From the NCBI RefSeq assembly GCF_002043005.1, contig NZ_CP020330.1, positions 3,118,001 through 3,182,000 of the forward strand: a DNA stretch of 64,000 bases, written 5' to 3'. The notes below the pieces were generated by a model. That model was not told where the DNA came from. It made no database searches and was given only the letters and a program-made list of their open reading frames with translations. The DNA is from Martelella mediterranea DSM 17316 (GTDB taxonomy: Bacteria; Pseudomonadota; Alphaproteobacteria; Rhizobiales; Rhizobiaceae). Below are positions 1 through 64,000 of the stretch, in pieces. The position numbers and the translations under genes were made by a program. Each line of letters opens with the position of its first letter. Within the stretch, counting starts at the first letter, position 1.

Positions 1-789
1 GCGGCCGTGAGCGTCGCGAAAGCCAATCTTGAGTCCGCCAAAGCAACACTGGAAAACCTCTCCAACCAAGTCGCATTGCAGAACGCAGTTATCGAAGCGG
101 CAAGGGCCAATGCGCGCTCTGCCAAAGCCAAGCAGGCCCAGACGGCGGAGGAATACCGGCGTCAGCAGACGCTTGAAGGCGCTACATCCAGACAACTGGT
201 GCAGCAGGCGCAAGCGGCCGATCTCGAAGCCCGGGCGGCAGTCGAGTCGGCAGACGCTGCCATCGACCAGCAGCAAGCTCAATTGCGGGTTCTTAAAGGA
301 CAGGAGCCTCTGTTAAGGGCTAAAGTCAAAGCGGCACAAGGTGCACTCGATACCGCACAAATCAACCAAGGCTTCAGCAGAATTCATGCCCCATTCGACG
401 GTGTTCTGGGCAAACGGCAGGTCCATGTTGGCGATTTCGTGACCGCTGGTAGTGGCATCGTTTCTGAAATACCTCTTCCGGATATTTATGTGGTCGCCAA
501 CTACAAGGAAACCCAGCTTTCACAGATGAAGGTCGGCGACACGGCCAGTATTCGGGTCGATACGTTTCCGGGAAAGACACTGTCCGGGCATGTGGAAGAC
601 ATTTCCCCTGCCAGCGGCTCTGTCTTTGCCTTGCTGCCACCCGACAATGCGAGTGGAAACTATACCAAGGTGGTTCAACGTATTCCCGTCAAGATCGCCA
701 TAGATCCGGAGCAGCCACTGGTGCAGCACCTGCGTCCCGGCATGTCGGTCACCGTTACGGTTGATACGTCGGATGAGACCGGTCGATGA
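1..789 (+). CDS. HlyD/EmrA-type periplasmic adaptor, 5'-truncated by window edge
   Basis: This is the membrane-fusion (periplasmic adaptor) subunit of an efflux pump, linking an inner-membrane transporter to an outer-membrane channel. The reading frame is open from base 1, so the membrane anchor and first barrel half lie outside the window. Seen: a long Ala/Gln/Glu-rich coiled-coil hairpin (about the first 120 residues), then the second lipoyl half and beta-barrel (FSRIHAPFDGVLGKR, then a VVANYKETQL strand) and a C-terminal VRPGMSV-like strand (LRPGMSVTVTVDT). It overlaps the MFS gene downstream by ATGA, so the two are translationally coupled and should form one EmrAB-like drug or toxin exporter. 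The substrate is unknown. Confidence 0.9.
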   Translation, partial: AAVSVAKANLESAKATLENLSNQVALQNAVIEAARANARSAKAKQAQTAEEYRRQQTLEGATSRQLVQQAQAADLEARAAVESADAAIDQQQAQLRVLKGQEPLLRAKVKAAQGALDTAQINQGFSRIHAPFDGVLGKRQVHVGDFVTAGSGIVSEIPLPDIYVVANYKETQLSQMKVGDTASIRVDTFPGKTLSGHVEDISPASGSVFALLPPDNASGNYTKVVQRIPVKIAIDPEQPLVQHLRPGMSVTVTVDTSDETGR

Positions 790-2369
790 CAGGGGCCGTC
801 CGCTCTTTCGGTCCCGTCACCAACGGCACAACGACAAGACACCCGCTGTTGATCGTGGCGGCATTGCTGCTTGCTTCCTTGCTTGTTGGCTTTGATACAC
901 GGGTATTCATTGTCGGTCTGTCCGATATTCGAGGCGCTTACGGGTTGAGTGTCGATGAAGCCGCCTGGCTGAAGACGATTGCCAACGCACCGCAGATCCT
1001 GATTGCATCTGCGGTTGCCTGGCTGGTAACCGTCTTTGGCGTCCGGAAGGTAATGATACCGACAGCCTTGGTGTATGCAGCCGCCTCGCTGGCGATACCG
1101 TTCGTGGATGACGGGGGCATGCTGTTTGCGTTGCATGCCTTGCGGGGCCTGCTGCTCGGTGTCCTCATCCCTGCGACCATCATGGTCATTTTCCGCAACC
1201 TAGACCGGAAATACTGGCTGATCGGGATAGGGATCTATGCTTTGCGGGTTCCGCTCTCGCAAAACCTCGGTTTTGTACTCGTCGGCATTTACGGCGACGA
1301 TTTCGGCTGGCAATGGATCTACTGGCAGGATGTGGTCATCGCCCCCCTGATCGCGTTTCTATTGTTCGTGGCCGCGCCAAAAGAAAAGGTAAATGTTGGT
1401 CTGCTGGAACAGGCAGATTGGGGCGGCATGCTGCTTCTCGGCACTTCCATGACCATGCTTTATGTCGGTATCGATCAGGGAGACCGTCTTGGCTGGCTAC
1501 AATCTGGAATTGTTGTTTCCCTGTTAGCGGGCGGCAGTGTCCTGGCCGTCGGCTTTTTCGTTAACGAGAGTCTGGTTGCCCACCCATGGGCTCATGCCAG
1601 CGTTATCCTCACCCGTAACATCGGGCTTGGTTACGCGGTGATTATCTGTTTTTCGATGGCAAGCGCAGGAAATGGCATCGCGGTGTCTGGCTTTCTGCAA
1701 AATGTCATAGGGCTTCGGCCGATCTGGATTTCCGGCCTCTATCTGAGCGCCGCAGTCATGCCCGTCTTCTTTTTCATTTCTGTTGCCGGCCTGCTTCTTT
1801 TCGTTTTCGATGCGCGTTTGTGCATCGTTATGGGTCTGTTACTGATGGCTTTGGGGGCGAGGTTGGGGTCCGAACTGAATCACGACTGGATGCCGATGAA
1901 TTTCTTCTCGACCCTGTTCTTTCAAACGGCCGGGCAATCACTGGCCTTCTTTGCAACAGTTGTCTATCTGATCGGCAATTCTGACCCGGCCCGGTCGACA
2001 GCCGTTGCCGCGTACATTCAGGTCTTGCGCCTCGGCAGCGTTGAAGCGGCAACCAGTCTGATGTCGGTGATGCTCAGACGGCGCGAACAATTCCATTCGG
2101 CAGTTCTCGATGGTTCGATCACGCCAACTTTATCCGCTTTTCATCGCGTGATGGAGAGGCTTGCCGACGCTTTCAGATCATTGCCGCTTGGACAACTGGA
2201 AAGTCTGGCGACAGTTGCTGCCAGAACCCGCAGCCAGGCCTATGCGCTGGCCTATGGCGACCTGTTCACGCTGTCTTTCTGGGCCGCGATATCCGGTCTT
2301 CTCATTGCGGTATTTCTGACGGCGATGCCATTCGGTCCGCTGCATTATAGGTTTCGCGACAGCGACTGA
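786..2369 (+). CDS. MFS transporter, DHA2 (EmrB-like) family
   Basis: Inner-membrane proton-driven exporter of 527 residues with about 14 hydrophobic segments, as usual for the DHA2 family. Seen: an N-terminal helix after a short cytoplasmic lead, then GVRKVMIP in place of the usual loop 2-3 motif, and a regular alternation of helices to the C terminus. The start ATG overlaps the stop of the upstream HlyD gene. Family knowledge: DHA2 proteins pair with HlyD adaptors to extrude hydrophobic drugs, bile salts or fatty acids. No regulator is adjacent downstream; one may lie before the window. The substrate cannot be told from sequence. Confidence 0.88.
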   Translation: MTGAVRSFGPVTNGTTTRHPLLIVAALLLASLLVGFDTRVFIVGLSDIRGAYGLSVDEAAWLKTIANAPQILIASAVAWLVTVFGVRKVMIPTALVYAAASLAIPFVDDGGMLFALHALRGLLLGVLIPATIMVIFRNLDRKYWLIGIGIYALRVPLSQNLGFVLVGIYGDDFGWQWIYWQDVVIAPLIAFLLFVAAPKEKVNVGLLEQADWGGMLLLGTSMTMLYVGIDQGDRLGWLQSGIVVSLLAGGSVLAVGFFVNESLVAHPWAHASVILTRNIGLGYAVIICFSMASAGNGIAVSGFLQNVIGLRPIWISGLYLSAAVMPVFFFISVAGLLLFVFDARLCIVMGLLLMALGARLGSELNHDWMPMNFFSTLFFQTAGQSLAFFATVVYLIGNSDPARSTAVAAYIQVLRLGSVEAATSLMSVMLRRREQFHSAVLDGSITPTLSAFHRVMERLADAFRSLPLGQLESLATVAARTRSQAYALAYGDLFTLSFWAAISGLLIAVFLTAMPFGPLHYRFRDSD

Positions 2370-2655
2370 AACGGTTCTGGCTTCTGCACTGCACCATAGG
2401 GCTTGTCGTGTCCATGCCAAGCGAACACGCACCCGAGCTCTTCTCCGTAAGGCTGGGCTATGGATGTTTCAGTCGCTGCGTTCGGGCATTGCTGCCGACA
2501 CCATACGTATGGGGACGTCGGCGTACACTCAGGTGCATGCCTATGTGCTTGCAGGACATGCCGATGAAAGCTCTGTTCTGACCTATCTCTATGTATAGCT
2601 TAAGGGCCGTTTCCGCTCTGCTAGGCTGTCAGTCTCGCTGCACATGGAGAGCCCG

Positions 2656-3078
2656 ATGATGAAAAAGCGGCCGGATGGCATCAAGACATATAAAGGCCCC
2701 GCAGGCGGTTGGGGGGCGCTGAAGGCCGTCGCCGAGGCGCTGTCGCATCAAAATCTGGCGGCCCAAGGCGCGGCGACGCTGCTGAAAGCCAACCAGCCGG
2801 AAGGGTTCGATTGCCCCGGCTGCGCGTGGCCGGACTCGAAGCACACGTCTTCTTTGCGGGATGGTGACCTGATCGACATTCATGCTGTCACCGTGGACGG
2901 GCCGAAACATACCGTCCACGGCTACACGGCGGTCGCCTATGATTTGCCTCCAGGCTCGGTCGGCGGCTACTATCCGGAGATGAATGCCGTAGTCGCGATT
3001 GGTCATTACGACCGCCTTTCGGGCACACCAGCTTACAAGGGCGTTCCTGTCCGGATCGTTCGTTCTGCTTCTGCATGA
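2656..3078 (+). pseudogene. YdeP/FdhF-like molybdopterin oxidoreductase remnant with large in-frame internal deletion
   Basis: The frame keeps the N-terminal signature of the roughly 760-residue YdeP-like oxidoreductase alpha subunits (GGWGALKAVAEAL, then NQPEGFDCPGCAWPDSKH). About at base 2850 it passes directly into the family's C-terminal end (LRDGDLIDIHAV ... PEMNAVVAIGHYDRLSGTPAYKGVPVRI). About 600 residues carrying the molybdopterin and catalytic domains are missing, so 140 residues remain. The ATG at 2656 follows GGAGAG with good spacing, so the reading frame is still translatable. Inference: an in-frame deletion product, probably non-functional as an enzyme. It could persist as a small cysteine-containing protein (CPGC). 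The family assignment is from remembered signatures. Confidence 0.75.
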
Positions 3079-3120
3079 GTGTCTTGACAGGGCGGTTGGA
3101 AGCGAAGGAATGTCAAGGTC

Positions 3121-3765
3121 ATGAAGCCTTCCAACATAAGGGCCGCTGATCCACAGACGCCCATAGTCTATATCGTCGACGATGATATTTCGATGCGTGA
3201 GTCACTTGTCGATCTCCTCCGCAGCATGTCGATCGATGCTCTCGCCTTTGAGAGCACTGAAGCGTTCCTGGAAAACGCAGGAGCCGGAGCAGGGTGTATC
3301 CTGCTCGATGTGCGGCTGCCGGACCTGGACGGTCTGGAACTTCAGCAAAAGCTGAATGCGTCGGGCAACAGCATGCCGATCATTTTCATGACCGGATACG
3401 GTGATATCCCGATGACGGTTCGGGCTATGAAAGCCGGTGCATCGGATTTCCTGACCAAGCCGTTTGACCCGTCAGAAATCCTGAAGGCAGTCAACGTAGC
3501 TCTCCAGCGCGACTCTGAACTCAGAATGGAAAAAGGTCGCCACGAAGAGCATACCCGCCTCTATCAAAGCCTGACCCCGCGCGAACGGGAGGTCATGAAG
3601 CTCGTCGTCGGCGGAATGATGAACAAGCAGATTGCTCATGAGCTGGGTATCTCGGAGATCACGGTGAAGATGCATCGCGGCAGTGTCATGCGCAAGATGG
3701 ATGTTCGTTCACTCGCCGATCTGGTCCGCCTCGGAGAGGCGCTTGGGCTGGGTAAACCGGCCTGA
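3121..3765 (+). CDS. FixJ/NarL-type response regulator
   Basis: DNA-binding response regulator of 214 residues. Seen: an N-terminal receiver (VYIVDDD acidic pocket, phospho-acceptor Asp63 in LLDVRLP, FMTGYGD, and conserved Lys in LTKPF), then a LuxR/FixJ helix-turn-helix (SLTPREREVMKLVVGGMMNKQIA ... SEITVKMHRGSVMRKM, positions about 145-200). An AAGG precedes the ATG. It closely resembles the regulator at 6664-7341, especially in the receiver N terminus (DDDISMRESL) and the recognition helix, so the two are paralogues. It converges on the K+ channel gene. The likely partner is the PAS kinase at 7334-8911, but no kinase is directly adjacent. Confidence 0.9.
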   Translation: MKPSNIRAADPQTPIVYIVDDDISMRESLVDLLRSMSIDALAFESTEAFLENAGAGAGCILLDVRLPDLDGLELQQKLNASGNSMPIIFMTGYGDIPMTVRAMKAGASDFLTKPFDPSEILKAVNVALQRDSELRMEKGRHEEHTRLYQSLTPREREVMKLVVGGMMNKQIAHELGISEITVKMHRGSVMRKMDVRSLADLVRLGEALGLGKPA

Positions 3766-3788
3766 AAACGACGGCAGGATGACTTCCC

Positions 3789-4739
3789 TTAGCGCGGCGG
3801 AGAAAAAACATGATCGCATTTGGGGCAACGGCATTGCCTGGGCGGCTGTTCTCGCTGCACTTCCTCGTAAATTGAACGCACTGCGGTACGGCTTATTCCA
3901 AGTTCCCGCCGCAAGGCCTCAACGCGCCTGCCGTCAGCAAGATCGAGACGGCCGTCTTGAAGAACCTCGCGGAACTCGTCGCAGAGACGGTTGCGTCGTT
4001 CATGCAGGTGCTGGGCGAGACCGGTCGCAATGATACCGGCAGGGAGCGCAGCCATGCCGACACCCAGAAGCGTGATCAGTCCACCGAAAAGACGCCCGAT
4101 TACCGTATGCGGTACGACATCGCCATAGCCGACCGTGGTCAGCGTTACGAGCGCCCACCACATGGCAGAAGGGATTGAGCCAAATGCTTCAGGCTGGACC
4201 TCGCGCTCGACCAGCCAGGCGCCCGACGCTGCGAAGACCAGCAGGATTGCGAGAATGATAAGAGCCGCGAACAGCGTGCCGGCCTCTTCGCGGATGACAG
4301 CGAAAAGTGCCGTGAGGGCAGGGGAATAGCGGGCCAGCTTGTAGATCCGAAGGAGGCGAAGCAGGCGTAGAAGGCGAAAATCGATCGGCACGACAAACGC
4401 CAGCCAGAATGGGAGAATAGCGACCAGATCGATCAGGGCCATCGGCGAAATAGCCCATTTGAGACGCGCCTTCCATGCGGGTAATTCAGGATAAGCCTCG
4501 GCGGCAGCCCATAAACGGGTCGCGTATTCGATCGTGAAGATCACGGTGATCCAAAGGTCTACCCGCATGAGAAACGGTCCGTGTACCTTCAGAACATCTG
4601 GCACGGTTTCGAGGCAGACAGCGATGACGCTGATTATGATGAGTAAAATCAGCAGAAGCTCGATCAGCCACGACGGTCGGTCAACCCGGCTTGGAAATTC
4701 CAGAAGCTGATAGGCGCGTGCCCTGAAACGGTTCATCAT
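3789..4739 (-). CDS. Voltage-gated K+ channel-like protein with HTH-like and Cys-rich tail
   Basis: Six-helix ion channel of 316 residues. Seen: S1-S3 (about 24-120), an S4 voltage sensor with Arg at every third position (RLLRLLRLLRIYKLAR, 122-137), S5, the pore with the K+ selectivity filter TVGYGD (202-207), and S6 with a glycine hinge. The cytoplasmic tail is unusual: a helix-turn-helix-like stretch (VEALRRELGISRTAVRSIYEE, about 273-293) and a final CRCPKC knuckle (303-308) that could bind metal. The ATG at 4739 overlaps the LtrA stop (ATGA) and is preceded by GGAG, so the two proteins are co-translated. Likely role: K+ flux or membrane potential control, linked to the LtrA partner. Confidence 0.85.
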   Translation of the reverse strand: MMNRFRARAYQLLEFPSRVDRPSWLIELLLILLIIISVIAVCLETVPDVLKVHGPFLMRVDLWITVIFTIEYATRLWAAAEAYPELPAWKARLKWAISPMALIDLVAILPFWLAFVVPIDFRLLRLLRLLRIYKLARYSPALTALFAVIREEAGTLFAALIILAILLVFAASGAWLVEREVQPEAFGSIPSAMWWALVTLTTVGYGDVVPHTVIGRLFGGLITLLGVGMAALPAGIIATGLAQHLHERRNRLCDEFREVLQDGRLDLADGRRVEALRRELGISRTAVRSIYEEVQREQPPRQCRCPKCDHVFSPPR

Positions 4740-5938
4740 GATGATGGCTCCCGCTTCCAATCTCGCCAACTGCGCGAAAGCGGCCAGATGATCTGCGACC
4801 AGAGTGCGAACGCGAAGATAGTATTGGCCGCCAGTCCCGGCAGATGCTGGATGATCACCATCAGCAGAAGCGCGATTACGATCCCGAATATCCGCACCCC
4901 GCCATGGGCATGGCGTCTGACTATTTCGCGATTCGCGATCAACGTTTGCAGATACCAGATCATCAGGATGAACAGCGCCAACCCGCCAGTCCCCAGCAGG
5001 CCATAGCCCAGCGGGTAGGGTGCTGCGAAGCCCGCATAGATTTCGCCGGCGAGGGCCACGCCCAGCATCACCGTTGCCCACATCAGCACCAGATGTCCAA
5101 GCCACCACCCCAGAAGCACCTTTATGTCCCTCGACTTCGGACGCGCATTGCCGACGCTGTCGAAATAGATCCAGGCCAGCATGAAAATCGAAAGCCCGCC
5201 GATGCCGAGATTGACGAGCGCGCCGGTGCCGAGCTTGTAGATTCCCTTGTCCGAAAGGGTAACGACGAGTTTGAAAAAACCTTCCCCCAAAAGGATCAGC
5301 ATGATCAGGCCGAACCGTTCACTCAGATGGCCAAGTCGTGGAATGAAGTGGGCGATCCGCAACGTGCCGAAGCGCGGCGCCATATATTGAATCTGGATGG
5401 CGGCAAGACCCAGAGCGAAGACGATCCAGCCAAAAGGCTGCGGCAGAAAGGCAGATACAGCGAAGACCGCACCGAGCACAAGAAAGTTAGTCCCCTGCCG
5501 CCGCGCCAGCACATGCGCCGCGCTCTCGGTCGAGCTCGCCCGAAGGTACAAAACTGCCGTCATGGTGCGGTTGACAGCATAGGCTAGCGCGAAATAGCTC
5601 CAGCCCCCGCCAGTCACAGCAGGCAGGGCCGCCGCCATGAACATGGCAGTTACGACCTGAATAGCCATCAAGATGCGGTGTGCAAGGTCGGTTGAGATGA
5701 ACAGGGAATTATAGACCGTGCTATCTGCCCAGGCGAAGAAAATCGCCACGAAGAGCCCGGTAAAAATCCAGAACCCGGCCCAATCCAGATGATGGGAGAG
5801 AAAGTTTCCGAGCAGAAAAATGGTCACGACATGGATCAGGTCGAAAAACAGTTCGACCCAGTGAACGTGGTCAGACGCCTTTTCAACATCGAGGTGATGC
5901 GTCGGTTTGGACCACATCGGGTGGCGGGAATGCGACAT
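4736..5938 (-). CDS. Low temperature requirement A (LtrA) family membrane protein
   Basis: Polytopic membrane protein of 400 residues. Seen: the family's conserved start VHWVELFFDLIHVVTIFLLG, followed by about ten hydrophobic helices, and a mid-protein RFGLIMLILLGEGFF motif typical of LtrA. The start at 5938 is chosen because AGGAG lies about nine bases upstream; a longer frame reaching 6004 lacks a good ribosome site. LtrA was first linked to growth at low temperature in Listeria, but its biochemical role is unknown. It is coupled to the downstream K+ channel by ATGA. Both lie inside a two-component signalling block, which may control them. Confidence 0.85.
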   Translation of the reverse strand: MSHSRHPMWSKPTHHLDVEKASDHVHWVELFFDLIHVVTIFLLGNFLSHHLDWAGFWIFTGLFVAIFFAWADSTVYNSLFISTDLAHRILMAIQVVTAMFMAAALPAVTGGGWSYFALAYAVNRTMTAVLYLRASSTESAAHVLARRQGTNFLVLGAVFAVSAFLPQPFGWIVFALGLAAIQIQYMAPRFGTLRIAHFIPRLGHLSERFGLIMLILLGEGFFKLVVTLSDKGIYKLGTGALVNLGIGGLSIFMLAWIYFDSVGNARPKSRDIKVLLGWWLGHLVLMWATVMLGVALAGEIYAGFAAPYPLGYGLLGTGGLALFILMIWYLQTLIANREIVRRHAHGGVRIFGIVIALLLMVIIQHLPGLAANTIFAFALWSQIIWPLSRSWRDWKREPSS

Positions 5939-6162
5939 GCCTTCGGGCTCCTGGATCGTGATAAAGCAGGCCAAGTCCCGCTTCTTTTCTGAAAAACTGA
6001 TCAAGTCAGCTGAGGTAGCCGGCGTCCTCGTCAGCGATTATCTTCGTTGTGAAATTGCGTGGACGGCTTTTCGCAGAGCATGCACGAAGCCAGTTCTTTA
6101 AAGGCATGCCCCTTTTGCTCACCGCTGGCGGAAATGCGGGTAAACCGCGTCTAGACAGACAC

Positions 6163-6267
6163 TAGAGCGTTTCCAGGAAAAGTGGATACCGGTTTTCCGT
6201 CTGGAAACGCGCAAAAACAGAGAATTAGAGCGCCGATCCGATTCAATCGGATCGAAACGCGCTCTAA
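6163..6267. repeat. Two-hairpin rhizobial intergenic repeat, copy 1
   Basis: A 105-base element bounded by TAGAGC and GCTCTAA. Arm one is a perfect 10-bp stem (GCGTTTCCAG 6167-6176 with CTGGAAACGC 6201-6210) around a conserved loop containing AAAAGTGG and CCGGTTTT. Arm two is CGATCCGATT (6234-6243) with AATCGGATCG (6245-6254). A copy in opposite orientation lies at 16427-16532 with different but still complementary stems. The stop codon of the receiver gene (6264) lies inside the element. Similar elements are common between genes in Rhizobiaceae; the function is unknown. Confidence 0.8.
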
Positions 6268-6632
6268 GGCTGCATTGCCTCCTCTATGCACCTGATCAGC
6301 TTGCCGAGATCGACAGGTTTGCCCAGAAAGGCCAGCGCACCGCCATCCATCGCCGCCGCGCGGGTGCGGTCGTCGTGGTATGATGTCATGAAAATCATCG
6401 GCGGTCGGTCTGCCTCCTGGTTCAGGCGTCTTTGAAGCTCGATGCCGCTCAGGCCTGACATCTTCACGTCGACAACCATGCACGAGACCGAAGATCGTGG
6501 CTGAAAGCGCAGAAATTCCTCCGCCGATGCAAAAAGGAGGCTTTCATAGCCGAGCGATCTTATCAGGTCATCGAGAGCCTCCCGAATGGCCAGATCATCA
6601 TCGACGATCGCAATTATTGAAGTCTCAGACAC
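6264..6632 (-). CDS. Single-domain response regulator (receiver only)
   Basis: CheY/FixJ-receiver-like protein of about 122 residues with no output domain. Seen: IAIVDDD acidic pocket, phospho-acceptor Asp55 (VVDVKMSG), MTSYHDD, and conserved Lys in LGKPVD. The GTG at 6632 is preferred because AGGAAAGTCGGA lies upstream; a TTG at 6659 is possible. It follows the FixJ-like regulator by about 30 bp and so is probably the last gene of the kinase-regulator-receiver operon. Such stand-alone receivers act as phosphate sinks or as protein-interaction outputs. Its stop codon is formed by the terminal GCTCTAA of the neighbouring repeat element. Confidence 0.85.
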   Translation of the reverse strand: MSETSIIAIVDDDLAIREALDDLIRSLGYESLLFASAEEFLRFQPRSSVSCMVVDVKMSGLSGIELQRRLNQEADRPPMIFMTSYHDDRTRAAAMDGGALAFLGKPVDLGKLIRCIEEAMQP

Positions 6633-6663
6633 TGATTCCGACTTTCCTGGTATGTGCAATCTT

Positions 6664-7341
6664 CTATGCCAGACGCATAATGGCTGATGGCGATAGGTCG
6701 GATCGCAGTTCCTCGGCGCGCACGTTCAAACGAACCAGTTCGGCAACCGATCTGACATTCATTTTACGCATGACGTTGCCGCGATGGAGTTTCACCGTGA
6801 TTTCGCTGATCCCGAGCTTGTAGGCGATTTGCTTGTTCATCAGGCCTTCGACTACGGCCTCCATGACCTCCTTTTCTCTGGGCGTTAAAGCTTCAAAACG
6901 GCTGGCCAATTCGCTCTGGCAGATGACCTCTCGTCTTTGGGTCGCATCGCGCTCCAAAGCCGCGAAAACGGCATCGAGGATGTCCTGATCACGAAAAGGC
7001 TTGGCGAGAAAATCTTGCGCTCCAGCCTTCATTGCCCGCACGCTCATCGAAATATCGCCGTACCCGGTCATGAACACGATCGGGTGGAGACTTCCTGCCT
7101 GCTCGAGTTGCTTATGAAAATCCAGACCGCTGATGCCGGGAAGCCTGACATCGAGGACGATACAACCCGGTCTTTCAAGCTCGGCCTCTGCAAGAAACAT
7201 ATCAGGACTTTCAAAGGATTCGGCGTCGATCTTCACTGACCGGAAGAGGTCCGTCAGCGATTCCCGCATCGAGATATCATCGTCGATGATGTAGACCACC
7301 GGGTCAGCGTGGTTGTTCTTTTCGTGTCTGAGGTTAGGCAT
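6664..7341 (-). CDS. FixJ/NarL-type response regulator, paralogue of the 3121 gene
   Basis: Response regulator of 225 residues. Seen: a receiver with VYIIDDD, Asp64 (IVLDVRLP), FMTGYGD and Lys in LAKPF, then a LuxR/FixJ HTH (LTPREKEVMEAVVEGLMNKQIA, SEITVKLHRGNVMRKM). The start ATG at 7341 lies within the last codons of the kinase gene (overlap of 8 bases) with a GAGAGG-like ribosome site, so it is very likely the cognate regulator of that kinase. A longer frame to 7407 would be antisense-like and lacks a ribosome site. Family knowledge: FixJ/NodW/TodT-type regulators respond to oxygen, redox or aromatic signals; the signal here is not identifiable. Confidence 0.9.
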   Translation of the reverse strand: MPNLRHEKNNHADPVVYIIDDDISMRESLTDLFRSVKIDAESFESPDMFLAEAELERPGCIVLDVRLPGISGLDFHKQLEQAGSLHPIVFMTGYGDISMSVRAMKAGAQDFLAKPFRDQDILDAVFAALERDATQRREVICQSELASRFEALTPREKEVMEAVVEGLMNKQIAYKLGISEITVKLHRGNVMRKMNVRSVAELVRLNVRAEELRSDLSPSAIMRLA

Positions 7342-8911
7342 CCTCTCGCTCCCCTGGCAGGCGGATTTCGAACATGGCGCCGCCATCTGGATGGTTGCTT
7401 CCTTCAATCGAGCCGCCCATCGCCTCTATCGTACTTCTGGAAATCGAAAGCCCGATTCCCATTCCGCTGGACTTGGTGGTGAAGAAGGGCGTGAAGAGTT
7501 TGGCGCGAGCGGCCTCGTCCAGGCCATCGCCGGTATCGCAGACGATAAGCGAAATCATGTCGTCGACCGTGTCGAGCGTGATCGTGACAACGCGCCGATC
7601 CGGTTCGGCGGCGGCAATCGCTTGAATAGCGTTGGAAATGAGATTGATGAGCACCTGCTGCAACTCCAGTCTGACAACGGAGATTGGCGGGATTGCGCGC
7701 TTTTGGACGACCTCGACTGACACGTTTTCTGCCTGCAAATCGTGCTTCATCAGCTCCAGCGTGTCATCAATCAGCTTGGCTAGAGCAACAACTTCCGGCT
7801 GTCTCGGCATATCGGAAAGCATCAGGCGCGTGGATTTCAGGATGTCGCTGCCACGGCTGCTGTCGCGAAGAATTCGCTCTGCGGAACGTTTGGCGGCCTC
7901 AACGTCCGGCGGGTCGCGGTCAAGCCATCGGGTCAGAGTCTGTGCATTGACCGCAATAGCGCCGAGCGGCTGGTTTAGTTCATGCGCAAGCGAAGCTGAT
8001 AATGCGCCGATTGTTGCGGCTCGGGTTGCGTGGCTCAGTTCTTCCTTTGCTGCAGCAAGCGCGAGACGGGCCTCTTCGCGCTGAGTGATGTCGATCATGC
8101 CGACGACGACGCGATCGAAGGCTTCCACGTCAGTCGGAAAGCTGATTGACACCAGCACGTGTTTGCGTTCGCCACTCTCTGTCATGATCTCGGCGTTGCC
8201 TTCGAAATAGGTGTCGCCATCAACGATCGCCTGAAGGACAGAAGCGAAGGTATCGTCGCCCATTGGAATGAAATGACTTCCGGTGCGGGCCAGGCTGCTA
8301 TCGTCTCTGGTGCCGAGAAGTTCATGTGCAGCCTGGTTGGAAGCAACGACATCGATCATGCCTATGCATTCGTTGACAAAGTCGGGGTTCTGCCGGGCGT
8401 AAGACTTAATATCCGTCACACCTCTGGCGGACATCTCCAGCAGGTGTGCGCGCAATTTAGAATAATCGCGCTCCCAGAGCGCTACGCGGGTGCGATCGAA
8501 GATCGAGCGATAGCGGGCCTCGCTCAGCGCGAGTGCCGCGTTAATGCGGAGCAGTTCGGCTCTCGCTCTGTCATTTCGCAGCAGCAGCGCAGTGGTCAAC
8601 CCCAGTGAAATGAGAGCCACGCCGAGCCTCATATAGGTCGGAAAATCCGCCTTGGCAGCATGCGTGAACGTGAATGAGATCAATGCCATACAGAGGAATA
8701 GGGCTGAAAAGAACTTAAGGCCGGTTCGCTCGACCGATTGCGCGGCAAGCAGAAGGGCTATCGAGTACAGGACGGCTATCGCACCTTCGATCTCGGTAAA
8801 GGTGTCGATCGTGAAAACCGATGCGGCAATCAGGATGGCTGCTCCCCTGAACAGCAAATCGTAACGGCCCGGTTCCTGTCTTGTCAGTCTGATCACGCGC
8901 TTCTGTTCCAT
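7334..8911 (-). CDS. FixL-like membrane PAS histidine kinase
   Basis: Sensor kinase of about 525 residues. Seen: four hydrophobic helices at the N terminus (about 22-110), a PAS region (about 130-280, ending in a VVGMIDITQREEA-like linker), a HisKA domain with phospho-acceptor His310 in SLAHELNQPLGAIA, and an HATPase_c domain with N box (NLISNAIQAI), G1 (VCDTGDG), F box (LFTPFFTTK) and G2 (GMGIGLSIS). The ATG at 8911 has no strong ribosome site; an upstream ATG at 9004 is possible. No haem-ligand motif of true FixL was recognised. It is coupled to the regulator at 6664-7341. The sensed signal is unknown. Confidence 0.88.
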   Translation of the reverse strand: MEQKRVIRLTRQEPGRYDLLFRGAAILIAASVFTIDTFTEIEGAIAVLYSIALLLAAQSVERTGLKFFSALFLCMALISFTFTHAAKADFPTYMRLGVALISLGLTTALLLRNDRARAELLRINAALALSEARYRSIFDRTRVALWERDYSKLRAHLLEMSARGVTDIKSYARQNPDFVNECIGMIDVVASNQAAHELLGTRDDSSLARTGSHFIPMGDDTFASVLQAIVDGDTYFEGNAEIMTESGERKHVLVSISFPTDVEAFDRVVVGMIDITQREEARLALAAAKEELSHATRAATIGALSASLAHELNQPLGAIAVNAQTLTRWLDRDPPDVEAAKRSAERILRDSSRGSDILKSTRLMLSDMPRQPEVVALAKLIDDTLELMKHDLQAENVSVEVVQKRAIPPISVVRLELQQVLINLISNAIQAIAAAEPDRRVVTITLDTVDDMISLIVCDTGDGLDEAARAKLFTPFFTTKSSGMGIGLSISRSTIEAMGGSIEGSNHPDGGAMFEIRLPGEREDA

Positions 8912-9332
8912 CGTTGTTCGACGACCAAGATACCGCAGTTCCGGGGGCGCCGGACCTATACAATGGTGTGGCAGGCGTTTTTGCAGAGGTTGAACCACCT
9001 TCAACGACAGCGAGCAAGAACCGAGATCTGCAACAGGGTTCTGCCGGCGTCATTGACGCATTCAGGATTTACGATTGTTTCTTCAAAAAAAGAAGCTTTG
9101 CGGACAAGAGCCCGCGACCGAGGTTCAATAGGTTTGCGGATAGACAAGGGGCAAACGCGGATGTCCGCGGTCCCTGTTGATCCCTGATCCTTTCAGGCGA
9201 GACGCCCCGTGAGAGCATATCTCGCGTCTGTCGCCGCCGATGGGGCGGGGTCGTCGATCGCCAGCGCACAGAATGCCGTCGTTCCGGCTTTCATGCTTGG
9301 CTAGCCCGCTTTGCCAAGATGGATCAATAACA
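8912..9332. other. Intergenic region between divergent kinase operon and XapX cassette
   Basis: No convincing gene in this 421-base stretch. It must hold the promoters of the leftward kinase operon and probably of the rightward accessory cassette. Short frames that cross it lack ribosome sites and recognisable protein features. An A-tract with flanking complementarity (TTTCTTCAAAAAAAGAAGC near 9075-9095) can form a small hairpin; no operator family is recognised. Confidence 0.5.
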
Positions 9333-9578
9333 ATGAAAACTTACCTCCTTTCTCTCGGAGCTGGCGTGCTGGTCGGCATCGTCTACAGCCTTCTCGGGGT
9401 GCGCTCTCCGGCGCCGCCGGCAGTGGCTCTTGTCGGACTTCTCGGCATTTTGGTCGGTGAGCAGGTGATACCGCTGGCCAAGCAGTTCGCCATCCACCCA
9501 ACCGCCGCCGTTTCCTACCTGCGCAACGAGGCGAACGAGCATGTGCTGGGCAAGTTACCCGGCAATCGCAAGTCGTAA
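9333..9578 (+). CDS. XapX domain (DUF1427) small membrane protein
   Basis: Small protein of 81 residues. Seen: two hydrophobic helices with the family pattern, including LGVRSPAPPAVALVGLLGIL followed by GEQVIP. XapX proteins have no established biochemical role and often sit next to amidohydrolases, as here (46 bp before the next gene's start). The ATG at 9333 is used because the protein then begins directly with the first helix (MKTYLLSLGAGVLVG); the longer open frame upstream shows no coding features. It is the first gene of a cassette of five rightward genes and is probably transcribed with the amidohydrolase. Confidence 0.85.
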   Translation: MKTYLLSLGAGVLVGIVYSLLGVRSPAPPAVALVGLLGILVGEQVIPLAKQFAIHPTAAVSYLRNEANEHVLGKLPGNRKS

Positions 9579-9624
9579 CCGTGTGCGCTGATTGATGCCA
9601 TCTTTCTCCGAGAGGACGCCCCCA

Positions 9625-11469
9625 ATGCCTGACATGATCCTGTTCAATGCCAAGGTCACAACGCTGGACCCACAGAACCCGCAGGCGCAGGCCATTGCAA
9701 TGCGCGATGGCAGGTTCCTCGCTGTGGGAAGCGAGCAGGAGGTGCGCCGGGAGGCGCCCGAAGCCATATTGATCGACGCCAAGGGGCGACGGGTCATTCC
9801 CGGACTGATCGACAGTCATACGCACATCATTCGCGGTGGCCTGAACTACAACATGGAGTTGCGCTGGGATGGCGTGCCGTCGCTTGCCGATGCAATGGCG
9901 ATGCTGAAGCGGCAGGTCGATAACACGCCTGCGCCGCAGTGGGTGCGGGTGGTCGGCGGCTTCAGCGAGCACCAGTTCGCGGAAAAACGCCTGCCGACGA
10001 TCGAGGAGTTGAATGTCGCCGCCCCCGATACGCCGGTGTTCATCCTTCATCTCTATGACCGTGCACTGCTGAATGCCGCGGCGCTGCGGGTGGTGGGCTA
10101 TACCAGGGACACGCCGAATCCGCCCGGCGGCGAGATCGTGCGGGATGCGGCGGGCAATCCGACCGGTCTGCTGCTTGCGCAGCCCAATGCGACGATTCTT
10201 TATGCGACGCTCGCCAAGGGCCCGAAGCTGCCGCCCGACTACCAGCTGAACTCGACCCGGCATTTCATGCGCGAGATGAACAGCCTTGGCGTGACCGGGG
10301 TAATCGACGCCGGCGGCGGCTTCCAGAACTATCCCGAAGATTACGACATCATTGAAAAGCTGCACAGCGCGGGCCAACTGACCCTGCGCATCAGCTACAA
10401 CCTTTTTACCCAGAAGCCGAAGGAAGAACTGGCGGATTTTTCCGGCTGGGTGGGCCAGGTAACGCCCGGGCAGGGTGACGACACCTACCGGCACAACGGT
10501 GCTGGCGAGATGCTGGTCTATTCCGCTGCTGATTTCGAGGATTTCCGTGTGGAACGCCCGGACATGCCGCCGAACATGGAGAGCGATCTCGAACAGGTCA
10601 TTCGCCTGCTGGCCGAGCATAAATGGCCCTGGCGGTTGCACGCGACCTACGACCAGACGATCAGCCGCGCGCTCGATGTTTACGAGAAGGTCGCCCGCGA
10701 CATCCCCTTTGACGGCATCAACTGGTTCTTCGACCATGCCGAGACAATCAGCGACCGCAATATCGACCGGATCGCGGCCCTGGGCGGCGGCATCGCCGTG
10801 CAGCACCGTATGGCCTATCAGGGCGAGGACTTCGTCGAACGCTACGGCCATGAAGCAGCGGAGCGGACACCGCCAATCTCGAAGATGATCGAAGCAGGCA
10901 TTCCCGTCGGCGCTGGCACCGATGCAACGCGGGTCGCAAGTTATAACCCCTGGGTGTCGCTCTCCTGGCTGGTGACGGGGCGCACGGTGGGAGGGCTTGG
11001 CCTTTACCCAGCGAAAAACCGTGTCAGTCGCGAGAAGGCGCTCAGCATGTGGACGCATGAGAACACCTGGTTTTCCTCGGAGGTCGGCAAGAAGGGACAG
11101 ATCATGGCAGGCCAACTGGCCGACCTGGCGGTGCTCTCGGATGACTTCTTCAGTGTGCCTGCAACCGCCATAGCGCATCTGCGCTCGGTTTTGACGGTGC
11201 TGGGCGGCAAGGTTGTCTACGGCGAGGGCGATTATGCCCCGCTGGCACCCGAGCTGCCGCGCCCGATGCCCGACTGGTCGCCGGTGGCGACCTTTGGCGG
11301 CTACCATCGGCCCCCTGAAACCTCACAAAAGCTGGCGCGGGCCTGCGGCTGTTCATCGGCTTGCGCGGTGCATGGGCACGACCATGCCGCAGCGCTGGGT
11401 GCAAACGTCCCCGCCGCCGACGTCCAGTCGTTCTGGGGTGCCTTCGGCTGCGGCTGCTGGGCGGTCTGA
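9625..11469 (+). CDS. YtcJ-type metal-dependent amidohydrolase with Cys-rich C-terminal tail
   Basis: Amidohydrolase superfamily enzyme of 614 residues. Seen: metal-binding VIPGLIDSHTHI near residue 60, a TIM-barrel body, INWFFDHAE, GAGTDATRV near the last metal-ligand region, and a C-terminal small-domain strand (LADLAVLSDDFF). The ATG at 9625 has AGAGGA eight bases upstream. The last 45 residues form a Cys/His-rich tail with CGCSSAC, then HGHDH, then FWGAFGCGCWAV, which could bind metal. I recall similar tails in related proteobacterial YtcJ-like proteins, but cannot check that here. The substrate is unknown; neighbours (XapX, VOC, DoxX) suggest detoxification or catabolism of a small organic molecule. 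Confidence 0.85.
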   Translation: MPDMILFNAKVTTLDPQNPQAQAIAMRDGRFLAVGSEQEVRREAPEAILIDAKGRRVIPGLIDSHTHIIRGGLNYNMELRWDGVPSLADAMAMLKRQVDNTPAPQWVRVVGGFSEHQFAEKRLPTIEELNVAAPDTPVFILHLYDRALLNAAALRVVGYTRDTPNPPGGEIVRDAAGNPTGLLLAQPNATILYATLAKGPKLPPDYQLNSTRHFMREMNSLGVTGVIDAGGGFQNYPEDYDIIEKLHSAGQLTLRISYNLFTQKPKEELADFSGWVGQVTPGQGDDTYRHNGAGEMLVYSAADFEDFRVERPDMPPNMESDLEQVIRLLAEHKWPWRLHATYDQTISRALDVYEKVARDIPFDGINWFFDHAETISDRNIDRIAALGGGIAVQHRMAYQGEDFVERYGHEAAERTPPISKMIEAGIPVGAGTDATRVASYNPWVSLSWLVTGRTVGGLGLYPAKNRVSREKALSMWTHENTWFSSEVGKKGQIMAGQLADLAVLSDDFFSVPATAIAHLRSVLTVLGGKVVYGEGDYAPLAPELPRPMPDWSPVATFGGYHRPPETSQKLARACGCSSACAVHGHDHAAALGANVPAADVQSFWGAFGCGCWAV

Positions 11470-11517
11470 CGCCTCTCTTTGATATCGACCTTCAAGAACC
11501 CGACACGGAGATTTGTG

Positions 11518-12432
11518 ATGAAGAGACTTTCCCTGTTCACGGCCGCCATCGCGATCAGCGCGGTACTCGCCGGCCCGGTGATGGCGCAGGACACTGCCAC
11601 CAACATTGCGCCTGCCGCGGACTTTGCCGTTGGCGCCCAGTATGACACCAGCCACGTTTACGTGGCGCCGGATCAGTTCGATGCTTTCGTGACCAGCTTT
11701 CAGGCCACGTTCGGCGGCACGACATCGCCCCAGGGCCAGTTTCAGGTGACGCCGACGACCAGCAAGACCAAGTCTCAACTGGTGCTGACGCCGGCCGGAA
11801 CCGTTTCAGTCTTCGGCTTCCTGACGCCGGTTCCTTACCCCTTTGGCATTGAGCGTACGGGTTACCTCGTCAGTGATATCGATGCGGCGGTGGCCTCTGC
11901 CGTTGCGCACGGAGCAACGCGACTGGTGGATACCTTCCCGGATCCCATCGGCCGCGACGCGGTGGTGCAATGGCCCGGCGGCGTCGACATGCAGTTCTAC
12001 TGGCACACCAAGGCGCCCAGCTATCCGGCGCTCGAGACCGTGCCGGAGAACCGCGTCTATCTGACGGCCGATGCGGCTGACGCATTTGTGTCGCGCTGGA
12101 ACGGTTTCGCCCATGCCAGCGTAAAAAGCGATATTCCCGACGCGGATGGAGCGGCAATCGGCATGCCCGGCACACACTACCGGCAGATCCTGCTGACTTC
12201 GGGCTATGGCGATATGCAGGTCATCGTGACCAATGGACAATTGCCTTGGCCTTACGGGCGCGACGTGACCGGTTATGCCGTGAAGGATCTTCATGCGACG
12301 CTTGACCGCGCCAGGGCGGCCGGGGTCAGGGTTCTCGTAGCGCCGCATGCGGCAGGCGACCGGACATCCGCCATGGTGCAGTTCCCCGGTGGCTACATCG
12401 CCGAGATCCACGCAGCCGGGGGGAAAGCGTGA
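11518..12432 (+). CDS. Exported VOC (glyoxalase-like) family protein
   Basis: Protein of 304 residues with a clear signal peptide (MKRLSLFTAAIAISAVLAG, cleavage near VMAQ-D). The mature part holds two VOC-type modules. Seen: repeated module ends (RTGYLVSDIDAAVASAVAHG followed by VVQWPGGVDMQFYWH; and DVTGYAVKDLHATLDRARAAG followed by MVQFPGGYIAEIH). The two halves match each other, consistent with an internal duplication that forms one metal site. The ATG at 11518 has GGAG at proper spacing. Export of a VOC protein to the periplasm is less usual than a cytosolic one. It lies 48 bp after the amidohydrolase. The reaction is unknown. Confidence 0.8.
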   Translation: MKRLSLFTAAIAISAVLAGPVMAQDTATNIAPAADFAVGAQYDTSHVYVAPDQFDAFVTSFQATFGGTTSPQGQFQVTPTTSKTKSQLVLTPAGTVSVFGFLTPVPYPFGIERTGYLVSDIDAAVASAVAHGATRLVDTFPDPIGRDAVVQWPGGVDMQFYWHTKAPSYPALETVPENRVYLTADAADAFVSRWNGFAHASVKSDIPDADGAAIGMPGTHYRQILLTSGYGDMQVIVTNGQLPWPYGRDVTGYAVKDLHATLDRARAAGVRVLVAPHAAGDRTSAMVQFPGGYIAEIHAAGGKA

Positions 12433-12851
12433 TGCGACCGCATACGCCGCGTGTCGTCTCGGTCATCGTCGGCCACCCTGCGGTCTGGTTCCTGGCCCGG
12501 CTTGCGCTCCGCGGTGCCTATCTGCTGGGCGGCTTGACCAAGCTTACCGACTGGCAAGGTGCGCTTGCGGAACAGGCGCACTTCGGTGTGGCGCTGCCGG
12601 CACTTTCGGCTGCGCTCACCATTGCGGTGGAGTTGATCGGCCCGCTCTTGATCCTGTCGGGGCAACTGGTCTGGCTGGGTTCGGGAATGCTCGGCGTGTT
12701 CACGCTGTTGGCCGCAATCGTCGCCAACAATTTCTGGGCGATGCCAGAAGGGCAGGATCGCTTCATGGCCATGAATGCCTTCTTCGAACATATCGGCCTG
12801 ATCGGCGGTTTCGTTCTGGTGGCGATGCTTGCGGATCGACGCGAGCGGTAA
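12432..12851 (+). CDS. DoxX family membrane protein
   Basis: Membrane protein of 139 residues with four hydrophobic helices and the DoxX-like start ALRGAYLLGGLTKLTDW. The ATG overlaps the stop of the VOC gene by one base (TGATG), so translation is coupled. DoxX-like proteins occur as partners of redox or detoxification enzymes, with no single defined reaction. Here it would place an integral membrane component next to a secreted VOC protein and an amidohydrolase. About 230 bases separate it from the MFS gene downstream. Confidence 0.82.
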   Translation: MRPHTPRVVSVIVGHPAVWFLARLALRGAYLLGGLTKLTDWQGALAEQAHFGVALPALSAALTIAVELIGPLLILSGQLVWLGSGMLGVFTLLAAIVANNFWAMPEGQDRFMAMNAFFEHIGLIGGFVLVAMLADRRER

Positions 12852-13026
12852 AGGCGGCTGACAGCATGAAAACAGTCTTGTGAACGGGTTGGCGGGCCGC
12901 AGGTCCACCGCTTGGCCGGTGCCTTCTCTGTCCATGCTGAAGGCAGAGAGGGACGCTGCTTGGGCCACGTGTTCCCACCCACTCCGGTCTGTATCAATGC
13001 CTCTGTCAATTATTCTGGAGATCATC

Positions 13027-13089
13027 ATGGTCCCTGTAGCAACCGCCCTGCGCTCCGAGAGCAGCTCCCCACGGAGGATATCGCAGTGA
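13027..13089 (+). other. Possible 20-codon leader ORF before the MFS gene
   Basis: A short frame (MVPVATALRSESSSPRRISQ) begins at an ATG preceded by GGAG (CTGGAGATCATCATG) and ends in TGA at 13087-13089. That stop overlaps the GTG start of the MFS gene as GTGA. The arrangement is that of a translationally coupled leader peptide. It carries no recognised family motif and may be chance, because the MFS gene has its own GGAGG. Confidence 0.3.
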
Positions 13090-14651
13090 CAAATCCTCTT
13101 GCCGTCCCGATTTTCCGCGCCCTCTGGTTTGCCACGCTGGTGTCCAACATCGGCACCTGGATGTCCAGCGTCGGGGCCGGATGGCTGATGACCTCCCTGG
13201 CGCCGGATCCGCTGGTCGTGGCGCTGGTTCAGGTTGCCTCAACCTTCCCGATGTTCATTCTGGCGCTGCCTGCGGGAGCGCTGGCGGATATCGTCGATCG
13301 TCGCAAGCTTCTCATCTGTGCGCAGCTTTTTGCCATTGCCGCAGCGGGTAGCCTGGCATTTTCGACATGGGCAGGGCTGATGACGGCACCGCTGCTGCTG
13401 GCATTTACCGGACTGATGGCGATCGGGGCCGCGCTGGCGGCCCCCGCATTCCAGGCAATCGTGCCGGAACTGGTTGCGCGTGAAGCGCTGCAGGACGCAG
13501 TGACGCTGAACGGACTGGCGATCAATATCGCCCGGGCTATCGGCCCGGCACTGGCGGGCCTGATCATCGCCGCGACGGGGCCGGAAGCCGTTTTTGCCCT
13601 GAACGCCTTGTCGACGATGGGCGTGGTGTTGGTGTTATGGCGCTGGAAGCGCAAGACTGAGGTCAGCCTGCTGCCTCCCGAGCATCTGAGCGGCGCGATG
13701 CGCGTCGGCTTGCGTTATGCGCTTCGCTCCGCCGAGTTGCAGTCGGTGCTGGTGCGCGCGGCCGTCTTCATCGTCTTTGCCAGCTGCCTCTGGGCGCTGC
13801 TGCCTTTGATCGCGCGCGACACGCTGGGGCAGGGCGCGGCCGGTTACGGCGGGCTCTTGGGCTTCATGGGGATCGGCGCAGTGGTCGGGGCGGTGCTGAT
13901 GCCCCGGCTTAGGGCGCTCGTCTCGACGAACCGCATCTCGATTGTGGCTTCTATCCTGATGGCCGCAGCGCTGGCGAGCCTGGCGGCCGTCAAGGATTTC
14001 GGCGTCGCTTCGACCTTGCTGTTCGGGATCGGTATCTGCTGGATCGCGATGATGTCGGCGCTGAATGGTGCCGCACAGGCCAGTTCAGCGGACTGGGTGA
14101 AGGCCCGTGCTCTCGCGGTCTATCTGCTGGCGTTTCAGGGCTCGATGTCGCTCGGGGCTTTGTTCTGGGGCGCGCTGGCGGGTGCGTGGGGCATACCGTT
14201 GACGCTGTCGATCGCGGCTGCGGGCATGGCCGTGTTGACGCTTCTGGTGGCCCGCCGCTTCGCTCTGAACACCGCGGCGACGCAGGATTTCGCCCCCTCG
14301 GACCACTGGCCGACGCCGATCGTCGCGGCAGAACCGGAAGCCGATCGTGGCCCCGTTCTGATCACCATCGAATATCATCTGGACAGCAATGATGTGGCAG
14401 CCTTCAGTCAGACAATGGCGGGCATGCGCCGCATCCGCAAGCGCGACGGTGCGATCCGCTGGGGCCTGTTCGAGGATGTCGCACGGCCCGGCGTGCTGAT
14501 CGAGACCTTCACGGTTGAAAGCTGGCTGGAGCACCTGCGCCAGCATGCCCGGGTCAGCAACGCGGACCGCGTGTTACAGGATGCCGTGACCGCCTTTCAC
14601 ACTGGAGATGAGAGGCCGATTATACGCCATTTCATTGCACCAAAACGGTGA
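13086..14651 (+). CDS. MFS_3-type exporter with C-terminal ferredoxin-fold domain
   Basis: Transporter of 521 residues of the MFS_3 (DHA3-like, enterobactin-exporter-like) type. Seen: about 12 helices, starting FRALWFATLVSNIGTWMSSV and with the family loop ALADIVDRRKLL. A soluble C-terminal part (about 415-521) contains ITIEYHLDSNDVAAFSQTM and YRWGL-like RWGLFEDVARPG, resembling the antibiotic-biosynthesis-monooxygenase-like module common in this family. The start is GTG at 13086, with GGAGG eight bases upstream. It is probably the efflux component of the cassette that begins with XapX. The substrate is unknown. Confidence 0.85.
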   Translation: MTNPLAVPIFRALWFATLVSNIGTWMSSVGAGWLMTSLAPDPLVVALVQVASTFPMFILALPAGALADIVDRRKLLICAQLFAIAAAGSLAFSTWAGLMTAPLLLAFTGLMAIGAALAAPAFQAIVPELVAREALQDAVTLNGLAINIARAIGPALAGLIIAATGPEAVFALNALSTMGVVLVLWRWKRKTEVSLLPPEHLSGAMRVGLRYALRSAELQSVLVRAAVFIVFASCLWALLPLIARDTLGQGAAGYGGLLGFMGIGAVVGAVLMPRLRALVSTNRISIVASILMAAALASLAAVKDFGVASTLLFGIGICWIAMMSALNGAAQASSADWVKARALAVYLLAFQGSMSLGALFWGALAGAWGIPLTLSIAAAGMAVLTLLVARRFALNTAATQDFAPSDHWPTPIVAAEPEADRGPVLITIEYHLDSNDVAAFSQTMAGMRRIRKRDGAIRWGLFEDVARPGVLIETFTVESWLEHLRQHARVSNADRVLQDAVTAFHTGDERPIIRHFIAPKR

Positions 14652-15149
14652 CTGGTATCTTGTCATCCCGACGGATTCCGGCCCGCATAGCCGCAAGGCG
14701 TGTCAGGGCCTGGGTTGCTTTAAACCACAGTACCCGAGCTCGATATGACAATGTCCCTGAGATACCTCATGGACGCATTTACAATCACAATCGCGGTAAT
14801 GAGTGGCTATTATTCGATCTGTGGCGACACCAAAACCAATCAGCCGACAACGTCGTGATCAAGCTCGACAGCAAACAAATGCAACGCGACATGACGACAA
14901 AGGCGAAGGATGCGGAAAGCCAGGCTCGCATCAGCCACGTGGAAGAATATCGTGACGCCACGACAGACCGGCACGCCGGAATCGAAGAGCAACTGGAGAG
15001 GTTTACGAAGCTGACATAGGCACCTAAACGCCAGCGTTCAGAAACTCCTGCGCGCCATCTAGAACACCCGCTGAGGACATTTCTGACTGGGAACACTCCG
15101 ATAAAATTAAAACAATAAATAAAATCAAATACTTAATAGCATAATACGG
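14652..15149. other. Intergenic stretch between MFS gene and tRNA-Ser
   Basis: No supported gene in about 500 bases. One frame (14648-15019) is open through most of it and ends in a charged helical stretch (MQRDMTTKAKDAESQAR then EEQLERFTKLT). It begins at a GTG that overlaps the MFS stop, has no ribosome site and matches no family I know. The part next to the tRNA (15095-15147) is strongly AT-rich (AAAATTAAAACAATAAATAA), unlike the rest of the window. This could be the edge of an old insertion downstream of the tRNA gene. Confidence 0.4.
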
Positions 15150-15236
15150 CGGAGGAGGTGGGATTCGAACCCACGGTACGCTTTCACGCACGCCGGTTTT
15201 CAAGACCGGTGCCTTAAACCGCTCGGCCACTCCTCC
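15150..15236 (-). tRNA. tRNA-Ser (anticodon TGA)
   Basis: On the minus strand the sequence folds as a class II tRNA of 87 bases. Seen: acceptor GGAGGAG/CTCCTCC, D-arm GGCCGAGCGGTTTAAGGC, anticodon stem CCGGT/ACCGG around loop CTTGAAA (anticodon TGA), a long variable arm (CGTGCGTGAAAGCGTACC region), and T-arm GTGGGTTCGAATCCCAC. The discriminator base is G. The genome does not encode CCA (CCG follows), so CCA must be added after transcription. Confidence 0.95.
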
Positions 15237-15526
15237 GGCTCAGGCGCATTCACGAAATATTCGTAGATGTCGCTTAGAGGATGGCCTTTAGCACCGTGTT
15301 CTCTTGCGGGTCAATCCCGGGATATGTGCCGGTTCGATGCGGACACGCGGGGGCGGTCAGAACGTGGCCGGGGCAATTTCGGGTTGCGCAATTTCGCCAA
15401 TTTTGTTAACGCGCCACAAAGCGGCCATCAAGCATCCGCATAGGAGAGTTTGACACAGTTTCAAGGTCCAGGGGTTCCGGCAAGCAATCCTGACGGTACA
15501 TCGACATAGACGGAAGAAATGTTGGC

Positions 15527-16393
15527 ATGAAAGAAATCCGGTTTTCCACCTCGCTGGCAATGCTGGCTATGACTGCATTGATGGCTTCGTGCACGACCAC
15601 GGGCGATACATCCAAAGACATCAAGGATGACGCGGCGGAAGTCGCCGATGCTGCCAAAAACAGCATTTCCGAAGCGGATGCGCTTTCCTACCAGAAGATC
15701 GGCAAGCCCTATCAGGTGAGGGGCAAATGGTACACGCCGAAGGCCGACACCAAATATTCCAAGACCGGGCTCGCCTCCTGGTACGGGCCGAAATTCAACG
15801 GCGCCCAGACGGCGAGCGGCGAAATCTACGACATGAACCACCTGTCGGCGGCCCACAAGACGTTGCCGCTGCCGAGCTATGTCCGGGTGACCAATCTCGA
15901 CAATGACAGTTCCGTCATCGTGCGCGTCAACGATCGCGGACCCTTCGTCTCCGGCCGGATTATCGACCTTTCCAAGAAGGCCGCCGAAATGCTGGACGTC
16001 ACGGGTTCGGGCGTGGCCAATGTCAAGGTCGATTACGTCGGCCCCGCCTCGCGCAACGCCGACGACATGAACTACCTGATGGCCTCCTACGAGAAGAAGG
16101 ATGTGCCGGAAGGCGTCGATCCGGGACGTTTCGGCGAGGTGCAGCTCGCCAAGGCCGAAACGCCGGCAGCCGTCGCAACAGTCGAGACGACCGAGACGGT
16201 CGTTGCCGCGACGGAGACGGCCCAGACGCCCGTCGCGCTTGCCGAAGCTTCGGTGAAGCCGGAAGAGGCGAGCGCGCAGCTTGCCCTGGTCGAGGAGGCA
16301 AAGCCCGTCACGGCAAGCGACGCCAGTGCCGCGACCGAGACCATTCTGGCGGACAATACCGGCTATTCCGTTCCGATCCCGTTCAAAAGATAG
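15527..16393 (+). CDS. rlpA: RlpA-type septal lytic transglycosylase lipoprotein
   Basis: Lipoprotein of 288 residues that cleaves denuded peptidoglycan glycan strands. Seen: a signal peptide with lipobox MASC (Cys22), then the double-psi beta-barrel core with TGLASWYGPKFNGAQTASGE, VRVTNLDNDSSVIVRVNDRG with the catalytic-region Asp, and GRIIDLSKKAAEML. The C-terminal 110 residues are an Ala/Glu/Thr-rich low-complexity tail instead of a SPOR domain, so septal targeting by SPOR is not evident. The ATG at 15527 has only a weak ribosome site. It lies upstream of the tmk-holB-metG run, separated from it by a repeat element. Confidence 0.88.
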   Translation: MKEIRFSTSLAMLAMTALMASCTTTGDTSKDIKDDAAEVADAAKNSISEADALSYQKIGKPYQVRGKWYTPKADTKYSKTGLASWYGPKFNGAQTASGEIYDMNHLSAAHKTLPLPSYVRVTNLDNDSSVIVRVNDRGPFVSGRIIDLSKKAAEMLDVTGSGVANVKVDYVGPASRNADDMNYLMASYEKKDVPEGVDPGRFGEVQLAKAETPAAVATVETTETVVAATETAQTPVALAEASVKPEEASAQLALVEEAKPVTASDASAATETILADNTGYSVPIPFKR

Positions 16394-16426
16394 CCCGCAC
16401 AGGCCTTTTGCCCCGGCCTGAATTCG

Positions 16427-16532
16427 TCTAGATCATCGGACGGTTAATATGAACCGCCCGATGCTCTAGTTTTTTGTTTTGCCGCATCGGGTTGTCAAAA
16501 ACCGGATTCCACTTTTTCGCCCGATGCTCTAA
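16427..16532. repeat. Two-hairpin rhizobial intergenic repeat, copy 2 (inverted orientation)
   Basis: A 106-base element that matches the one at 6163-6267 when read on the minus strand: TAGAGC start, a GCATCGGG/CCCGATGC stem around a loop containing AAAAAGTGG and CCGGTTTTT, a second TAGAGC, and a second stem (ATCGGACGGTT/AACCGCCCGAT, one mismatch). Stem sequences differ from copy 1 while pairing is kept and the loop core is conserved. It lies between rlpA and tmk. Confidence 0.8.
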
Positions 16533-16568
16533 ACGACGACGAAGCGATGGCCGGAGGTATGTGAGAGC

Positions 16569-17228
16569 TTGAAACGCGGGGTATTTATCAGCTTCGAAGG
16601 CGGCGAGGGCGCCGGCAAGTCGACGCAGATCCGTCTGCTGGCCGAACGCCTCACCAGCCTTGGCCGTGCTGTGGTCGTCACGCGCGAGCCCGGCGGCTCA
16701 GCGGGGGCTGAAGCCGTGCGCCACGTGCTGCTATCGGGCGCTGCCGAACCGTTCGGCGTTGGCATGGAAGTGCTGCTGTTTGCCGCCGCCCGCAACGATC
16801 ATGTCGAGGAAATCATCAAGCCTGCGCTGGCAGACGGCAGCATCGTGCTCTGCGACCGGTTCATGGATTCCTCGCGCGTCTATCAGGGGACGGCCGGCGG
16901 GCTTGCGCCCGATTTCATCTCGACCGTGGAGCGGGTCGCCGTCGACGGCACCATCCCGGACCTCACCCTGATTTTTGATCTCGATGCCCTTGAGGGGTTG
17001 CAGCGCGTGAAGGCCCGCTCGCCCGAACAGGCGCTTGCCGGCACGCCCGATCGGTTCGAGAAGGATGATATCGCGGTGCACGAGGCGCGGCGCAGGGCGT
17101 TTTTGAAGATCGCCGAGGCGGAACCGGACAGATGTCGGGTCATCCGCGCCGATGATGCACCGGAAGCGGTGGCGGAAGCGGTCTGGCAGGCGGTCTCGCC
17201 CTTTCTGGAGGAGCGCGGCGATGGCTGA
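16569..17228 (+). CDS. tmk: Thymidylate kinase
   Basis: Converts dTMP to dTDP with ATP in the cytosol, needed for DNA synthesis. Seen in 219 residues: P-loop [18 protein letters not shown], and the DR(F) motif [13 protein letters not shown]. The start is TTG at 16569, supported by GGAGGT ten bases upstream and by no in-frame ATG nearby; the family's usual N terminus (xGxFIxFEG) fits. It overlaps holB by eight bases, so the two are coupled in one operon of DNA replication and translation genes. Confidence 0.95.
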
Positions 17229-18249
17229 CGATATGGTTCTGGAAGGCGCGGTGCATCCGGCGGCCAATCCCAATCTGTTCGGTCATGAGGAAGCGGAGGC
17301 CTATCTCGCGACGGCCTATCGTTCCGGCAAGGGGCATCACGCGATCCTGCTGGAAGGCGGCGAGGGCATCGGCAAGGCGACGCTCGCCTTCCGGTTTGCC
17401 AACCACGTCCTGCATTTTCCCGAGCCGCATAGCGCGCCCGATCACATCATCGCTCCAGATCATGCAGCGCCGCTGACGCGCCAGATCATTGCCGGCGCCT
17501 CCCATGATCTGCTCCATCTGGAACGCCCGGTCGATGTGAAGACCGGCAAGCGGAGGACGGCCATAACCGTCGACGAGGTCCGCAGGGCCGGGCACTTCCT
17601 GTCGCAGACCTCGGGCACCGGCAACTGGCGGATCGTCATCGTCGATGCCGCCGACGACCTCAACCGCTCGGCTGCCAACGCCATCCTGAAAATTCTCGAG
17701 GAACCGCCGAAACATGCGATGTTCCTGCTGATCTCGCATACGCCGGGCCGGCTGTTGCCGACGATCCGCTCGCGTTGCCTGCCGCTGCGCCTTCGGCCGC
17801 TGGAGCCCAATGACCTCCTGAAGGCACTCGGGTCTCTCGGCGTCGATCCCGCCGGCGAGGACGCGGCGCGGCTTGCGGCGCTTGCCAATGGCAGCGTTTC
17901 GGAAGCGCTGAAGCTGGTCAATTACGGCGGCGGCGAGATCATCGACGCCTATCATGAAACGCTCGCCGGCTCGGACGCCGAGGCGAGGGCGCTGATGCAC
18001 CGGCTCGCCGATACCCTTGCCAAGCGCGACAACGAGACGGTCTTCGCCTTCCTGCTCGCCCATGTCGAGGAGGATGTTCGCAGCCGCGCGCGTGAAGCGG
18101 CGATGGGCGGTGAGATTGCACGGGCCGAGCGGCTGTCAGCACTCTCCTTAGAACTCGGCAATGACGTGGCGACGGCCGATGCCTACAATCTCGACCGCAA
18201 GCAGCTCGTGCTCGACCTGCTCACCCGGATCCGCGCCGCCGTCAATTGA
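17221..18249 (+). CDS. holB: DNA polymerase III delta' subunit
   Basis: Clamp-loader subunit of 342 residues that helps load the beta sliding clamp. Seen: N-terminal AAA+ domain with a P-loop variant [11 protein letters not shown], a [30 protein letters not shown]alker B region with the sensor-like segment after it (broken here: [22 protein letters not shown]), and SRC (IRSRCLPL). The Zn-binding cysteines seen in some delta'/gamma proteins are reduced here. The ATG at 17221 has GGAGGA upstream and lies inside the end of tmk. Confidence 0.93.
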
Positions 18250-18375
18250 ACGACGCGCGCCGGTCGGTTTGACTTGATGCATTGCGGCACTGGCGTTAAG
18301 ACCGGCGAAACGATCGAGGCCGGCGCCGCTTTTTTTGGCGGCCGGCAGCAGCAGTCAAGCGGACGGGTTTCGGAC

Positions 18376-19923
18376 ATGAGCGACAAGGCCAATAATTTCT
18401 ACATCACGACGCCGATCTTCTATCCGAACGGCACGCCCCATATCGGCCACGCCTATACAATGATCGCGACCGATGTGCTGGCCCGCTTTGCCCGGCTCGA
18501 CGGCAGGAATGTGCGGTTTCTCTCCGGCACGGACGAGCACGGCCAGAAGATGCAGCAGACCGCCGAGAAGGAGGGGATCGCGCCGATCGAGCTTGCAACC
18601 CGCAATTCGGCGGTGTTCCGCGACCTTCTGGCGCGGCTGAACTGCTCCAATGACGATTACATCCGTACGACCGAGGAGCGCCATCGCGTTGCCGTCCAGG
18701 CGCTGTGGAAGCGCATGGAGGAAAACGGCGATATCTATCTCGGCAAGTATGGCGGCTGGTATTCCGTGCGGCAGGAGGCCTATTTCGACGAGAGCGAGAC
18801 AACGCTGGGCGAGGATGGCGTGCGTCGCGAGCCGCTGGGCTCGCCGGTGGAATGGGTCGAGGAGGAGAGCTATTTCTTCAAGCTTTCCGCCTATGGCGAC
18901 AAGTTGCTCGAATATTACGAGGCGCACCCGGATTTCATCGGTCCCAATGAGCGCCGCAATGAGGTCGTCTCCTTCGTCAAATCCGGGCTGAAGGACCTGT
19001 CGATCTCGCGCACCACCTTCGACTGGGGCATTCCCGTGCCGGGCAACCCCGATCACGTCATGTATGTCTGGGTCGATGCGCTGACCAACTATATCACCGC
19101 GCTCGGCTTTCCGGATGAAGCCAATGCGCTCTGGGATTTCTGGCCCGGCATTCACATCATCGGCAAGGACATCATCCGCTTCCATGCCGTCTACTGGCCG
19201 GCCTTCCTGATGTCCGCCGGTGTGGCGCTGCCGAAACGGGTCTATGCCCATGGCTTCCTGCTCAACAAGGGCGAGAAGATGTCGAAATCGGTCGGCAATG
19301 TCGTCGATCCGTTCAATCTGGTGGAGCATTTCGGGCTCGATCCGATCCGCTATTTCTTCCTGCGCGAGGTCTCCTTCGGCCAGGACGGCAGCTATAGCGA
19401 CGAGGGAATTGGAACGCGCATCAATTCCGATCTGGCCAACGGGATCGGCAATCTCGCCAGCCGCTCGCTGTCGATGATCGTCAAGAATTGCGACGGCCAG
19501 GTGCCGGAATGCGGGCCGCTGACCGACGATGACAAAGCCATGCTCGAAACCGCCGATGGCGTGATCGCGACTGTGCGCGCCGATATGGACAAGCTTGCGA
19601 TCCACCGCGCGCTCGCCGCGATCATCGGCGTGGTCTCCGATGCCGACCGCTATTTCGCGGGCCAGGAGCCCTGGGCGCTGAAGAAGACCGATCCCGAACG
19701 CATGGCGACCGTGCTTTACGTCACGGCCGAAGTCGTGCGTCAGGTCGCGATCCTGCTGCAGCCGGCCATGCCGGAATCGGCGGCGAAATTGCTCGATCTG
19801 GTCGCCGTGCCGGAAACCGAACGCACATTCGCGCATTTGGGTGAGGCGGGTCGTCTGAAACCGGGCACGCCGCTGGAAAAGCCCGCGCCGGTTTTCCCGC
19901 GCTATGTCGCGCCAGAGGAATAG
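18376..19923 (+). CDS. metG: Methionyl-tRNA synthetase
   Basis: Charges tRNA-Met with methionine. Seen in 515 residues: a class I HIGH-type motif in [12 protein letters not shown], the KMSKS loop ([10 protein letters not shown]), [12 protein letters not shown], and an anticodon-binding helical domain at the C terminus. The length is that of the short alphaproteobacterial form without the C-terminal tRNA-binding/dimer domain. The ATG at 18376 is chosen because homology starts at once ([13 protein letters not shown]); a longer frame from 18274 is poor coding sequence. It follows holB by 126 bases. Confidence 0.95.
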
Positions 19924-19933
19924 AGAGACTTTC

Positions 19934-20713
19934 ATGCTGATCGATACCCATTGCCATCTGGACTTCCCGGATTTCGACGCCGAGCGCGACGAACTGGTCG
20001 CGCGCGCGAAGGGAGCGGGCGTTGCGCAGATGGTGACGATCTCAACGCGCGTGAAGAAGTTTCAGCAGATCATTGATATCGCTGAAAAATATGAGAATGT
20101 CTTCTGCTCCGTCGGCACCCATCCCGCCAATGCCGATGAGGAACTGGATATCACCGCGGAAGACCTGATCGCGCTCACCGCGCATCCGAAGGTGGTGGCG
20201 ATCGGGGAAGCCGGGCTCGACTATCACTATCAGCCGGAAAAGGCCGAGGCGCAGAAGACCGGGCTTCGCCGTCACATTGATGCGGCGCGGCGCACCGGGC
20301 TGCCGCTGGTGATCCACAGCCGCGATGCAGATGACGACATGGCCGCGATCCTGACCGAGGAGAGCGAGGCGGGCGCCTTTCCGTTCATCCTGCATTGCTT
20401 CTCGTCGGGCAGGGGGCTTGCCGAAACCGGCGTCGCGCTTGGCGGTTATGTCTCGTTTTCCGGCATTCTGACCTTCAAGAATTCGCAGCAAATCCGGGAC
20501 ATCGCGGCCGATATCCCCATGGACCGGCTGCTGGTGGAAACCGATGCGCCGTATCTGGCGCCGACGCCCTTTCGCGGCAAGCGCAACGAGCCTTCCTATG
20601 TGGTCAACACCGCCCGGGTTCTCGCCGAGGTCAAGGGCGTCAGCGAGGACGAGATCGCGGCGATCACCACCGAAAACGCGTTTCGCTGCTTTTCCAAGAT
20701 GACGCGGGTGTGA
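19934..20713 (+). CDS. TatD family metal-dependent hydrolase
   Basis: Metal-dependent DNase/hydrolase of 259 residues. Seen: metal ligands in MLIDTHCHLDF at the N terminus, GEAGLDYHY, VIHSRDADDD, LHCFSSG, and LLVETDAPYLAP near the C terminus, all typical of TatD/YcfH. It begins 10 bases after metG and ends 3 bases before the MBL gene, so it lies in one operon. Family members act as 3'-5' exonucleases or D-aminoacyl-tRNA-related hydrolases in different organisms; the physiological substrate here is open. Confidence 0.92.
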   Translation: MLIDTHCHLDFPDFDAERDELVARAKGAGVAQMVTISTRVKKFQQIIDIAEKYENVFCSVGTHPANADEELDITAEDLIALTAHPKVVAIGEAGLDYHYQPEKAEAQKTGLRRHIDAARRTGLPLVIHSRDADDDMAAILTEESEAGAFPFILHCFSSGRGLAETGVALGGYVSFSGILTFKNSQQIRDIAADIPMDRLLVETDAPYLAPTPFRGKRNEPSYVVNTARVLAEVKGVSEDEIAAITTENAFRCFSKMTRV

Positions 20714-20716
20714 CCC

Positions 20717-21532
20717 TTGGGGTATCGGCGACGTTTTACCATACTCGGCTGCTCGTCCTCGCCCGGCGTGCCCCGGATCACCGGGGACTGGGGCGCGTGC
20801 GATCCGCAAAATCCAAAGAACCGACGCACCCGCGCCTCGCTGATGGTGGAACAGATCGGGCCGGATGGCGGTGTGACCACTGTGGTGATCGATACCGGTC
20901 CGGATTTCCGCGAGCAGATGATTCGCTCAGGCGTCACACGCATCGACGCGGTGCTCTTCACCCATGCCCATGCCGATCATCTGCACGGTATCGATGATAT
21001 TCGCGGCTTTTTCCATGCGCAGCGCCGCCGCATCCCGGTCTATGCGGAGCCGGTGACGATGGGGCGGATCCTCGACGGCTTCTCCTATTGCCTGCGAGTC
21101 CCCGAGGGCAGCAACTACCCGGCGATCGCCGAGCCGAACCTGATCGAGGATCTCGATTCGCCGGTGCGAATCGAGGGGCCGGGCGGGGCCATCGAATTTC
21201 AGGCCTTCCCCCAGCAGCATGGCGATATCGTTTCGCTCGGTTTCCGGATCGGCGATGTCGCCTACTGCACCGATGTCAGCGATTTTCCGCCCGAGGCGGT
21301 CGCGAAGCTTCAGGACCTGGACCTGATCATCATTGATGCACTGCAATATCACTGCCACCCGAGCCATCTGTCGCTGTCGCAGGCGCTCGGCTGGATCGAG
21401 AGCTTTGGCGCCCGCCGCGCGGTGCTCACTCACATGCACACGCCGCTCGACTACGACACGGTGATGGCTGAAACGCCGGGCCACGTGGAGCCCGGCTATG
21501 ACGGTCTGACGATCGAATTTGATTCGATTTAG
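20717..21532 (+). CDS. PhnP-like metallo-beta-lactamase fold hydrolase
   Basis: MBL-fold phosphodiesterase of 271 residues. Seen: FTILGCSSSPGVPRI start, metal ligands in FTHAHADHLHGIDD, HGD (QQHGDIVS), YCTDVSDFP and LTHMHTPLDY. The start must be the TTG at 20717, because the in-frame TatD stop lies four codons' space upstream and no other start precedes the conserved strand. Family members include phosphoribosyl cyclic phosphate phosphodiesterase, but no phn genes are near, so that function is not claimed. It is the last gene of the tmk operon. Confidence 0.9.
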   Translation: MGYRRRFTILGCSSSPGVPRITGDWGACDPQNPKNRRTRASLMVEQIGPDGGVTTVVIDTGPDFREQMIRSGVTRIDAVLFTHAHADHLHGIDDIRGFFHAQRRRIPVYAEPVTMGRILDGFSYCLRVPEGSNYPAIAEPNLIEDLDSPVRIEGPGGAIEFQAFPQQHGDIVSLGFRIGDVAYCTDVSDFPPEAVAKLQDLDLIIIDALQYHCHPSHLSLSQALGWIESFGARRAVLTHMHTPLDYDTVMAETPGHVEPGYDGLTIEFDSI

Positions 21533-21535
21533 CAC

Positions 21536-21555
21536 CTGCCTGCCGCCGCAGGCAG
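21536..21555 (+). terminator. Hairpin after the tmk-holB-metG-tatD-MBL operon
   Basis: A perfect 8-bp stem CTGCCTGC/GCAGGCAG with a CGCC loop, starting four bases after the MBL stop. No U-run follows, so it may act as an mRNA end-protector or a Rho-linked end and not as a strong intrinsic terminator. Confidence 0.5.
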
Positions 21556-21847
21556 CGTCATCCAGCGTCGCAAACAGGCGCGGGGCGCGTTGGTGGCCGC
21601 GCTATCCTCGACACTGACTTTTCGCCGGTTCAACGGCCGAGCGCCGCCAGTTTAAAGGTTATGCATATTCATTATACCAAAGTCTTAACTGCGTGGTGCT
21701 TCGCTTGAGCTTCAAGGCAAAATCGACCGTTCATTCCGCGAGGACTGAAATTTGAGGTTGATTTGGCGCGCGTGAATTGCAGTATTGGGTACGGCCTGCC
21801 TAAAAATCGCGCATGAGAAAGCGATGGGCAAAACAGATGGGGACAAT

Positions 21848-22942
21848 ATGGCGAATAACCGTGGCGCATCGGTTAAGTACGAAAATGTTCAAAAAAGCTA
21901 TGATGGCGAAAGCCTGGTCGTCAAAAAGCTGAACCTCGATATTCCACCGGGCGAATTTCTGACGATGCTGGGACCCTCGGGGTCCGGCAAAACCACCTGC
22001 CTCATGATGCTCGCCGGCTTCGAGCCCGCGACCGGCGGCGAAATCTACCTCAACGAGCGACCGATCAACAACGTGCCGCCGCACAAGCGCGGCATCGGCA
22101 TGGTGTTTCAGAACTATGCGCTGTTTCCGCATATGACGGTCGCCGAGAACCTAGCCTTTCCGCTGCAGCTGCGAAAGATGAGCAAGTCCGAGCAGGAAGA
22201 GAAGGTCAAGCGCGCGCTCGACATGGTCCAGCTCGGCAAGTTCGGCAATCGCAGGCCGGGCCAGCTTTCCGGCGGCCAGCAGCAGCGCGTCGCCGTGGCC
22301 CGCGCGCTGGTGTTCGACCCCGAGCTGGTACTGATGGACGAGCCGCTCGGCGCGCTCGACAAGCAGCTGCGCGAGCAGATGCAGTATGAAATCAAGCACA
22401 TCCACGACAATCTCGGCGTCACCTTCGTCTACGTCACCCATGACCAGACCGAGGCGCTGACGATGTCGGACCGGGTCGCCGTGTTCAATGACGGCATCGT
22501 CCAGCAGCTTTCGGCGCCCGACGTGCTTTACGAGAGCCCGGGCAATTCCTTCGTCGCCCAGTTCATCGGCGAGAACAACACGCTGAACGGGATCGTGACC
22601 TCCATCGAGGGCAATGAATGCAGGGTGCGCGTCGAGGACGGCACCACGCTGTTCGCCGAAAAGGTGAATGTCGTAAGTGAAGGCGACCGCACCACGCTGT
22701 CGCTGCGGCCCGAAAGGGTGGAACTCATCGCCGCCGATACGGTCGAGAACAAGGTGACCGGCCGGGTCGAGGAGCTGATCTATCTCGGCGACCATATCCG
22801 CGTGCGCATGAATGTGTGCGGTAATGACGAATTCATCGTCAAGGTCAGGAATCGCGGCGAACGTTGGGATCTCGAGGTTGGCCAGACGCGTACGGTCGGC
22901 TTTGCCGCCCGCGACTGCAAGGCCCTCGATTACGCCGCCTGA
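21848..22942 (+). CDS. ABC transporter ATPase, PotA type
   Basis: ATP-binding subunit of a polyamine-type importer, 364 residues. Seen: Walker [11 protein letters not shown]-loop ([12 protein letters not shown]), signature [15 protein letters not shown], Walker [14 protein letters not shown]-loop [10 protein letters not shown], and a C-terminal TOBE-like regulatory domain (about 245-364). An ATG at 21848 fits the conserved start; another at 21824 has a GAGAAAG ribosome site and would add eight residues. Order ATPase, binding protein, two permeases is that of a Pot/Afu-like operon. Spermidine or putrescine is the most likely substrate class, not proven. Confidence 0.9.
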
Positions 22943-22959
22943 CCTGCGGTGAAACGTGG

Positions 22960-22977
22960 CGGCCGCCTAGGCGGCCG
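22960..22977 (+). terminator. Intercistronic palindrome between ATPase and binding protein genes
   Basis: A perfect palindrome CGGCCGCC-TA-GGCGGCCG, 18 bases after the ATPase stop and 45 before the binding-protein ATG. It is likely a processing or attenuation hairpin that sets different mRNA levels along the operon. Confidence 0.45.
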
Positions 22978-23021
22978 TTCAGATAAACGTAACCAGTGAA
23001 ATCTGCAAAAGGGGAACTGAC

Positions 23022-24122
23022 ATGAAACTCCGTACTATCATCCTGGCCTCCGCCGCCACCGTGGCGATGGGCAATGCGGCCTTGGCCGAGGACCTGACGA
23101 TCGTTTCCTGGGGCGGCGCCTATTCGGCCTCGCAGGACAACGCCTATCACCAGCCGTTCATGGCCGAAAATCCCGATGTCACGATCATCAACGACGAATC
23201 CTCGAACGAGGCCGTCGCCAAGCTGCGCGCCATGTCCGAAACCGGCAATGTCACCTGGGACATCGTCGATGTCGAAGGTCCGGACAGCCAGCGTCTCTGC
23301 GACGAGGGCCTGGCCATGGAGATCGACCTCAACGAGTGGACCAAGGCAGCACCCGACGGCACGCCGGCCGTGGAAGATTTCGGCGATGCCGTGATCAATG
23401 ACTGCTTCATTCCGCAGATCGTGTTCTCGACCACGTTCGGCTATCGCAGCGATGTCGCCGCATGGAACGGCAAGGAGCCGACCGAGCTCTGCGATATCTT
23501 CGACACCGAAACCTTCCCCGGCAAGCGCGCGCTTGAAAAGCGTCCGAAGAAGAACCTGGAATGGGCGCTGATCTGCGACGGCGTCGCCAAGGAAGACCTC
23601 TACGACGTGTTGTCGACGCCCGAAGGCGTGGACCGGGCGCTTGCCAAGCTCGACACCATCAAGGACGACATCATCTGGTGGTCGGCCGGCGCCGAAACGC
23701 CGCAGCTTCTCGCCGATGGCGAAATCGTCATGGGCTCGACCTATAACGGCCGTCTGTTCAGCGTGATCGCCGAGCAGGACCAGCCGGTGAAGATGCTGTG
23801 GGACTGGCAGGTGTTCGACTATGACGGTTGGGTCATTCCCGCCGGCCTGCCGGACGACAAGCTGGCCCTGGTGAAGGAATATATCATGTTCGCCACCGAC
23901 ACCCAGCGCCTTGCCGACCAGGCTAAGTACATCTCCTACGGTCCGGCTCGCGCGTCGTCGCAGCCGCTCGTCGGCGACCATGCCGAGCTCGGCATTCCGA
24001 TGGCGCCGCATATGCCGACCAACCCGGCCAACATGGGCAACTACCTGGTCAACAACATCCTGTGGTGGGCCGACAACCAGGACGACGTGGAGCAGAAGTT
24101 CCAGGCCTGGCTGGCACAGTAA
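23022..24122 (+). CDS. ABC transporter periplasmic binding protein, PotD/PotF type
   Basis: Substrate-binding protein of 366 residues. Seen: a signal peptide (MKLRTIILASAATVAMGNA, cleavage near ALAE-D), then the family's LTIVSWGGAYSASQ start, YRSDVAAW, IIWWSAGAETPQLLADGEI and MGSTYNGRLF, which form the ligand cleft in spermidine/putrescine-type proteins. It is flanked by two strong hairpins (22960-22977 and 24134-24154), consistent with this gene's mRNA being more abundant and stable than that of its transporter partners. Ligand not determined. Confidence 0.9.
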   Translation: MKLRTIILASAATVAMGNAALAEDLTIVSWGGAYSASQDNAYHQPFMAENPDVTIINDESSNEAVAKLRAMSETGNVTWDIVDVEGPDSQRLCDEGLAMEIDLNEWTKAAPDGTPAVEDFGDAVINDCFIPQIVFSTTFGYRSDVAAWNGKEPTELCDIFDTETFPGKRALEKRPKKNLEWALICDGVAKEDLYDVLSTPEGVDRALAKLDTIKDDIIWWSAGAETPQLLADGEIVMGSTYNGRLFSVIAEQDQPVKMLWDWQVFDYDGWVIPAGLPDDKLALVKEYIMFATDTQRLADQAKYISYGPARASSQPLVGDHAELGIPMAPHMPTNPANMGNYLVNNILWWADNQDDVEQKFQAWLAQ

Positions 24123-24133
24123 GCTTGAGAATG

Positions 24134-24154
24134 CGTCCGGGACCCCCGGACGCG
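24134..24154 (+). terminator. Intercistronic hairpin after the binding protein gene
   Basis: A perfect 9-bp stem GCGTCCGGG/CCCGGACGC with loop ACC, 11 bases after the binding-protein stop. No U-run follows. It is the common position of an mRNA 3'-stabilising hairpin in binding-protein-dependent importer operons. Confidence 0.5.
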
Positions 24155-24275
24155 CTCCCGCTCATGAAAACTCTGTCCCGGCATGCCGGGGCAGGGAGCC
24201 GATTGCGCAAATCGGCGATCCGGCCCTTTTGCGCAATCCGCTTCAGACCGAATAAAAACAGGGGAACCGACCGGC

Positions 24276-25532
24276 GTGGCTGAGCAACAAATTCTGACCG
24301 GCGAAGGAAAGCCGCTCAAACAGGCATTGAGGAAGGCGTTGAGGCGCGAGAAGATGCGCTCTCTTCTGCTGATAGCGCCTCTGCTTGCCTTCGTTCTCGT
24401 CGCCTTCATCGCGCCGATCGGCGACATGCTGTTCCGCTCGGTGGAAAACAACATCGTCGCCGACACCCTGCCGAAAACCACCGCGGCGCTTCGCGACTGG
24501 GACCCCGCCGAGGGCCAATTGCCGGACGAGGCTGCCTATGAGGCGCTCTATGACGATCTGACTGTCGCGGTAGAAAAGAAGATCCACACCCGTCTCGGCT
24601 CACGCCTCAATTACGAGCAGGCCGGCATGTCGAGCCTGTTCCGCAAGGCCGGCCGCACGGTGCGCAACATTGAGCCCGGTTCGCCGGACATCAAGGCACA
24701 GCTGATCGAATCCGACAAGGACTGGGGCGATCTCGACACGTGGGCCATTCTGAAAATGTATTCGCCGGCCTATACGCCGGGCTATTTCCTGAATGCCGTC
24801 GATGCCGAGATGGGGCCGGATGGCATCGGCATGAAGCCGGAAAACGAGCGCATCTATCTGTTCCTGTTCGGCCGCACGCTGATGCTGTCGATCATCATCA
24901 CCTGCTCCTGCCTCGTGCTCGGCTATCCGATTTCCTATCTCTTGTCGCATCTGCCGCTCAGCCGCGCCAATCTTCTCATGGTGCTGGTGCTGCTGCCGTT
25001 CTGGACCTCGCTTCTGGTGCGCACCTCGGCCTGGAAGGTGCTGTTGCAGCAGCAGGGCGTCATCAATGATCTGCTGGTGTGGAGCGGGATCGTCGACAAT
25101 GCCGGCCGGCTGGTGATGATCAATAACGCCACCGGCACGATCATCGCCATGACCCACATCCTGCTGCCGTTCATGATCCTGCCGCTCTACTCGGTGATGA
25201 AGACGATTTCGCCGACCTATGTGCGCGCCGCCCGCAGCCTTGGCGCCACGAGCTGGACGGCGTTCTGGCGGATCTATTTCCCGCAATCGGTACCCGGCAT
25301 CGGCGCCGGCGCGGTGCTCGTCTTCATCCTGTCGATCGGCTACTACATCACGCCCGAACTGGTCGGCGGCACCTCGGGGATATTCATCTCGAACCGGATC
25401 GCCTACCACATCTCCAGTTCGCTCAACTGGGGGCTCGCGGCGGCACTTGGCACGCTGCTTCTGGTGGTCGTGATGTTCATGTTCGTGCTCTACGACAAGA
25501 TCGTCGGCATCGACAATGTGAAGCTCGGATAG
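24276..25532 (+). CDS. ABC importer permease, PotB/PotH type
   Basis: Inner-membrane permease of 418 residues. Seen: one helix near the N terminus (about 28-50), a large periplasmic region of about 140 residues, then five helices with the permease EAA loop (TYVRAARSLGATSWTAFWRIYFP). The long periplasmic insert between helices 1 and 2 is larger than in classic PotB but is known in related permeases. The start is GTG at 24276, preceded by AGGGGA; it has no nearby ATG. Confidence 0.9.
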   Translation: MAEQQILTGEGKPLKQALRKALRREKMRSLLLIAPLLAFVLVAFIAPIGDMLFRSVENNIVADTLPKTTAALRDWDPAEGQLPDEAAYEALYDDLTVAVEKKIHTRLGSRLNYEQAGMSSLFRKAGRTVRNIEPGSPDIKAQLIESDKDWGDLDTWAILKMYSPAYTPGYFLNAVDAEMGPDGIGMKPENERIYLFLFGRTLMLSIIITCSCLVLGYPISYLLSHLPLSRANLLMVLVLLPFWTSLLVRTSAWKVLLQQQGVINDLLVWSGIVDNAGRLVMINNATGTIIAMTHILLPFMILPLYSVMKTISPTYVRAARSLGATSWTAFWRIYFPQSVPGIGAGAVLVFILSIGYYITPELVGGTSGIFISNRIAYHISSSLNWGLAAALGTLLLVVVMFMFVLYDKIVGIDNVKLG

Positions 25533-25542
25533 GAGAGGGACC

Positions 25543-26394
25543 ATGGCCATTCAGCCCTATGATTCGCCGCTCGAGAAGATCTGGCACTATGCCTTTCTGG
25601 TCATCTGCGGCCTGATCTTCTTCTTCCTGATCTTTCCGATCCTGGTGATCATTCCGCTCAGCTTCAACGCGGAGGATTTCTTCACCTTCACGCCGAAAAT
25701 GCTGGCGCTCGATCCCGAAGGCTACTCGTTCAAGCACTATCAGGATTTCTTCCATAATCCCGATTGGCAGCAGGCGCTGTGGAACTCCATCAGGATCGCG
25801 CCGGCGGCAACGCTGCTGGCCACCGGTTTCGGTACGCTGGCCGCGATCGGCCTTGCCAGAAGCCATGTGCCGTTTCGGGGCGCGATCATGGCGATCCTGA
25901 TTTCGCCGATGATCGTGCCGCTGATCATTTCGGCGGCTGGCATGTATTTCTTCTATTCGCGCATCGGCCTTCAGGGCACCTATTGGGGCGTGGTGCTGGC
26001 GCATGCGGTGCTCGGCACGCCGTTCGTGATCATCACCGTGACGGCAACGCTGGTCGGCTTCGACCGCTCGCTGGAACGCGCCGCGGCAAGTCTCGGCGCC
26101 AATCCGGTGACGACCTTCTTCAAGGTGCAGATGCCGCTGATCCTGCCGGGCGTGATCTCTGGTGCGCTGTTCGCCTTCATCACCTCGTTCGATGAGGTGG
26201 TAGTGGTGCTGTTCCTTGGCTCCGCCTCGCAGAAAACCCTGCCGTGGCAGATGTTCACCGGGTTGCGCGAGCAGATATCGCCGACCATCCTGGCGGTCGC
26301 CTCGATCCTCGTGGCGCTCTCCGTGGTCCTGCTGACCTTCCTCGAATTCATGCGGCGGCGCTCCGAACGCCAGCGCGGACTTTCTCCGGGCTGA
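25543..26394 (+). CDS. ABC importer permease, PotC/PotI type
   Basis: Second inner-membrane permease, 283 residues, six helices. Seen: the EAA loop (SLERAAASLGANPVTTFFKVQMP) and the MFTGLREQISPTI end segment typical of PotC/PotI. AGGAGAGG precedes the ATG, which lies ten bases after the other permease gene. It closes the importer operon. The next gene begins 63 bases later with its own candidate sigma-factor promoter, so the operon probably ends here. Confidence 0.92.
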   Translation: MAIQPYDSPLEKIWHYAFLVICGLIFFFLIFPILVIIPLSFNAEDFFTFTPKMLALDPEGYSFKHYQDFFHNPDWQQALWNSIRIAPAATLLATGFGTLAAIGLARSHVPFRGAIMAILISPMIVPLIISAAGMYFFYSRIGLQGTYWGVVLAHAVLGTPFVIITVTATLVGFDRSLERAAASLGANPVTTFFKVQMPLILPGVISGALFAFITSFDEVVVVLFLGSASQKTLPWQMFTGLREQISPTILAVASILVALSVVLLTFLEFMRRRSERQRGLSPG

Positions 26395-26397
26395 TCA

Positions 26398-26423
26398 AAT
26401 CCGGTCCTCGTCATCCTCCGTAG
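26398..26423 (+). promoter_or_regulatory. Candidate ECF-sigma promoter, AATCC-N16-CGTAG
   Basis: AATCC (26398-26402) and CGTAG (26419-26423) are 16 bases apart, 35 bases before the DUF1295 start. The same pattern and spacing occur twice in the sigma/FAD intergenic region (31161-31241). The -35 lies over and just after the stop of the permease gene. Strength and use are inferred only. Confidence 0.5.
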
Positions 26424-26457
26424 TAATGCACAAAGCACACTTACCGCGGAGATGACG

Positions 26458-27255
26458 ATGTCGATAACCCTTCTGATCCTGGTTCTGGCGGGCCTTTGTA
26501 TCGGCATGACCGGGGCCTGGGCGGTTCAGCGGATTACCCGCAACAGTGGCTGGATCGACGCGATCTGGTCGGTTCTGACCGGCCTTGCCGGTCTTTCGGT
26601 GATCGTATTTTCCGTTGACGGCAATCCGGCGCGCAAATGGCTCGCCGGCGTCGTGGTCGGCCTCTGGGCTGCGCGGCTGGCAACCCATATCGCCACCCGC
26701 AGCGCCGGCAAGAAGGACGACCCGCGCTATGCCGCGCTGATCGAGGAGTGGGGCTCGTCCGCAAGCTTCCGGCTCTGGTGGTTCCTGATGATCCAGGCTT
26801 TCGCGAGCTTCGTTCTGGCGCTTTCGATCTATGCGGCGATCCTCAACCCCGCGCCATTCCCCGGCATTCTCGATTTCGTTGGTCTGGCGATCGCGATTAT
26901 CGCGATTGCGGGCGAGGGCACGGCCGACTGGCAGCTTTCCAAGTTCAAGAAGGAAAAGCCGGAGGGCAAGAAGGTCTGCGATATCGGCTTGTGGGGCTAT
27001 TCGCGCCATCCGAACTATTTTTTCGAATGGCTGTGGTGGTGCGCTTGGCCATGCCTGGCGCTTTCCGGTTTTCAGGCGTTGTTCCCTTTCGCCGTCTCGC
27101 TGCTCGCGCCGATCATGATGTACTGGCTGCTCAATTACGTGTCGGGCATTCCCTATCTCGAGGAGCATATGGAATCCTCCCGTGGCGACGCCTTCCGCGC
27201 ATACAAGAAACGCGTCAGGGCTTTCTTCCCGATCCCGAAAAAGGCTGATGCATGA
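26458..27255 (+). CDS. DUF1295 (steroid 5-alpha-reductase-like) membrane protein
   Basis: Membrane protein of 265 residues. Seen: about six helices and the family's C-terminal motif GLWGYSRHPNYFFEWLWW, characteristic of DUF1295/isoprenylcysteine-methyltransferase-like folds. The ATG at 26458 has GGAG six bases upstream; an ATG at 26452 is too close to it. From memory, DUF1295 genes are frequent neighbours of CFA-synthase-like and DUF1365 genes under ChrR-sigma control, and here those genes converge on this locus. A role in membrane lipid reduction or modification is inferred. Confidence 0.85.
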   Translation: MSITLLILVLAGLCIGMTGAWAVQRITRNSGWIDAIWSVLTGLAGLSVIVFSVDGNPARKWLAGVVVGLWAARLATHIATRSAGKKDDPRYAALIEEWGSSASFRLWWFLMIQAFASFVLALSIYAAILNPAPFPGILDFVGLAIAIIAIAGEGTADWQLSKFKKEKPEGKKVCDIGLWGYSRHPNYFFEWLWWCAWPCLALSGFQALFPFAVSLLAPIMMYWLLNYVSGIPYLEEHMESSRGDAFRAYKKRVRAFFPIPKKADA

Positions 27256-27788
27256 ACAAGGCGCGCGATCCGCTGGCGGAGGCCTGCGGGTCGGTCGCCC
27301 TGGTTCTGGCCCTCAACAAGCCGGTCTATCCGCTCTATGTTTGGTTTCTCGCCGAAAGCGCCTTTCAGATTTCTCTCCTCACGGCGCTTTCTATGCCTTT
27401 TTACATCACAGTTTGGTGGCTTGCGCGCCGCGGCAAGTCATTTGTGGCAAGGCTCGGAATGGTCGCGGTGGGAACCGCCGATACCATCTTCATCGCCTTT
27501 GTCCTGGGCGGAGAGAGTGGCACGCTGATGTTCCTGTTCGCCTGTATTATGCTCGCCGGAATGGCCTTCCATGCGCGCGAGGTCTTGCTTTCACGCGCGC
27601 TGATAGGGCTGATACTCGTGCTGTTCGTGGCGCTCTACGGCCGGATCGGCGCACCGGTCCGGCCCGTTACGCCGGACGATATGCAGACGCTCGATTACCT
27701 TAACACGACGGGCGCGGCGGCGCTCGCGGCGTTCATCGCGTTGCGGTTCTTCCGAAGCCGAGCGGAGACCGTCACACCGCTGGCTTGA
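27252..27788 (+). CDS. Conserved-looking membrane protein of unknown function
   Basis: Protein of 178 residues with five or six hydrophobic helices (for example VYPLYVWFLAE, TLMFLFACIMLAGMAF, ALIGLILVLFVALYG). No family is recognised with confidence. Its ATG overlaps the DUF1295 stop (ATGA), so the two are coupled and probably work together. It overlaps the end of the leftward CFA-synthase-like gene by 17 bases tail to tail. Confidence 0.75.
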   Translation: MNKARDPLAEACGSVALVLALNKPVYPLYVWFLAESAFQISLLTALSMPFYITVWWLARRGKSFVARLGMVAVGTADTIFIAFVLGGESGTLMFLFACIMLAGMAFHAREVLLSRALIGLILVLFVALYGRIGAPVRPVTPDDMQTLDYLNTTGAAALAAFIALRFFRSRAETVTPLA

Positions 27789-28986
27789 TGAGGTGGAACT
27801 GCGCCACGTCGATGCGGCCGGCATCGAAGCCGGTCGCGCAGTAATTGAGATAATAGCGCCACATCCGCTGAAACCGGTCGTCGAAGCCGAGGGGACGGAT
27901 CGCATCCCATTCGGCCAGAAACCGGCGTTCCCATTCGAGCAGCGTGCGGGCATAATCCTTGCCGAAGGAGAAAAGATCCTTCACCGCAAGCCCGGCGCTG
28001 CCCGCGCCCTTCTTGAACGTTTCGATCGAGGGCAGCATGCCGCCCGGGAAGATATAGGCCTGGATGAAATCCGGGTTGCGGCGATAGTCGTCGAGCCGGT
28101 GATGCTCGATCGCGATCGACTGGATCACGGCCGTTCCGCCGGGCGTCAGGCGCTCATTGACGGTCTTGAAGAACACCGGCCAGTTTTCCTCGCCGACGGC
28201 CTCGAACATCTCGATCGAGACGATCTTGTCGAACGTGCCCTTGCAATCGCGATAGTCTTCCAGCCGGATATCGGCCCTGTCGGAAAGTCCGCTGGCGGCA
28301 AGCCGCTCGCGTGCATATTTCGCCTGCTCCTTGGAAAGCGTGAGGCCGGTGACATGACAGCCGGTGCGGGCGGCGGCGTGTTCGGCAAATCCGCCCCAGC
28401 CGCAGCCGATCTCCAGCACCCGGTCTTCCGGTCCGATCTGCAATCTCGCGATGATCCGGTCGTATTTGGCGGTCTGGGCCTCCGAAAGCGAGCGATCGCG
28501 GCCTTCGTAGAGCGCGCTCGAATAGGTCATCGTCTCGTCCAGCCAGAGCTTGTAGAAAGCGTTACCGAGATCGTAGTGGAAGGCGATGTTGCGGCGGCTG
28601 CCGGACTTGCTGTTGCGCCGCAGCTTATGCCTGAGAAGGCTGATCTTCCGAAACAGGAAGGATGAGGAAAGCGCGCTTGAAAGTTCGCTCTCATTGGCCA
28701 TCGCCAGGTCGAGCACGGCGGCCAGATCCGGCGTATCCCAGTGGCCATCGATATAGGCCCGGGCGAAACCGAGATCGCCATCTTTCAGGAGCTCAAGCAG
28801 GGGCCGGGCATTCCTGAGGCGGATCGCTGCCTCGGGTCCGTCGCAGCGGCCTTCCGTCCTATAGACCTGGCCGTTCGGGAAGGTGAGCGTAAGCGCGCCG
28901 GCGGTGATCCGATCGGCCATGCCGGCGATCAGCCGCTGCCAGAGATTGAGACCGCGATGGCTTTTGTGTTCAGGCTTCTTGCTCAT
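27772..28986 (-). CDS. Cyclopropane-fatty-acyl-phospholipid synthase family methyltransferase
   Basis: SAM-dependent methyltransferase of 404 residues acting on unsaturated acyl chains of membrane phospholipids. Seen: an N-terminal lipid-binding region, NIAFHYDLGNAFYKLWLDETMTYS (broken: HYDLGNAFYKLWLD, MTYSSALY), SAM motif VLEIGCGWGG, EMFEAVGEENW, and YIFPGGMLPS. The ATG at 28986 is preferred; it overlaps the end of the DUF1365 gene. In Rhodobacter sphaeroides, CFA-like enzymes belong to the ChrR-sigma singlet-oxygen regulon and to furan-fatty-acid synthesis; this gene could be either type. Confidence 0.9.
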   Translation of the reverse strand: MSKKPEHKSHRGLNLWQRLIAGMADRITAGALTLTFPNGQVYRTEGRCDGPEAAIRLRNARPLLELLKDGDLGFARAYIDGHWDTPDLAAVLDLAMANESELSSALSSSFLFRKISLLRHKLRRNSKSGSRRNIAFHYDLGNAFYKLWLDETMTYSSALYEGRDRSLSEAQTAKYDRIIARLQIGPEDRVLEIGCGWGGFAEHAAARTGCHVTGLTLSKEQAKYARERLAASGLSDRADIRLEDYRDCKGTFDKIVSIEMFEAVGEENWPVFFKTVNERLTPGGTAVIQSIAIEHHRLDDYRRNPDFIQAYIFPGGMLPSIETFKKGAGSAGLAVKDLFSFGKDYARTLLEWERRFLAEWDAIRPLGFDDRFQRMWRYYLNYCATGFDAGRIDVAQFHLIKPAV

Positions 28987-29773
28987 GATCGTTCTTGTCC
29001 CCTGTCGCACCGCCCGCAACCGCGCTTTGAACGCGATGGGCCGAAGGCCGGTGTCTGAATACCGGCATGCCTTTCAATATCAACCTCAATGCCTCGTAGT
29101 GAATACCGGCAATAATCTTGATGGTCATCAGCGGATAGGAAAAAAATGCCCGCGCCAGCGCGCGGTCCCCAAGCGCCATGCGCTGGCCGTCGAAACAGGC
29201 ATAAAGCAAGGGTCCTTCAGCATCCGTTTCGTTGATGGCGATCTTCACCCTGTCCTCCGGCGGCTGGATGGTGAAATGATAGGTGCATTCCATCGGAATA
29301 AAGGGCGAGACATAGAGCTGCTTGTCCGCCGTCTGGCGAATGGGCCGACCCTCGTCATCCACGGGAATGATGTAGGTGAAGCGTTCCTTGAAGGTGTTGC
29401 AGACCTCGTAGAGAATGGCCGTCAGCCGGTCGTCCTCCCGGTAGCAGAAATAGACCGTGAGCGGATTGAAGACGTAGCCGAGAATGCGCGGGTAGCAGAG
29501 CATTTCAACCCGCGAGGCGCTGCGACCGGACTTTTCCAGTTCGCCGAGCGCCCAGGCCTTGAGATCGCCGCCGGAAAGCGCGCCGTGATCTCGATCATGG
29601 ACGCTGAAGAGCGAGAACCCGTTATGGGCGAAGAGCTTCAGTTTACGTCCCATGGTCGGAAGCTCATCCAGATCGATCAGCAGCGAAAAGACGCGGTAAT
29701 CGAGCGCATGTTTCTTCGGCCGGTGGCGCCGGTGGACGACCTTGCCCTTGAAGATAGCGGAACGAAAACTCAT
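28970..29773 (-). CDS. DUF1365 family protein
   Basis: Protein of 267 residues. Seen: the family's start (AIFKGKVVHRRHRPKKHALDY, broken: GKVVHRRHRPKKHAL), YPRILGYVFNPLTVYFCY, and YVSPFIPMECTYHF. It has no assigned reaction. It is nearly always found between an FAD-dependent oxidoreductase and a CFA-synthase-like gene, exactly as here, with an ATGA overlap upstream and a 17-base overlap downstream. A shared step in acyl-chain modification is inferred. The ATG at 29773 is supported by the coupling. Confidence 0.88.
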   Translation of the reverse strand: MSFRSAIFKGKVVHRRHRPKKHALDYRVFSLLIDLDELPTMGRKLKLFAHNGFSLFSVHDRDHGALSGGDLKAWALGELEKSGRSASRVEMLCYPRILGYVFNPLTVYFCYREDDRLTAILYEVCNTFKERFTYIIPVDDEGRPIRQTADKQLYVSPFIPMECTYHFTIQPPEDRVKIAINETDAEGPLLYACFDGQRMALGDRALARAFFSYPLMTIKIIAGIHYEALRLILKGMPVFRHRPSAHRVQSAVAGGATGDKNDHEQEA

Positions 29774-31128
29774 TCGGCGGCCACGCGCTCCGGTTCGAGG
29801 AATATCCTGCCGGATTCGTCTTCGACGTTCCAGGGGCGCCTGACGCCTGCGACCGCCTCGGCGGCGGCGAGACCGGATTGCAGCCCGTCTTCGTGAAACC
29901 CGCTGCCGAAATGCGCGCCGCAATACCAGACATTGCCCTGGCCCTGAATGCGCCAAAGATCGCGCTGCGCGTCGATCGCCGCCTTGTCGAACAGCGGATG
30001 CATGTAGGTGTAGCGCGCGTGGACAAGTTCCGGCCGGATTTCCTCGCAAGGATTGAGCGTCACGAACAGCGGCACGCGCTCATCGATATTCTGCAGCCGG
30101 TTCATCCAGTAGGTGACGCAAAGGTTTGGCGTACCGCCATCCCGACGCTCGAGATAATTCCAGCTCGACCAGACCTTGCGATGGGCCGGCATCAGGCGCT
30201 CGTCGCTGTGGAGCCAGGCTTCATTCGTGGTGTAGCGGAAGGCGGAAAGCAGGTTTCGCTCTTCCTCCGCGGGATTGTCGAGCAGCTTCAACGCCTGATC
30301 GCCATGGGTTGCGACGACCACCGCATCGAATCGCTCCTCCGCGCCCCCGGCAAGCAGCCTGATGCCGCCCCCGTCCCGCACGATGCGCTCAACCGGCGTG
30401 TTGAGGCGCACCGGGCCGCTGATCTGTTCCAGCATCCTTGTCACATAGGAACGGCTGCCGCCCGTGACGGTGCGCCATTGCGGGCGGTCTACCAGCGTCA
30501 ACAGACCGTGGCTTTCGAAGAAGCGGGTGAAGGCTGCGAGCGGATAGGCGCGCATCTGCTCAGGCGTCGTCGACCAGATCGCGGCGCCCATGGGCAGGAT
30601 ATGGTCGCGCACGAACCGCTTGGAATAGCCGCGCGCGTCGAGATAATCCCCGAGGGTCAGATCCTGGTCGGCTTCCGATCTGGCGGCTGCGGGCGCATGG
30701 CGGTAGAAGCGGAAAATATCGTAGACCATGCGCCAGAAGCTGAAGCGCAATATGTTCGATTTCTGCGCCAACAGCGTTGCGATATTGCTGCCGCCATATT
30801 CGAACGCGCCATTATCCAGCGACGCCGAAAACGACATCTCGGAGGCCTCGGTCTCGACCCCGAGATAGGAAAACATGGCCGTCAGATTCGGATAATTGCG
30901 CTCGTTATAAACGATAAAGCCGGTATCGACCGGGATCGTGCGATCGCCCACGGCGACATCGGCGGTATTCGAATGTCCGCCCGGCCGGTCGTCAGCCTCG
31001 AACAGCGTCACATGGCAGGACCGGCTCAACAGCCAGGCGGCGGAGAGCCCTGAAATGCCGGAGCCGATGACCGCGACCTTCCTGTCGGCGCGAAGCTTTC
31101 TGTAAGCGTTTTCCTGGGGGTGGTGCAT
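29770..31128 (-). CDS. FAD/NAD(P)-binding oxidoreductase (amine-oxidase-like)
   Basis: Flavoprotein of 452 residues. Seen: N-terminal dinucleotide-binding VAVIGSGISGLSAAWLL followed by EADDRPGGHSNT, the GAAIWSTTPEQM core segment, FDAVVVATHGDQALKLL, and a C-terminal NVWYCGAHFGSGFHEDGLQSG (broken: YCGAHFGSGFHEDGL) FAD-contact motif. It is first in the leftward operon with DUF1365 and CFA synthase, immediately behind a candidate AATCC-N16-CGTAA promoter. The ATG at 31128 matches the conserved start of the fold; longer frames run into the intergenic region. Substrate probably a lipid chain, by context. Confidence 0.9.
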   Translation of the reverse strand: MHHPQENAYRKLRADRKVAVIGSGISGLSAAWLLSRSCHVTLFEADDRPGGHSNTADVAVGDRTIPVDTGFIVYNERNYPNLTAMFSYLGVETEASEMSFSASLDNGAFEYGGSNIATLLAQKSNILRFSFWRMVYDIFRFYRHAPAAARSEADQDLTLGDYLDARGYSKRFVRDHILPMGAAIWSTTPEQMRAYPLAAFTRFFESHGLLTLVDRPQWRTVTGGSRSYVTRMLEQISGPVRLNTPVERIVRDGGGIRLLAGGAEERFDAVVVATHGDQALKLLDNPAEEERNLLSAFRYTTNEAWLHSDERLMPAHRKVWSSWNYLERRDGGTPNLCVTYWMNRLQNIDERVPLFVTLNPCEEIRPELVHARYTYMHPLFDKAAIDAQRDLWRIQGQGNVWYCGAHFGSGFHEDGLQSGLAAAEAVAGVRRPWNVEDESGRIFLEPERVAAE

Positions 31129-31160
31129 CGTGTTGTTTCCGCCTTGTTGTTCACCATGAT

Positions 31161-31186
31161 TTACGCGACGACCCGCGTGATGGATT
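31161..31186 (-). promoter_or_regulatory. Candidate ECF-sigma promoter for the FAD/DUF1365/CFA operon
   Basis: On the minus strand AATCC (31186-31182) and CGTAA (31165-31161) are 16 bases apart. The predicted start of transcription would lie about 25 bases before the FAD gene. The pattern matches the one on the opposite strand at 31216-31241, and the spacing fits the Rhodobacter RpoE consensus as I recall it (TGATCC-N18-TAAGA). Confidence 0.55.
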
Positions 31187-31215
31187 GAAAAGGCGCAAAA
31201 TTTATCGGAACCTGT

Positions 31216-31241
31216 AATCCGGACGGAAATCGCGGCCGTAA
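31216..31241 (+). promoter_or_regulatory. Candidate ECF-sigma promoter for the sigma-chrR operon (autoregulation)
   Basis: AATCC (31216-31220) and CGTAA (31237-31241) are 16 bases apart, upstream of the sigma gene. It would make the sigma factor drive its own operon, as is usual for ECF sigma factors. It also argues against translation starting at the ATG at 31250, which would lie at the transcription start. Confidence 0.55.
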
Positions 31242-31339
31242 TAGCCGGTATGCTTGAAAGCGCTTGCCCCATGCCGGTCACCGGTCCGATCCCTGCAGCG
31301 CCCCGAAAAGGGGCGGCAGGCCGCGCCATGCGAAAACGG

Positions 31340-31921
31340 ATGCGCACCGGGAAGGTGAGGAGTTTGCCCGAACTATCGGTAGAGGAAATGTCGCACTGCC
31401 TGGTCAGTGTCGGACGAACGCGGGACATGGCGGCCTATGAACGCCTGTTTCGCCATTTCGGCCCGCGCATCCGCAGCTACATGATGAAACGCGCATCGGA
31501 CCCGGCGCTTGCCGAGGAACTGATGCAGGAAACCATGATGATGGTCTGGCGCAAGGCGGAACTGTTTGATCCCGCGCGTGGCAATGCCTCGGCCTGGATC
31601 TTCACCGTCGCGCGTAACGTCAGGGTCGACAGCCTGAGAAAGATGCGCCGGCCGGAATTCGATCCGGACGACCCGGCACTGGTGCCGGACGGACCGGAAG
31701 CGCCGGACGTCCAGTTCGAGCAGGACGAGAATGCCGCGCGGATGCGCTCAGCACTCTCCGGCCTGCCGGAGGAACAGGCCGAGCTTCTGCGAATGTCGTT
31801 TTTCGAGGAAGTCTCCCACAGTATCATCGCCGAACGCCTGGACCTTCCACTGGGCACGGTCAAATCCAGAATCAGAGCAGCATTTTCCAGGCTAAGAACC
31901 GCGCTTGGGGAAAATCAATGA
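31340..31921 (+). CDS. ECF (group IV) RNA polymerase sigma factor, RpoE/ChrR type
   Basis: Sigma factor that redirects RNA polymerase under stress. Seen: region 2 (AYERLFRHFGPRIRSYMMKR, then AEELMQETMMMVWRKAELFDP and ARNVRVDSLRKMRRPEFDPD, each cut short here) and region 4 (LSGLPEEQAELLRMSFFEEVSHSIIA, LPLGTVKSRIRAAFSRLR). The start is uncertain: ATG at 31340 gives 193 residues, ATG at 31388 gives 177; both fit the family. Its stop overlaps the anti-sigma ATG (ATGA). By family, it answers to singlet oxygen or related oxidants through ChrR. Confidence 0.88.
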   Translation: MRTGKVRSLPELSVEEMSHCLVSVGRTRDMAAYERLFRHFGPRIRSYMMKRASDPALAEELMQETMMMVWRKAELFDPARGNASAWIFTVARNVRVDSLRKMRRPEFDPDDPALVPDGPEAPDVQFEQDENAARMRSALSGLPEEQAELLRMSFFEEVSHSIIAERLDLPLGTVKSRIRAAFSRLRTALGENQ

Positions 31922-32592
31922 AGACAGGCACCATCCATCACCATATCAGCGACGCGCTTCTGCTCGAATATGCCTCGGGCAACCTCGAGGAGAGCTGGTC
32001 GCTCGCGGTGGCAACCCATCTGGCGCTTTGCCCGCATTGTCGCGCAAGGTTGCGGCTGATGGAGGCCGCTGGCGGCGCCCTCATGGAAGAGGCGGAACCC
32101 GAAACCGCGGAGATTTCCGAGGACGCCTCCTGGGCGGCGCTTCAGGCACGACTGCAGGCGACGGATGTCGAAGCCAAAGCCAAACCGGCGCCGGCCGCGC
32201 CCGGCGCCGCGCTGATACCCGAACCGCTGCGCTCCTATGTCGGGGCGACCTTCGACGACGTGCCGTGGCGTCGCCTGGGGCTCTATGCCCATCAGGCGCT
32301 GCTTGAGACCGAGGACAAGGGCATTCAGGTGCGCCTGCTGCGGGTCGATGCCGGCAAACCGCTGCCCGAGCACAGCCATGGCGGCCGCGAGCTGACGCTG
32401 GTGCTGCACGGCAGCTTCACCTCGGAAGGCCAGGTCTTCGGGCCCGGCGATTTCGAGGAGGAGGACGAGGATACAATCCATCAGCCGGTGGTGGGGCCCG
32501 AGTCCGAATGCATATGCCTTGCCGTCACCGATGCGCCGCTCAGGTTCCAGAGCCGGTTCATGCGCGTGTTGCAACCCCTTCTGGATATCTGA
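31918..32592 (+). CDS. chrR: ChrR-type zinc anti-sigma factor with cupin domain
   Basis: Anti-sigma factor of 224 residues. Seen: an N-terminal zinc anti-sigma domain with an upstream His (7-9) and H34-x3-C38-x2-C41, then a C-terminal cupin with EHSHGGRE (His152, His154, Glu158) and a later His188 in EDTIHQP. Family knowledge: the first domain binds the sigma factor, and the cupin is needed for the response to singlet oxygen and related signals. The start codon overlaps the sigma stop, which keeps the two in balance. Confidence 0.92.
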   Translation: MKTGTIHHHISDALLLEYASGNLEESWSLAVATHLALCPHCRARLRLMEAAGGALMEEAEPETAEISEDASWAALQARLQATDVEAKAKPAPAAPGAALIPEPLRSYVGATFDDVPWRRLGLYAHQALLETEDKGIQVRLLRVDAGKPLPEHSHGGRELTLVLHGSFTSEGQVFGPGDFEEEDEDTIHQPVVGPESECICLAVTDAPLRFQSRFMRVLQPLLDI

Positions 32593-32601
32593 GGTGAACC
32601 C

Positions 32602-33015
32602 GTGAAACGCGCCCTGACGGCTTTCGTGGCCACGGCCATCTGCTTTTCCCTGCTGGATTTCATCTGGCTCGGCACGATCGCCTTTCCATTCTACCAATCC
32701 GAGATCGGGCCGCTGCTGCTGCCGTCGCCCAACTGGACCGCCGGCCTGAGCTTCTATTTCATGTATCTGATCGGCATCTTCTATTTCGCCGTTCTGCCGG
32801 GCGTCAGGGCCGGCTCGGCGCTGAAGGGCCTCGTGAACGGCGCGGTTTTCGGGCTGATGGCCTATGGCACCTACGATCTCACCAATATGGCAACCCTTGC
32901 CGGCTGGTCGTGGACCGTGGTCTTCGTCGATATGGCCTGGGGCGCGTTTGCCACCGGGCTGACCGGCCTTGTCGCCTCTTTCGCGACGCTGAAGCTGACC
33001 CGCAGCCCGGCTTGA
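32602..33015 (+). CDS. DUF2177 membrane protein
   Basis: Membrane protein of 137 residues with four helices. Seen: the family start FSLLDFIWLGTIAFPFYQSEIG (broken: LLDFIWLG, FYQSEIGPLL) and GLMAYGTYDLTNMATL. It begins ten bases after chrR, so it shares the sigma operon. DUF2177 proteins have no known activity; the operon position points to a membrane role in the same stress response. Confidence 0.85.
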   Translation: MKRALTAFVATAICFSLLDFIWLGTIAFPFYQSEIGPLLLPSPNWTAGLSFYFMYLIGIFYFAVLPGVRAGSALKGLVNGAVFGLMAYGTYDLTNMATLAGWSWTVVFVDMAWGAFATGLTGLVASFATLKLTRSPA

Positions 33016-33061
33016 CTTCGCCCTTGCCGTGCCGTTTGAAAGGCGCGGAAGGGTGACCCTC

Positions 33062-33652
33062 ATGTTCAAGCTCAAAGGTCCCGCGACATCGGAGCGGGAG
33101 ATCAAAAAAAGCCGCTTTGCGACGATTGCCGCCCCGGTGGATGACGAGGCGGCGGCAAAAACTTTTATCGCCGAAAACAGCTTCGCCGATGCCACCCATA
33201 ATTGCTGGGCCTGGCGCATTGGCGCGGACTACCGATTCTCCGACGACGGCGAGCCCGGCGGGACGGCCGGAAAGCCGATCCTTCAGGCGATCGAGGCTCA
33301 GGAGATCGATAGCGTCGCGGTGCTTGTGTCGCGCTGGTTCGGCGGCGTGAAGCTCGGCACGGGCGGACTGGCGCGCGCCTATGGCGGCAGTGCCGCGGAA
33401 TGCCTGCGGCTGGCCGAAAAGCTGCCGATCGTGGCGATGACGGCGGGGGTGTTGCCGGTTGCCTTCTCCGATCTGGCGCTTGTGGAGGCGCGGCTTCAGG
33501 ATGTTGATGGCCTCGTGATCGCCGACCGCGATTTCACCGAAACCGGGGCCGACTTTCATCTGCGTGTGCCGGAGGCGGGGGCCGCGGCGCTGGCCGAGCT
33601 TGTGCGCGAACTCACGAATGGCCGCAGCAGCGTGAAATTCGATGACGACTGA
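33062..33652 (+). CDS. YigZ/IMPACT family protein
   Basis: Protein of 196 residues. Seen: EREIKKSRFATIAAPV, ATHNCWAWRIG, FSDDGEPGGTAGKPIL, and VSRWFGGVKLGTGGLARAYG, which are the conserved blocks of the UPF0029/IMPACT fold. In eukaryotes IMPACT relatives modulate translation; the bacterial role is not settled. The ATG at 33062 has GGAAGGG upstream. It follows the DUF2177 gene by 46 bases and may be transcribed from it. Confidence 0.9.
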   Translation: MFKLKGPATSEREIKKSRFATIAAPVDDEAAAKTFIAENSFADATHNCWAWRIGADYRFSDDGEPGGTAGKPILQAIEAQEIDSVAVLVSRWFGGVKLGTGGLARAYGGSAAECLRLAEKLPIVAMTAGVLPVAFSDLALVEARLQDVDGLVIADRDFTETGADFHLRVPEAGAAALAELVRELTNGRSSVKFDDD

Positions 33653-33739
33653 GCGGATTTATCCGCTATGCTGCGGGAACCCGCCGCATGCGCCGGCGTT
33701 GATACGCTGTCGCCCCATTTTTCCGCAAAGGTCACCTTC

Positions 33740-34078
33740 ATGCGCTCCGCTCTCACCGTCATCGCCCTTGCCGCAACGCTTGCCGCCTGCACCCAGCGCG
33801 CCGATTCGATCGGTGCCATTCCGGTTTCGCCCGAGGAATTCGCCGGCAGCAGTTGCGAGACGCTGCTCAGCCAATATGAGGATGAGAACGCGAAGCTGAA
33901 GGACCTTGCGCAAGAGCAGGACAGCGAGATCGTGGGCGATGTGCGCATGTTCGGCGCAAGCCTCGGCAGCATGTCCGAGGACCAGAACATCAAGAACCAG
34001 GAAACCGCGATCGCCTACGCCAAGGGTCGCGTCAACGCGCTGGACATCGCGATGCGCCGGAAGAACTGCGCGATGTGA
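33740..34078 (+). CDS. Small predicted lipoprotein
   Basis: Protein of 112 residues with a signal peptide ending in lipobox LAAC (MRSALTVIALAATLAAC). The mature part is helical and charged (SCETLLSQYEDENAKLKDLAQ, then RVNALDIAMRRKNCAM) and holds two cysteines besides the lipid Cys. No family is recognised beyond short rhizobial lipoproteins. It stands 87 bases after the YigZ gene. Confidence 0.75.
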   Translation: MRSALTVIALAATLAACTQRADSIGAIPVSPEEFAGSSCETLLSQYEDENAKLKDLAQEQDSEIVGDVRMFGASLGSMSEDQNIKNQETAIAYAKGRVNALDIAMRRKNCAM

Positions 34079-34241
34079 GGCGATTGCGCTTGCCCGCCGC
34101 CGCCGCGTATAGAGGAACGGGAGCCGATTCCCGGTGACGGGAAAGATCAGCCATGTTGGATGGACCGGACCCGTCCGCCGGGTATGACGCAGCGTCGTCC
34201 CGCGGCTGCGGGCGATCCGGCGTTACAGGATTGTCCGCACG

Positions 34242-35333
34242 ATGAATTCCGCAGAAGAGCCGGAAGAACCGGCCTCCGCTGACGGCGGGAAAAGACAGCT
34301 TCTGCGCATCTGGCTTCCGCTTCTGGCGCTCTCCATCCTGCTCGTGATCCTCATGCAGCTTGTCGCGCTGCCGGCCTCGCTGCTTTTGGGCCCGATGCTG
34401 GCGTCGATCCTGATCGTGTTTTCCGGGCGGCGGATCACCATGCCGCGCCTGCCGTTCAACCTGGCGCAGGGCGTGCTCGGCTGCCTGATCGCGCGCACCA
34501 TGACATGGCCGGTGCTGCAGGAAATCGCCGCCGACTGGATGATCTTCGTGGGCGGCGTGCTCTCGGTGGTGTTCGCCAGCATCGCGATCGGTTGGGTTCT
34601 GGCGCGCTATCAGGTGTTGCCCGGCACGACCGCGATCTGGGGCGCGTTTCCCGGCGCTGCGAGCGTGATGACGCTGATGTCCGCCTCGTTCGGAGCCGAC
34701 ATGCGGCTCGTCGCCTTCATGCAATATACCCGCGTCGTCATCGTCACCCTCGTCGCCGCCACCTTCGCGCGGTTCTGGACCGGCGGCGCGGCGCAAACGG
34801 CCGTACCGGTCTACTGGTTCGCCGAGCCGGCATGGGGCCCGCTTGCCCAGACGCTCGCCCTGATCCTGATCGGCGTGTTCTTCGGCCGGTGGCTTAAGCT
34901 GCCGGCGGGACCGATGCTGGCGACGGTGATCGCCGGCTCGGTGCTCAATGTCACGGGCCTGATCGAGATCGAACTGCCGCAGATCCTGCTTGCCATCGCC
35001 TATGCCACGCTCGGCTGGGGCATCGGCGCGCGCTTCGACCGCGCCGTGATCGTCGATGCCGGCCGCGCCATGCCGCGCGTCATCGCCTCGATCCTCGCGC
35101 TGGTGGCGATCTGCGGCGTGCTGGCGGCGCTGCTCGTCTGGCTCACGGGCATCGATCCGCTGTCGGCCTATCTCGCCACCAGCCCGGGCGGCGCGGATTC
35201 GATCGCGATCATCTCCGCCTCCACCGATGTCGACGTCGCCTTCGTGATGTCGATGCAGATCGCCCGGTTCTTCTTCGTGATGGCGCTCGGGCCGATCCTC
35301 GCCAAGCTGGTGGCGAAGCACAGCCGGTTCTGA
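34242..35333 (+). CDS. AbrB-family (PF05145) membrane protein
   Basis: Membrane protein of 363 residues with about ten helices in two similar halves. Seen: LPASLLLGPMLASILIVFSGRRI in the first half, LPAGPMLATVIAGSVLNVTG in the second (each cut here), and LVWLTGIDPLSAYLATSPGGAD near the end, all typical of the AbrB/YkvP-like 'duplication' family. Despite the family name, these are membrane proteins, often near transporters, and their substrate is unknown. The gene is monocistronic by spacing. Confidence 0.85.
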   Translation: MNSAEEPEEPASADGGKRQLLRIWLPLLALSILLVILMQLVALPASLLLGPMLASILIVFSGRRITMPRLPFNLAQGVLGCLIARTMTWPVLQEIAADWMIFVGGVLSVVFASIAIGWVLARYQVLPGTTAIWGAFPGAASVMTLMSASFGADMRLVAFMQYTRVVIVTLVAATFARFWTGGAAQTAVPVYWFAEPAWGPLAQTLALILIGVFFGRWLKLPAGPMLATVIAGSVLNVTGLIEIELPQILLAIAYATLGWGIGARFDRAVIVDAGRAMPRVIASILALVAICGVLAALLVWLTGIDPLSAYLATSPGGADSIAIISASTDVDVAFVMSMQIARFFFVMALGPILAKLVAKHSRF

Positions 35334-35408
35334 ACCGATTTTGATTGTCCACGGCCCGCTGCCGGGTTAGCCTTCGCCAACGATAACAGGTGCGACGGAG
35401 GACAGATC

Positions 35409-36386
35409 ATGTGCACGCGGATTTTCTACGAGACCGGAACCTCAACCTACATCACCGGCCGCTCGATGGACTGGCGCGACGTGACCATGCAATCCGACCT
35501 CTGGGTGTTTCCGCGCGGGCTTTCCCGCGATGGCGGGGTGGGCGAGGGGTCGGCGACATGGACCTCGCAATACGGCTCGGTGATCGTCGCGATCTACAAT
35601 CTCGCCACCTCCGACGGCATGAACGAGGCGGGGCTTGCCGGCAACATGCTCTATCTGGTCGAATCCTCCTATGGCGATCCGGCCGCGCGGGGCAAGCCGC
35701 TGATCTCGGTCGGCGCCTGGCTGCAATACATGCTCGACAATTTCGCGACCGTCGCGGAAGCGGCCGAGGCCATGGCCGACGATCCGCTGACGGTGATCAC
35801 CGGCGAGGCGCCGAACGGCGCGCCGGCGACCGTGCATCTGGCGCTTTCCGATGCCGCCGGCGACAGCGCGATCTTCGAATTCGTCGGCGGCAAGCTCACC
35901 ATCCATCACGGCCGCGACTACAAGGTGATGACCAATTCGCCGACCTATGACCAACAGCTTGCCATCAACGGCTACTGGAACCTCGTCGGCGGCAAGAGTT
36001 TTCTGCCCGGCACGGTGAACGCCGCCGACCGTTTCGCCCGCGCCAGCTACAACCTGAAATCCGCAACGCCGCTCAAGGACCGGCGCGCAGCACTCGCCTC
36101 CGTGTTCTCGCAGGTGCGCGCGATCTCGACCCCGCTCGGCATGTCCGACCCCGAAAAACCCAACATCGCCTCCACCCTCTGGCGCACCGTCGCCGAACAC
36201 GACCACCGCCGCTACTATTTCGACTCCGTCATCAACCCCTCGGTGTTCTGGGTCGATCTTGCGGATTTCGATCTCTCCGAGGGCGCTCCGGCGAAGACGC
36301 TGGGGCTGAATGATCCGGCCCTACCGGGCGGGGATGTTGCGGGGCTGATGAAAGAGGCAGCGCCGTTTGAGTTTTTGGTGCCGTGA
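35409..36386 (+). CDS. Linear amide C-N hydrolase (choloylglycine hydrolase/penicillin acylase type)
   Basis: N-terminal-nucleophile hydrolase of 325 residues. Seen: MCTRIFYETGTSTYITGRSMDW (cut: CTRIFYETG, TGRSMDW), with Cys2 as the nucleophile after Met removal, Asp in SMDW, and Asn in VYWNLVG-like NGYWNLVGG. Family members cleave amides of bile acids, penicillin V or acyl-homoserine lactones. A GGAGGA ribosome site precedes the ATG. No signal peptide is seen, so it probably acts in the cytosol. It ends the GC-rich core just before an AT-rich insert. Confidence 0.88.
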   Translation: MCTRIFYETGTSTYITGRSMDWRDVTMQSDLWVFPRGLSRDGGVGEGSATWTSQYGSVIVAIYNLATSDGMNEAGLAGNMLYLVESSYGDPAARGKPLISVGAWLQYMLDNFATVAEAAEAMADDPLTVITGEAPNGAPATVHLALSDAAGDSAIFEFVGGKLTIHHGRDYKVMTNSPTYDQQLAINGYWNLVGGKSFLPGTVNAADRFARASYNLKSATPLKDRRAALASVFSQVRAISTPLGMSDPEKPNIASTLWRTVAEHDHRRYYFDSVINPSVFWVDLADFDLSEGAPAKTLGLNDPALPGGDVAGLMKEAAPFEFLVP

Positions 36387-36460
36387 GGGGGGATTAGGGT
36401 AAATATTTAGTGCCGATTGGCAGTCGCCACCGACACGTCCGTAGTCAAGTTTGGGTATTG

Positions 36461-37960
36461 TTATTCGCTACTGTTCTCCAAGGCTTTTTTAACTGCTGAG
36501 ATCGCTACATTCTCTTGATTGAGGTAAGTTGATATGTCGTTTTTAAACATAGGTTTTGCGCTTCCACCACGGTAATCAATATACCGCCCTTCAGACTTTC
36601 GCTTCGTTCGAGCAAAGAATTCGCGATATCGCCGAGGGGTGATCCCAGAAAAAGGAACGAAGTTGACGGAGGGGAACTTTTCGAAAGAACCTCTAGACAT
36701 TCCCTCAATATGAACTGAATCAGAATGAAGATCAGCCGTAAGGCTTTTTGGATAGGGCTCCAAGAACACTACTTTACTTATACCGCTTGCAACAATGTGC
36801 TTTGAACACATATGGCAAGGAAATGTTGTGCAATATAGCGTTGCGCCTTGAACGCTTATTCCTAATCGAGAAGCATCGCTAAGTGCAGACATTTCTGCAT
36901 GGATGATTCTTCCATACTCTAGAGCGCTCATGAATTGGGATTCTTTTACGCGATCTTGTTGTTTTTTCGAAATTTTATCCCGATCAATATTGAATATATC
37001 AAGTATCTCATTAAATATTTCTGATTTTCTTATGTCATTGCTATCTTGAGAGGTTCTATATTCTCGCGCATCAAATGAATCGTCCGCCCAATATGTCCCA
37101 CCTCCTGCTTTTGGCACTTCATTTGCCCCAAGTGCTGCGATCTCTCCAGTCTCCCTAAAGATCGCCGCTCCCACTTGTCGAGATAGATCTAAGCTTCTTA
37201 ACGCGGCTGAATGCGCTAGGTACATACCGTATTCAAGATGGTTTGGAGAATAACCATTATAACCAAAGAGAAGCTCGATAAAGCGCTTAACTTGCACAGA
37301 GACGTCGTCGCTTTTGTCTATCAGGTCGGCATTCACAACAACATCAGCAAGCTGGAATATTTTCCCTACCTGTTGACCATTTGGTTGATTTATTTCATCT
37401 TCATCACGACAAACAAGAGCTTCGGCTTTATCTCTATAGAAGTTAGTATCGCGCTTTTTATTATCGTGAGACATATCCCTAGAAAGAGAGTCAACTCGGA
37501 CGTGCCTGGCAGAGTAAACTGAGATTTGGAAAAAGGACCTGCCGTATATTTCTTTTAATAGGTTAATTTCGTCCTCTGTTTTCAGTTGATCGACAACGTA
37601 AACATTGCAACTATCGGAATAGTTAGATCTGGTTTCGGCGATCTTTGAAATGGAAAAAGCTGATAGGAACCTCGATCCTAACTTGTTTCTCAAATGATTT
37701 CCAAAATCTATATACGACGTTATGCGAGTGTATCTGGTGGATTTATCCAGTTTTTCATATTTGATTTCTTGAGCGATCTCATGAAAAGAGTTTGTGATCT
37801 TTATATGATGAAAATTGTATTTTTTCTCTATAAACCCTTTCTCCAAGGCGTCCAGAGTGCTTTTTAGCGGAGTCCCCACCGGAGATACGATTCCAATGAC
37901 AATTTCAGGCAGCCGATCCTCTAATTCTCTGTATGTTTCGGTGGTCATAATCTTAGCCAT
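36461..37960 (-). CDS. Anti-phage dCTP deaminase-like protein (DCD/AvcD type)
   Basis: Two-domain protein of about 499 residues. Seen: an N-terminal P-loop-kinase-like domain (IVIGIVSPVGTPLKST, residues about 21-35, a degenerate P-loop without the usual GKS/T) and a C-terminal zinc deaminase domain with HAE (His354, Glu356) and PCHMC (Cys382, Cys385), preceded by LGANEVPKAGGGTYW. This architecture is that of DCD/AvcD, which destroys dCTP/dCMP pools after phage infection. The gene is clearly AT-rich with AAA/ATA/AGA codons, unlike its neighbours, so it was probably acquired. The start at 37960 is a choice; 37948 is possible. Confidence 0.85.
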   Translation of the reverse strand: MAKIMTTETYRELEDRLPEIVIGIVSPVGTPLKSTLDALEKGFIEKKYNFHHIKITNSFHEIAQEIKYEKLDKSTRYTRITSYIDFGNHLRNKLGSRFLSAFSISKIAETRSNYSDSCNVYVVDQLKTEDEINLLKEIYGRSFFQISVYSARHVRVDSLSRDMSHDNKKRDTNFYRDKAEALVCRDEDEINQPNGQQVGKIFQLADVVVNADLIDKSDDVSVQVKRFIELLFGYNGYSPNHLEYGMYLAHSAALRSLDLSRQVGAAIFRETGEIAALGANEVPKAGGGTYWADDSFDAREYRTSQDSNDIRKSEIFNEILDIFNIDRDKISKKQQDRVKESQFMSALEYGRIIHAEMSALSDASRLGISVQGATLYCTTFPCHMCSKHIVASGISKVVFLEPYPKSLTADLHSDSVHIEGMSRGSFEKFPSVNFVPFSGITPRRYREFFARTKRKSEGRYIDYRGGSAKPMFKNDISTYLNQENVAISAVKKALENSSE

Positions 37961-38019
37961 TTGGTAGAGTTTGTGTGAGAGATTCTCTTCATAAATTACC
38001 GCTTTTCTTGGAGATGGCA

Positions 38020-38190
38020 ATGCAATCTAACGATCGAAAAAAAGAAGAAAAACAAGTAACGAAAAGCCACGTCCTTGTAGAACGCCTCGAATCACTAACG
38101 AAAAAAAATGAGAGGGCCTATGACGCTGCGATCGAAGATTTTAGAGATAGATTTTCGTTGGGTTCTGTAAATTATTCTGAAGCAGAATAA
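38020..38190 (+). CDS. Small charged protein divergent from the deaminase
   Basis: A frame of 56 residues, rich in Lys, Glu, Arg and Asp, predicted mostly helical (KKEEKQVTKSHVLVERLESL, then AAIEDFRDRFSLGS). The ATG at 38020 has GGAG six bases upstream, and a strong terminator lies eight bases after the stop, so it looks like a complete gene. It shares the AT-rich composition of the deaminase and lies head to head with it, 59 bp between starts. No family is recognised. It could be a regulator or partner of the deaminase. Confidence 0.6.
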   Translation: MQSNDRKKEEKQVTKSHVLVERLESLTKKNERAYDAAIEDFRDRFSLGSVNYSEAE

Positions 38191-38197
38191 AGTGTCA

Positions 38198-38231
38198 AAA
38201 GCCCCATCAACAGACGAGTTGATGGGGCTTT
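38198..38231. terminator. Bidirectional intrinsic terminator
   Basis: A perfect 14-bp stem AAAGCCCCATCAAC/GTTGATGGGGCTTT with a six-base loop. The plus strand continues with TCTTTTC and the minus strand with TTTTGACA, so it can end transcription of both the small ORF and gcvP, which converge here. Confidence 0.9.
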
Positions 38232-38268
38232 CTTTTCGATATGGAAATTCCTCAGGCTACTATTTCGA

Positions 38269-41133
38269 CTACTCCGCAGCTTCCGCATACTCGCTCATCG
38301 GCGGGCAGGCGCACACCAGATTCCGATCCCCATAGACATTATCCACGCGGTTGACCGGCGGCCAGTATTTGTCGACGCGGAAGGCGCCGGGGGGGAAGCA
38401 GGCTTGTTCGCGGGAATAGGGGTGGGTCCATTCGCCGACAAGATCTTCCACCGTGTGCGGGGCGTTTTTCAGCGGGTTGTCGTCCCGGTCGGCGCGGCCT
38501 TCCTCGATCTCGGTAATTTCGGCGCGGATCGCGATCAGGGCATCACAAAAACGATCCAGCTCGGCCTTGGTCTCCGATTCCGTCGGCTCGATCATCAGCG
38601 TGCCGGGGACGGGGAAGCTCATGGTCGGGGCGTGGAAGCCGCAATCGATCAGGCGCTTGGCGATGTCGTCGACGGAGACGTCGGCGCTGTCCTTCAGCGG
38701 GCGCGTGTCGATGATGCATTCATGCGCGACGCGGCCCTTGTCCGACTTGTAGAGCACTTCGTAGGAACCCTTCAGTCGGGCCGCGATATAGTTGGCGTTG
38801 AGGATCGCCACGCGGGTTGCCTGCGTCAGCCCTTCGCCGCCCATCATCAGGCAGTAGCTCCAGGAGATCGGCAGGATCGAGGGCGAGCCGAACGGGGCGG
38901 CTGAGACCGCGCCGCCGTCCGCATCCGTCGCCGGATTGCCGGGAAGGTGCGGCGCCAGATGCGCCTTGACGCCGATCGGCCCCATGCCCGGCCCGCCGCC
39001 GCCATGGGGAATGCAGAAGGTCTTGTGCAGGTTGAGGTGGCTGACATCCGAGCCGATATCGCCCGGCCGCGACAGGCCCACCATCGCGTTCATATTGGCC
39101 CCGTCGAGATAGACCTGGCCGCCATGGGCGTGGGTGATCGCGCAGACCTCGGTCACCGTCTCCTCGAACACGCCATGGGTCGAGGGGTAAGTGATCATGC
39201 AGGCCGCGAGGTTTTCGGCATGCTGCTCGGCCTTGGCGCGGAAATCGTCGATGTCGATATCGCCATTGTCGCGCGATTTCACCGGCACCACCTTCATGCC
39301 CGCAAGCTGGGCGGAGGCCGGGTTGGTGCCGTGCGCGGAGGTCGGGATCAGGCAGATGTTGCGGTGGGCCTCGCCATTGGCGCGGTGATAGCGGCGGATC
39401 GTCAGAAGCCCCGCATATTCGCCCTGCGCGCCCGAATTCGGCTGCATCGAGAAAGCGTCATAGCCGGTGATCTGGCAGAGTTTTTCGGAGAGGTCGGCGA
39501 TCATCTCGCGGTAGCCGGCCGTCTGGCTTTCCGGCGCGAACGGATGGATATCGGCGAATTCCGGCCAGGTGATCGGCAGCATTTCCGCCGTCGCGTTGAG
39601 CTTCATCGTGCAGGAACCGAGCGGGATCATCGACCGGTCGAGGGCGAGGTCGCGGTCGGCGAGGCGGCGCATATAGCGGGTCATCTCGCTTTCGGCGCGG
39701 TTCATGTGGAAGATCGGGTGCGTCATGTAAGCGCTTGTCCGCAAAAGGTTTTGCGGCAAGCGGTAGTCGGCCTCGAATTCGGCTATCGAGAACTTGCCGC
39801 CGAAGGCATCCCACACGGCTCCGACATGGGCCGGCCTTGTGCGCTCGTTGACGGAAATGCCGATCCTGGTGTCGCCGACCTTCCTGAGGTTGACGCCGTT
39901 TTCGACCGCGTTCTTCATGATCAGGCTCTGGAACGCGCCGACCTCGACCGTGACGGTGTCAAAGAAGGTCTCCGGCTCCACCGTGAAGCCGAGCGCCTCG
40001 AGGCCCTTCGCCAGCAGCACGCCCTTGCGGTGGACCTGCTGGGCAATCGCCTTCAGCCCGTCCGGACCGTGGAACACGCCATACATCGAGGCCATGACGG
40101 CGAGCAGCACCTGGGCGGTGCAGATGTTCGACGTCGCCTTTTCGCGGCGGATATGCTGTTCGCGGGTCTGCAGCGCCAGACGATAGGCGCGGTTGCCACG
40201 GCTATCCACCGACACGCCGACGAGACGGCCGGGCATGGAGCGCTTGTAGGCATCCTTGACCGCCATATAGGCGGCATGCGGGCCGCCATAGCCGAGCGGC
40301 ACGCCGAAGCGCTGCGACGAGCCGATGGCGATATCGGCATCCATCTCGCCCGGCGATTTCAGAAGCGTGAGGGCCAGCGGATCGGCGGCGATGGTGGCGA
40401 TGGCGTTTGCGGCATGGAGATCGGCGATGACGCCGGTGAAATCATGCACATGGCCATAGGTGCCGGGATACTGGAAGATCGCGCCGAAAACGGCGTCGGG
40501 CGTGAGATCCTTGAAGGGATCGCCGACGATCACTTCCCAGCCGAGCGGTTCGGCGCGGGTTTTTATCAACGCAATGGTCTGCGGATGGCAATTTTCGTCG
40601 ACGAAGAAGGCGGTCGCCTTCGATTTCGCCACGCGGTTCGCCATCGCCATGGCTTCGGCTGCCGCCGTCGCCTCGTCGAGCAGCGAGGCATTGGCGATGT
40701 CGAGGCCGGTGAGGTCGGCCATCATCGTCTGGAAGTTCAACAGCGCCTCCAGCCGGCCTTGGGAGATTTCCGGCTGATAGGGCGTGTAGGCGGTGTACCA
40801 GGCCGGGTTTTCGAGAATATTGCGCTGGATCACCGGCGGCGTGATGGTGGCGTTATAGCCCTGGCCGATCATCGAGGCGAGCGGCTTGTTCTTGTTGGCG
40901 GTCTCGCGCAGCTTGTCGAGCGCCTCGCGCTCGGTCATGGCCGGGCCCCAGGCGAGCGGCGCCTTCTGGCGGATGCCGGCGGGCACGGTAGCGTCGATCA
41001 GCGCGTCGAGACTGTCATAGCCGATCACCTTCAGCATCGCCTCCATTTCGGACGGCGAGGGGCCGATATGGCGGCGGTTGGCGAAGTCGTAGGGCTGGTA
41101 GTCGGTGAACTGGAATTCCGCAGGGGTCGTCAT
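38269..41133 (-). CDS. gcvP: Glycine dehydrogenase (decarboxylating), P protein
   Basis: PLP enzyme of 954 residues that decarboxylates glycine and passes the aminomethyl group to lipoylated GcvH. Seen: fused alpha and beta halves, [16 protein letters not shown] start, the PLP lysine in [20 protein letters not shown] (broken: [14 protein letters not shown]), [31 protein letters not shown] segment (cut: [16 protein letters not shown]). The ATG overlaps the gcvH stop by one base. Length is that of the single-chain form. It is the last gene of the riboswitch-controlled operon. Confidence 0.97.
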
Positions 41134-41498
41134 CAGGCGATGAACTCCTTGTAGGCGGCCTCGTCCATCAGCGCATCGGCATCGGCCGTGTTGGCGAGCT
41201 TCAGCTTGAAGAACCAGCCGTCACCCATCGGCGCGGAGTTGACGAGCTCTGGATTATCGACGATCGCCTGGTTGACCTCGGTGATCTCGCCATCGAGCGG
41301 ACAAAAGACATCGGAAGCGGCCTTGACCGATTCGACGGTCGCGGCATCGTCATTCTTGGAGAAGGTCGCGCCCACCTCGGGCAGTTCGACGAAAACGAGG
41401 TCGCCGAGCTGTTCGGCGGCATGCTGGGTGATGCCGACGGTCGCGACATCGCCCTCGATCTTCAGCCATTCATGTTCTTCGGTAAATTTGATGGTCAT
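41133..41498 (-). CDS. gcvH: Glycine cleavage system H protein
   Basis: Lipoyl carrier protein of 121 residues. Seen: [18 protein letters not shown], and the lipoylated lysine Lys59 in [19 protein letters not shown] (cut: [14 protein letters not shown]). It shuttles the aminomethyl group between GcvP and GcvT. The ATG at 41498 is the start of homology. Operon order is gcvT-gcvH-gcvP with a gap of 17 bases after gcvT. Confidence 0.97.
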
Positions 41499-41515
41499 TT
41501 TGCTGTTCCCGCTGA

Positions 41516-42658
41516 TTAGCGCTTGTAGGTAGGGGTTATGAAAGGCATGTCGGCGATGGTGACGGGCAGGCATTTGCCCCGTACCTCGGCGAAAATTTTT
41601 GTGCCGGTGGCGGTATGTTCGGCGGCGACATAGCCCATGGCGACCGGGCCGCCGGTCGAAGGGCCGAAGCTGCCGGAAGTGACGTGGCCGATTTCGACTT
41701 GGCCGGCCTCATCGGCATAGAGTTTCGACGGTGGACGAACCGGCGCGCGGCCCTCCGGCTTCAGGCCGACGCGCTTGCGAGAAACGCCTTCGGTAAGCTG
41801 TTGGAAAATGCGCTCTGATCCCGGAAAGCCGCCTTCGCGGGCGCCGCCCGGCCGGCGGGCCTTCTGCATGCCCCAGACGAGGGCGGCCTCGACCGGCGTC
41901 GTGGTCTCGTCGATGTCGTTACCGTAAAGGCAGAGCCCGGCTTCAAGCCGCAACGAATCGCGCGCGCCAAGGCCGATGGCCTCGCAATCCTCATGCGCCA
42001 GCAGCGCGCGGGCGAGTTCATCGGCCTTTTCTGCGGGCACCGAGATTTCGAACCCGTCCTCGCCGCTATAGCCGGAGCGAGAGATCACGCAGGTCACGCC
42101 GAGCATGTCGCAGGCGCGCACATCCATGAATTTCATCTCGGTCACGGCCTCGCAGAGCGACGCCAGCACGGCTTCCGCCTTCGGGCCCTGCAGCGCCAGC
42201 AGCGCCTTTTCCTCGAAGAATGCCTCGACATTGCAGAGGTCGGAAAGATGCGCCTTCATATGGGCGAGATCGGCTTCCTTGCAGGCGGCGTTGACGATCA
42301 CCAGCAGGTGGTCGCCGCGGTTGGCGACCATCAGATCGTCCAGAATGCCACCGTCCTCATCGGTAAAGAAGGCATAGCGCTGGCGGCCGGGTTTGAGGCC
42401 CGCGATATCGACTGGCACGAGCCGTTCCAGCGCAAGCGCTGCATCGGCGAGATTGCCGGAAATCGGCTTCAGCCAGACCTGACCCATATGCGAAACATCG
42501 AAAAGGCCTGCTTTTTCGCGGGTATGAAGATGTTCTTTGAGAACGCCCATCGGATATTGCACCGGCATGTCGTAGCCGGCAAACGGCACCATGCGGGCGC
42601 CAAGCTCCAGATGAAGCGCGTGAAGCGGGGTTTGTTTCAGCGGTTCTTGCGAGACCAA
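41516..42658 (-). CDS. gcvT: Aminomethyltransferase, glycine cleavage T protein
   Basis: Transfers the methylene from aminomethyl-GcvH to tetrahydrofolate and releases ammonia; 380 residues. Seen: [35 protein letters not shown], and [20 protein letters not shown] (cut: [15 protein letters not shown]). The start is TTG at 42658, with GGAGG seven bases upstream and no in-frame ATG that would keep the conserved start. It is the first gene behind the tandem glycine riboswitch. Confidence 0.96.
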
Positions 42659-42687
42659 GAGATTGCCTCCGGATTGCGTCTTTCATG

Positions 42688-42726
42688 AAAAACGCCGGCT
42701 CAAGGGTTGGCGTTCCGAAGAACGCC
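42688..42726 (-). promoter_or_regulatory. Switchable terminator/antiterminator of the glycine riboswitch
   Basis: Read on the minus strand, GGCGTTC-TTCG-GAACGCC (42726-42709) forms a hairpin with a UUCG loop. The same AACGCC (42714-42709) can instead pair with GGCGTT at 42696-42691, directly followed by TTT. The two hairpins exclude each other. The second looks like a terminator and the first like its antiterminator, placed between the aptamers and gcvT. Confidence 0.55.
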
Positions 42727-42736
42727 GAAGCGAATG

Positions 42737-42905
42737 AGCCCCCTCTGTCCCGTGCGCCTGAGATTATTATCCCTTCGGCCAGCCTCGGCTTTCACCTTGG
42801 CCTTGTCTCCAGAGTTCAGAACCTCGCGCTGGTCCTTTTGCCTGAGAGTTTCCGGGGCGGTTGCTCCTTCGGCACCACAGTGACGTGGCTTCTCCCAACG
42901 CGATA
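42737..42905 (-). ncRNA. Tandem glycine riboswitch
   Basis: Two glycine aptamers in series on the minus strand, before gcvT. Aptamer 1 (about 42805-42897) shows GGGAGA, GCCGAAGGAGCAACCGCC, GGAAACTCTCAGGCAAAAGG. Aptamer 2 (about 42737-42800) shows GCCGAAGGGATAATAATCTC and CAGGCGCACGGGACAGAG. These are the conserved core elements of the gcvT RNA motif. Family knowledge: glycine binding raises expression of the cleavage operon when glycine is in excess. Confidence 0.93.
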
Positions 42906-43046
42906 CGACACGGATTATCCGGTATGCGGCGCAATTTGCAAGGGGGAAGCGCTTTGCGGGCGCGAAATCCACCGGCAGACGCGAAATTGCGCACCGGCGA
43001 TCCGTTGCACTTGCCATTTTCTTCCCGGCGCATTAGCTGAAACATC

Positions 43047-43493
43047 ATGCCAGAGTTCAAGACAACCCGCCACGTCAGCCATTCCGCCGATCGCATGTTT
43101 GATCTGGTTGCAGACGTTGAACGCTATCCGGAATTCCTGCCGCTGTGCGAGGCGCTGACCGTGCGCTCCTCGCGCGAGAAGGACGGCAAGACGCTGCTGA
43201 TCGCCGACATGACCGTCGGCTACAAGGGCATCCGCGAGAGCTTCACCACCCAGGTGCTTCTCAATCAGGCCGAGTGCAAGATCGATGTCAGCTATGTTGA
43301 CGGGCCGTTCCGCTTTCTCGACAATCGCTGGCGGTTCGAGCCGGAAGGCGAGGGCGCCTGCGCCATCCAGTTCTACATCAATTACGAATTCAAGAACCGG
43401 ATTCTGGGCGCGATGATGGGCTCGATGTTCGAGCGCGCGTTCCGCAAGTTCTCCGAGGCCTTCGAGGCGCGGGCGGACGAAATCTACGCCTGA
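43047..43493 (+). CDS. COQ10/RatA-family START-like protein
   Basis: Protein of 148 residues. Seen: [43 protein letters not shown], and [21 protein letters not shown] (cut: [15 protein letters not shown]). The fold binds hydrophobic ligands. Homologues are named ubiquinone-binding COQ10 in mitochondria and RatA in E. coli; the alphaproteobacterial protein is most likely COQ10-like in quinone handling. It overlaps the end of cinA by ten bases tail to tail. Confidence 0.9.
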
Positions 43494-43978
43494 ATCAAGC
43501 CTTCCAGCATGCCGAGCGCCGTCTGCACGGTGGCAAGCCGGATGCCGTGGCGGCCGATATCGCCATAGCGGCTTTCGATATGGTGCAGGTGTCCCCGGCG
43601 ATCGCGCGCGGCGAGATGGACGAGGCCGACCGGCTTTTCCGGGCTGCCGCCGGAGGGGCCGGCAATGCCGGTGACCGCGACGGCCAGATCGGCGCCCGAG
43701 CGCAACAGCGCGCCCGCCGACATCTGCAGCGCGGTCTCGCGCGAAACCGCGCCATGGGCTTCGAGCGTGCGGGCGCTGACGCCGAGCATCTCCATCTTCG
43801 CTTCATTGGAATAGGTAATGTAGCCGCGATCGACGACCGCCGAAGAGCCGGCGATATCGGTCAGTGCTGCGACCACCAGCCCGCCGGTGCAGGATTCGGC
43901 GGTGGCGATGGTGAGGCCGGCAGCCTTGCAATGTTCGATCAGCGTGCGGGCGCGTTCGGCGATATCTGCGTCGATCAT
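43484..43978 (-). CDS. CinA-type nicotinamide-nucleotide amidase
   Basis: Protein of 164 residues that matches the C-terminal amidase domain of CinA (PncC type), which converts NMN to nicotinic acid mononucleotide. Seen: [35 protein letters not shown] (cut: [24 protein letters not shown]), [21 protein letters not shown] (cut: [12 protein letters not shown]). No N-terminal MoaB-like domain is present, as usual for the short form. Its ATG overlaps the ispDF stop (ATGA). Confidence 0.92.
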
Positions 43979-45186
43979 GAAATGCTCCCGTAATTTACGC
44001 TGGCCGTGGCGATCGCCGCGATGCCCTCGCGGCGGCCGACAAAGCCGATGGTCTCGTTGGTCGTGGCCTTGACCGAGCAGCGGGCGAGATCGATGCCGAG
44101 ACAGGCTGCGATGCTTTCGCGCATGGCGAGGCGATGCGGTCCGACCTTCGGCGCTTCGGCGATCAGGGTAACGTCGGCGTTGAGGATCACGCCGCCATGT
44201 TTGCGCACAATCTTGGCCGCATGGGCGAGGAAGATATGCGAGGCGGCGCCCTTCCATTGCGGGTCGGATGGCGGGAAGTGGTCGCCGATATCCCCTTCGC
44301 CGCAGGTGGCGAGCAGGGCGTCGGTCAGCGCGTGGAAGGCGACATCGGCGTCGGAATGACCGGAAAGTGCCATGTCATGCGGGATCTTGATGCCGCAGAG
44401 CGTGACGCCGTCGCCGGGCACCAGTTGATGGACGTCGTAGCCATTGCCGGTGCGGATATCGGCGATCGGGGTGCGCGAAAGCTTTTCGTCGGCCATGGCG
44501 ATATCTCTCTTGTAGGTCAGTTTCACATTGTCGGCGAGCCCGTCCACCAGCCGCACCGCGAGACCGGCCCATTCGGCAATGCCGGCGTCATCGGTGAAAT
44601 CGGTGCGACCTTCAGCGGCCGCCTTGCGGTGGGCGTCATAAATAACCGGAAAGCTGAAGGCCTGCGGGGTCTGGGCGGCATAGAGGCCCGCGCGCGATAC
44701 GGTGACGCCGACATTGCCGTTACTATCCGCCTTCTTCAGCGTATCGGCCACGGCCACAGCCGGAAGGACCGCGGCGTGGCCGGCTTTGAGCGCATCGGAC
44801 ACCCGCTCAAGCAGAGCAGCATCGAAGAACGGCCGCACCGCGTCATGGATCAGCACGTGGCTGGGCGCGTTCGCCGCGAGCGCCGCAAGGCCGTTGAGGA
44901 CCGATTGCTGACGCGTCGCGCCGCCGTGGACGAAACGGATGCCGACCTGGTTCGTCAGGTGAGACAGCGCATCGGCAAACAGGGCCTCGTCATCCGGATG
45001 AATGACAACCACGATGCCGGCCGTCGCGCGTCCCCATGCGGCAAATTCGCGCAAGGTGTGGGCAATCACCGGCATGCCGCCGATCAGTCGATACTGTTTC
45101 GGCCCTTCTGCGGGCGCGCCGGCGCGTTCGCCGCGCCCGGCGGCAACCACGACCACCCCTGGATTGTAGCTTTCACCCGCTGCCAT
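43975..45186 (-). CDS. ispDF: Bifunctional IspD/IspF of the MEP isoprenoid pathway
   Basis: Fused enzyme of 403 residues carrying out two non-consecutive steps of isoprenoid synthesis. Seen: an N-terminal cytidylyltransferase ([21 protein letters not shown] cut: [20 protein letters not shown]), then IspF ([22 protein letters not shown] cut: [28 protein letters not shown] cut: [27 protein letters not shown]). The fusion is characteristic of alphaproteobacteria. It is coupled to cinA. Confidence 0.97.
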
Positions 45187-45331
45187 GTTCGGCTAGAACC
45201 TGCGTGTTGATTCCTGTTGGCCGGAACTTACCCGGATTGACCCAATTTTCCAGCATTTGCCTAAATTTTATAAGGCGCCAGCGAAAGTGCTTGGCAAGGA
45301 ATGGCGTCTTGTCTAAAAATAGGGCAAAGTG

Positions 45332-46348
45332 ATGTGCTGCATGAAAGATAGCCATTTGCCTCACCGCAAACCATCAGATTCTTTTCGGATCGGCCCGATC
45401 GAGATCCGCAACCGCGTGATTCTCGCGCCGATGTCGGGCGTCACCGATCTGCCGTTTCGCGCGCTTGCCTGGCGGCACGGTGCTGGGCTCGTGGTGACGG
45501 AGATGATCGCAAGCCGCGAACTGACGTTCAACACCGCTGAAAGCTGGGTTCGGCTGCGCGGGGCGGGGCTAAAACCGCATATGGTGCAGCTTGCCGGGCG
45601 CGATCCGCATTACATGGCGGAGGCGGCGCGGATCGCCGAATCGAACGGCGCCGATATCATCGACATCAACATGGGCTGCCCGGCCAAGAAGGTGGTCGGC
45701 GGCTATACCGGTTCGGCGCTGATGCGCGAGCCCGAGCGGGCGCTCGAAATCATCGAGGCGACCGTCGGTGCGGTGAAGGTGCCGGTCACGGTCAAGATGC
45801 GGCTCGGCTGGGATCATGACAGCATCAATGCGCCCTATCTGGCCCGGCGCGCGGAAGAGGCGGGCGTTCAGGCGATCACCGTCCACGGCCGCACCCGCAT
45901 GCAGTTCTACAAGGGCAAGGCCGACTGGCAGGCGATCGAGCGCGTAGCCGAGGTCGTCTCCGTGCCCTTCATCGCCAATGGCGATATCGAGAGCCGGGAA
46001 GATGCCGCCTATCTGCTGTCGCGACCCGGCATCACGGCCGTGATGGTCGGCCGCTCGTGTCAGGGCCGTCCCTGGCATGCCGGTTATCTGGCGGGCCGGG
46101 CCGAACCCGCTTTTGACGAAAAGGCGCGGATCGCGATCGGGCATTATCAGGCCATGATCGACTTCTACGGTCCTGAAGTCGGCGTCCGCCATGCGCGCAA
46201 GCATCTCGGCTGGTACCTTGAGCGGCTTGCGCCCGGCGTCGGCGCGGAGGCGCGATCCTCGATCATGACCTCCGACGATCCCGAGTCCGTGTCAGCGCAG
46301 CTTGCCGCCATCTTCGAATACGCATCGCCCGAAAGGAAAGCGGCATGA
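45332..46348 (+). CDS. dusB: tRNA-dihydrouridine synthase, DusB/NifR3 type
   Basis: FMN enzyme of 338 residues that reduces uridines in tRNA. Seen: [34 protein letters not shown], the active-site cysteine in [32 protein letters not shown], and [11 protein letters not shown]. The start is uncertain between 45332 (AGGG seven bases upstream) and 45341. It leads the ntr operon through an ATGA overlap with ntrB, the usual rhizobial arrangement (nifR3-ntrB-ntrC). Confidence 0.95.
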
Positions 46349-47496
46349 ATTCCGTTATCGGCAATGGCAGCCAGCGCCTCGGCGCGGAGGCCGTCGCTCT
46401 GCAGGTTTTGAACGCCATTCAAAACCCCGTCGTGCTGATCGCGCAGGACGGCCGCCTTTCCTATACCAACTGGGAGGCGGAGGTGTTCTTCGGTGCCAGC
46501 GCATCACACCTGTCGCGCAAGACGCTGTCCGATTTCATTCCCTTCGACAGCCCGCTTCTGGCGCTGATCGCCCAGGTGCGCGAACGCCGGGCCCCGGTCA
46601 ACGAATACCGCGTCGACCTGTCCTCGCCGCGCCTCGGGCAGGACAAGCTGGTGGATATCTATGTCGCTCCCGTGGGCGAGGAGGGGGCCGTGGTGCTCGT
46701 CTTCCAGGTCCGCTCCATGGCCGACAAGATCGACCGGCAACTGGTGCATCGCGCCGCCGCCCGCTCGGTGACCGGTCTTGCCTCGATGCTTGCCCATGAG
46801 ATCAAGAACCCGCTTTCCGGGATCCGCGGCGCGGCCCAGCTTCTGGAAACAAATGCGAGCGACGACGACCGGGCGCTGACGCGGCTGATCTGCGATGAAT
46901 CGGATCGGATCGTCTCGCTGGTCGACCGGATGGAAGTGTTTTCCGACGAGCGGCCGATCGACCGCGTTCCGCTCAACATTCACTCCGTTCTCGACCATGT
47001 GAAGGCGGTGGCCAAGGCCGGCTTTGCCCGCAACATCAAGATCACCGAGGAATACGACCCGTCGCTGCCGCAGGTCTTCGCCAACCGCGACCAGATGGTT
47101 CAGGTGTTCCTCAATCTGATCAAAAACGCATCGGAAGCCGTGGGCGACAAGCCGGACGGCGAAATCATCCTGACTTCGGCCTACCGCCCCGGCATCCGCA
47201 TGTCGGTCGCCGGCACAAGGGAGAAGATTTCGCTGCCGCTGGAATTCTGCGTGCAGGACAATGGTCCCGGCGTGCCGTCCGATCTGATGCCGCATCTGTT
47301 CGATCCGTTCATCACCACCAAGCCGAACGGCACCGGCCTCGGACTTGCGCTGGTCGCCAAGATCATCGGCGGTCACGGCGGCATCATCGAATGCGAGAAC
47401 ATGAACGGCCGCACCACCTTCCGCATCCTCATGCCGGTCTCGAAAGACGTATTGCCGCTGCCGCCGGAAATGGCCAGCCCGAATATGGATACATGA
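46345..47496 (+). CDS. ntrB: Nitrogen regulation sensor kinase NtrB
   Basis: Cytosolic histidine kinase of 383 residues that senses nitrogen state through PII. Seen: N-terminal PAS domain (about 20-120), His151 in [21 protein letters not shown] box ([10 protein letters not shown]), and G boxes ([22 protein letters not shown]). It phosphorylates NtrC, which follows one base after the stop. The N terminus overlaps dusB. Confidence 0.96.
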
Positions 47497-47497
47497 C

Positions 47498-48949
47498 ATG
47501 ACAGCTACGATCCTTGTTGCCGATGACGACGCGGCGATCCGCACCGTGCTGAACCAGGCGCTGAGCCGGGCCGGTTATGACGTCCGCATCACCTCGAATG
47601 CCGCCACGCTGTGGCGCTGGGTCTCCGCCGGCGAGGGCGATCTGGTGCTGACCGACGTGGTGATGCCGGACGAAAACGCCTTCGACCTGTTGCCGCGCAT
47701 CAAGAAATCGCGGCCGGAACTGCCGGTCATCGTGATGAGCGCGCAGAATACCTTCATGACGGCGGTCCGCGCTTCAGAAAAGGGCGCCTACGACTATCTG
47801 CCGAAGCCGTTCGACCTGACGGAACTGATCGCGATCGTCGGCCGCGCGCTGTCGGAGCCGAAGCGCAAACCGGCGCCGCTCGGCGATGACATGCAGGACG
47901 GCATGCCGCTGGTCGGTCGTTCCGCCGCGATGCAGGAAATCTACCGCGTCCTCGCCCGCCTGATGCAGACCGATCTGACGCTGATGATCACCGGCGAATC
48001 CGGCACCGGCAAGGAACTGGTGGCCCGCGCGCTGCACGACTACGGCAAGCGCCGCAATGGACCTTTCGTGGCCATCAACATGGCGGCGATCCCGCGCGAC
48101 CTGATCGAATCGGAGTTGTTCGGCCACGAGAAGGGGGCCTTCACAGGGGCACAGACCCGGTCCTCCGGCCGGTTTGAACAGGCCGAGGGCGGCACGCTGT
48201 TTCTGGACGAGATCGGCGACATGCCGATGGATGCGCAGACAAGGCTTCTGCGCGTGCTCCAGCAGGGCGAATACACCACTGTCGGCGGGCGCACGCCGAT
48301 CCGCACCGATGTCCGGATCGTGGCCGCAACCAACAAGGACCTGAAACAGTCGATCAATCAGGGTCTGTTCCGCGAGGATCTCTATTACCGCCTCAACGTC
48401 GTGCCGCTGCGTCTGCCGCCACTGCGCGAACGGGCGGAGGATATCGGCGATCTGGTGCGCCATTTCGTCAATGAGGGCGAGGTCGAGGGCTTGGGCGGCA
48501 AGCGCTTCGAGCAGCAGGCGCTCGACGCGATGAAATCCTATGGCTGGCCGGGCAATGTCCGCGAACTTGAGAATCTCGTTCGCCGCCTGATGGCGCTCTA
48601 TCCGCAGGAGGTCATCACTCGCGAGATCGTGGAGCAGGAATTGCAGGCCGACCAGCCGGAAGCGCCCGCCGAGGGCGCTGCGGTGAGGAACGGCATGCCG
48701 ACCATCGCCCAGGCGGTGGAGGAGAACATGCGTAGCTATTTCGCCGGGTTCGGCGATGGGCTGCCGCCCTCCGGCCTCTACGAGCGGGTGCTCAACGAGG
48801 TCGAGTATCCGCTGATCCTGGCGGCGCTGACGGCGACCCGCGGCAACCAGATCCGCGCCGCCGACCTGCTCGGCCTCAACCGCAACACGCTGCGCAAGAA
48901 GATCCGCGAACTGGGCGTTTCGGTCTATCGCAGCTCCCGCAGTTCCTGA
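47498..48949 (+). CDS. ntrC: Nitrogen regulator NtrC (sigma-54 activator)
   Basis: Response regulator and sigma-54 enhancer-binding protein of 483 residues. Seen: receiver with VADDD and phospho Asp53 (LTDVVMPD), AAA+ domain with [15 protein letters not shown], the sigma-54 contact loop GAFTGA, Walker [14 protein letters not shown], and a FIS-type HTH ([20 protein letters not shown]). It activates glnII, amt and other nitrogen-scavenging genes in relatives. It is coupled in one operon with dusB and ntrB. Confidence 0.97.
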
Positions 48950-49104
48950 CGCTTCCAGACGCCGGTTGCAGCTTTCCGTTGCAATTGTGCCACAATCTGT
49001 TGCATATCCTCCCCATAAGGGGAAAGCGCGAGTCGTTCCAAAGGCTGCGTTCACCCGCTCCATGGGCGGCGCATGATGATGCGCCTGACCTGACAAGAAG
49101 GGCG

Positions 49105-51402
49105 ATGATGACTGCAGAGGGCAGCATGGCGGAGACGCACTCCGTCCATCAGGAGGGGACCCACGATGGCGCGCCATACGGGCGCGGCGGCGCGCGGGCT
49201 ATTCTCAGATCGCCCGGCATGTTCGTTGTCAGCGGCGCGCTGATCACCGCCTTCCTGTCGCTTTTCATCCTGCTTGGCCTGACGCCGATCAAACCCACCG
49301 GCAAGGTGGTGATCGCGCTGGTGGCGACCAACTCCTTGTTCGTCCTCGCCATGGTGTTCCTGATCGGGCGGGAAGTCAGTCATCTGCTGAAGGCCCGCAG
49401 ACGGGGAAGGGCGGCGGCGCAGCTTCATATCCGCATCGTGGCGTTGTTTTCGATCGTGGCGATCACGCCGGCCATCCTGGTGGCGATCTTCGCGACATTG
49501 ACGCTCAACGCCGGGCTAGACCGCTGGTTTGCGCTCAGGACCCAGTCCATCGTTCAGTCCTCGCTCAATGTGGCGCAGGCCTATATGATGGAGAACGCCA
49601 GCTATCTACAGGGCCAGACGCTCTCCATGGGCAACGATCTGGAGCGAAACCGGTCGCTCTATCTGCTCGACCGCCGGGGCTTTTCCGACCTGATGGCGCG
49701 GCAAGCGCGCGGGCGCGGCCTGCTCGGCGCCTCGCTGGTGCGCGCGGATGGTAGCGTCATCGTCGAGGCCGATCTCGGTGACGACAAGCCGCTGCCTGAC
49801 ATTCCCAAGGACGCGCTGGAAAAGGCCGCCGCCGGCACGCCGACGCTGATCCCGCCGGGCGATACCAATCTGGTCGGCGCGATCATCGCACTCGAGGCGA
49901 TCCCCGACAGCCTGCTCTACACCGTCCGTGCCGTCGACCCGACCGTGATGGGCGCGATGCGGATGATCGAGGACAACGTCTCCGAATACAGTTCGATGGA
50001 GGAGGGCCGGGTCTCTATCCAGGTCGCCTTCGCCGTGCTCTATCTCGGCTTCGCGCTGATCGTTCTGCTTGCCGCGATCTGGACCGGCATCGCGGTTGCC
50101 GACCGCATCGTACTGCCGATCCGCATGCTGATCGGGGCCGCCGACCAGGTCGCCTCCGGCGACATGAAGGTCGCCGTGCCGGTGCGCTCCATCGACGGCG
50201 ATGTCGGCAGGCTTTCCAGCACGTTCAACAAGATGGTCGCCGAAATCCGCGAGCAGCAGCGCGAAATCCTTGTCGCCAAGGACGAGGTCGATGACCGCCG
50301 CCGGTTTATCGAGGCCGTGCTTTCCGGGGTGACAGCGGCGGTGATCGGCGTCGATGAAAATCGCATGGTCACGATCGTGAACGTCTCCGCCGGCGAGCTT
50401 CTGGCGGCAAGGGACGACGAATTGCTCGGCCGCAAGCTGGAGGAAATTTCGCCCGAGATCGATCTGGTGATGACCGCTGCGATGCGCCGCAGCCGGCAGA
50501 ATTTCCGCCAGCAGATCAATCTCGTGCGGCTCGGCAAGGAGCGCACGCTTTCGGTTCAGGTGACGCGCGAGGATTCGCGCGACGGCTCCAATGCCTATGT
50601 CATCACGCTCGATGACATCACCGATCTGATCATCGCCCAGCGCTCCACCGCCTGGGCGGACGTGGCGCGGCGTATCGCCCACGAGATCAAGAACCCGCTG
50701 ACCCCAATCCAGCTTTCGGCGGAACGGATCAAGCGCCGCTTCGGCCGCAAGATCGAGGACGAGGAAGACCGCAAGGTCTTCGATCAATGTACTGATACAA
50801 TCGTCCGGCAGGTCGGCGATATCGGCCGGATGGTGGACGAGTTCTCCTCCTTTGCCCGCATGCCGAAGCCTTCCAAGACCCGGGGCGATCTGCGCACGAT
50901 CCTTTCCGACGCGATTTTTCTGCTGGAGATGGGGCGCACCGACGTCACCTTCATGCGCGATTTTGGCGATGAGCCGCTGACGGGGCTGTTTGACGATCGC
51001 ATGCTTGGCCAGGCCTTCGGAAACCTGATCAAGAACGCCGTCGAAGCCATTGAAGCCGTTCCGACAAATGAGTTCGACGGCGAGCGCAAGATACTGGTTC
51101 GGGCCGCGCATGACGAAACCCGTGATCGCTACGTCATCGACTTCATCGACAACGGCAAGGGATTGCCGCTCGAAAATCGCCACATGATCCTTGAGCCATA
51201 CATAACCATGCGCGAAAAGGGCACGGGGCTTGGTCTCGCGATCGTCCGCAAGATCATCGAGGAGCATGGCGGCAAACTCGAACTGCATGATGCGCCCCAC
51301 GATTTCGCCGGCGGGCGAGGGGCGATGATCCGCGTTGAACTGCCGCATATCCACGACGGCGAGCGCCAGGAAACGGACAGGGAGAAACAAGATGGCCTCT
51401 GA
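49105..51402 (+). CDS. ntrY: Membrane sensor kinase NtrY
   Basis: Membrane histidine kinase of about 765 residues. Seen: two N-terminal helices plus further segments (about 35-110), an extracytoplasmic part, a helix near 315, HAMP (ADRIVLPIRMLIGAADQVASG cut: DRIVLPIRMLIGAADQ), PAS, and HisKA with His in [20 protein letters not shown], then HATPase boxes (NLIKNAVEAI, KGTGLGLAIV). The start at 49105 has AAGAAGG upstream; 49108 and 49126 are alternatives. It is paired with NtrX and, in relatives, affects nitrogen, redox or envelope control. Confidence 0.95.
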   Translation: MMTAEGSMAETHSVHQEGTHDGAPYGRGGARAILRSPGMFVVSGALITAFLSLFILLGLTPIKPTGKVVIALVATNSLFVLAMVFLIGREVSHLLKARRRGRAAAQLHIRIVALFSIVAITPAILVAIFATLTLNAGLDRWFALRTQSIVQSSLNVAQAYMMENASYLQGQTLSMGNDLERNRSLYLLDRRGFSDLMARQARGRGLLGASLVRADGSVIVEADLGDDKPLPDIPKDALEKAAAGTPTLIPPGDTNLVGAIIALEAIPDSLLYTVRAVDPTVMGAMRMIEDNVSEYSSMEEGRVSIQVAFAVLYLGFALIVLLAAIWTGIAVADRIVLPIRMLIGAADQVASGDMKVAVPVRSIDGDVGRLSSTFNKMVAEIREQQREILVAKDEVDDRRRFIEAVLSGVTAAVIGVDENRMVTIVNVSAGELLAARDDELLGRKLEEISPEIDLVMTAAMRRSRQNFRQQINLVRLGKERTLSVQVTREDSRDGSNAYVITLDDITDLIIAQRSTAWADVARRIAHEIKNPLTPIQLSAERIKRRFGRKIEDEEDRKVFDQCTDTIVRQVGDIGRMVDEFSSFARMPKPSKTRGDLRTILSDAIFLLEMGRTDVTFMRDFGDEPLTGLFDDRMLGQAFGNLIKNAVEAIEAVPTNEFDGERKILVRAAHDETRDRYVIDFIDNGKGLPLENRHMILEPYITMREKGTGLGLAIVRKIIEEHGGKLELHDAPHDFAGGRGAMIRVELPHIHDGERQETDREKQDGL

Positions 51403-52756
51403 TATTCTTGTCGTCGACGACGAAGCCGATATCCGCGATATCGTCTCGGGCATCCTGTCCGACGAGGGACACGAAACCAGGGTTGCCCATGACAGCGATA
51501 GCGCGCTGGCGGCGATTGCCGACCGGGTTCCGCGCCTGATCTTCCTCGATATCTGGATGCAGGGGAGCCGGCTCGACGGGTTGGCGCTGCTGGAGGAAAT
51601 CAAGTCGCGCTACGCCGATCTGCCGGTGGTCATGATCTCCGGTCACGGCAATATCGAGACGGCGGTCTCCTCCATCAAGCGCGGCGCTTTCGATTTCATC
51701 GAAAAGCCATTCAAGGCCGACCGGCTGGTGCTGATCGCCGAACGCGCGCTGGAGAATTCGCGGCTGAAGAACGAGGTGCAGGAACTCAAGCGCAAGAGCG
51801 GCGACCCGGAAGAGCTCGTTGGTTCCTCGCTGCTGGTGTCACAGCTGCGCCAGATGGTGGACAAGGTTGGGCCCACCAACTCCCGCGTGATGATCTTCGG
51901 CCCCTCCGGCTCCGGCAAGGAGGTGGTGGCGCGGCTGATGCACAAGAAGAGCCTACGCGCCGAGGGGCCGTTCGTGGCGCTGAACGCCGCGGCGATCACG
52001 CCTGAAAACATGGAGACCGAGCTTTTCGGCGTCGAAGCCGGCGGCGGACGGACGCGCAAGACCGGCGCGCTGGAGCGCGCCCATCGCGGCACGCTCTATC
52101 TGGACGAGATCGGCGAGATGCCGCTGGAAACCCAGAAAAAGATCCTGCGCGTGCTGGTCGATCAACAGTTCGAGCGGGTCGGCGGCAGCCGGCGGGTGTC
52201 GGTCGATGTCCGTATCCTGTCCTCGACCGCGCTCGACCTTCAGGCGCGGATCGACGAGGGTCAGTTCCGGCAGGACCTGTTTCACAGGCTGGCGGTGGTG
52301 CCGGTGCGTATTCCCTCGCTCTCCGAACGGCGCGAGGATATTCCCTTCCTTGTCGATTTCGTCATGCGTCAGCTTTGCGAACAGGCCGGCATCCGCCAGC
52401 GCTCGATCGGCGATGATGCGATGGCGATCCTGCAGGCCCATGACTGGCCCGGCAATATCAGGCAGTTGCGCAACAATCTGGAGCGGCTGCTGATCCTGTC
52501 GCGCGAGGAGGACGCGTCCGCGCCGATCTCCGCCGACCTGCTGCCGGCCGACCTTTCCGACGTGTTGCCGCAGATCCAGACTTCAGGCGATGCGCATATC
52601 ATGACGCTGCCGCTGAGAGAGGCGCGCGAGCGCTTTGAACGCGACTATCTGATGGCGCAGATCAACCGGTTCGGCGGGAACATTTCGCGCACCGCCGAAT
52701 TTGTCGGGATGGAGCGATCCGCGCTGCACCGCAAGCTTAAGTCGCTTGGCATTTAG
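51392..52756 (+). CDS. ntrX: Response regulator NtrX lacking the GAFTGA loop
   Basis: Regulator of 454 residues with receiver (ILVVDDE, LDIWMQGSRLDG), AAA+ domain (GPSGSGKEVVARLMH) and FIS-type HTH (GNISRTAEFVGMERSALHRKL). Where sigma-54 activators carry GAFTGA, this protein has AGGGRTRKTGALERAH, so it probably does not engage sigma-54 in the usual way. This agrees with other alphaproteobacterial NtrX proteins. The ATG lies within the last codons of ntrY. Confidence 0.95.
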   Translation: MASDILVVDDEADIRDIVSGILSDEGHETRVAHDSDSALAAIADRVPRLIFLDIWMQGSRLDGLALLEEIKSRYADLPVVMISGHGNIETAVSSIKRGAFDFIEKPFKADRLVLIAERALENSRLKNEVQELKRKSGDPEELVGSSLLVSQLRQMVDKVGPTNSRVMIFGPSGSGKEVVARLMHKKSLRAEGPFVALNAAAITPENMETELFGVEAGGGRTRKTGALERAHRGTLYLDEIGEMPLETQKKILRVLVDQQFERVGGSRRVSVDVRILSSTALDLQARIDEGQFRQDLFHRLAVVPVRIPSLSERREDIPFLVDFVMRQLCEQAGIRQRSIGDDAMAILQAHDWPGNIRQLRNNLERLLILSREEDASAPISADLLPADLSDVLPQIQTSGDAHIMTLPLREARERFERDYLMAQINRFGGNISRTAEFVGMERSALHRKLKSLGI

Positions 52757-52812
52757 GCCAAAACCGGGCAGATTGCGGCCAACTGAACTTACCAAACCCC
52801 AGAGGGGTTCTT

Positions 52813-54189
52813 ATGAAAATCATCATCTGCGGCGCTGGTCAGGTCGGTTTCGGCATCGCCGAACGGCTTTCCCAGGAATATAACGACGTCTCCGTTATCG
52901 ACACGTCCGCGTCGCTCATCACTGCCATCACCGAGCTTCTGGACGTGCGCGGCTATGTCGGCCACGGCGCCCATCCCGACATGCTGGCCAAGGCCGGCGC
53001 CGATCAGGCGGACATGATCATCGCCGTGACGCTGCATGACGAGATCAACATGGTCGCCTGCCAGGTGGCGCATTCGCTGTTCAACGTGCCGACCAAGATT
53101 GCCCGCATCCGTTCGCAAAGCTATCTGCATTCGCATTATTCGGACCTGTTCTCGCGCGATCACATGCCGATCGATGTCACGATTTCGCCGGAAGTCGAAG
53201 TCGGCAAGATGGTGCTCAGGCGCATCTCCTTCCCCGGCGCGACCGATATCGTGCGCTTCGCCGACGAGAAGATCGCGATGCTCGCGGTTGAGTGCAACGA
53301 CGACTGCCCGGTCCTGAACACGCCGCTCGTCCAGCTCAGCCAGTTGTTTCCGGACCTGAACGCGACCGTGACCGGGATCTATCGCCATGAAGAGGTGATC
53401 ATTCCGCATTCGACCGACCAGATTCTCGCCGGCGACCTTGTCTATGTGGTTTGCGAGCACGAGCATATCCGGCGCACGCTGGCGCTGTTCGGTCATGAGG
53501 AGCAGGAGGCGCGGCGGATCGTGATCGCCGGCGGCGGCAATATCGGCTTCTTCGTCGCCAAGTCGATCGAGGACCTGCAGCCCAAGACCCGCATCAAGAT
53601 GATCGAGCAGGACCGTGACAAGGCGGTGGCGGTGTCGGACGCGCTGCACCACGGCATCGTCATCCATGGCTCGGCGCTCGACCAGAACATCATGGTGCAG
53701 GCCGATGTGCCCGACGCCCATCTGATGGTCGCGCTGACCAATAACGACCAGACCAATATCCTGGCCTCGGTGATCGCCAAGCAGCTCGGCTGCAAGTCCA
53801 ATCTGGCGCTCCTGAACAACCCGTCGTTCCACGATGTCACCAAATCGCTCGGTATCGATGCCTATATCAATCCGCGCGCGGTCACGATCTCGCGGGTGCT
53901 TCAGCATGTGCGCAAGGGGCGCATCCGCTCGGTCTACGCGGTGCAGAAGGGTGCTGCGGAGGTGATCGAGGCGGAGGCGCTCGCGACATCGCCGCTGGTC
54001 GGCACGCCGTTCCGCGACCTCGACCTGCCCGACGGCATCCGCATCGGCGCGATCTACCGGGGTGAGGAGGTCATCCGGCCGCATGGCGATCTCAAGATCA
54101 AGGCGCATGACCGGGTGATCCTGTTTGCCGCCGCTTCTGCGGTGCGGCACGTCGAGCAGCTTTTCCGGGTTTCGATCCAGTATTTTTGA
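52813..54189 (+). CDS. trkA: TrkA potassium-uptake NAD-binding protein
   Basis: Cytosolic regulatory subunit of a Trk K+ uptake system, 458 residues. Seen: two RCK halves, each with a dinucleotide-binding motif (IIICGAGQVGFGIAERLS cut: GAGQVGFGIAERL; and VIAGGGNIGFFVAKSI) and a TrkA-C domain. No TrkH/KtrB is in the window. Its place between ntrX and hfq is conserved in rhizobia. GAGGGG precedes the ATG. Confidence 0.96.
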   Translation: MKIIICGAGQVGFGIAERLSQEYNDVSVIDTSASLITAITELLDVRGYVGHGAHPDMLAKAGADQADMIIAVTLHDEINMVACQVAHSLFNVPTKIARIRSQSYLHSHYSDLFSRDHMPIDVTISPEVEVGKMVLRRISFPGATDIVRFADEKIAMLAVECNDDCPVLNTPLVQLSQLFPDLNATVTGIYRHEEVIIPHSTDQILAGDLVYVVCEHEHIRRTLALFGHEEQEARRIVIAGGGNIGFFVAKSIEDLQPKTRIKMIEQDRDKAVAVSDALHHGIVIHGSALDQNIMVQADVPDAHLMVALTNNDQTNILASVIAKQLGCKSNLALLNNPSFHDVTKSLGIDAYINPRAVTISRVLQHVRKGRIRSVYAVQKGAAEVIEAEALATSPLVGTPFRDLDLPDGIRIGAIYRGEEVIRPHGDLKIKAHDRVILFAAASAVRHVEQLFRVSIQYF

Positions 54190-54368
54190 GCGGGACGGCC
54201 CGCTCTCAAGGCCCCGGAAAAAGCGGTCTCGCCGGCTCATGTTTTTCGCCGTTGCGGAAGCGCCGGTGATTTGCTACCAAAAGTTCATGATCTGTTGCCT
54301 GGACGTTTCGATGGCAACGAAGAGGTGGAACCGGCTCCGGCCGGCAAGAGAAAGAAAGTAGCGGCGCA

Positions 54369-54611
54369 ATGGCGGAACGTTCTCAGAATTTGCAGGATCT
54401 TTTTCTCAACACGGTTCGCAAACAGAAAATTTCCCTGACGATCTTCCTGATCAACGGGGTCAAGCTGACGGGCGTGGTTACGTCGTTCGACAATTTCTGT
54501 GTCCTGCTGCGTCGTGACGGTCATTCCCAGCTTGTCTACAAGCACGCCATTTCGACGATCATGCCCGGCCAGCCGGTGCAGATGTTCGAAGGCGATGACA
54601 ACGCTTCCTGA
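54369..54611 (+). CDS. hfq: RNA chaperone Hfq
   Basis: Sm-like hexameric RNA chaperone of 80 residues that pairs small RNAs with mRNAs. Seen: Sm1 ([27 protein letters not shown] cut: [20 protein letters not shown]) and Sm2 ([10 protein letters not shown]) motifs and a short tail, as usual in alphaproteobacteria. GAAAG lies upstream of the ATG. It is followed by hflX in the conserved order. Confidence 0.98.
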
Positions 54612-54624
54612 TAGGTGAGCTTCC

Positions 54625-55968
54625 ATTTCCGATAATACCCAATTTCCCGAGAGCGAATACGAGAACAGGGATTCCTCCCGCGTTCTCGTAATCGTGCCGG
54701 TTATCAAGCAGTCGCGGGCCGAAGCCGAACGCACCGCGCTTTCCGCGCGCGCGCCCGAAAGCCGTCTGCAGGAGGCCGAGGGCCTTGCCCGCGCGATCGG
54801 GCTCGAGGTCGCGGCCTCGGAGATCGTGACGATCAACGATCCGCGACCGGCGACCCTGCTAGGAACCGGCAAAATCGAAGAGCTTGACGCCGTTCTGGAC
54901 GAGAACAATATCGGCCTCGTGGTTGTGGATCATCCGCTGTCGCCGGTTCAGCAGCGCAATCTCGAAAAGGCCTGGGTTGCCAAGGTGATCGACCGGACCG
55001 GCCTGATTCTCGAAATCTTCGGCGAGCGCGCCTCCACTAAGGAGGGCCGGCTGCAGGTCGAACTCGCGCATCTCAATTACCAGCGCGGCCGTCTTGTCAG
55101 AAGCTGGACCCACCTTGAGCGCCAGCGCGGCGGTGGCGGCTTCATGGGCGGTCCCGGCGAAACCCAGATCGAGGCGGACCGCCGGATGCTGCGCGAGCGC
55201 ATTACCAAGCTCGAACGCGAACTGGAACAGGTGGTCCGCACCCGAAAGCTTCACCGCTCCAAGCGCAAGAAGGTGCCGCATCCGATCGTGGCGCTGGTGG
55301 GCTACACCAATGCCGGCAAGTCGACCCTGTTCAACCGGATCACCGGGGCAGGGGTGCTGGCCGAGGACATGCTGTTTGCAACCCTCGACCCGACTCTGCG
55401 CCGGATGAAGCTCCCGCATGGCCGCACGGTGATCCTCTCCGACACAGTCGGTTTCATCTCGGACCTGCCGACTCATCTGGTCGCCGCCTTCCGCGCGACG
55501 CTGGAGGAGGTGCTGGAGGCGGATCTGATCCTTCATGTCCGCGACATGGCCGACCCTGCCCGCGATGCGCAATCGGCCGATGTGCTGCGCATCCTGGGCG
55601 AACTCGGCATTGACGAGGCCGAGCAGAATGCCCGCATTCTGGAGGTCTGGAACAAGGTGGATCTTTTGGGCCCGGAAGAGCATGACGCCATGATGGCGCG
55701 GGCGTCCTCCACCGAGAACGTCATGGCCGTCTCCGCCATTTCCGGCGAGGGCGTCGACGCGCTTGTCGACCGCATCGCCGACCGGCTTGCCGGCGTCCTG
55801 ACGGAAACGACCATCACGCTTTCGCCCGATCAATTGCACCTGCTGCCTTGGCTTTACGAGCACGCTCTTGTCGACGAACGCCGCGATCTCGAGGATGGCT
55901 CCGTCAGCCTCGACCTGCGGCTCGCCGGCGGCGAGGCCCAGCGGCTGGAGAGCATGCTGGCGGAGTGA
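54625..55968 (+). CDS. hflX: GTPase HflX, possible ATT start
   Basis: Ribosome-associated GTPase of up to 447 residues. Seen: an HflX N-domain, QVELAHLNYQRGRLVRSWTHLERQRGG (cut: ELAHLNYQ, HLERQRGGGGF), G1 GYTNAGKSTLFN, G3 DTVGFI, NKVD. The frame is open from the TGA at 54616 and holds no ATG, GTG or TTG until GTG 54694. That GTG would cut into the conserved first strand (RVLVIVPVIKQ). An ATT at 54625 stands six bases after AGGTGAG. ATT initiation, or an early frameshift, is therefore suspected; the minimum gene is 54694-55968. Confidence 0.9.
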   Translation: MSDNTQFPESEYENRDSSRVLVIVPVIKQSRAEAERTALSARAPESRLQEAEGLARAIGLEVAASEIVTINDPRPATLLGTGKIEELDAVLDENNIGLVVVDHPLSPVQQRNLEKAWVAKVIDRTGLILEIFGERASTKEGRLQVELAHLNYQRGRLVRSWTHLERQRGGGGFMGGPGETQIEADRRMLRERITKLERELEQVVRTRKLHRSKRKKVPHPIVALVGYTNAGKSTLFNRITGAGVLAEDMLFATLDPTLRRMKLPHGRTVILSDTVGFISDLPTHLVAAFRATLEEVLEADLILHVRDMADPARDAQSADVLRILGELGIDEAEQNARILEVWNKVDLLGPEEHDAMMARASSTENVMAVSAISGEGVDALVDRIADRLAGVLTETTITLSPDQLHLLPWLYEHALVDERRDLEDGSVSLDLRLAGGEAQRLESMLAE

Positions 55969-55980
55969 TTCCGGGACGGA

Positions 55981-56388
55981 TCAGGCGTTCGCGCCGGAAC
56001 GGGCTGCGAAGACCTCCTTTGCCGCGAACAGGCCGTTGAGCGCGGCGGGAAAGCCGGCATAGACCGACATCTGCATGATGGTTTCGACGATTTCCTCCTG
56101 GCTCACCCCGACATTGAGGCCTGCTTCGATGTGAACCTTGAGCTGAGGGACTGCGTTTCCGAGCGCGGTGAGGGCGGCGACCGTGGCAATCTCGCGTTCG
56201 CGCAAGCCGAGCCCGGGGCGGGCATAGATATCGCCGAAGGGGAATTCAAAGACATAACGGGCGAAATCGGGGGCGATATCATCGAGCGCGTCGATGACAT
56301 TCTGTCCCGCCTGCCCGTCGATGGCCGCCAGCATGCGCTTGCCGCGGTCCAGGCGGGTTTCGCCGATTGTCTGGTTCTGTTCATTCAT
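55981..56388 (-). CDS. Carboxymuconolactone decarboxylase (CMD) family protein
   Basis: Protein of 135 residues with an AhpD-like fold. Seen: the family's helical core with LREREIATVAALTALGNAVPQLKVHIEAGLNVGVS (cut: EREIATVAALTALG, HIEAGLNVGVS). The CxxC of peroxidase-type members is absent. Its ATG follows the MerR gene by a few bases, so the two form an operon; the MerR protein probably controls it. Substrate unknown (aromatic lactone or redox partner). Confidence 0.85.
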   Translation of the reverse strand: MNEQNQTIGETRLDRGKRMLAAIDGQAGQNVIDALDDIAPDFARYVFEFPFGDIYARPGLGLREREIATVAALTALGNAVPQLKVHIEAGLNVGVSQEEIVETIMQMSVYAGFPAALNGLFAAKEVFAARSGANA

Positions 56389-56395
56389 CACGTCA

Positions 56396-56758
56396 TCAAT
56401 CCTTGTTGCGATCATTTCCGGCATAGCCGGCGATTTTGTCGTCGAGGACATCAAGACAGGACTGGAGTTCGAGAACGTGCTCGCGCACCGCATCACGATG
56501 CTGTTCGAGCAGGCACTGACGCTGCTTTTCCGTAGCCGGACCCTGCCGTCTGAGTTCGGCATAGCGCAACATTTGCCGGATCGGCATGCCGGTGGTCTTC
56601 AAGCGGCCGAGAAATTCGATCCAGACCAGCGCCGATGCGTCGTAGTCGCGATGGCCTGAGCGATCGCGGTCGGCATCGGGCAAAAGGCCGATCTTCTCGT
56701 AATAGCGGAGGGTATGCGCCGTCAGGCCGGAGCGCTTTGCGAGTTCACCAATCTTCAT
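56396..56758 (-). CDS. MerR-family transcriptional regulator
   Basis: Regulator of 120 residues. Seen: N-terminal winged HTH KIGELAKRSGLTAHTLRYYEK, dimer helix, and no cysteine metal site typical of CueR/MerR. It looks like the group of MerR regulators sensing organic compounds or redox change. Seven bases separate its stop and the CMD start, so auto-regulation of the pair is likely. Confidence 0.9.
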   Translation of the reverse strand: MKIGELAKRSGLTAHTLRYYEKIGLLPDADRDRSGHRDYDASALVWIEFLGRLKTTGMPIRQMLRYAELRRQGPATEKQRQCLLEQHRDAVREHVLELQSCLDVLDDKIAGYAGNDRNKD

Positions 56759-56854
56759 CGAAGTCCTGCTTTCGTCACGACGCTGGCAAAGCTACGGCTT
56801 CGAGCGCGCTCTAAGTCAACGGTCAAAAGACGAGGACGACGAAAAAAGTTCCGG

Positions 56855-57691
56855 CTATTCGGAAAGCTGCCGCTCGATCGCCTTGGCATCCTGCCAGAGC
56901 GCTTCCATGCGTTCCAGCGTAGCGGCGTCGAGCGTTTCGCCCGACGCATTGAGCGATTCCTCGATATGGTTGAAGCGGCGGCGGAATTTGGTGTTGGTGC
57001 CGCGCAGCGCCTGTTCGGGATCGGTCTTCGTGTGGCGGGCGAGGTTGACGGCGGCGAAGATCAGGTCGCCGAGTTCGTCCGAGATTCGCGATTTGTCGCC
57101 GGCCTGAAACGCTTCGCGCAACTCGCCGATCTCCTCCTCGAACTTGGCGAGGATCGGTTCCGGCTCGGACCAGTCGAAGCCCACGCGGGCGGCATGCTCC
57201 TGAAGCTTCAGCGCCTCCGTCAGCGCCGGGAAGGAACGCTGGACGCCACCGAGATGGCCGGCCTTGAAATCCTCGGTAATCCCGCTTTTCACCCGCCGTT
57301 CGGCGCGCTCGGCCTTTTCCTTCCGCTTGATCTCGTCCCACTGGATCTTGACCGCTTCCGGCGTATCCGCCGCGTTGACGGCGAAGACATGCGGGTGGCG
57401 GCGTATCATCTTGGCGGTGATCGCGTGGACGACATCGCCGAAGGAAAACAGCCCCTTTTCCTCCGCCATGCGGGCGTGAAACACGACCTGCAGCAACAGA
57501 TCGCCGAGTTCGTCGCAGAGATCATCGAAATCCTTGCGCTCGATCGCGTCGGCCACCTCATAGGCTTCCTCGATCGTGTAAGGCTTGATGCTGTCGAAAT
57601 CCTGTTTCAGGTCCCACGGGCACCCGGTTTCGGGCGTGCGAAGGGCGGCCATGATGTCCAGAAGACGCGTGATGTCGCGGGAGGCTTCCAC
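56855..57691 (-). CDS. mazG: MazG nucleoside triphosphate pyrophosphohydrolase
   Basis: House-cleaning NTP pyrophosphatase of 278 residues. Seen: two MazG domains, with the acidic EExxE-type and ExxD blocks PYTIEEAYEVADAIE, DLCDELGDLLLQVVFHARMA (cut: ELGDLLLQVVFHARM), and GELREAFQ ... ISDELGDLIFAAVNLARH (cut). The start is GTG at 57691, preceded by GGAG; the longer frame upstream is low-complexity and lacks a ribosome site. Family members lower aberrant nucleotides and can affect ppGpp. Confidence 0.93.
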   Translation of the reverse strand: MEASRDITRLLDIMAALRTPETGCPWDLKQDFDSIKPYTIEEAYEVADAIERKDFDDLCDELGDLLLQVVFHARMAEEKGLFSFGDVVHAITAKMIRRHPHVFAVNAADTPEAVKIQWDEIKRKEKAERAERRVKSGITEDFKAGHLGGVQRSFPALTEALKLQEHAARVGFDWSEPEPILAKFEEEIGELREAFQAGDKSRISDELGDLIFAAVNLARHTKTDPEQALRGTNTKFRRRFNHIEESLNASGETLDAATLERMEALWQDAKAIERQLSE

Positions 57692-57725
57692 GGTTTGAGA
57701 CTCCGTCTTGCTTTCGGGGCGGGCG

Positions 57726-58313
57726 TTAGCCGAGCGGTATTTTGGTCTCGCCCTTGTGGGCCTGATAGGTGTCGGAGGCAAGGGCGTAGGTTTTGCGAAT
57801 ACCGTCAATCCGATCTATGAAGCCGGTGCGCGCTGGTTCCGGGCATGCCTCCGCCATGTCGATGATCGAGCGCGCGGTGAAGAAGGCGTTCTTGCGGCGG
57901 TAGCCGCCCGGCTCCAGGCCGTAAAGCTCCTTCATGATCTTCAGATCGTGGGGAATGGCGAAGCTGTCGCGCGAATCCTCATGGCTGAAGAAATAGAAGT
58001 AATTGTCGAATCCGGCCCAGGTGATCGCCGACATGCACATGGTGCAGGGTTCATGGGTCGAGAGGAAGAGCAGATCACGCGTGGCTGGCGGGTCGGGCAG
58101 TTCGTAGAACTGTTTCAGCGTATGGACCTCGCCGTGCCAGAGCGGATTGCTGGTCTCGTCATTGGTGCCGGCGATCACCAGGGAGAGATCGTCCTTGCGC
58201 AGGATGGCCGCGCCGAAAACCTTGTTGCCGCCGCTGACGCCCTTGAGCGTCTTGGGCAGGATATCGTCTTCGATCACGGCGAGAAGGCGGTCGGTGAGGG
58301 TCTTGTCGTCCAC
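57726..58313 (-). CDS. Nucleoside/cytidine deaminase-like protein
   Basis: Zinc deaminase of 195 residues. Seen: HGEVHTL (metal His and catalytic Glu) and STHEPCTMCMSAI (PCxxC), with GGYRRKNAFFTARSII after. It resembles the tRNA-/guanine-deaminase-like group (CMP/dCMP zinc domain), but a single specific substrate cannot be named. The start is GTG at 58313 with GGGGAA upstream. It precedes mazG by 34 bases on the same strand, so both may serve nucleotide cleaning. It is not part of the AT-rich phage-type deaminase. Confidence 0.82.
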   Translation of the reverse strand: MDDKTLTDRLLAVIEDDILPKTLKGVSGGNKVFGAAILRKDDLSLVIAGTNDETSNPLWHGEVHTLKQFYELPDPPATRDLLFLSTHEPCTMCMSAITWAGFDNYFYFFSHEDSRDSFAIPHDLKIMKELYGLEPGGYRRKNAFFTARSIIDMAEACPEPARTGFIDRIDGIRKTYALASDTYQAHKGETKIPLG

Positions 58314-58527
58314 GTCGATTCCCCGTTCAGAAGGTTGCACAGCCTGACTTAAAGGAACATTGGCGGGCGAGCGCAAGCCTCGGCCTGGCCCTGCAGGTAA
58401 ATTTGCCCTGCATTGCGCGGAATTGAGGAATGAAATGTTCCATCCCGCGCGCCCGCGCATTTTCGTTTCTTCAAACATTGCCGCCGCAGAGCGATTGTTG
58501 TGCCAATCTTGAGAAGGACTGTGCGCA

Positions 58528-59979
58528 ATGGGCACGAAAGACGATTTGTTGACGACTTTCCCGGCGTTTTTCCGGGTCGATGGCCGCAAGGTCGCGATTT
58601 TCGGCGGCGGCGACGAGGCTTTCGCCAAGGCCCGGCTGATGGCAAAGACCTCCGCCGTGATTGCAGCTTATGCCGAGAACGCCGAGGACGACTACCGCGC
58701 GTTTCTCGCCGAGCAGGGCTACCAGTTGGTGGAGGACGCTTTCTCGCCCGCGCAATTCGAAGGCGCGGTGTTGGTGTTCGCCGCGACCGGAATCAGCGAT
58801 CAGGACCACCTGATCGCCGAGGCGGCCCGTGCGGCCTCCATCCCTGTCAACGCCGTGGACCAGAAGGACGATTGCGACTTCTATACGCCCGCTCTGGTCA
58901 CGCGTCCTCCGATCGCCGTCGCCATCGGAACCGAGGGGGCCGGTCCGGTGCTGGCGCAGATGATCCGGGCGCAGATCGACACCATGCTGCCGCGCTCGCT
59001 CGGGCCGCTGGCGCAGCTCGCCAACCGCCTGCGCGACAAGGTTGACGCCAATATTCCGCGGGGTGCGCCGCGCCGCGCCTTCTGGTCGCGCTTCTTCAAC
59101 GGTTCGGTTGCGAATGCCATCGAAAAGGGAAGGGCGCTTGAGGCCGAGTGTCTTGCCGACGAGATCATTGCGGACGGAGCCAGGGTTTCCGGCCATGTGG
59201 CGCTTGTCGGCGCGGGACCGGGCGCCGAGGACCTGCTGACGATCCGCGCCCACCGGCTGATGATGGAAGCCGACGTGATTGCCTATGATGCGCTGGTGCC
59301 CCAGACTGTCGTCGATATGGGCCGGCGCGATGCGGAGCGTATCGCCGTCGGCAAGCGCAAGAACTGCCATTCGAAGTCTCAGAATGAAATCAATGATCTG
59401 CTTGTCGATCTTGCGAAAGAAGGCAAGCGCGTCGTGCGGCTGAAATCCGGCGATCCACTGATCTTCGGCCGCGCCGGTGAGGAAATGGCGGCTCTGCGCG
59501 CGGCGGGAGTATCCTACGAGGTCGTGCCCGGCATCACGTCCGCCACGGCGGCGGCCGCCGATTTCGAGCTGCCGCTGACGCTGCGCGGGGTCGCCTCGAC
59601 CCTGGTTTTTACGACCGGCCACGACCTCAATGGTGACACCCTGCCGGACTGGGCCGCGCTTGCGGTCCGGGGCGCCACCATTGCCGTCTATATGGGCCGT
59701 TCCGTCGCCGCCAGGCTCGGCGCCCGGCTTCAGGAGGCGGGCGTGCCCGCCGATACCACGATCGCGGTGATCGAGAACGCCAGCCGGAACAACCAGCGCC
59801 TGTTCCATGGCGTGTTGTCCGAAATGGCGCTGCTGGAAGCGCGCGACGACCTCGCCGGCCCGGTGATGGTGATCATCGGCGACGCGGTCGCCGGCGCCAA
59901 TCTGAAGCATTCGAGCGCGCTTTCGCAGGATAACAAGGTCGCCCAGACGAAATTCAAGGGAGTTGCCCATGTCCGCTAA
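58528..59979 (+). CDS. cysG: Siroheme synthase CysG
   Basis: Multifunctional enzyme of 483 residues that makes siroheme for sulfite reductase. Seen: N-terminal precorrin-2 dehydrogenase/ferrochelatase (AIFGGGDEAFAKARLM) and C-terminal uroporphyrinogen methyltransferase (LVGAGPGAEDLLTIRAHRLM cut: GAGPGAEDLLTIR; YMGRSVAARLG). The 214 bases upstream, between it and the divergent deaminase gene, must hold the promoter; no known operator was recognised. It heads the sulfite-reduction operon. Confidence 0.95.
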   Translation: MGTKDDLLTTFPAFFRVDGRKVAIFGGGDEAFAKARLMAKTSAVIAAYAENAEDDYRAFLAEQGYQLVEDAFSPAQFEGAVLVFAATGISDQDHLIAEAARAASIPVNAVDQKDDCDFYTPALVTRPPIAVAIGTEGAGPVLAQMIRAQIDTMLPRSLGPLAQLANRLRDKVDANIPRGAPRRAFWSRFFNGSVANAIEKGRALEAECLADEIIADGARVSGHVALVGAGPGAEDLLTIRAHRLMMEADVIAYDALVPQTVVDMGRRDAERIAVGKRKNCHSKSQNEINDLLVDLAKEGKRVVRLKSGDPLIFGRAGEEMAALRAAGVSYEVVPGITSATAAAADFELPLTLRGVASTLVFTTGHDLNGDTLPDWAALAVRGATIAVYMGRSVAARLGARLQEAGVPADTTIAVIENASRNNQRLFHGVLSEMALLEARDDLAGPVMVIIGDAVAGANLKHSSALSQDNKVAQTKFKGVAHVR

Positions 59980-60286
59980 GGTTCTGACCGCAAATCGCCT
60001 GACCGATGGCCTTGCCGTCTGGCTCGATGCCAATGGCCGCTGGTGCGAGGATCTGCAGGCAGCGCTCGTCGCCCGCCACGACGCGGCGATCGAAAGCCTC
60101 GATGAGATCGGCAAGCGTGATTTCTCAGCCAACAAGGTGGTCGATCTTGCCGTCATCGATGTCGAGGAGCGTCCCGACGGCCGCATCTGGCCGCTCAGGC
60201 TGCGCGAGCGCATTCGCGCCGAGGGCCCGACCATTCCTTACGCGGCCGGCTATGCCGCCGCCAAACCAGAACGCGTGGAGGCGTAA
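59969..60286 (+). CDS. DUF2849 domain protein
   Basis: Small protein of 105 residues. Seen: SAKVLTANRLTDGLAVWLDANGRWCEDL (cut: VLTANRLTDGLAVWL), then a helical C-terminal part. The ATG at 59969 lies inside the end of cysG with GGGAG upstream, so it is coupled. In rhizobia DUF2849 always sits between cysG and cysI. It may assist siroheme delivery or sulfite reductase assembly; the role is not established. Confidence 0.88.
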   Translation: MSAKVLTANRLTDGLAVWLDANGRWCEDLQAALVARHDAAIESLDEIGKRDFSANKVVDLAVIDVEERPDGRIWPLRLRERIRAEGPTIPYAAGYAAAKPERVEA

Positions 60287-60292
60287 GACCTC

Positions 60293-61948
60293 ATGTATCG
60301 TTACGATGAATTCGACAAGGATTTCGTCGCCCAGCGGGTGGACCAGTTCGCAGACCAGGTCGAGCGCCGCCTTTCCGGCGAAATCACCGAGGATCAGTTC
60401 AAGCCGCTGCGGCTGATGAACGGCGTTTACCTGCAGCTTCACGCCTATATGCTGCGCATCGCCGTGCCCTATGGCACGATGAATGCCCGGCAGATGCGCA
60501 TGCTCGCCCATGTCGCGCGCACCTATGACCGCGGCTATGGCCACTTCACCACGCGCCAGAACATCCAGTTCAACTGGCCGAAGCTTTCCGATATTCCGGC
60601 GATCCTGCGCGATCTCGCAAGCGTTGAAATGCATGCGATCCAGACCTCGGGAAACTGCATCCGCAATGTGACGGCAGACCATTTCTCGGGCGCCGCCGCC
60701 GACGAGGTCGCCGATCCGCGCCCCTATGCGGAAATCCTGCGGCAGTGGTCGTCGCTGCATCCGGAATTCTCGTTCCTGCCGCGCAAGTTCAAGATCGCGG
60801 TGACCGGCGCCGAACGCGACCGCGCCGCGATCCAGGTCCATGACATCGGCCTGCATCTGAAGCGGAACGAGGCCGGCGAGCTCGGCTTTGCCGTCTATGT
60901 CGGCGGCGGGCAGGGGCGTACACCGATGATCGCCAAGAAGGTTCGCGACTTTCTTCCGGAAGCCGATCTCCTGGCCTATGCGACGGCGATCCTGCGCGTC
61001 TACAACCTCAACGGCCGCCGCGACAACAAGTACAAGGCGCGCATCAAGATCCTCGTCCACGAGACCGGGCTTGAGGAGCTGAAGGCTCAGATCGAGCAGG
61101 AATTCGAGGCGCTGAAGGACGGCGAGCTGACATTGCCGGCCGGCGACGTCGAAGCGATCCGCGCCTACTTCGCGCTGCCCGAATTGCCGGAACGCGAGCG
61201 CGACCGTTTCGACACCGCCAATGCCGGCTATATCAACTGGCTGACCCGCAACACCGTCGCCCACAAGCGCGACGACTATGCGATGGTGACGATCTCGCTG
61301 AAGCCGATCGGCGGCATCCCCGGAGACGCGACCGACGCGCAGATGGACGCGGTCGCCGATATCGCCGAGCGCTACGGCTTCGATGAAATCCGCGTCAGCC
61401 ACGAGCAGAACCTGGTGCTGCCGCATGTCGCCCGCGCCGATCTGCCGGCGGTCTATCGTGCGCTGGAGGAGGCAGGGCTTGCCACCGGCAATGCCGGGCT
61501 GATCACCGATATCATCGCCTGTCCGGGACTCGATTATTGCGCGCTCGCCAATGCGCGGTCGATCCCGCTGGCGCAGGAGCTTTCCACCCGTTTCGGCAAT
61601 GCCGAGCGTCAGGCCGAAATCGGCGATCTGAAGATCAAGATTTCCGGCTGCATCAACGCCTGCGGCCACCACCATGTGGGCCATATCGGCCTTCTTGGCG
61701 TGGAGAAGAAGGGCGCGGAACTCTACCAGATCACCCTTGGCGGATCGGCGGACGAGAACACCTCGATCGGCGAGATCATCGGTCGCGGCTTCGAGCCGTC
61801 GAAGGTGACCGATGCGGTGGAGACGATCGTCGATACCTATCTTTCGCTTCGGACCGACAAGGCCGAGACCTTCATCGAGGCCTATCGCAGGCTGGGCGCG
61901 CAGCCCTTCAAGGATGCGCTCTATCCCGAAAAAGCCAAGGCCGCCTGA
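60293..61948 (+). CDS. cysI: Sulfite (nitrite) reductase hemoprotein
   Basis: Siroheme enzyme of 551 residues that reduces sulfite to sulfide, taking electrons from ferredoxin or NADPH. Seen: ferredoxin-like halves, the QTSGNCIRNVTADHFSG substrate region, and the 4Fe-4S/siroheme cysteines in CPGLDYC and SGCINACGHHHVGHIG (C-x5-C and C-x3-C). The DUF2849 gene lies seven bases upstream and the DUF934 gene 11 bases downstream. The flavoprotein partner could be Fpr (62582-63394). Confidence 0.95.
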   Translation: MYRYDEFDKDFVAQRVDQFADQVERRLSGEITEDQFKPLRLMNGVYLQLHAYMLRIAVPYGTMNARQMRMLAHVARTYDRGYGHFTTRQNIQFNWPKLSDIPAILRDLASVEMHAIQTSGNCIRNVTADHFSGAAADEVADPRPYAEILRQWSSLHPEFSFLPRKFKIAVTGAERDRAAIQVHDIGLHLKRNEAGELGFAVYVGGGQGRTPMIAKKVRDFLPEADLLAYATAILRVYNLNGRRDNKYKARIKILVHETGLEELKAQIEQEFEALKDGELTLPAGDVEAIRAYFALPELPERERDRFDTANAGYINWLTRNTVAHKRDDYAMVTISLKPIGGIPGDATDAQMDAVADIAERYGFDEIRVSHEQNLVLPHVARADLPAVYRALEEAGLATGNAGLITDIIACPGLDYCALANARSIPLAQELSTRFGNAERQAEIGDLKIKISGCINACGHHHVGHIGLLGVEKKGAELYQITLGGSADENTSIGEIIGRGFEPSKVTDAVETIVDTYLSLRTDKAETFIEAYRRLGAQPFKDALYPEKAKAA

Positions 61949-61959
61949 GGAGACCGCAC

Positions 61960-62463
61960 ATGACTGCAATCTGGAAAGAAGGCGGCTTTGTCGAAAACGA
62001 CCCATGGGTGGTGGAGACGGAAGAGCGCAAGGCGGGCGAGGGGGAGCGGGTGCTCATCCCCTACGCCGATATCATCGAGCATGGCGTCGAAGGCAACGAG
62101 CCTGTTGGCGTCGTGCTCGGCCCGTTCGATGACCCGACGCGGCTTGCGCCCTATCTCGACCGGATCACGCTGGTGGCGCTCACCTTCCCGGCCTTCAGCG
62201 ACGGAAGGGCATTTTCGCAGGCGACACTGCTGCGCGAGCGGCTTGGCTATACCGGCGAGCTGCGCGCCGTCGGCGACGTGCTGATCGATCCGCTGGTGCA
62301 TATGCTGCGCTGCGGCTTCGACAGCTTCGCCGTGACCAACGAGACTGCGATCCGCAGGCTCGGGGAAGGGCGGTTGCCGGCGGTGACGCGCTACTACCAG
62401 CCCGCCGCAAAACCCGCCGCCGCGGTGCCCGGTTACAGCTGGCGGCGCCAGGCGGGCGCGTGA
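61960..62463 (+). CDS. DUF934 domain protein
   Basis: Protein of 167 residues. Seen: IWKEGGFVENDPWVV start, LPAVTRYYQPA end and the family core LIDPLVHMLRCGFDSFAV. It is the usual companion of CysI in alphaproteobacteria, probably needed for sulfite reductase or APS reductase function; the exact activity is unknown. GGAGA precedes the ATG. Confidence 0.9.
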   Translation: MTAIWKEGGFVENDPWVVETEERKAGEGERVLIPYADIIEHGVEGNEPVGVVLGPFDDPTRLAPYLDRITLVALTFPAFSDGRAFSQATLLRERLGYTGELRAVGDVLIDPLVHMLRCGFDSFAVTNETAIRRLGEGRLPAVTRYYQPAAKPAAAVPGYSWRRQAGA

Positions 62464-62528
62464 AAGCCAAGAATTTCCGGCTGACTTTGCAATTGTCGGC
62501 CAGCGGTAGTATTTGAGCGCTGGAGGAT

Positions 62529-62570
62529 ATGACCCGCAAGCGGATCGAAGGCGCCGACGAGACAGAATGA
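62529..62570 (+). other. Possible 13-codon upstream ORF before fpr
   Basis: MTRKRIEGADETE, with GGAGG just upstream of its ATG, ends in TGA that overlaps an in-frame ATG of fpr (62567) as ATGA. The layout suggests either a coupled leader peptide or a chance ORF. The alternative fpr start at 62582 has its own AGGA. Confidence 0.3.
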
Positions 62571-62581
62571 CAGGACCAGAC

Positions 62582-63394
62582 ATGAACGTGCAGACCAAAA
62601 CCGACGATCTTGCGACTGCGTTGCCCGCCGGGGTTTATGGCGAGACCGTGTTGAGCGTTGAGCATTATACCGACCATCTGTTCCGCTTCACCATGACGCG
62701 GCCGGCCGGCTTCCGTTTCCGCTCGGGCGAATTCGCCATGATCGGACTGATGGTCGATGGCAAGCCGATCTACCGCGCCTATTCGATCGCAAGCCCGGCC
62801 TGGGCCGATACGCTGGAATTCTTCTCGATCAAGGTTCCGGGCGGCCCGCTGACCCAGCACCTGCAGAAAATCCAGCCCGGCGACACGGTTCTGATGCGCA
62901 AGAAGCCGACCGGCACGCTGGTGCTTGATGCGCTGACGCCGGCCAAACGGCTTTATATGTTTTCGACCGGAACCGGGATTGCTCCGTTCGCAAGCCTGAT
63001 CCGCGAGCCGGAAACGTTTGAAAAGTTCGATGAGGTGATCCTGACCCACACCTGCCGCGAGGTGGCCGAGCTGAAATACGGCTTCGACCTGGTGAACGAG
63101 ATCGAGAACGATGAGCTGCTGAGCGAAGTCGTCGGCGACAAACTGCGCCACTACGCCACCGCCACCCGCGAGGACTTCGTGCGCACCGGCCGTATCACCG
63201 ATCTCATCGCCAGTGGCAAGCTGTTCGAGGACCTCGGCGTTCCCGCGCTGAACCCGGAAACGGACCGCGCGATGATCTGCGGCTCGACCGAGATGCTGAA
63301 GGACACCAAGGCCCTGCTGGAAGCCGCCGGCCTGACCGAAGGCGCCAACAACAAACCCTCGCAGTTCGTGATCGAACGGGCTTTTGTGGGGTAG
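62582..63394 (+). CDS. fpr: Ferredoxin/flavodoxin-NADP+ reductase
   Basis: FAD enzyme of 270 residues that moves electrons between NADPH and ferredoxin or flavodoxin. Seen: FAD motif YRAYSIASPAW, GTGIAPFASLIR for NADP, and the C-terminal FVIERAFVG (the aromatic end residue typical of the bacterial subclass is within this tail). Start 62582 has AGGA upstream; 62567 is possible by coupling to the small ORF. It follows the cys operon and may feed CysI. In relatives fpr also answers to oxidative stress. Confidence 0.93.
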   Translation: MNVQTKTDDLATALPAGVYGETVLSVEHYTDHLFRFTMTRPAGFRFRSGEFAMIGLMVDGKPIYRAYSIASPAWADTLEFFSIKVPGGPLTQHLQKIQPGDTVLMRKKPTGTLVLDALTPAKRLYMFSTGTGIAPFASLIREPETFEKFDEVILTHTCREVAELKYGFDLVNEIENDELLSEVVGDKLRHYATATREDFVRTGRITDLIASGKLFEDLGVPALNPETDRAMICGSTEMLKDTKALLEAAGLTEGANNKPSQFVIERAFVG

Positions 63395-63475
63395 GGCCGG
63401 CGCGACGTATCCCTCAGTTTGAAACCCGCCAATATTTCATAGCTGTCGAGTTTTCTTGAGGCGTCGCAGCCATCA

Positions 63476-63620
63476 ATCTCTCCCCTTGAGGGAGAGATGC
63501 CCCGACAGGGGCAGAGAGGGGTGAACCCTTTCCGAGAGCACGGCGTTTGCGGCTTTTAGGGCTTGCGCCCTTTACCCCTCTCTGTCGCTTTCGCGACATC
63601 TCCCCCTCAAGGGGGGAGAT
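63476..63620. repeat. Inverted-repeat intergenic element of rhizobial type
   Basis: Two arms of about 48 bases in opposite orientation. The left arm begins ATCTCTCCCCTTGAGGGAG at 63476 and ends in GAGAGGGGT; the right arm begins ACCCCTCTCTGTCG at 63574 and ends CCTCAAGGGGGGAGAT at 63620. Each outer end is itself palindromic. Similar elements are common between genes in Rhizobiaceae. The function is unknown. Confidence 0.8.
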
Positions 63621-63644
63621 TTGGGCTGAGAGGCCTCGGTTCAC

Positions 63645-64000
63645 TCACTCGAACCGCAGCGCATCGATCGGGCTCAGCCGCGCCGCACGCCGGGCCGGGA
63701 AATAGCCGAAGATCAGGCCGATCAGGGCCGAGAAGCCGAAGGCGCCGGCGATCATCCATGGGTCGATGACGAAGGGCAGGGACAGATACTGCACGGCGGC
63801 ATAGGCAAGGCCGAGGCCGATGACGATGCCGGCCACCCCGCCCGATATCGACAGCACCAGCGCCTCGACGATGAATTGCAGCAGAACCTGCCGCTCCAGT
63901 GCGCCGACCGTAAGCCGCAGGCCGATCTCGCGGGTGCGCTCGGTGACCGACACCAGCATGATATTCATGATGCCGATGCCGCCGACAAGCAGGCTGACGC
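63645..64000 (-). CDS. MacB/FtsX-type ABC permease, truncated by window end
   Basis: The C-terminal part of an ABC export permease. Seen: VTERTREIGLRLTVGA (the loop that follows the periplasmic domain), two helices, and the terminal FGYFPARRAARLSPIDALRFE (cut: FPARRAARLSPIDALRFE) signature of MacB. The frame is open to base 64000 on the minus strand, so the N terminus lies beyond the window. By family it would move macrolides, lipoproteins or peptides together with an adaptor protein. Confidence 0.88.
   Translation of the reverse strand, partial: VSLLVGGIGIMNIMLVSVTERTREIGLRLTVGALERQVLLQFIVEALVLSISGGVAGIVIGLGLAYAAVQYLSLPFVIDPWMIAGAFGFSALIGLIFGYFPARRAARLSPIDALRFE

Follow-up and report, generated by a model that had tools for sequence, protein, structure and literature searches.

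How a nucleotide-depleting defence enzyme is silenced and then released remains an open point, and only an RNA inhibitor is described in the literature covered. In Vibrio, the inhibitor AvcI, encoded next to avcD or upstream of it, is a non-coding RNA (PMC10511110, PMC12409362, PMC9455884), and AvcD is held by this RNA and released once host transcription stops (PMC10511110, PMC12409362), according to the sections of those papers that were available. A locus of Martelella mediterranea DSM 17316 raises the question of whether a protein can take this place. It was analyzed within a stretch of 64,000 nucleotides (contig NZ_CP020330.1, referred to here as the window), and the original prediction, made from the sequence of the window, was that a 56-residue ORF next to an AvcD-type deaminase could encode a proteinaceous inhibitor or activator. 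The features of the locus are as follows.

36387..38268, no strand: AT-rich cargo interval, with a choloylglycine-hydrolase-like gene on one side and a presumed gcvP on the other
36461..37960, minus strand: predicted anti-phage dC(TP/MP) deaminase, 499 aa (NF041025, PADLOC dCTPase, catalytic residues, fold)
37960..37966, minus strand: TA[ACG]CAAA motif abutting the deaminase start (conserved position)
38010..38013, plus strand: Shine-Dalgarno GGAG of the small gene (sequence; anti-SD duplex)
38020..38190, plus strand: divergent small gene, 56 aa, family A partner (homologues, codon pattern)
38171..38198, minus strand: promoter-like TTGACA-16-AATAAT directed toward the deaminase, overlapping the small gene's 3' end
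38198..38231, plus strand: intrinsic terminator of the small gene (hairpin energy, z, T tract)

An AT-rich Insert in a Variable Interval

The cargo interval (36387-38268, ∼1.9 kb) is bounded on the left by a choloylglycine-hydrolase-family gene (PF02275) and on the right by a gene that, from its translation, we take to be gcvP. It contains the deaminase gene on the minus strand and, divergently, the 56-aa ORF on the plus strand. As shown by the GC profile of positions 33000-42000 in 500-base windows, the GC content was 0.38-0.43 within the insert, versus 0.60-0.70 on either side, which confirmed the AT-rich insert that had been predicted to hold these two genes. The hydrolase gene was present in all 13 genomes of the genus, including that of the window, and gcvP was found 0.96-2.4 kb past it in eight of the nine downstream stretches compared; in the ninth (L088), gcvP was not found within 12 kb downstream. 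The cargo between the two genes varies among congeners, and in one congener the interval measures merely 0.96 kb and has ordinary GC. The hydrolase-gcvP interval is an insertion hotspot, and the cassette in the window is one of its cargoes.

Six cargo proteins of this interval were scanned against PADLOC and Pfam; one was of the AIPR/AbiU type (L080), one was PIN_8 (L087), and four had no match in either collection. The cargo of L086 is a protein of P-loop appearance, that of L085 a two-gene unit and that of L084 a hydrophobic, membrane-like protein; these three, with no PADLOC or Pfam match, are candidate new systems.

The Deaminase Falls in the Anti-Phage Family

The deaminase ORF runs on the minus strand from the ATG at 37960 to the stop at 36461 and encodes 499 amino acid residues; a second in-frame ATG is located at 37948 (MTTET...). 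The protein scored 431.6 bits against NF041025, the “anti-phage dCTP deaminase” model of NCBIfam (cut-off 400). With the PADLOC dCTPase model, for which no cut-off is given, the score was 522 bits. An adenylate-kinase-like (P-loop-kinase-like) domain was assigned to residues 19-232, and a zinc deaminase domain to the C-terminal part (residues ∼238-447), with HAE at 354-356 and PC..C at 381-385. The residues H354, A355, E356, P381, C382 and C385 were invariant across 31 aligned sequences, the window included, and the structure model (pLDDT 85) gave adenylate-kinase-like and dCMP-deaminase folds as its matches. The P-loop-like plus zinc-deaminase build of DCD/AvcD, as originally predicted, was thus corroborated by a score above the NF041025 cut-off, by intact motifs and by a two-domain fold.

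Whether the protein belongs to a different family, for example that of the housekeeping dCMP deaminases, was checked and answered in the negative, given that the anti-phage model exceeded its cut-off and the single-domain deaminase models remained far below theirs. Housekeeping and phage dCMP deaminases (2hvv, 1vq2) matched the deaminase domain only, whereas the window protein carries a further domain, adenylate-kinase-like in fold, and its score places it in the anti-phage family. On the basis of family membership, it is predicted to deaminate dCTP or dCMP and to protect against phage.

The Small ORF Is a Conserved Protein-Coding Gene

When the small protein was used as a single query, only the protein itself was recovered among 5.8 billion proteins, and a scan of viral contigs using it alone confirmed nothing. 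Relatives were reached through the deaminase loci, namely in four genomes (a MAG named Arenimonas, Ensifer, Phyllobacterium and Metarhizobium; deaminase identity 55-65%) and eight IMG/VR viral contigs (58-63%). All twelve carried a divergent ORF of 57-61 aa at the same place, which could be aligned with that of the window. Counted by score, a homologue at the same distance and in the same orientation was found in every one of the 13 loci whose deaminase reached 597 bits, the window included; with the duplicates or near-duplicates L006/L057, L053/L054 and L059/L060 taken into account, these represent 10 distinct loci. The consensus of this family, termed family A, is MQxxxEKKA...LDRLxSLAxKNxxAYxxALxDFRDxFTLGS. 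A profile search returned 22 proteins including that of the window (E 1e-23 to 1e-6); the database proteins are hypothetical or nameless, and the 21 further ones, several of which represent the same loci, are listed without genomic context.

Ten pairwise codon comparisons of the small gene were made. One pair had no differences, and in all nine differing pairs the third codon positions changed most (e.g., 1, 2, 8 and 13, 4, 32). The dN/dS ratio was 0 for L053/L054 (two differences), 0.12 for L053/L055 (eleven differences) and 0.05 for L058/L059, where dS is near saturation; six other pairs were saturated. A chance ORF was rejected on the grounds of homology and codon pattern, and the small ORF is a real protein-coding gene. 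The original reading of the ORF as coding therefore held in both respects in which it was checked, that is, conservation beside the deaminase (13/13 close loci, 10 distinct) and a coding signal in the compared sequences (9/9 differing pairs).

The small protein matched no known family in PADLOC, NCBIfam or Pfam. With the 22 family A members, Pfam gave weak matches of at most two members per family (best E 0.0016, with eukaryotic coiled-coil-type names), a PDB profile match to AMP nucleosidase was obtained at E 0.014, and the best PHROGs match of the window protein was at E 0.036. Its model consists of a single helix (residues 4-45, pLDDT 74) with loose ends; neither a helix-turn-helix nor any other DNA-binding family was matched, and the model has no DNA-binding fold.

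The Small Gene and the Deaminase Form a Conserved Unit

The family A profile confirmed five viral contigs, all of them among the eight found through the deaminase. Among 346 genomes of the window's family, two strong matches were obtained, in the window genome and in L008, and both were adjacent to a deaminase; a third match (E 0.0087), which lies inside a 259-aa frame with no deaminase nearby, was treated as chance. No plasmid record matched. Apart from that chance-level match, no family A gene without a deaminase was found where the context was readable (346 genomes, confirmed viral contigs and plasmids), so that the proposed search for co-occurrence in other genomes found the partners together in every readable context.

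The identity matrices of the small protein and the deaminase were correlated (r 0.89 over 45 pairs from 10 distinct loci; Mantel, 0 of 5000), as co-inheritance predicts, and the small protein diverges faster (mean identity 0.35 versus 0.62). The outer neighbours differ among the eight loci listed, and the unit is therefore the deaminase and the small gene alone, a cassette whose surroundings vary and which is present both on cellular contigs and on viral contigs of IMG/VR. The deaminase and the divergent protein-coding small gene are a conserved unit. One family A cassette (L005, JAIBEK010000027.1) is located on a contig binned as Arenimonas, far from its rhizobial relatives, which could reflect horizontal transfer or a binning error.

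Translation, Transcription and RNA Signals

The GGAG at 38010-38013 lies 6 nt ahead of the ATG of the small gene. Its anti-SD duplex was calculated at -6.4 kcal/mol, versus +2.3 for the deaminase start. Over the 10 distinct loci, pairing at the small gene ranged from -4.7 to -6.8 kcal/mol (mean -5.8, against -3.8 for composition-matched shuffles), and pairing at the deaminase start averaged -1.0, equal to the shuffles (-1.0), with seven of the 10 starts unpaired. Downstream, a hairpin of -24.3 kcal/mol (z -6.3 relative to 200 shuffles) is followed by CTTTT, and a GC-rich hairpin was seen by eye at the corresponding place in the other family A rows of the alignment. The ribosome site and strong terminator claimed earlier for the small gene are both present.

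On the deaminase side, the TA[ACG]CAAA motif was found at a fixed distance from the gene in 10 of the 10 distinct family A loci, and in two of the 12 non-A loci printed, at different distances. The promoter-like site at 38198-38171 matched the consensus at 11 of 12 positions, which was reached by one of 60 shuffles, and it could give rise to a deaminase leader of ∼210 nt antisense to the small gene. The other nine distinct family A loci matched at most 8 of 12; a similarly located site of the sister locus L002 reaches 10 of 12, a value also attained among 60 shuffles of L002 itself. No deaminase promoter common to the clade was found.

RNA folding gave z values of -0.34 and 0.11 in the window, and over the 10 loci two of 20 folds fell below -2; the deaminase strand leaned slightly stable (mean z about -0.7, negative in 8 of 10 loci). 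No Rfam family reached its gathering score in the window, and a match to antisense_SR1 covering the terminator together with the small gene's 3' part (E 0.79; 18.9 bits against 45) was treated as chance. The two start codons are 59 nt apart (56-72 nt across family A loci), which leaves no room between the genes for a separate RNA of ∼200 nt. No structured RNA stands out clearly in the clade of the window.

A Second Small-Protein Family in the Sister Clade

A deaminase tree of 69 rows was built, and L054 and L057 (near-duplicates) and L020, L039 and L051 (partial or broken) were set aside before rows were counted. The family A loci formed one side of a branch (11 rows, SH-aLRT 96), as did the loci of a second family, family B (4 rows, SH-aLRT 98). 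The family B small protein, with the motif RPxxLRGPFVI, occupies the same divergent place in the sister clade and has 26 database proteins at E<=1; profile comparison revealed no homology between families A and B or between A and C. Among 347 genomes of the order, family B was found at E below 1e-6 in five, all deaminase-adjacent, of which four were known through the deaminase search and one (G244) was new. Four weaker matches (E 7e-4 to 4e-3), which had no deaminase, were treated as chance. A good member (46.5 bits) is an orphan on a Rhizobium leguminosarum plasmid (L118), where no deaminase was found in the 6 kb read, ∼3 kb on either side. This orphan (NZ_CP140867.1, about 740460-740660) is preceded by a Shine-Dalgarno-like AGGAGG. 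In genome G153 (L020/L097), the family B partner is intact and the deaminase frame is split.

Of the loci that could be anchored, those with a deaminase of at least 278 bits had a divergent ORF passing the position filter in 27 of 30 cases, versus 2 of 22 below that score, a rough count since the line was set after the result was seen; 11 of the 63 loci could not be anchored and lie outside it. At least five of the 27 ORFs (L013, L014, L017, L030 and L031) have no detected relatives and may be chance, neither of the two ORFs below 278 bits has a Shine-Dalgarno sequence, and some loci below this score have other small ORFs nearby. In L002, the next deaminase beyond the family A clade (55% identity), the divergent ORF lies further off and shows a weak likeness to family A (E 0.84). 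The label C was set by position and appearance and includes L002 though its ORF is unlike; labels C and D each require two changes on the tree.

A Proposed Role of the Small Protein and Its Alternatives

We consider it slightly better than an even chance that the two genes make up a mobile defence cassette resembling a toxin-antitoxin pair, with the small protein restraining the deaminase until a phage infects. In the uninfected cell, the well-translated small protein would bind the deaminase and keep it inactive. A phage that stops host gene expression, or attacks the small protein, would leave it degraded and not replaced; the freed deaminase would convert dCTP/dCMP to dUTP/dUMP, starving or damaging phage DNA synthesis. 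A protein would thereby play, in the clade of the window, the role that AvcI RNA plays in Vibrio AvcID. A labile protein inhibitor is favoured because the place is held by a protein gene, no clear structured RNA was seen, and the single-helix model has no DNA-binding fold. In addition, AvcD expression is toxic and its overproduction without the inhibitor leads to filamentation, as described in the available part of PMC9455884, so that an inhibitor is to be expected; the second, unrelated small family in the same place of the sister clade also counts for this reading. Given that families A and B have no detectable homology, a mechanism shared by the two is assumed. Against inhibition stand the divergent genes, the orphan family B member, the antisense promoter-like site and the leaning of the deaminase strand toward stability. 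Coding capacity, conservation and linkage thus support the original idea of a proteinaceous inhibitor or activator, and from these we infer inhibition.

An activator or sensor would account just as well for the position, linkage and co-divergence. If the small protein were an activator, a sensor or a required subunit, and the deaminase alone inactive, then tight linkage, co-divergence and coding constraint would equally be expected, and a well-translated small gene would suit a constitutive sensor. Published relatives, however, show activity on their own and have to be inhibited (PMC9455884, PMC10511110), and distant deaminases mostly have no divergent gene (2 of 22 anchored loci below 278 bits), which indicates that the enzyme core does not require one; an activating role therefore appears unlikely. 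It is rather improbable that the inhibitor is an RNA, either transcribed from the deaminase strand, opposite the small gene, or identical with the small gene's own transcript, with the protein doing another job. AvcI is an RNA in the published system, the promoter-like site at 38198-38171 is rightly directed and has a 10-of-12 counterpart in L002, folding of the deaminase strand is a little more stable than that of shuffles (mean z about -0.7), and a strong terminator ends the small gene. However, the promoter-like site drops to 8/12 or less in the other nine distinct family A loci, the folds are unremarkable (window z -0.34 and 0.11; 2/20 below -2), no Rfam family reached its gathering score, substitutions track codons, and 56-72 nt alone separate the family A start codons.

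A divergent arrangement is typical of regulator-target pairs, and TA[ACG]CAAA is identically placed at each family A deaminase start; both would suit a small protein that autoregulates transcription at the divergent promoters and leaves the enzyme itself alone. This is quite improbable, since no DNA-binding family was matched, the model is a single helix, and no symmetric operator was seen by eye in the conserved motif. The one family B relative away from a deaminase is what an independent passenger, merely lying beside the enzyme gene, would produce, but the same position is kept in 13/13 close loci despite differing outer neighbours (eight listed), and no family A gene occurs elsewhere in the 346 same-family genomes (the chance-level match aside), the confirmed viral contigs or the plasmids, which makes a passenger highly implausible.

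Comparison With Known Systems

Like AvcID/DCD of Vibrio and E. coli, the window locus combines a deaminase of this family, recognized through the NF041025 and PADLOC dCTPase models, with a compact two-component layout. It differs from AvcID in that the upstream position belongs to a divergent gene that codes for a protein and has a Shine-Dalgarno sequence and terminator of its own. An ORF inside V. cholerae avcI was reportedly tested and dismissed. The island setting described for AvcID in the accessible part of PMC12409362 is shared with the window cassette.

The linkage of a potentially toxic enzyme to a small partner protein that evolves fast is also reminiscent of type II toxin-antitoxin systems, and neutralisation of the deaminase by the small protein would resemble the action of a type II antitoxin. 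Type II toxins and antitoxins are usually encoded in one operon, whereas the window genes are divergent, with no operon, and no DNA-binding domain was found in the partner; because of this divergence the pair is likened to a type II system and not filed as one. For a protein antitoxin of a defence enzyme, the FIC protein Sofic and its small antitoxin AS1 offer a precedent (PMC12249575). In that system a small protein encoded nearby keeps the defence enzyme quiet, as would be the case in the window; unlike in the window, AS1 is downstream of Sofic, and the enzyme is unrelated.

Among the matches listed in the open-access literature (titles and the starts of abstracts, the founding papers not being covered), no protein partner of these deaminases was found. 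If the inhibitor reading is true, a conserved protein partner would be a simple second solution to silencing, and the annotation of such systems would change, family A being at present hypothetical or nameless and matching no PADLOC, NCBIfam or Pfam model.

Co-oriented ORFs in a Gammaproteobacteria-Rich Clade

In a clade of nine deaminases, most named members of which are gammaproteobacteria, an upstream co-oriented small ORF ending in tryptophan was found at eight of the nine loci, and at none of the 11 loci tested outside the clade. These ORFs encode 56-74 aa, and six of the eight end in KxxW. Their positions are as follows.

L106, 695-877: tryptophan-ended ORF
L110, 557-727: tryptophan-ended ORF
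L111, 642-827: tryptophan-ended ORF
L112, 595-777: tryptophan-ended ORF
L108, 571-744: tryptophan-ended ORF
L117, 611-781: tryptophan-ended ORF
L045 and L048: tryptophan-ended ORFs

It is possible, with the chances a little short of even, that the inhibitor repeatedly changed its nature within one deaminase family, with RNA inhibitors in some clades, two or more unrelated small proteins (A and B) elsewhere and perhaps a third, co-oriented and tryptophan-ended, in this largely gammaproteobacterial clade. In that case, the 56-aa protein of the window would act as a protein antitoxin, making the locus a type II-like variant of a system known so far as type III, and one toxin would be seen to have swapped its antitoxin between RNA and unrelated proteins. 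The tryptophan-ended ORFs sit where an AvcI-type RNA would be expected. At L114 and L115, a hypothetical gene of ∼170-180 aa lies downstream and overlaps the deaminase by a few bases, possibly representing a different partner.
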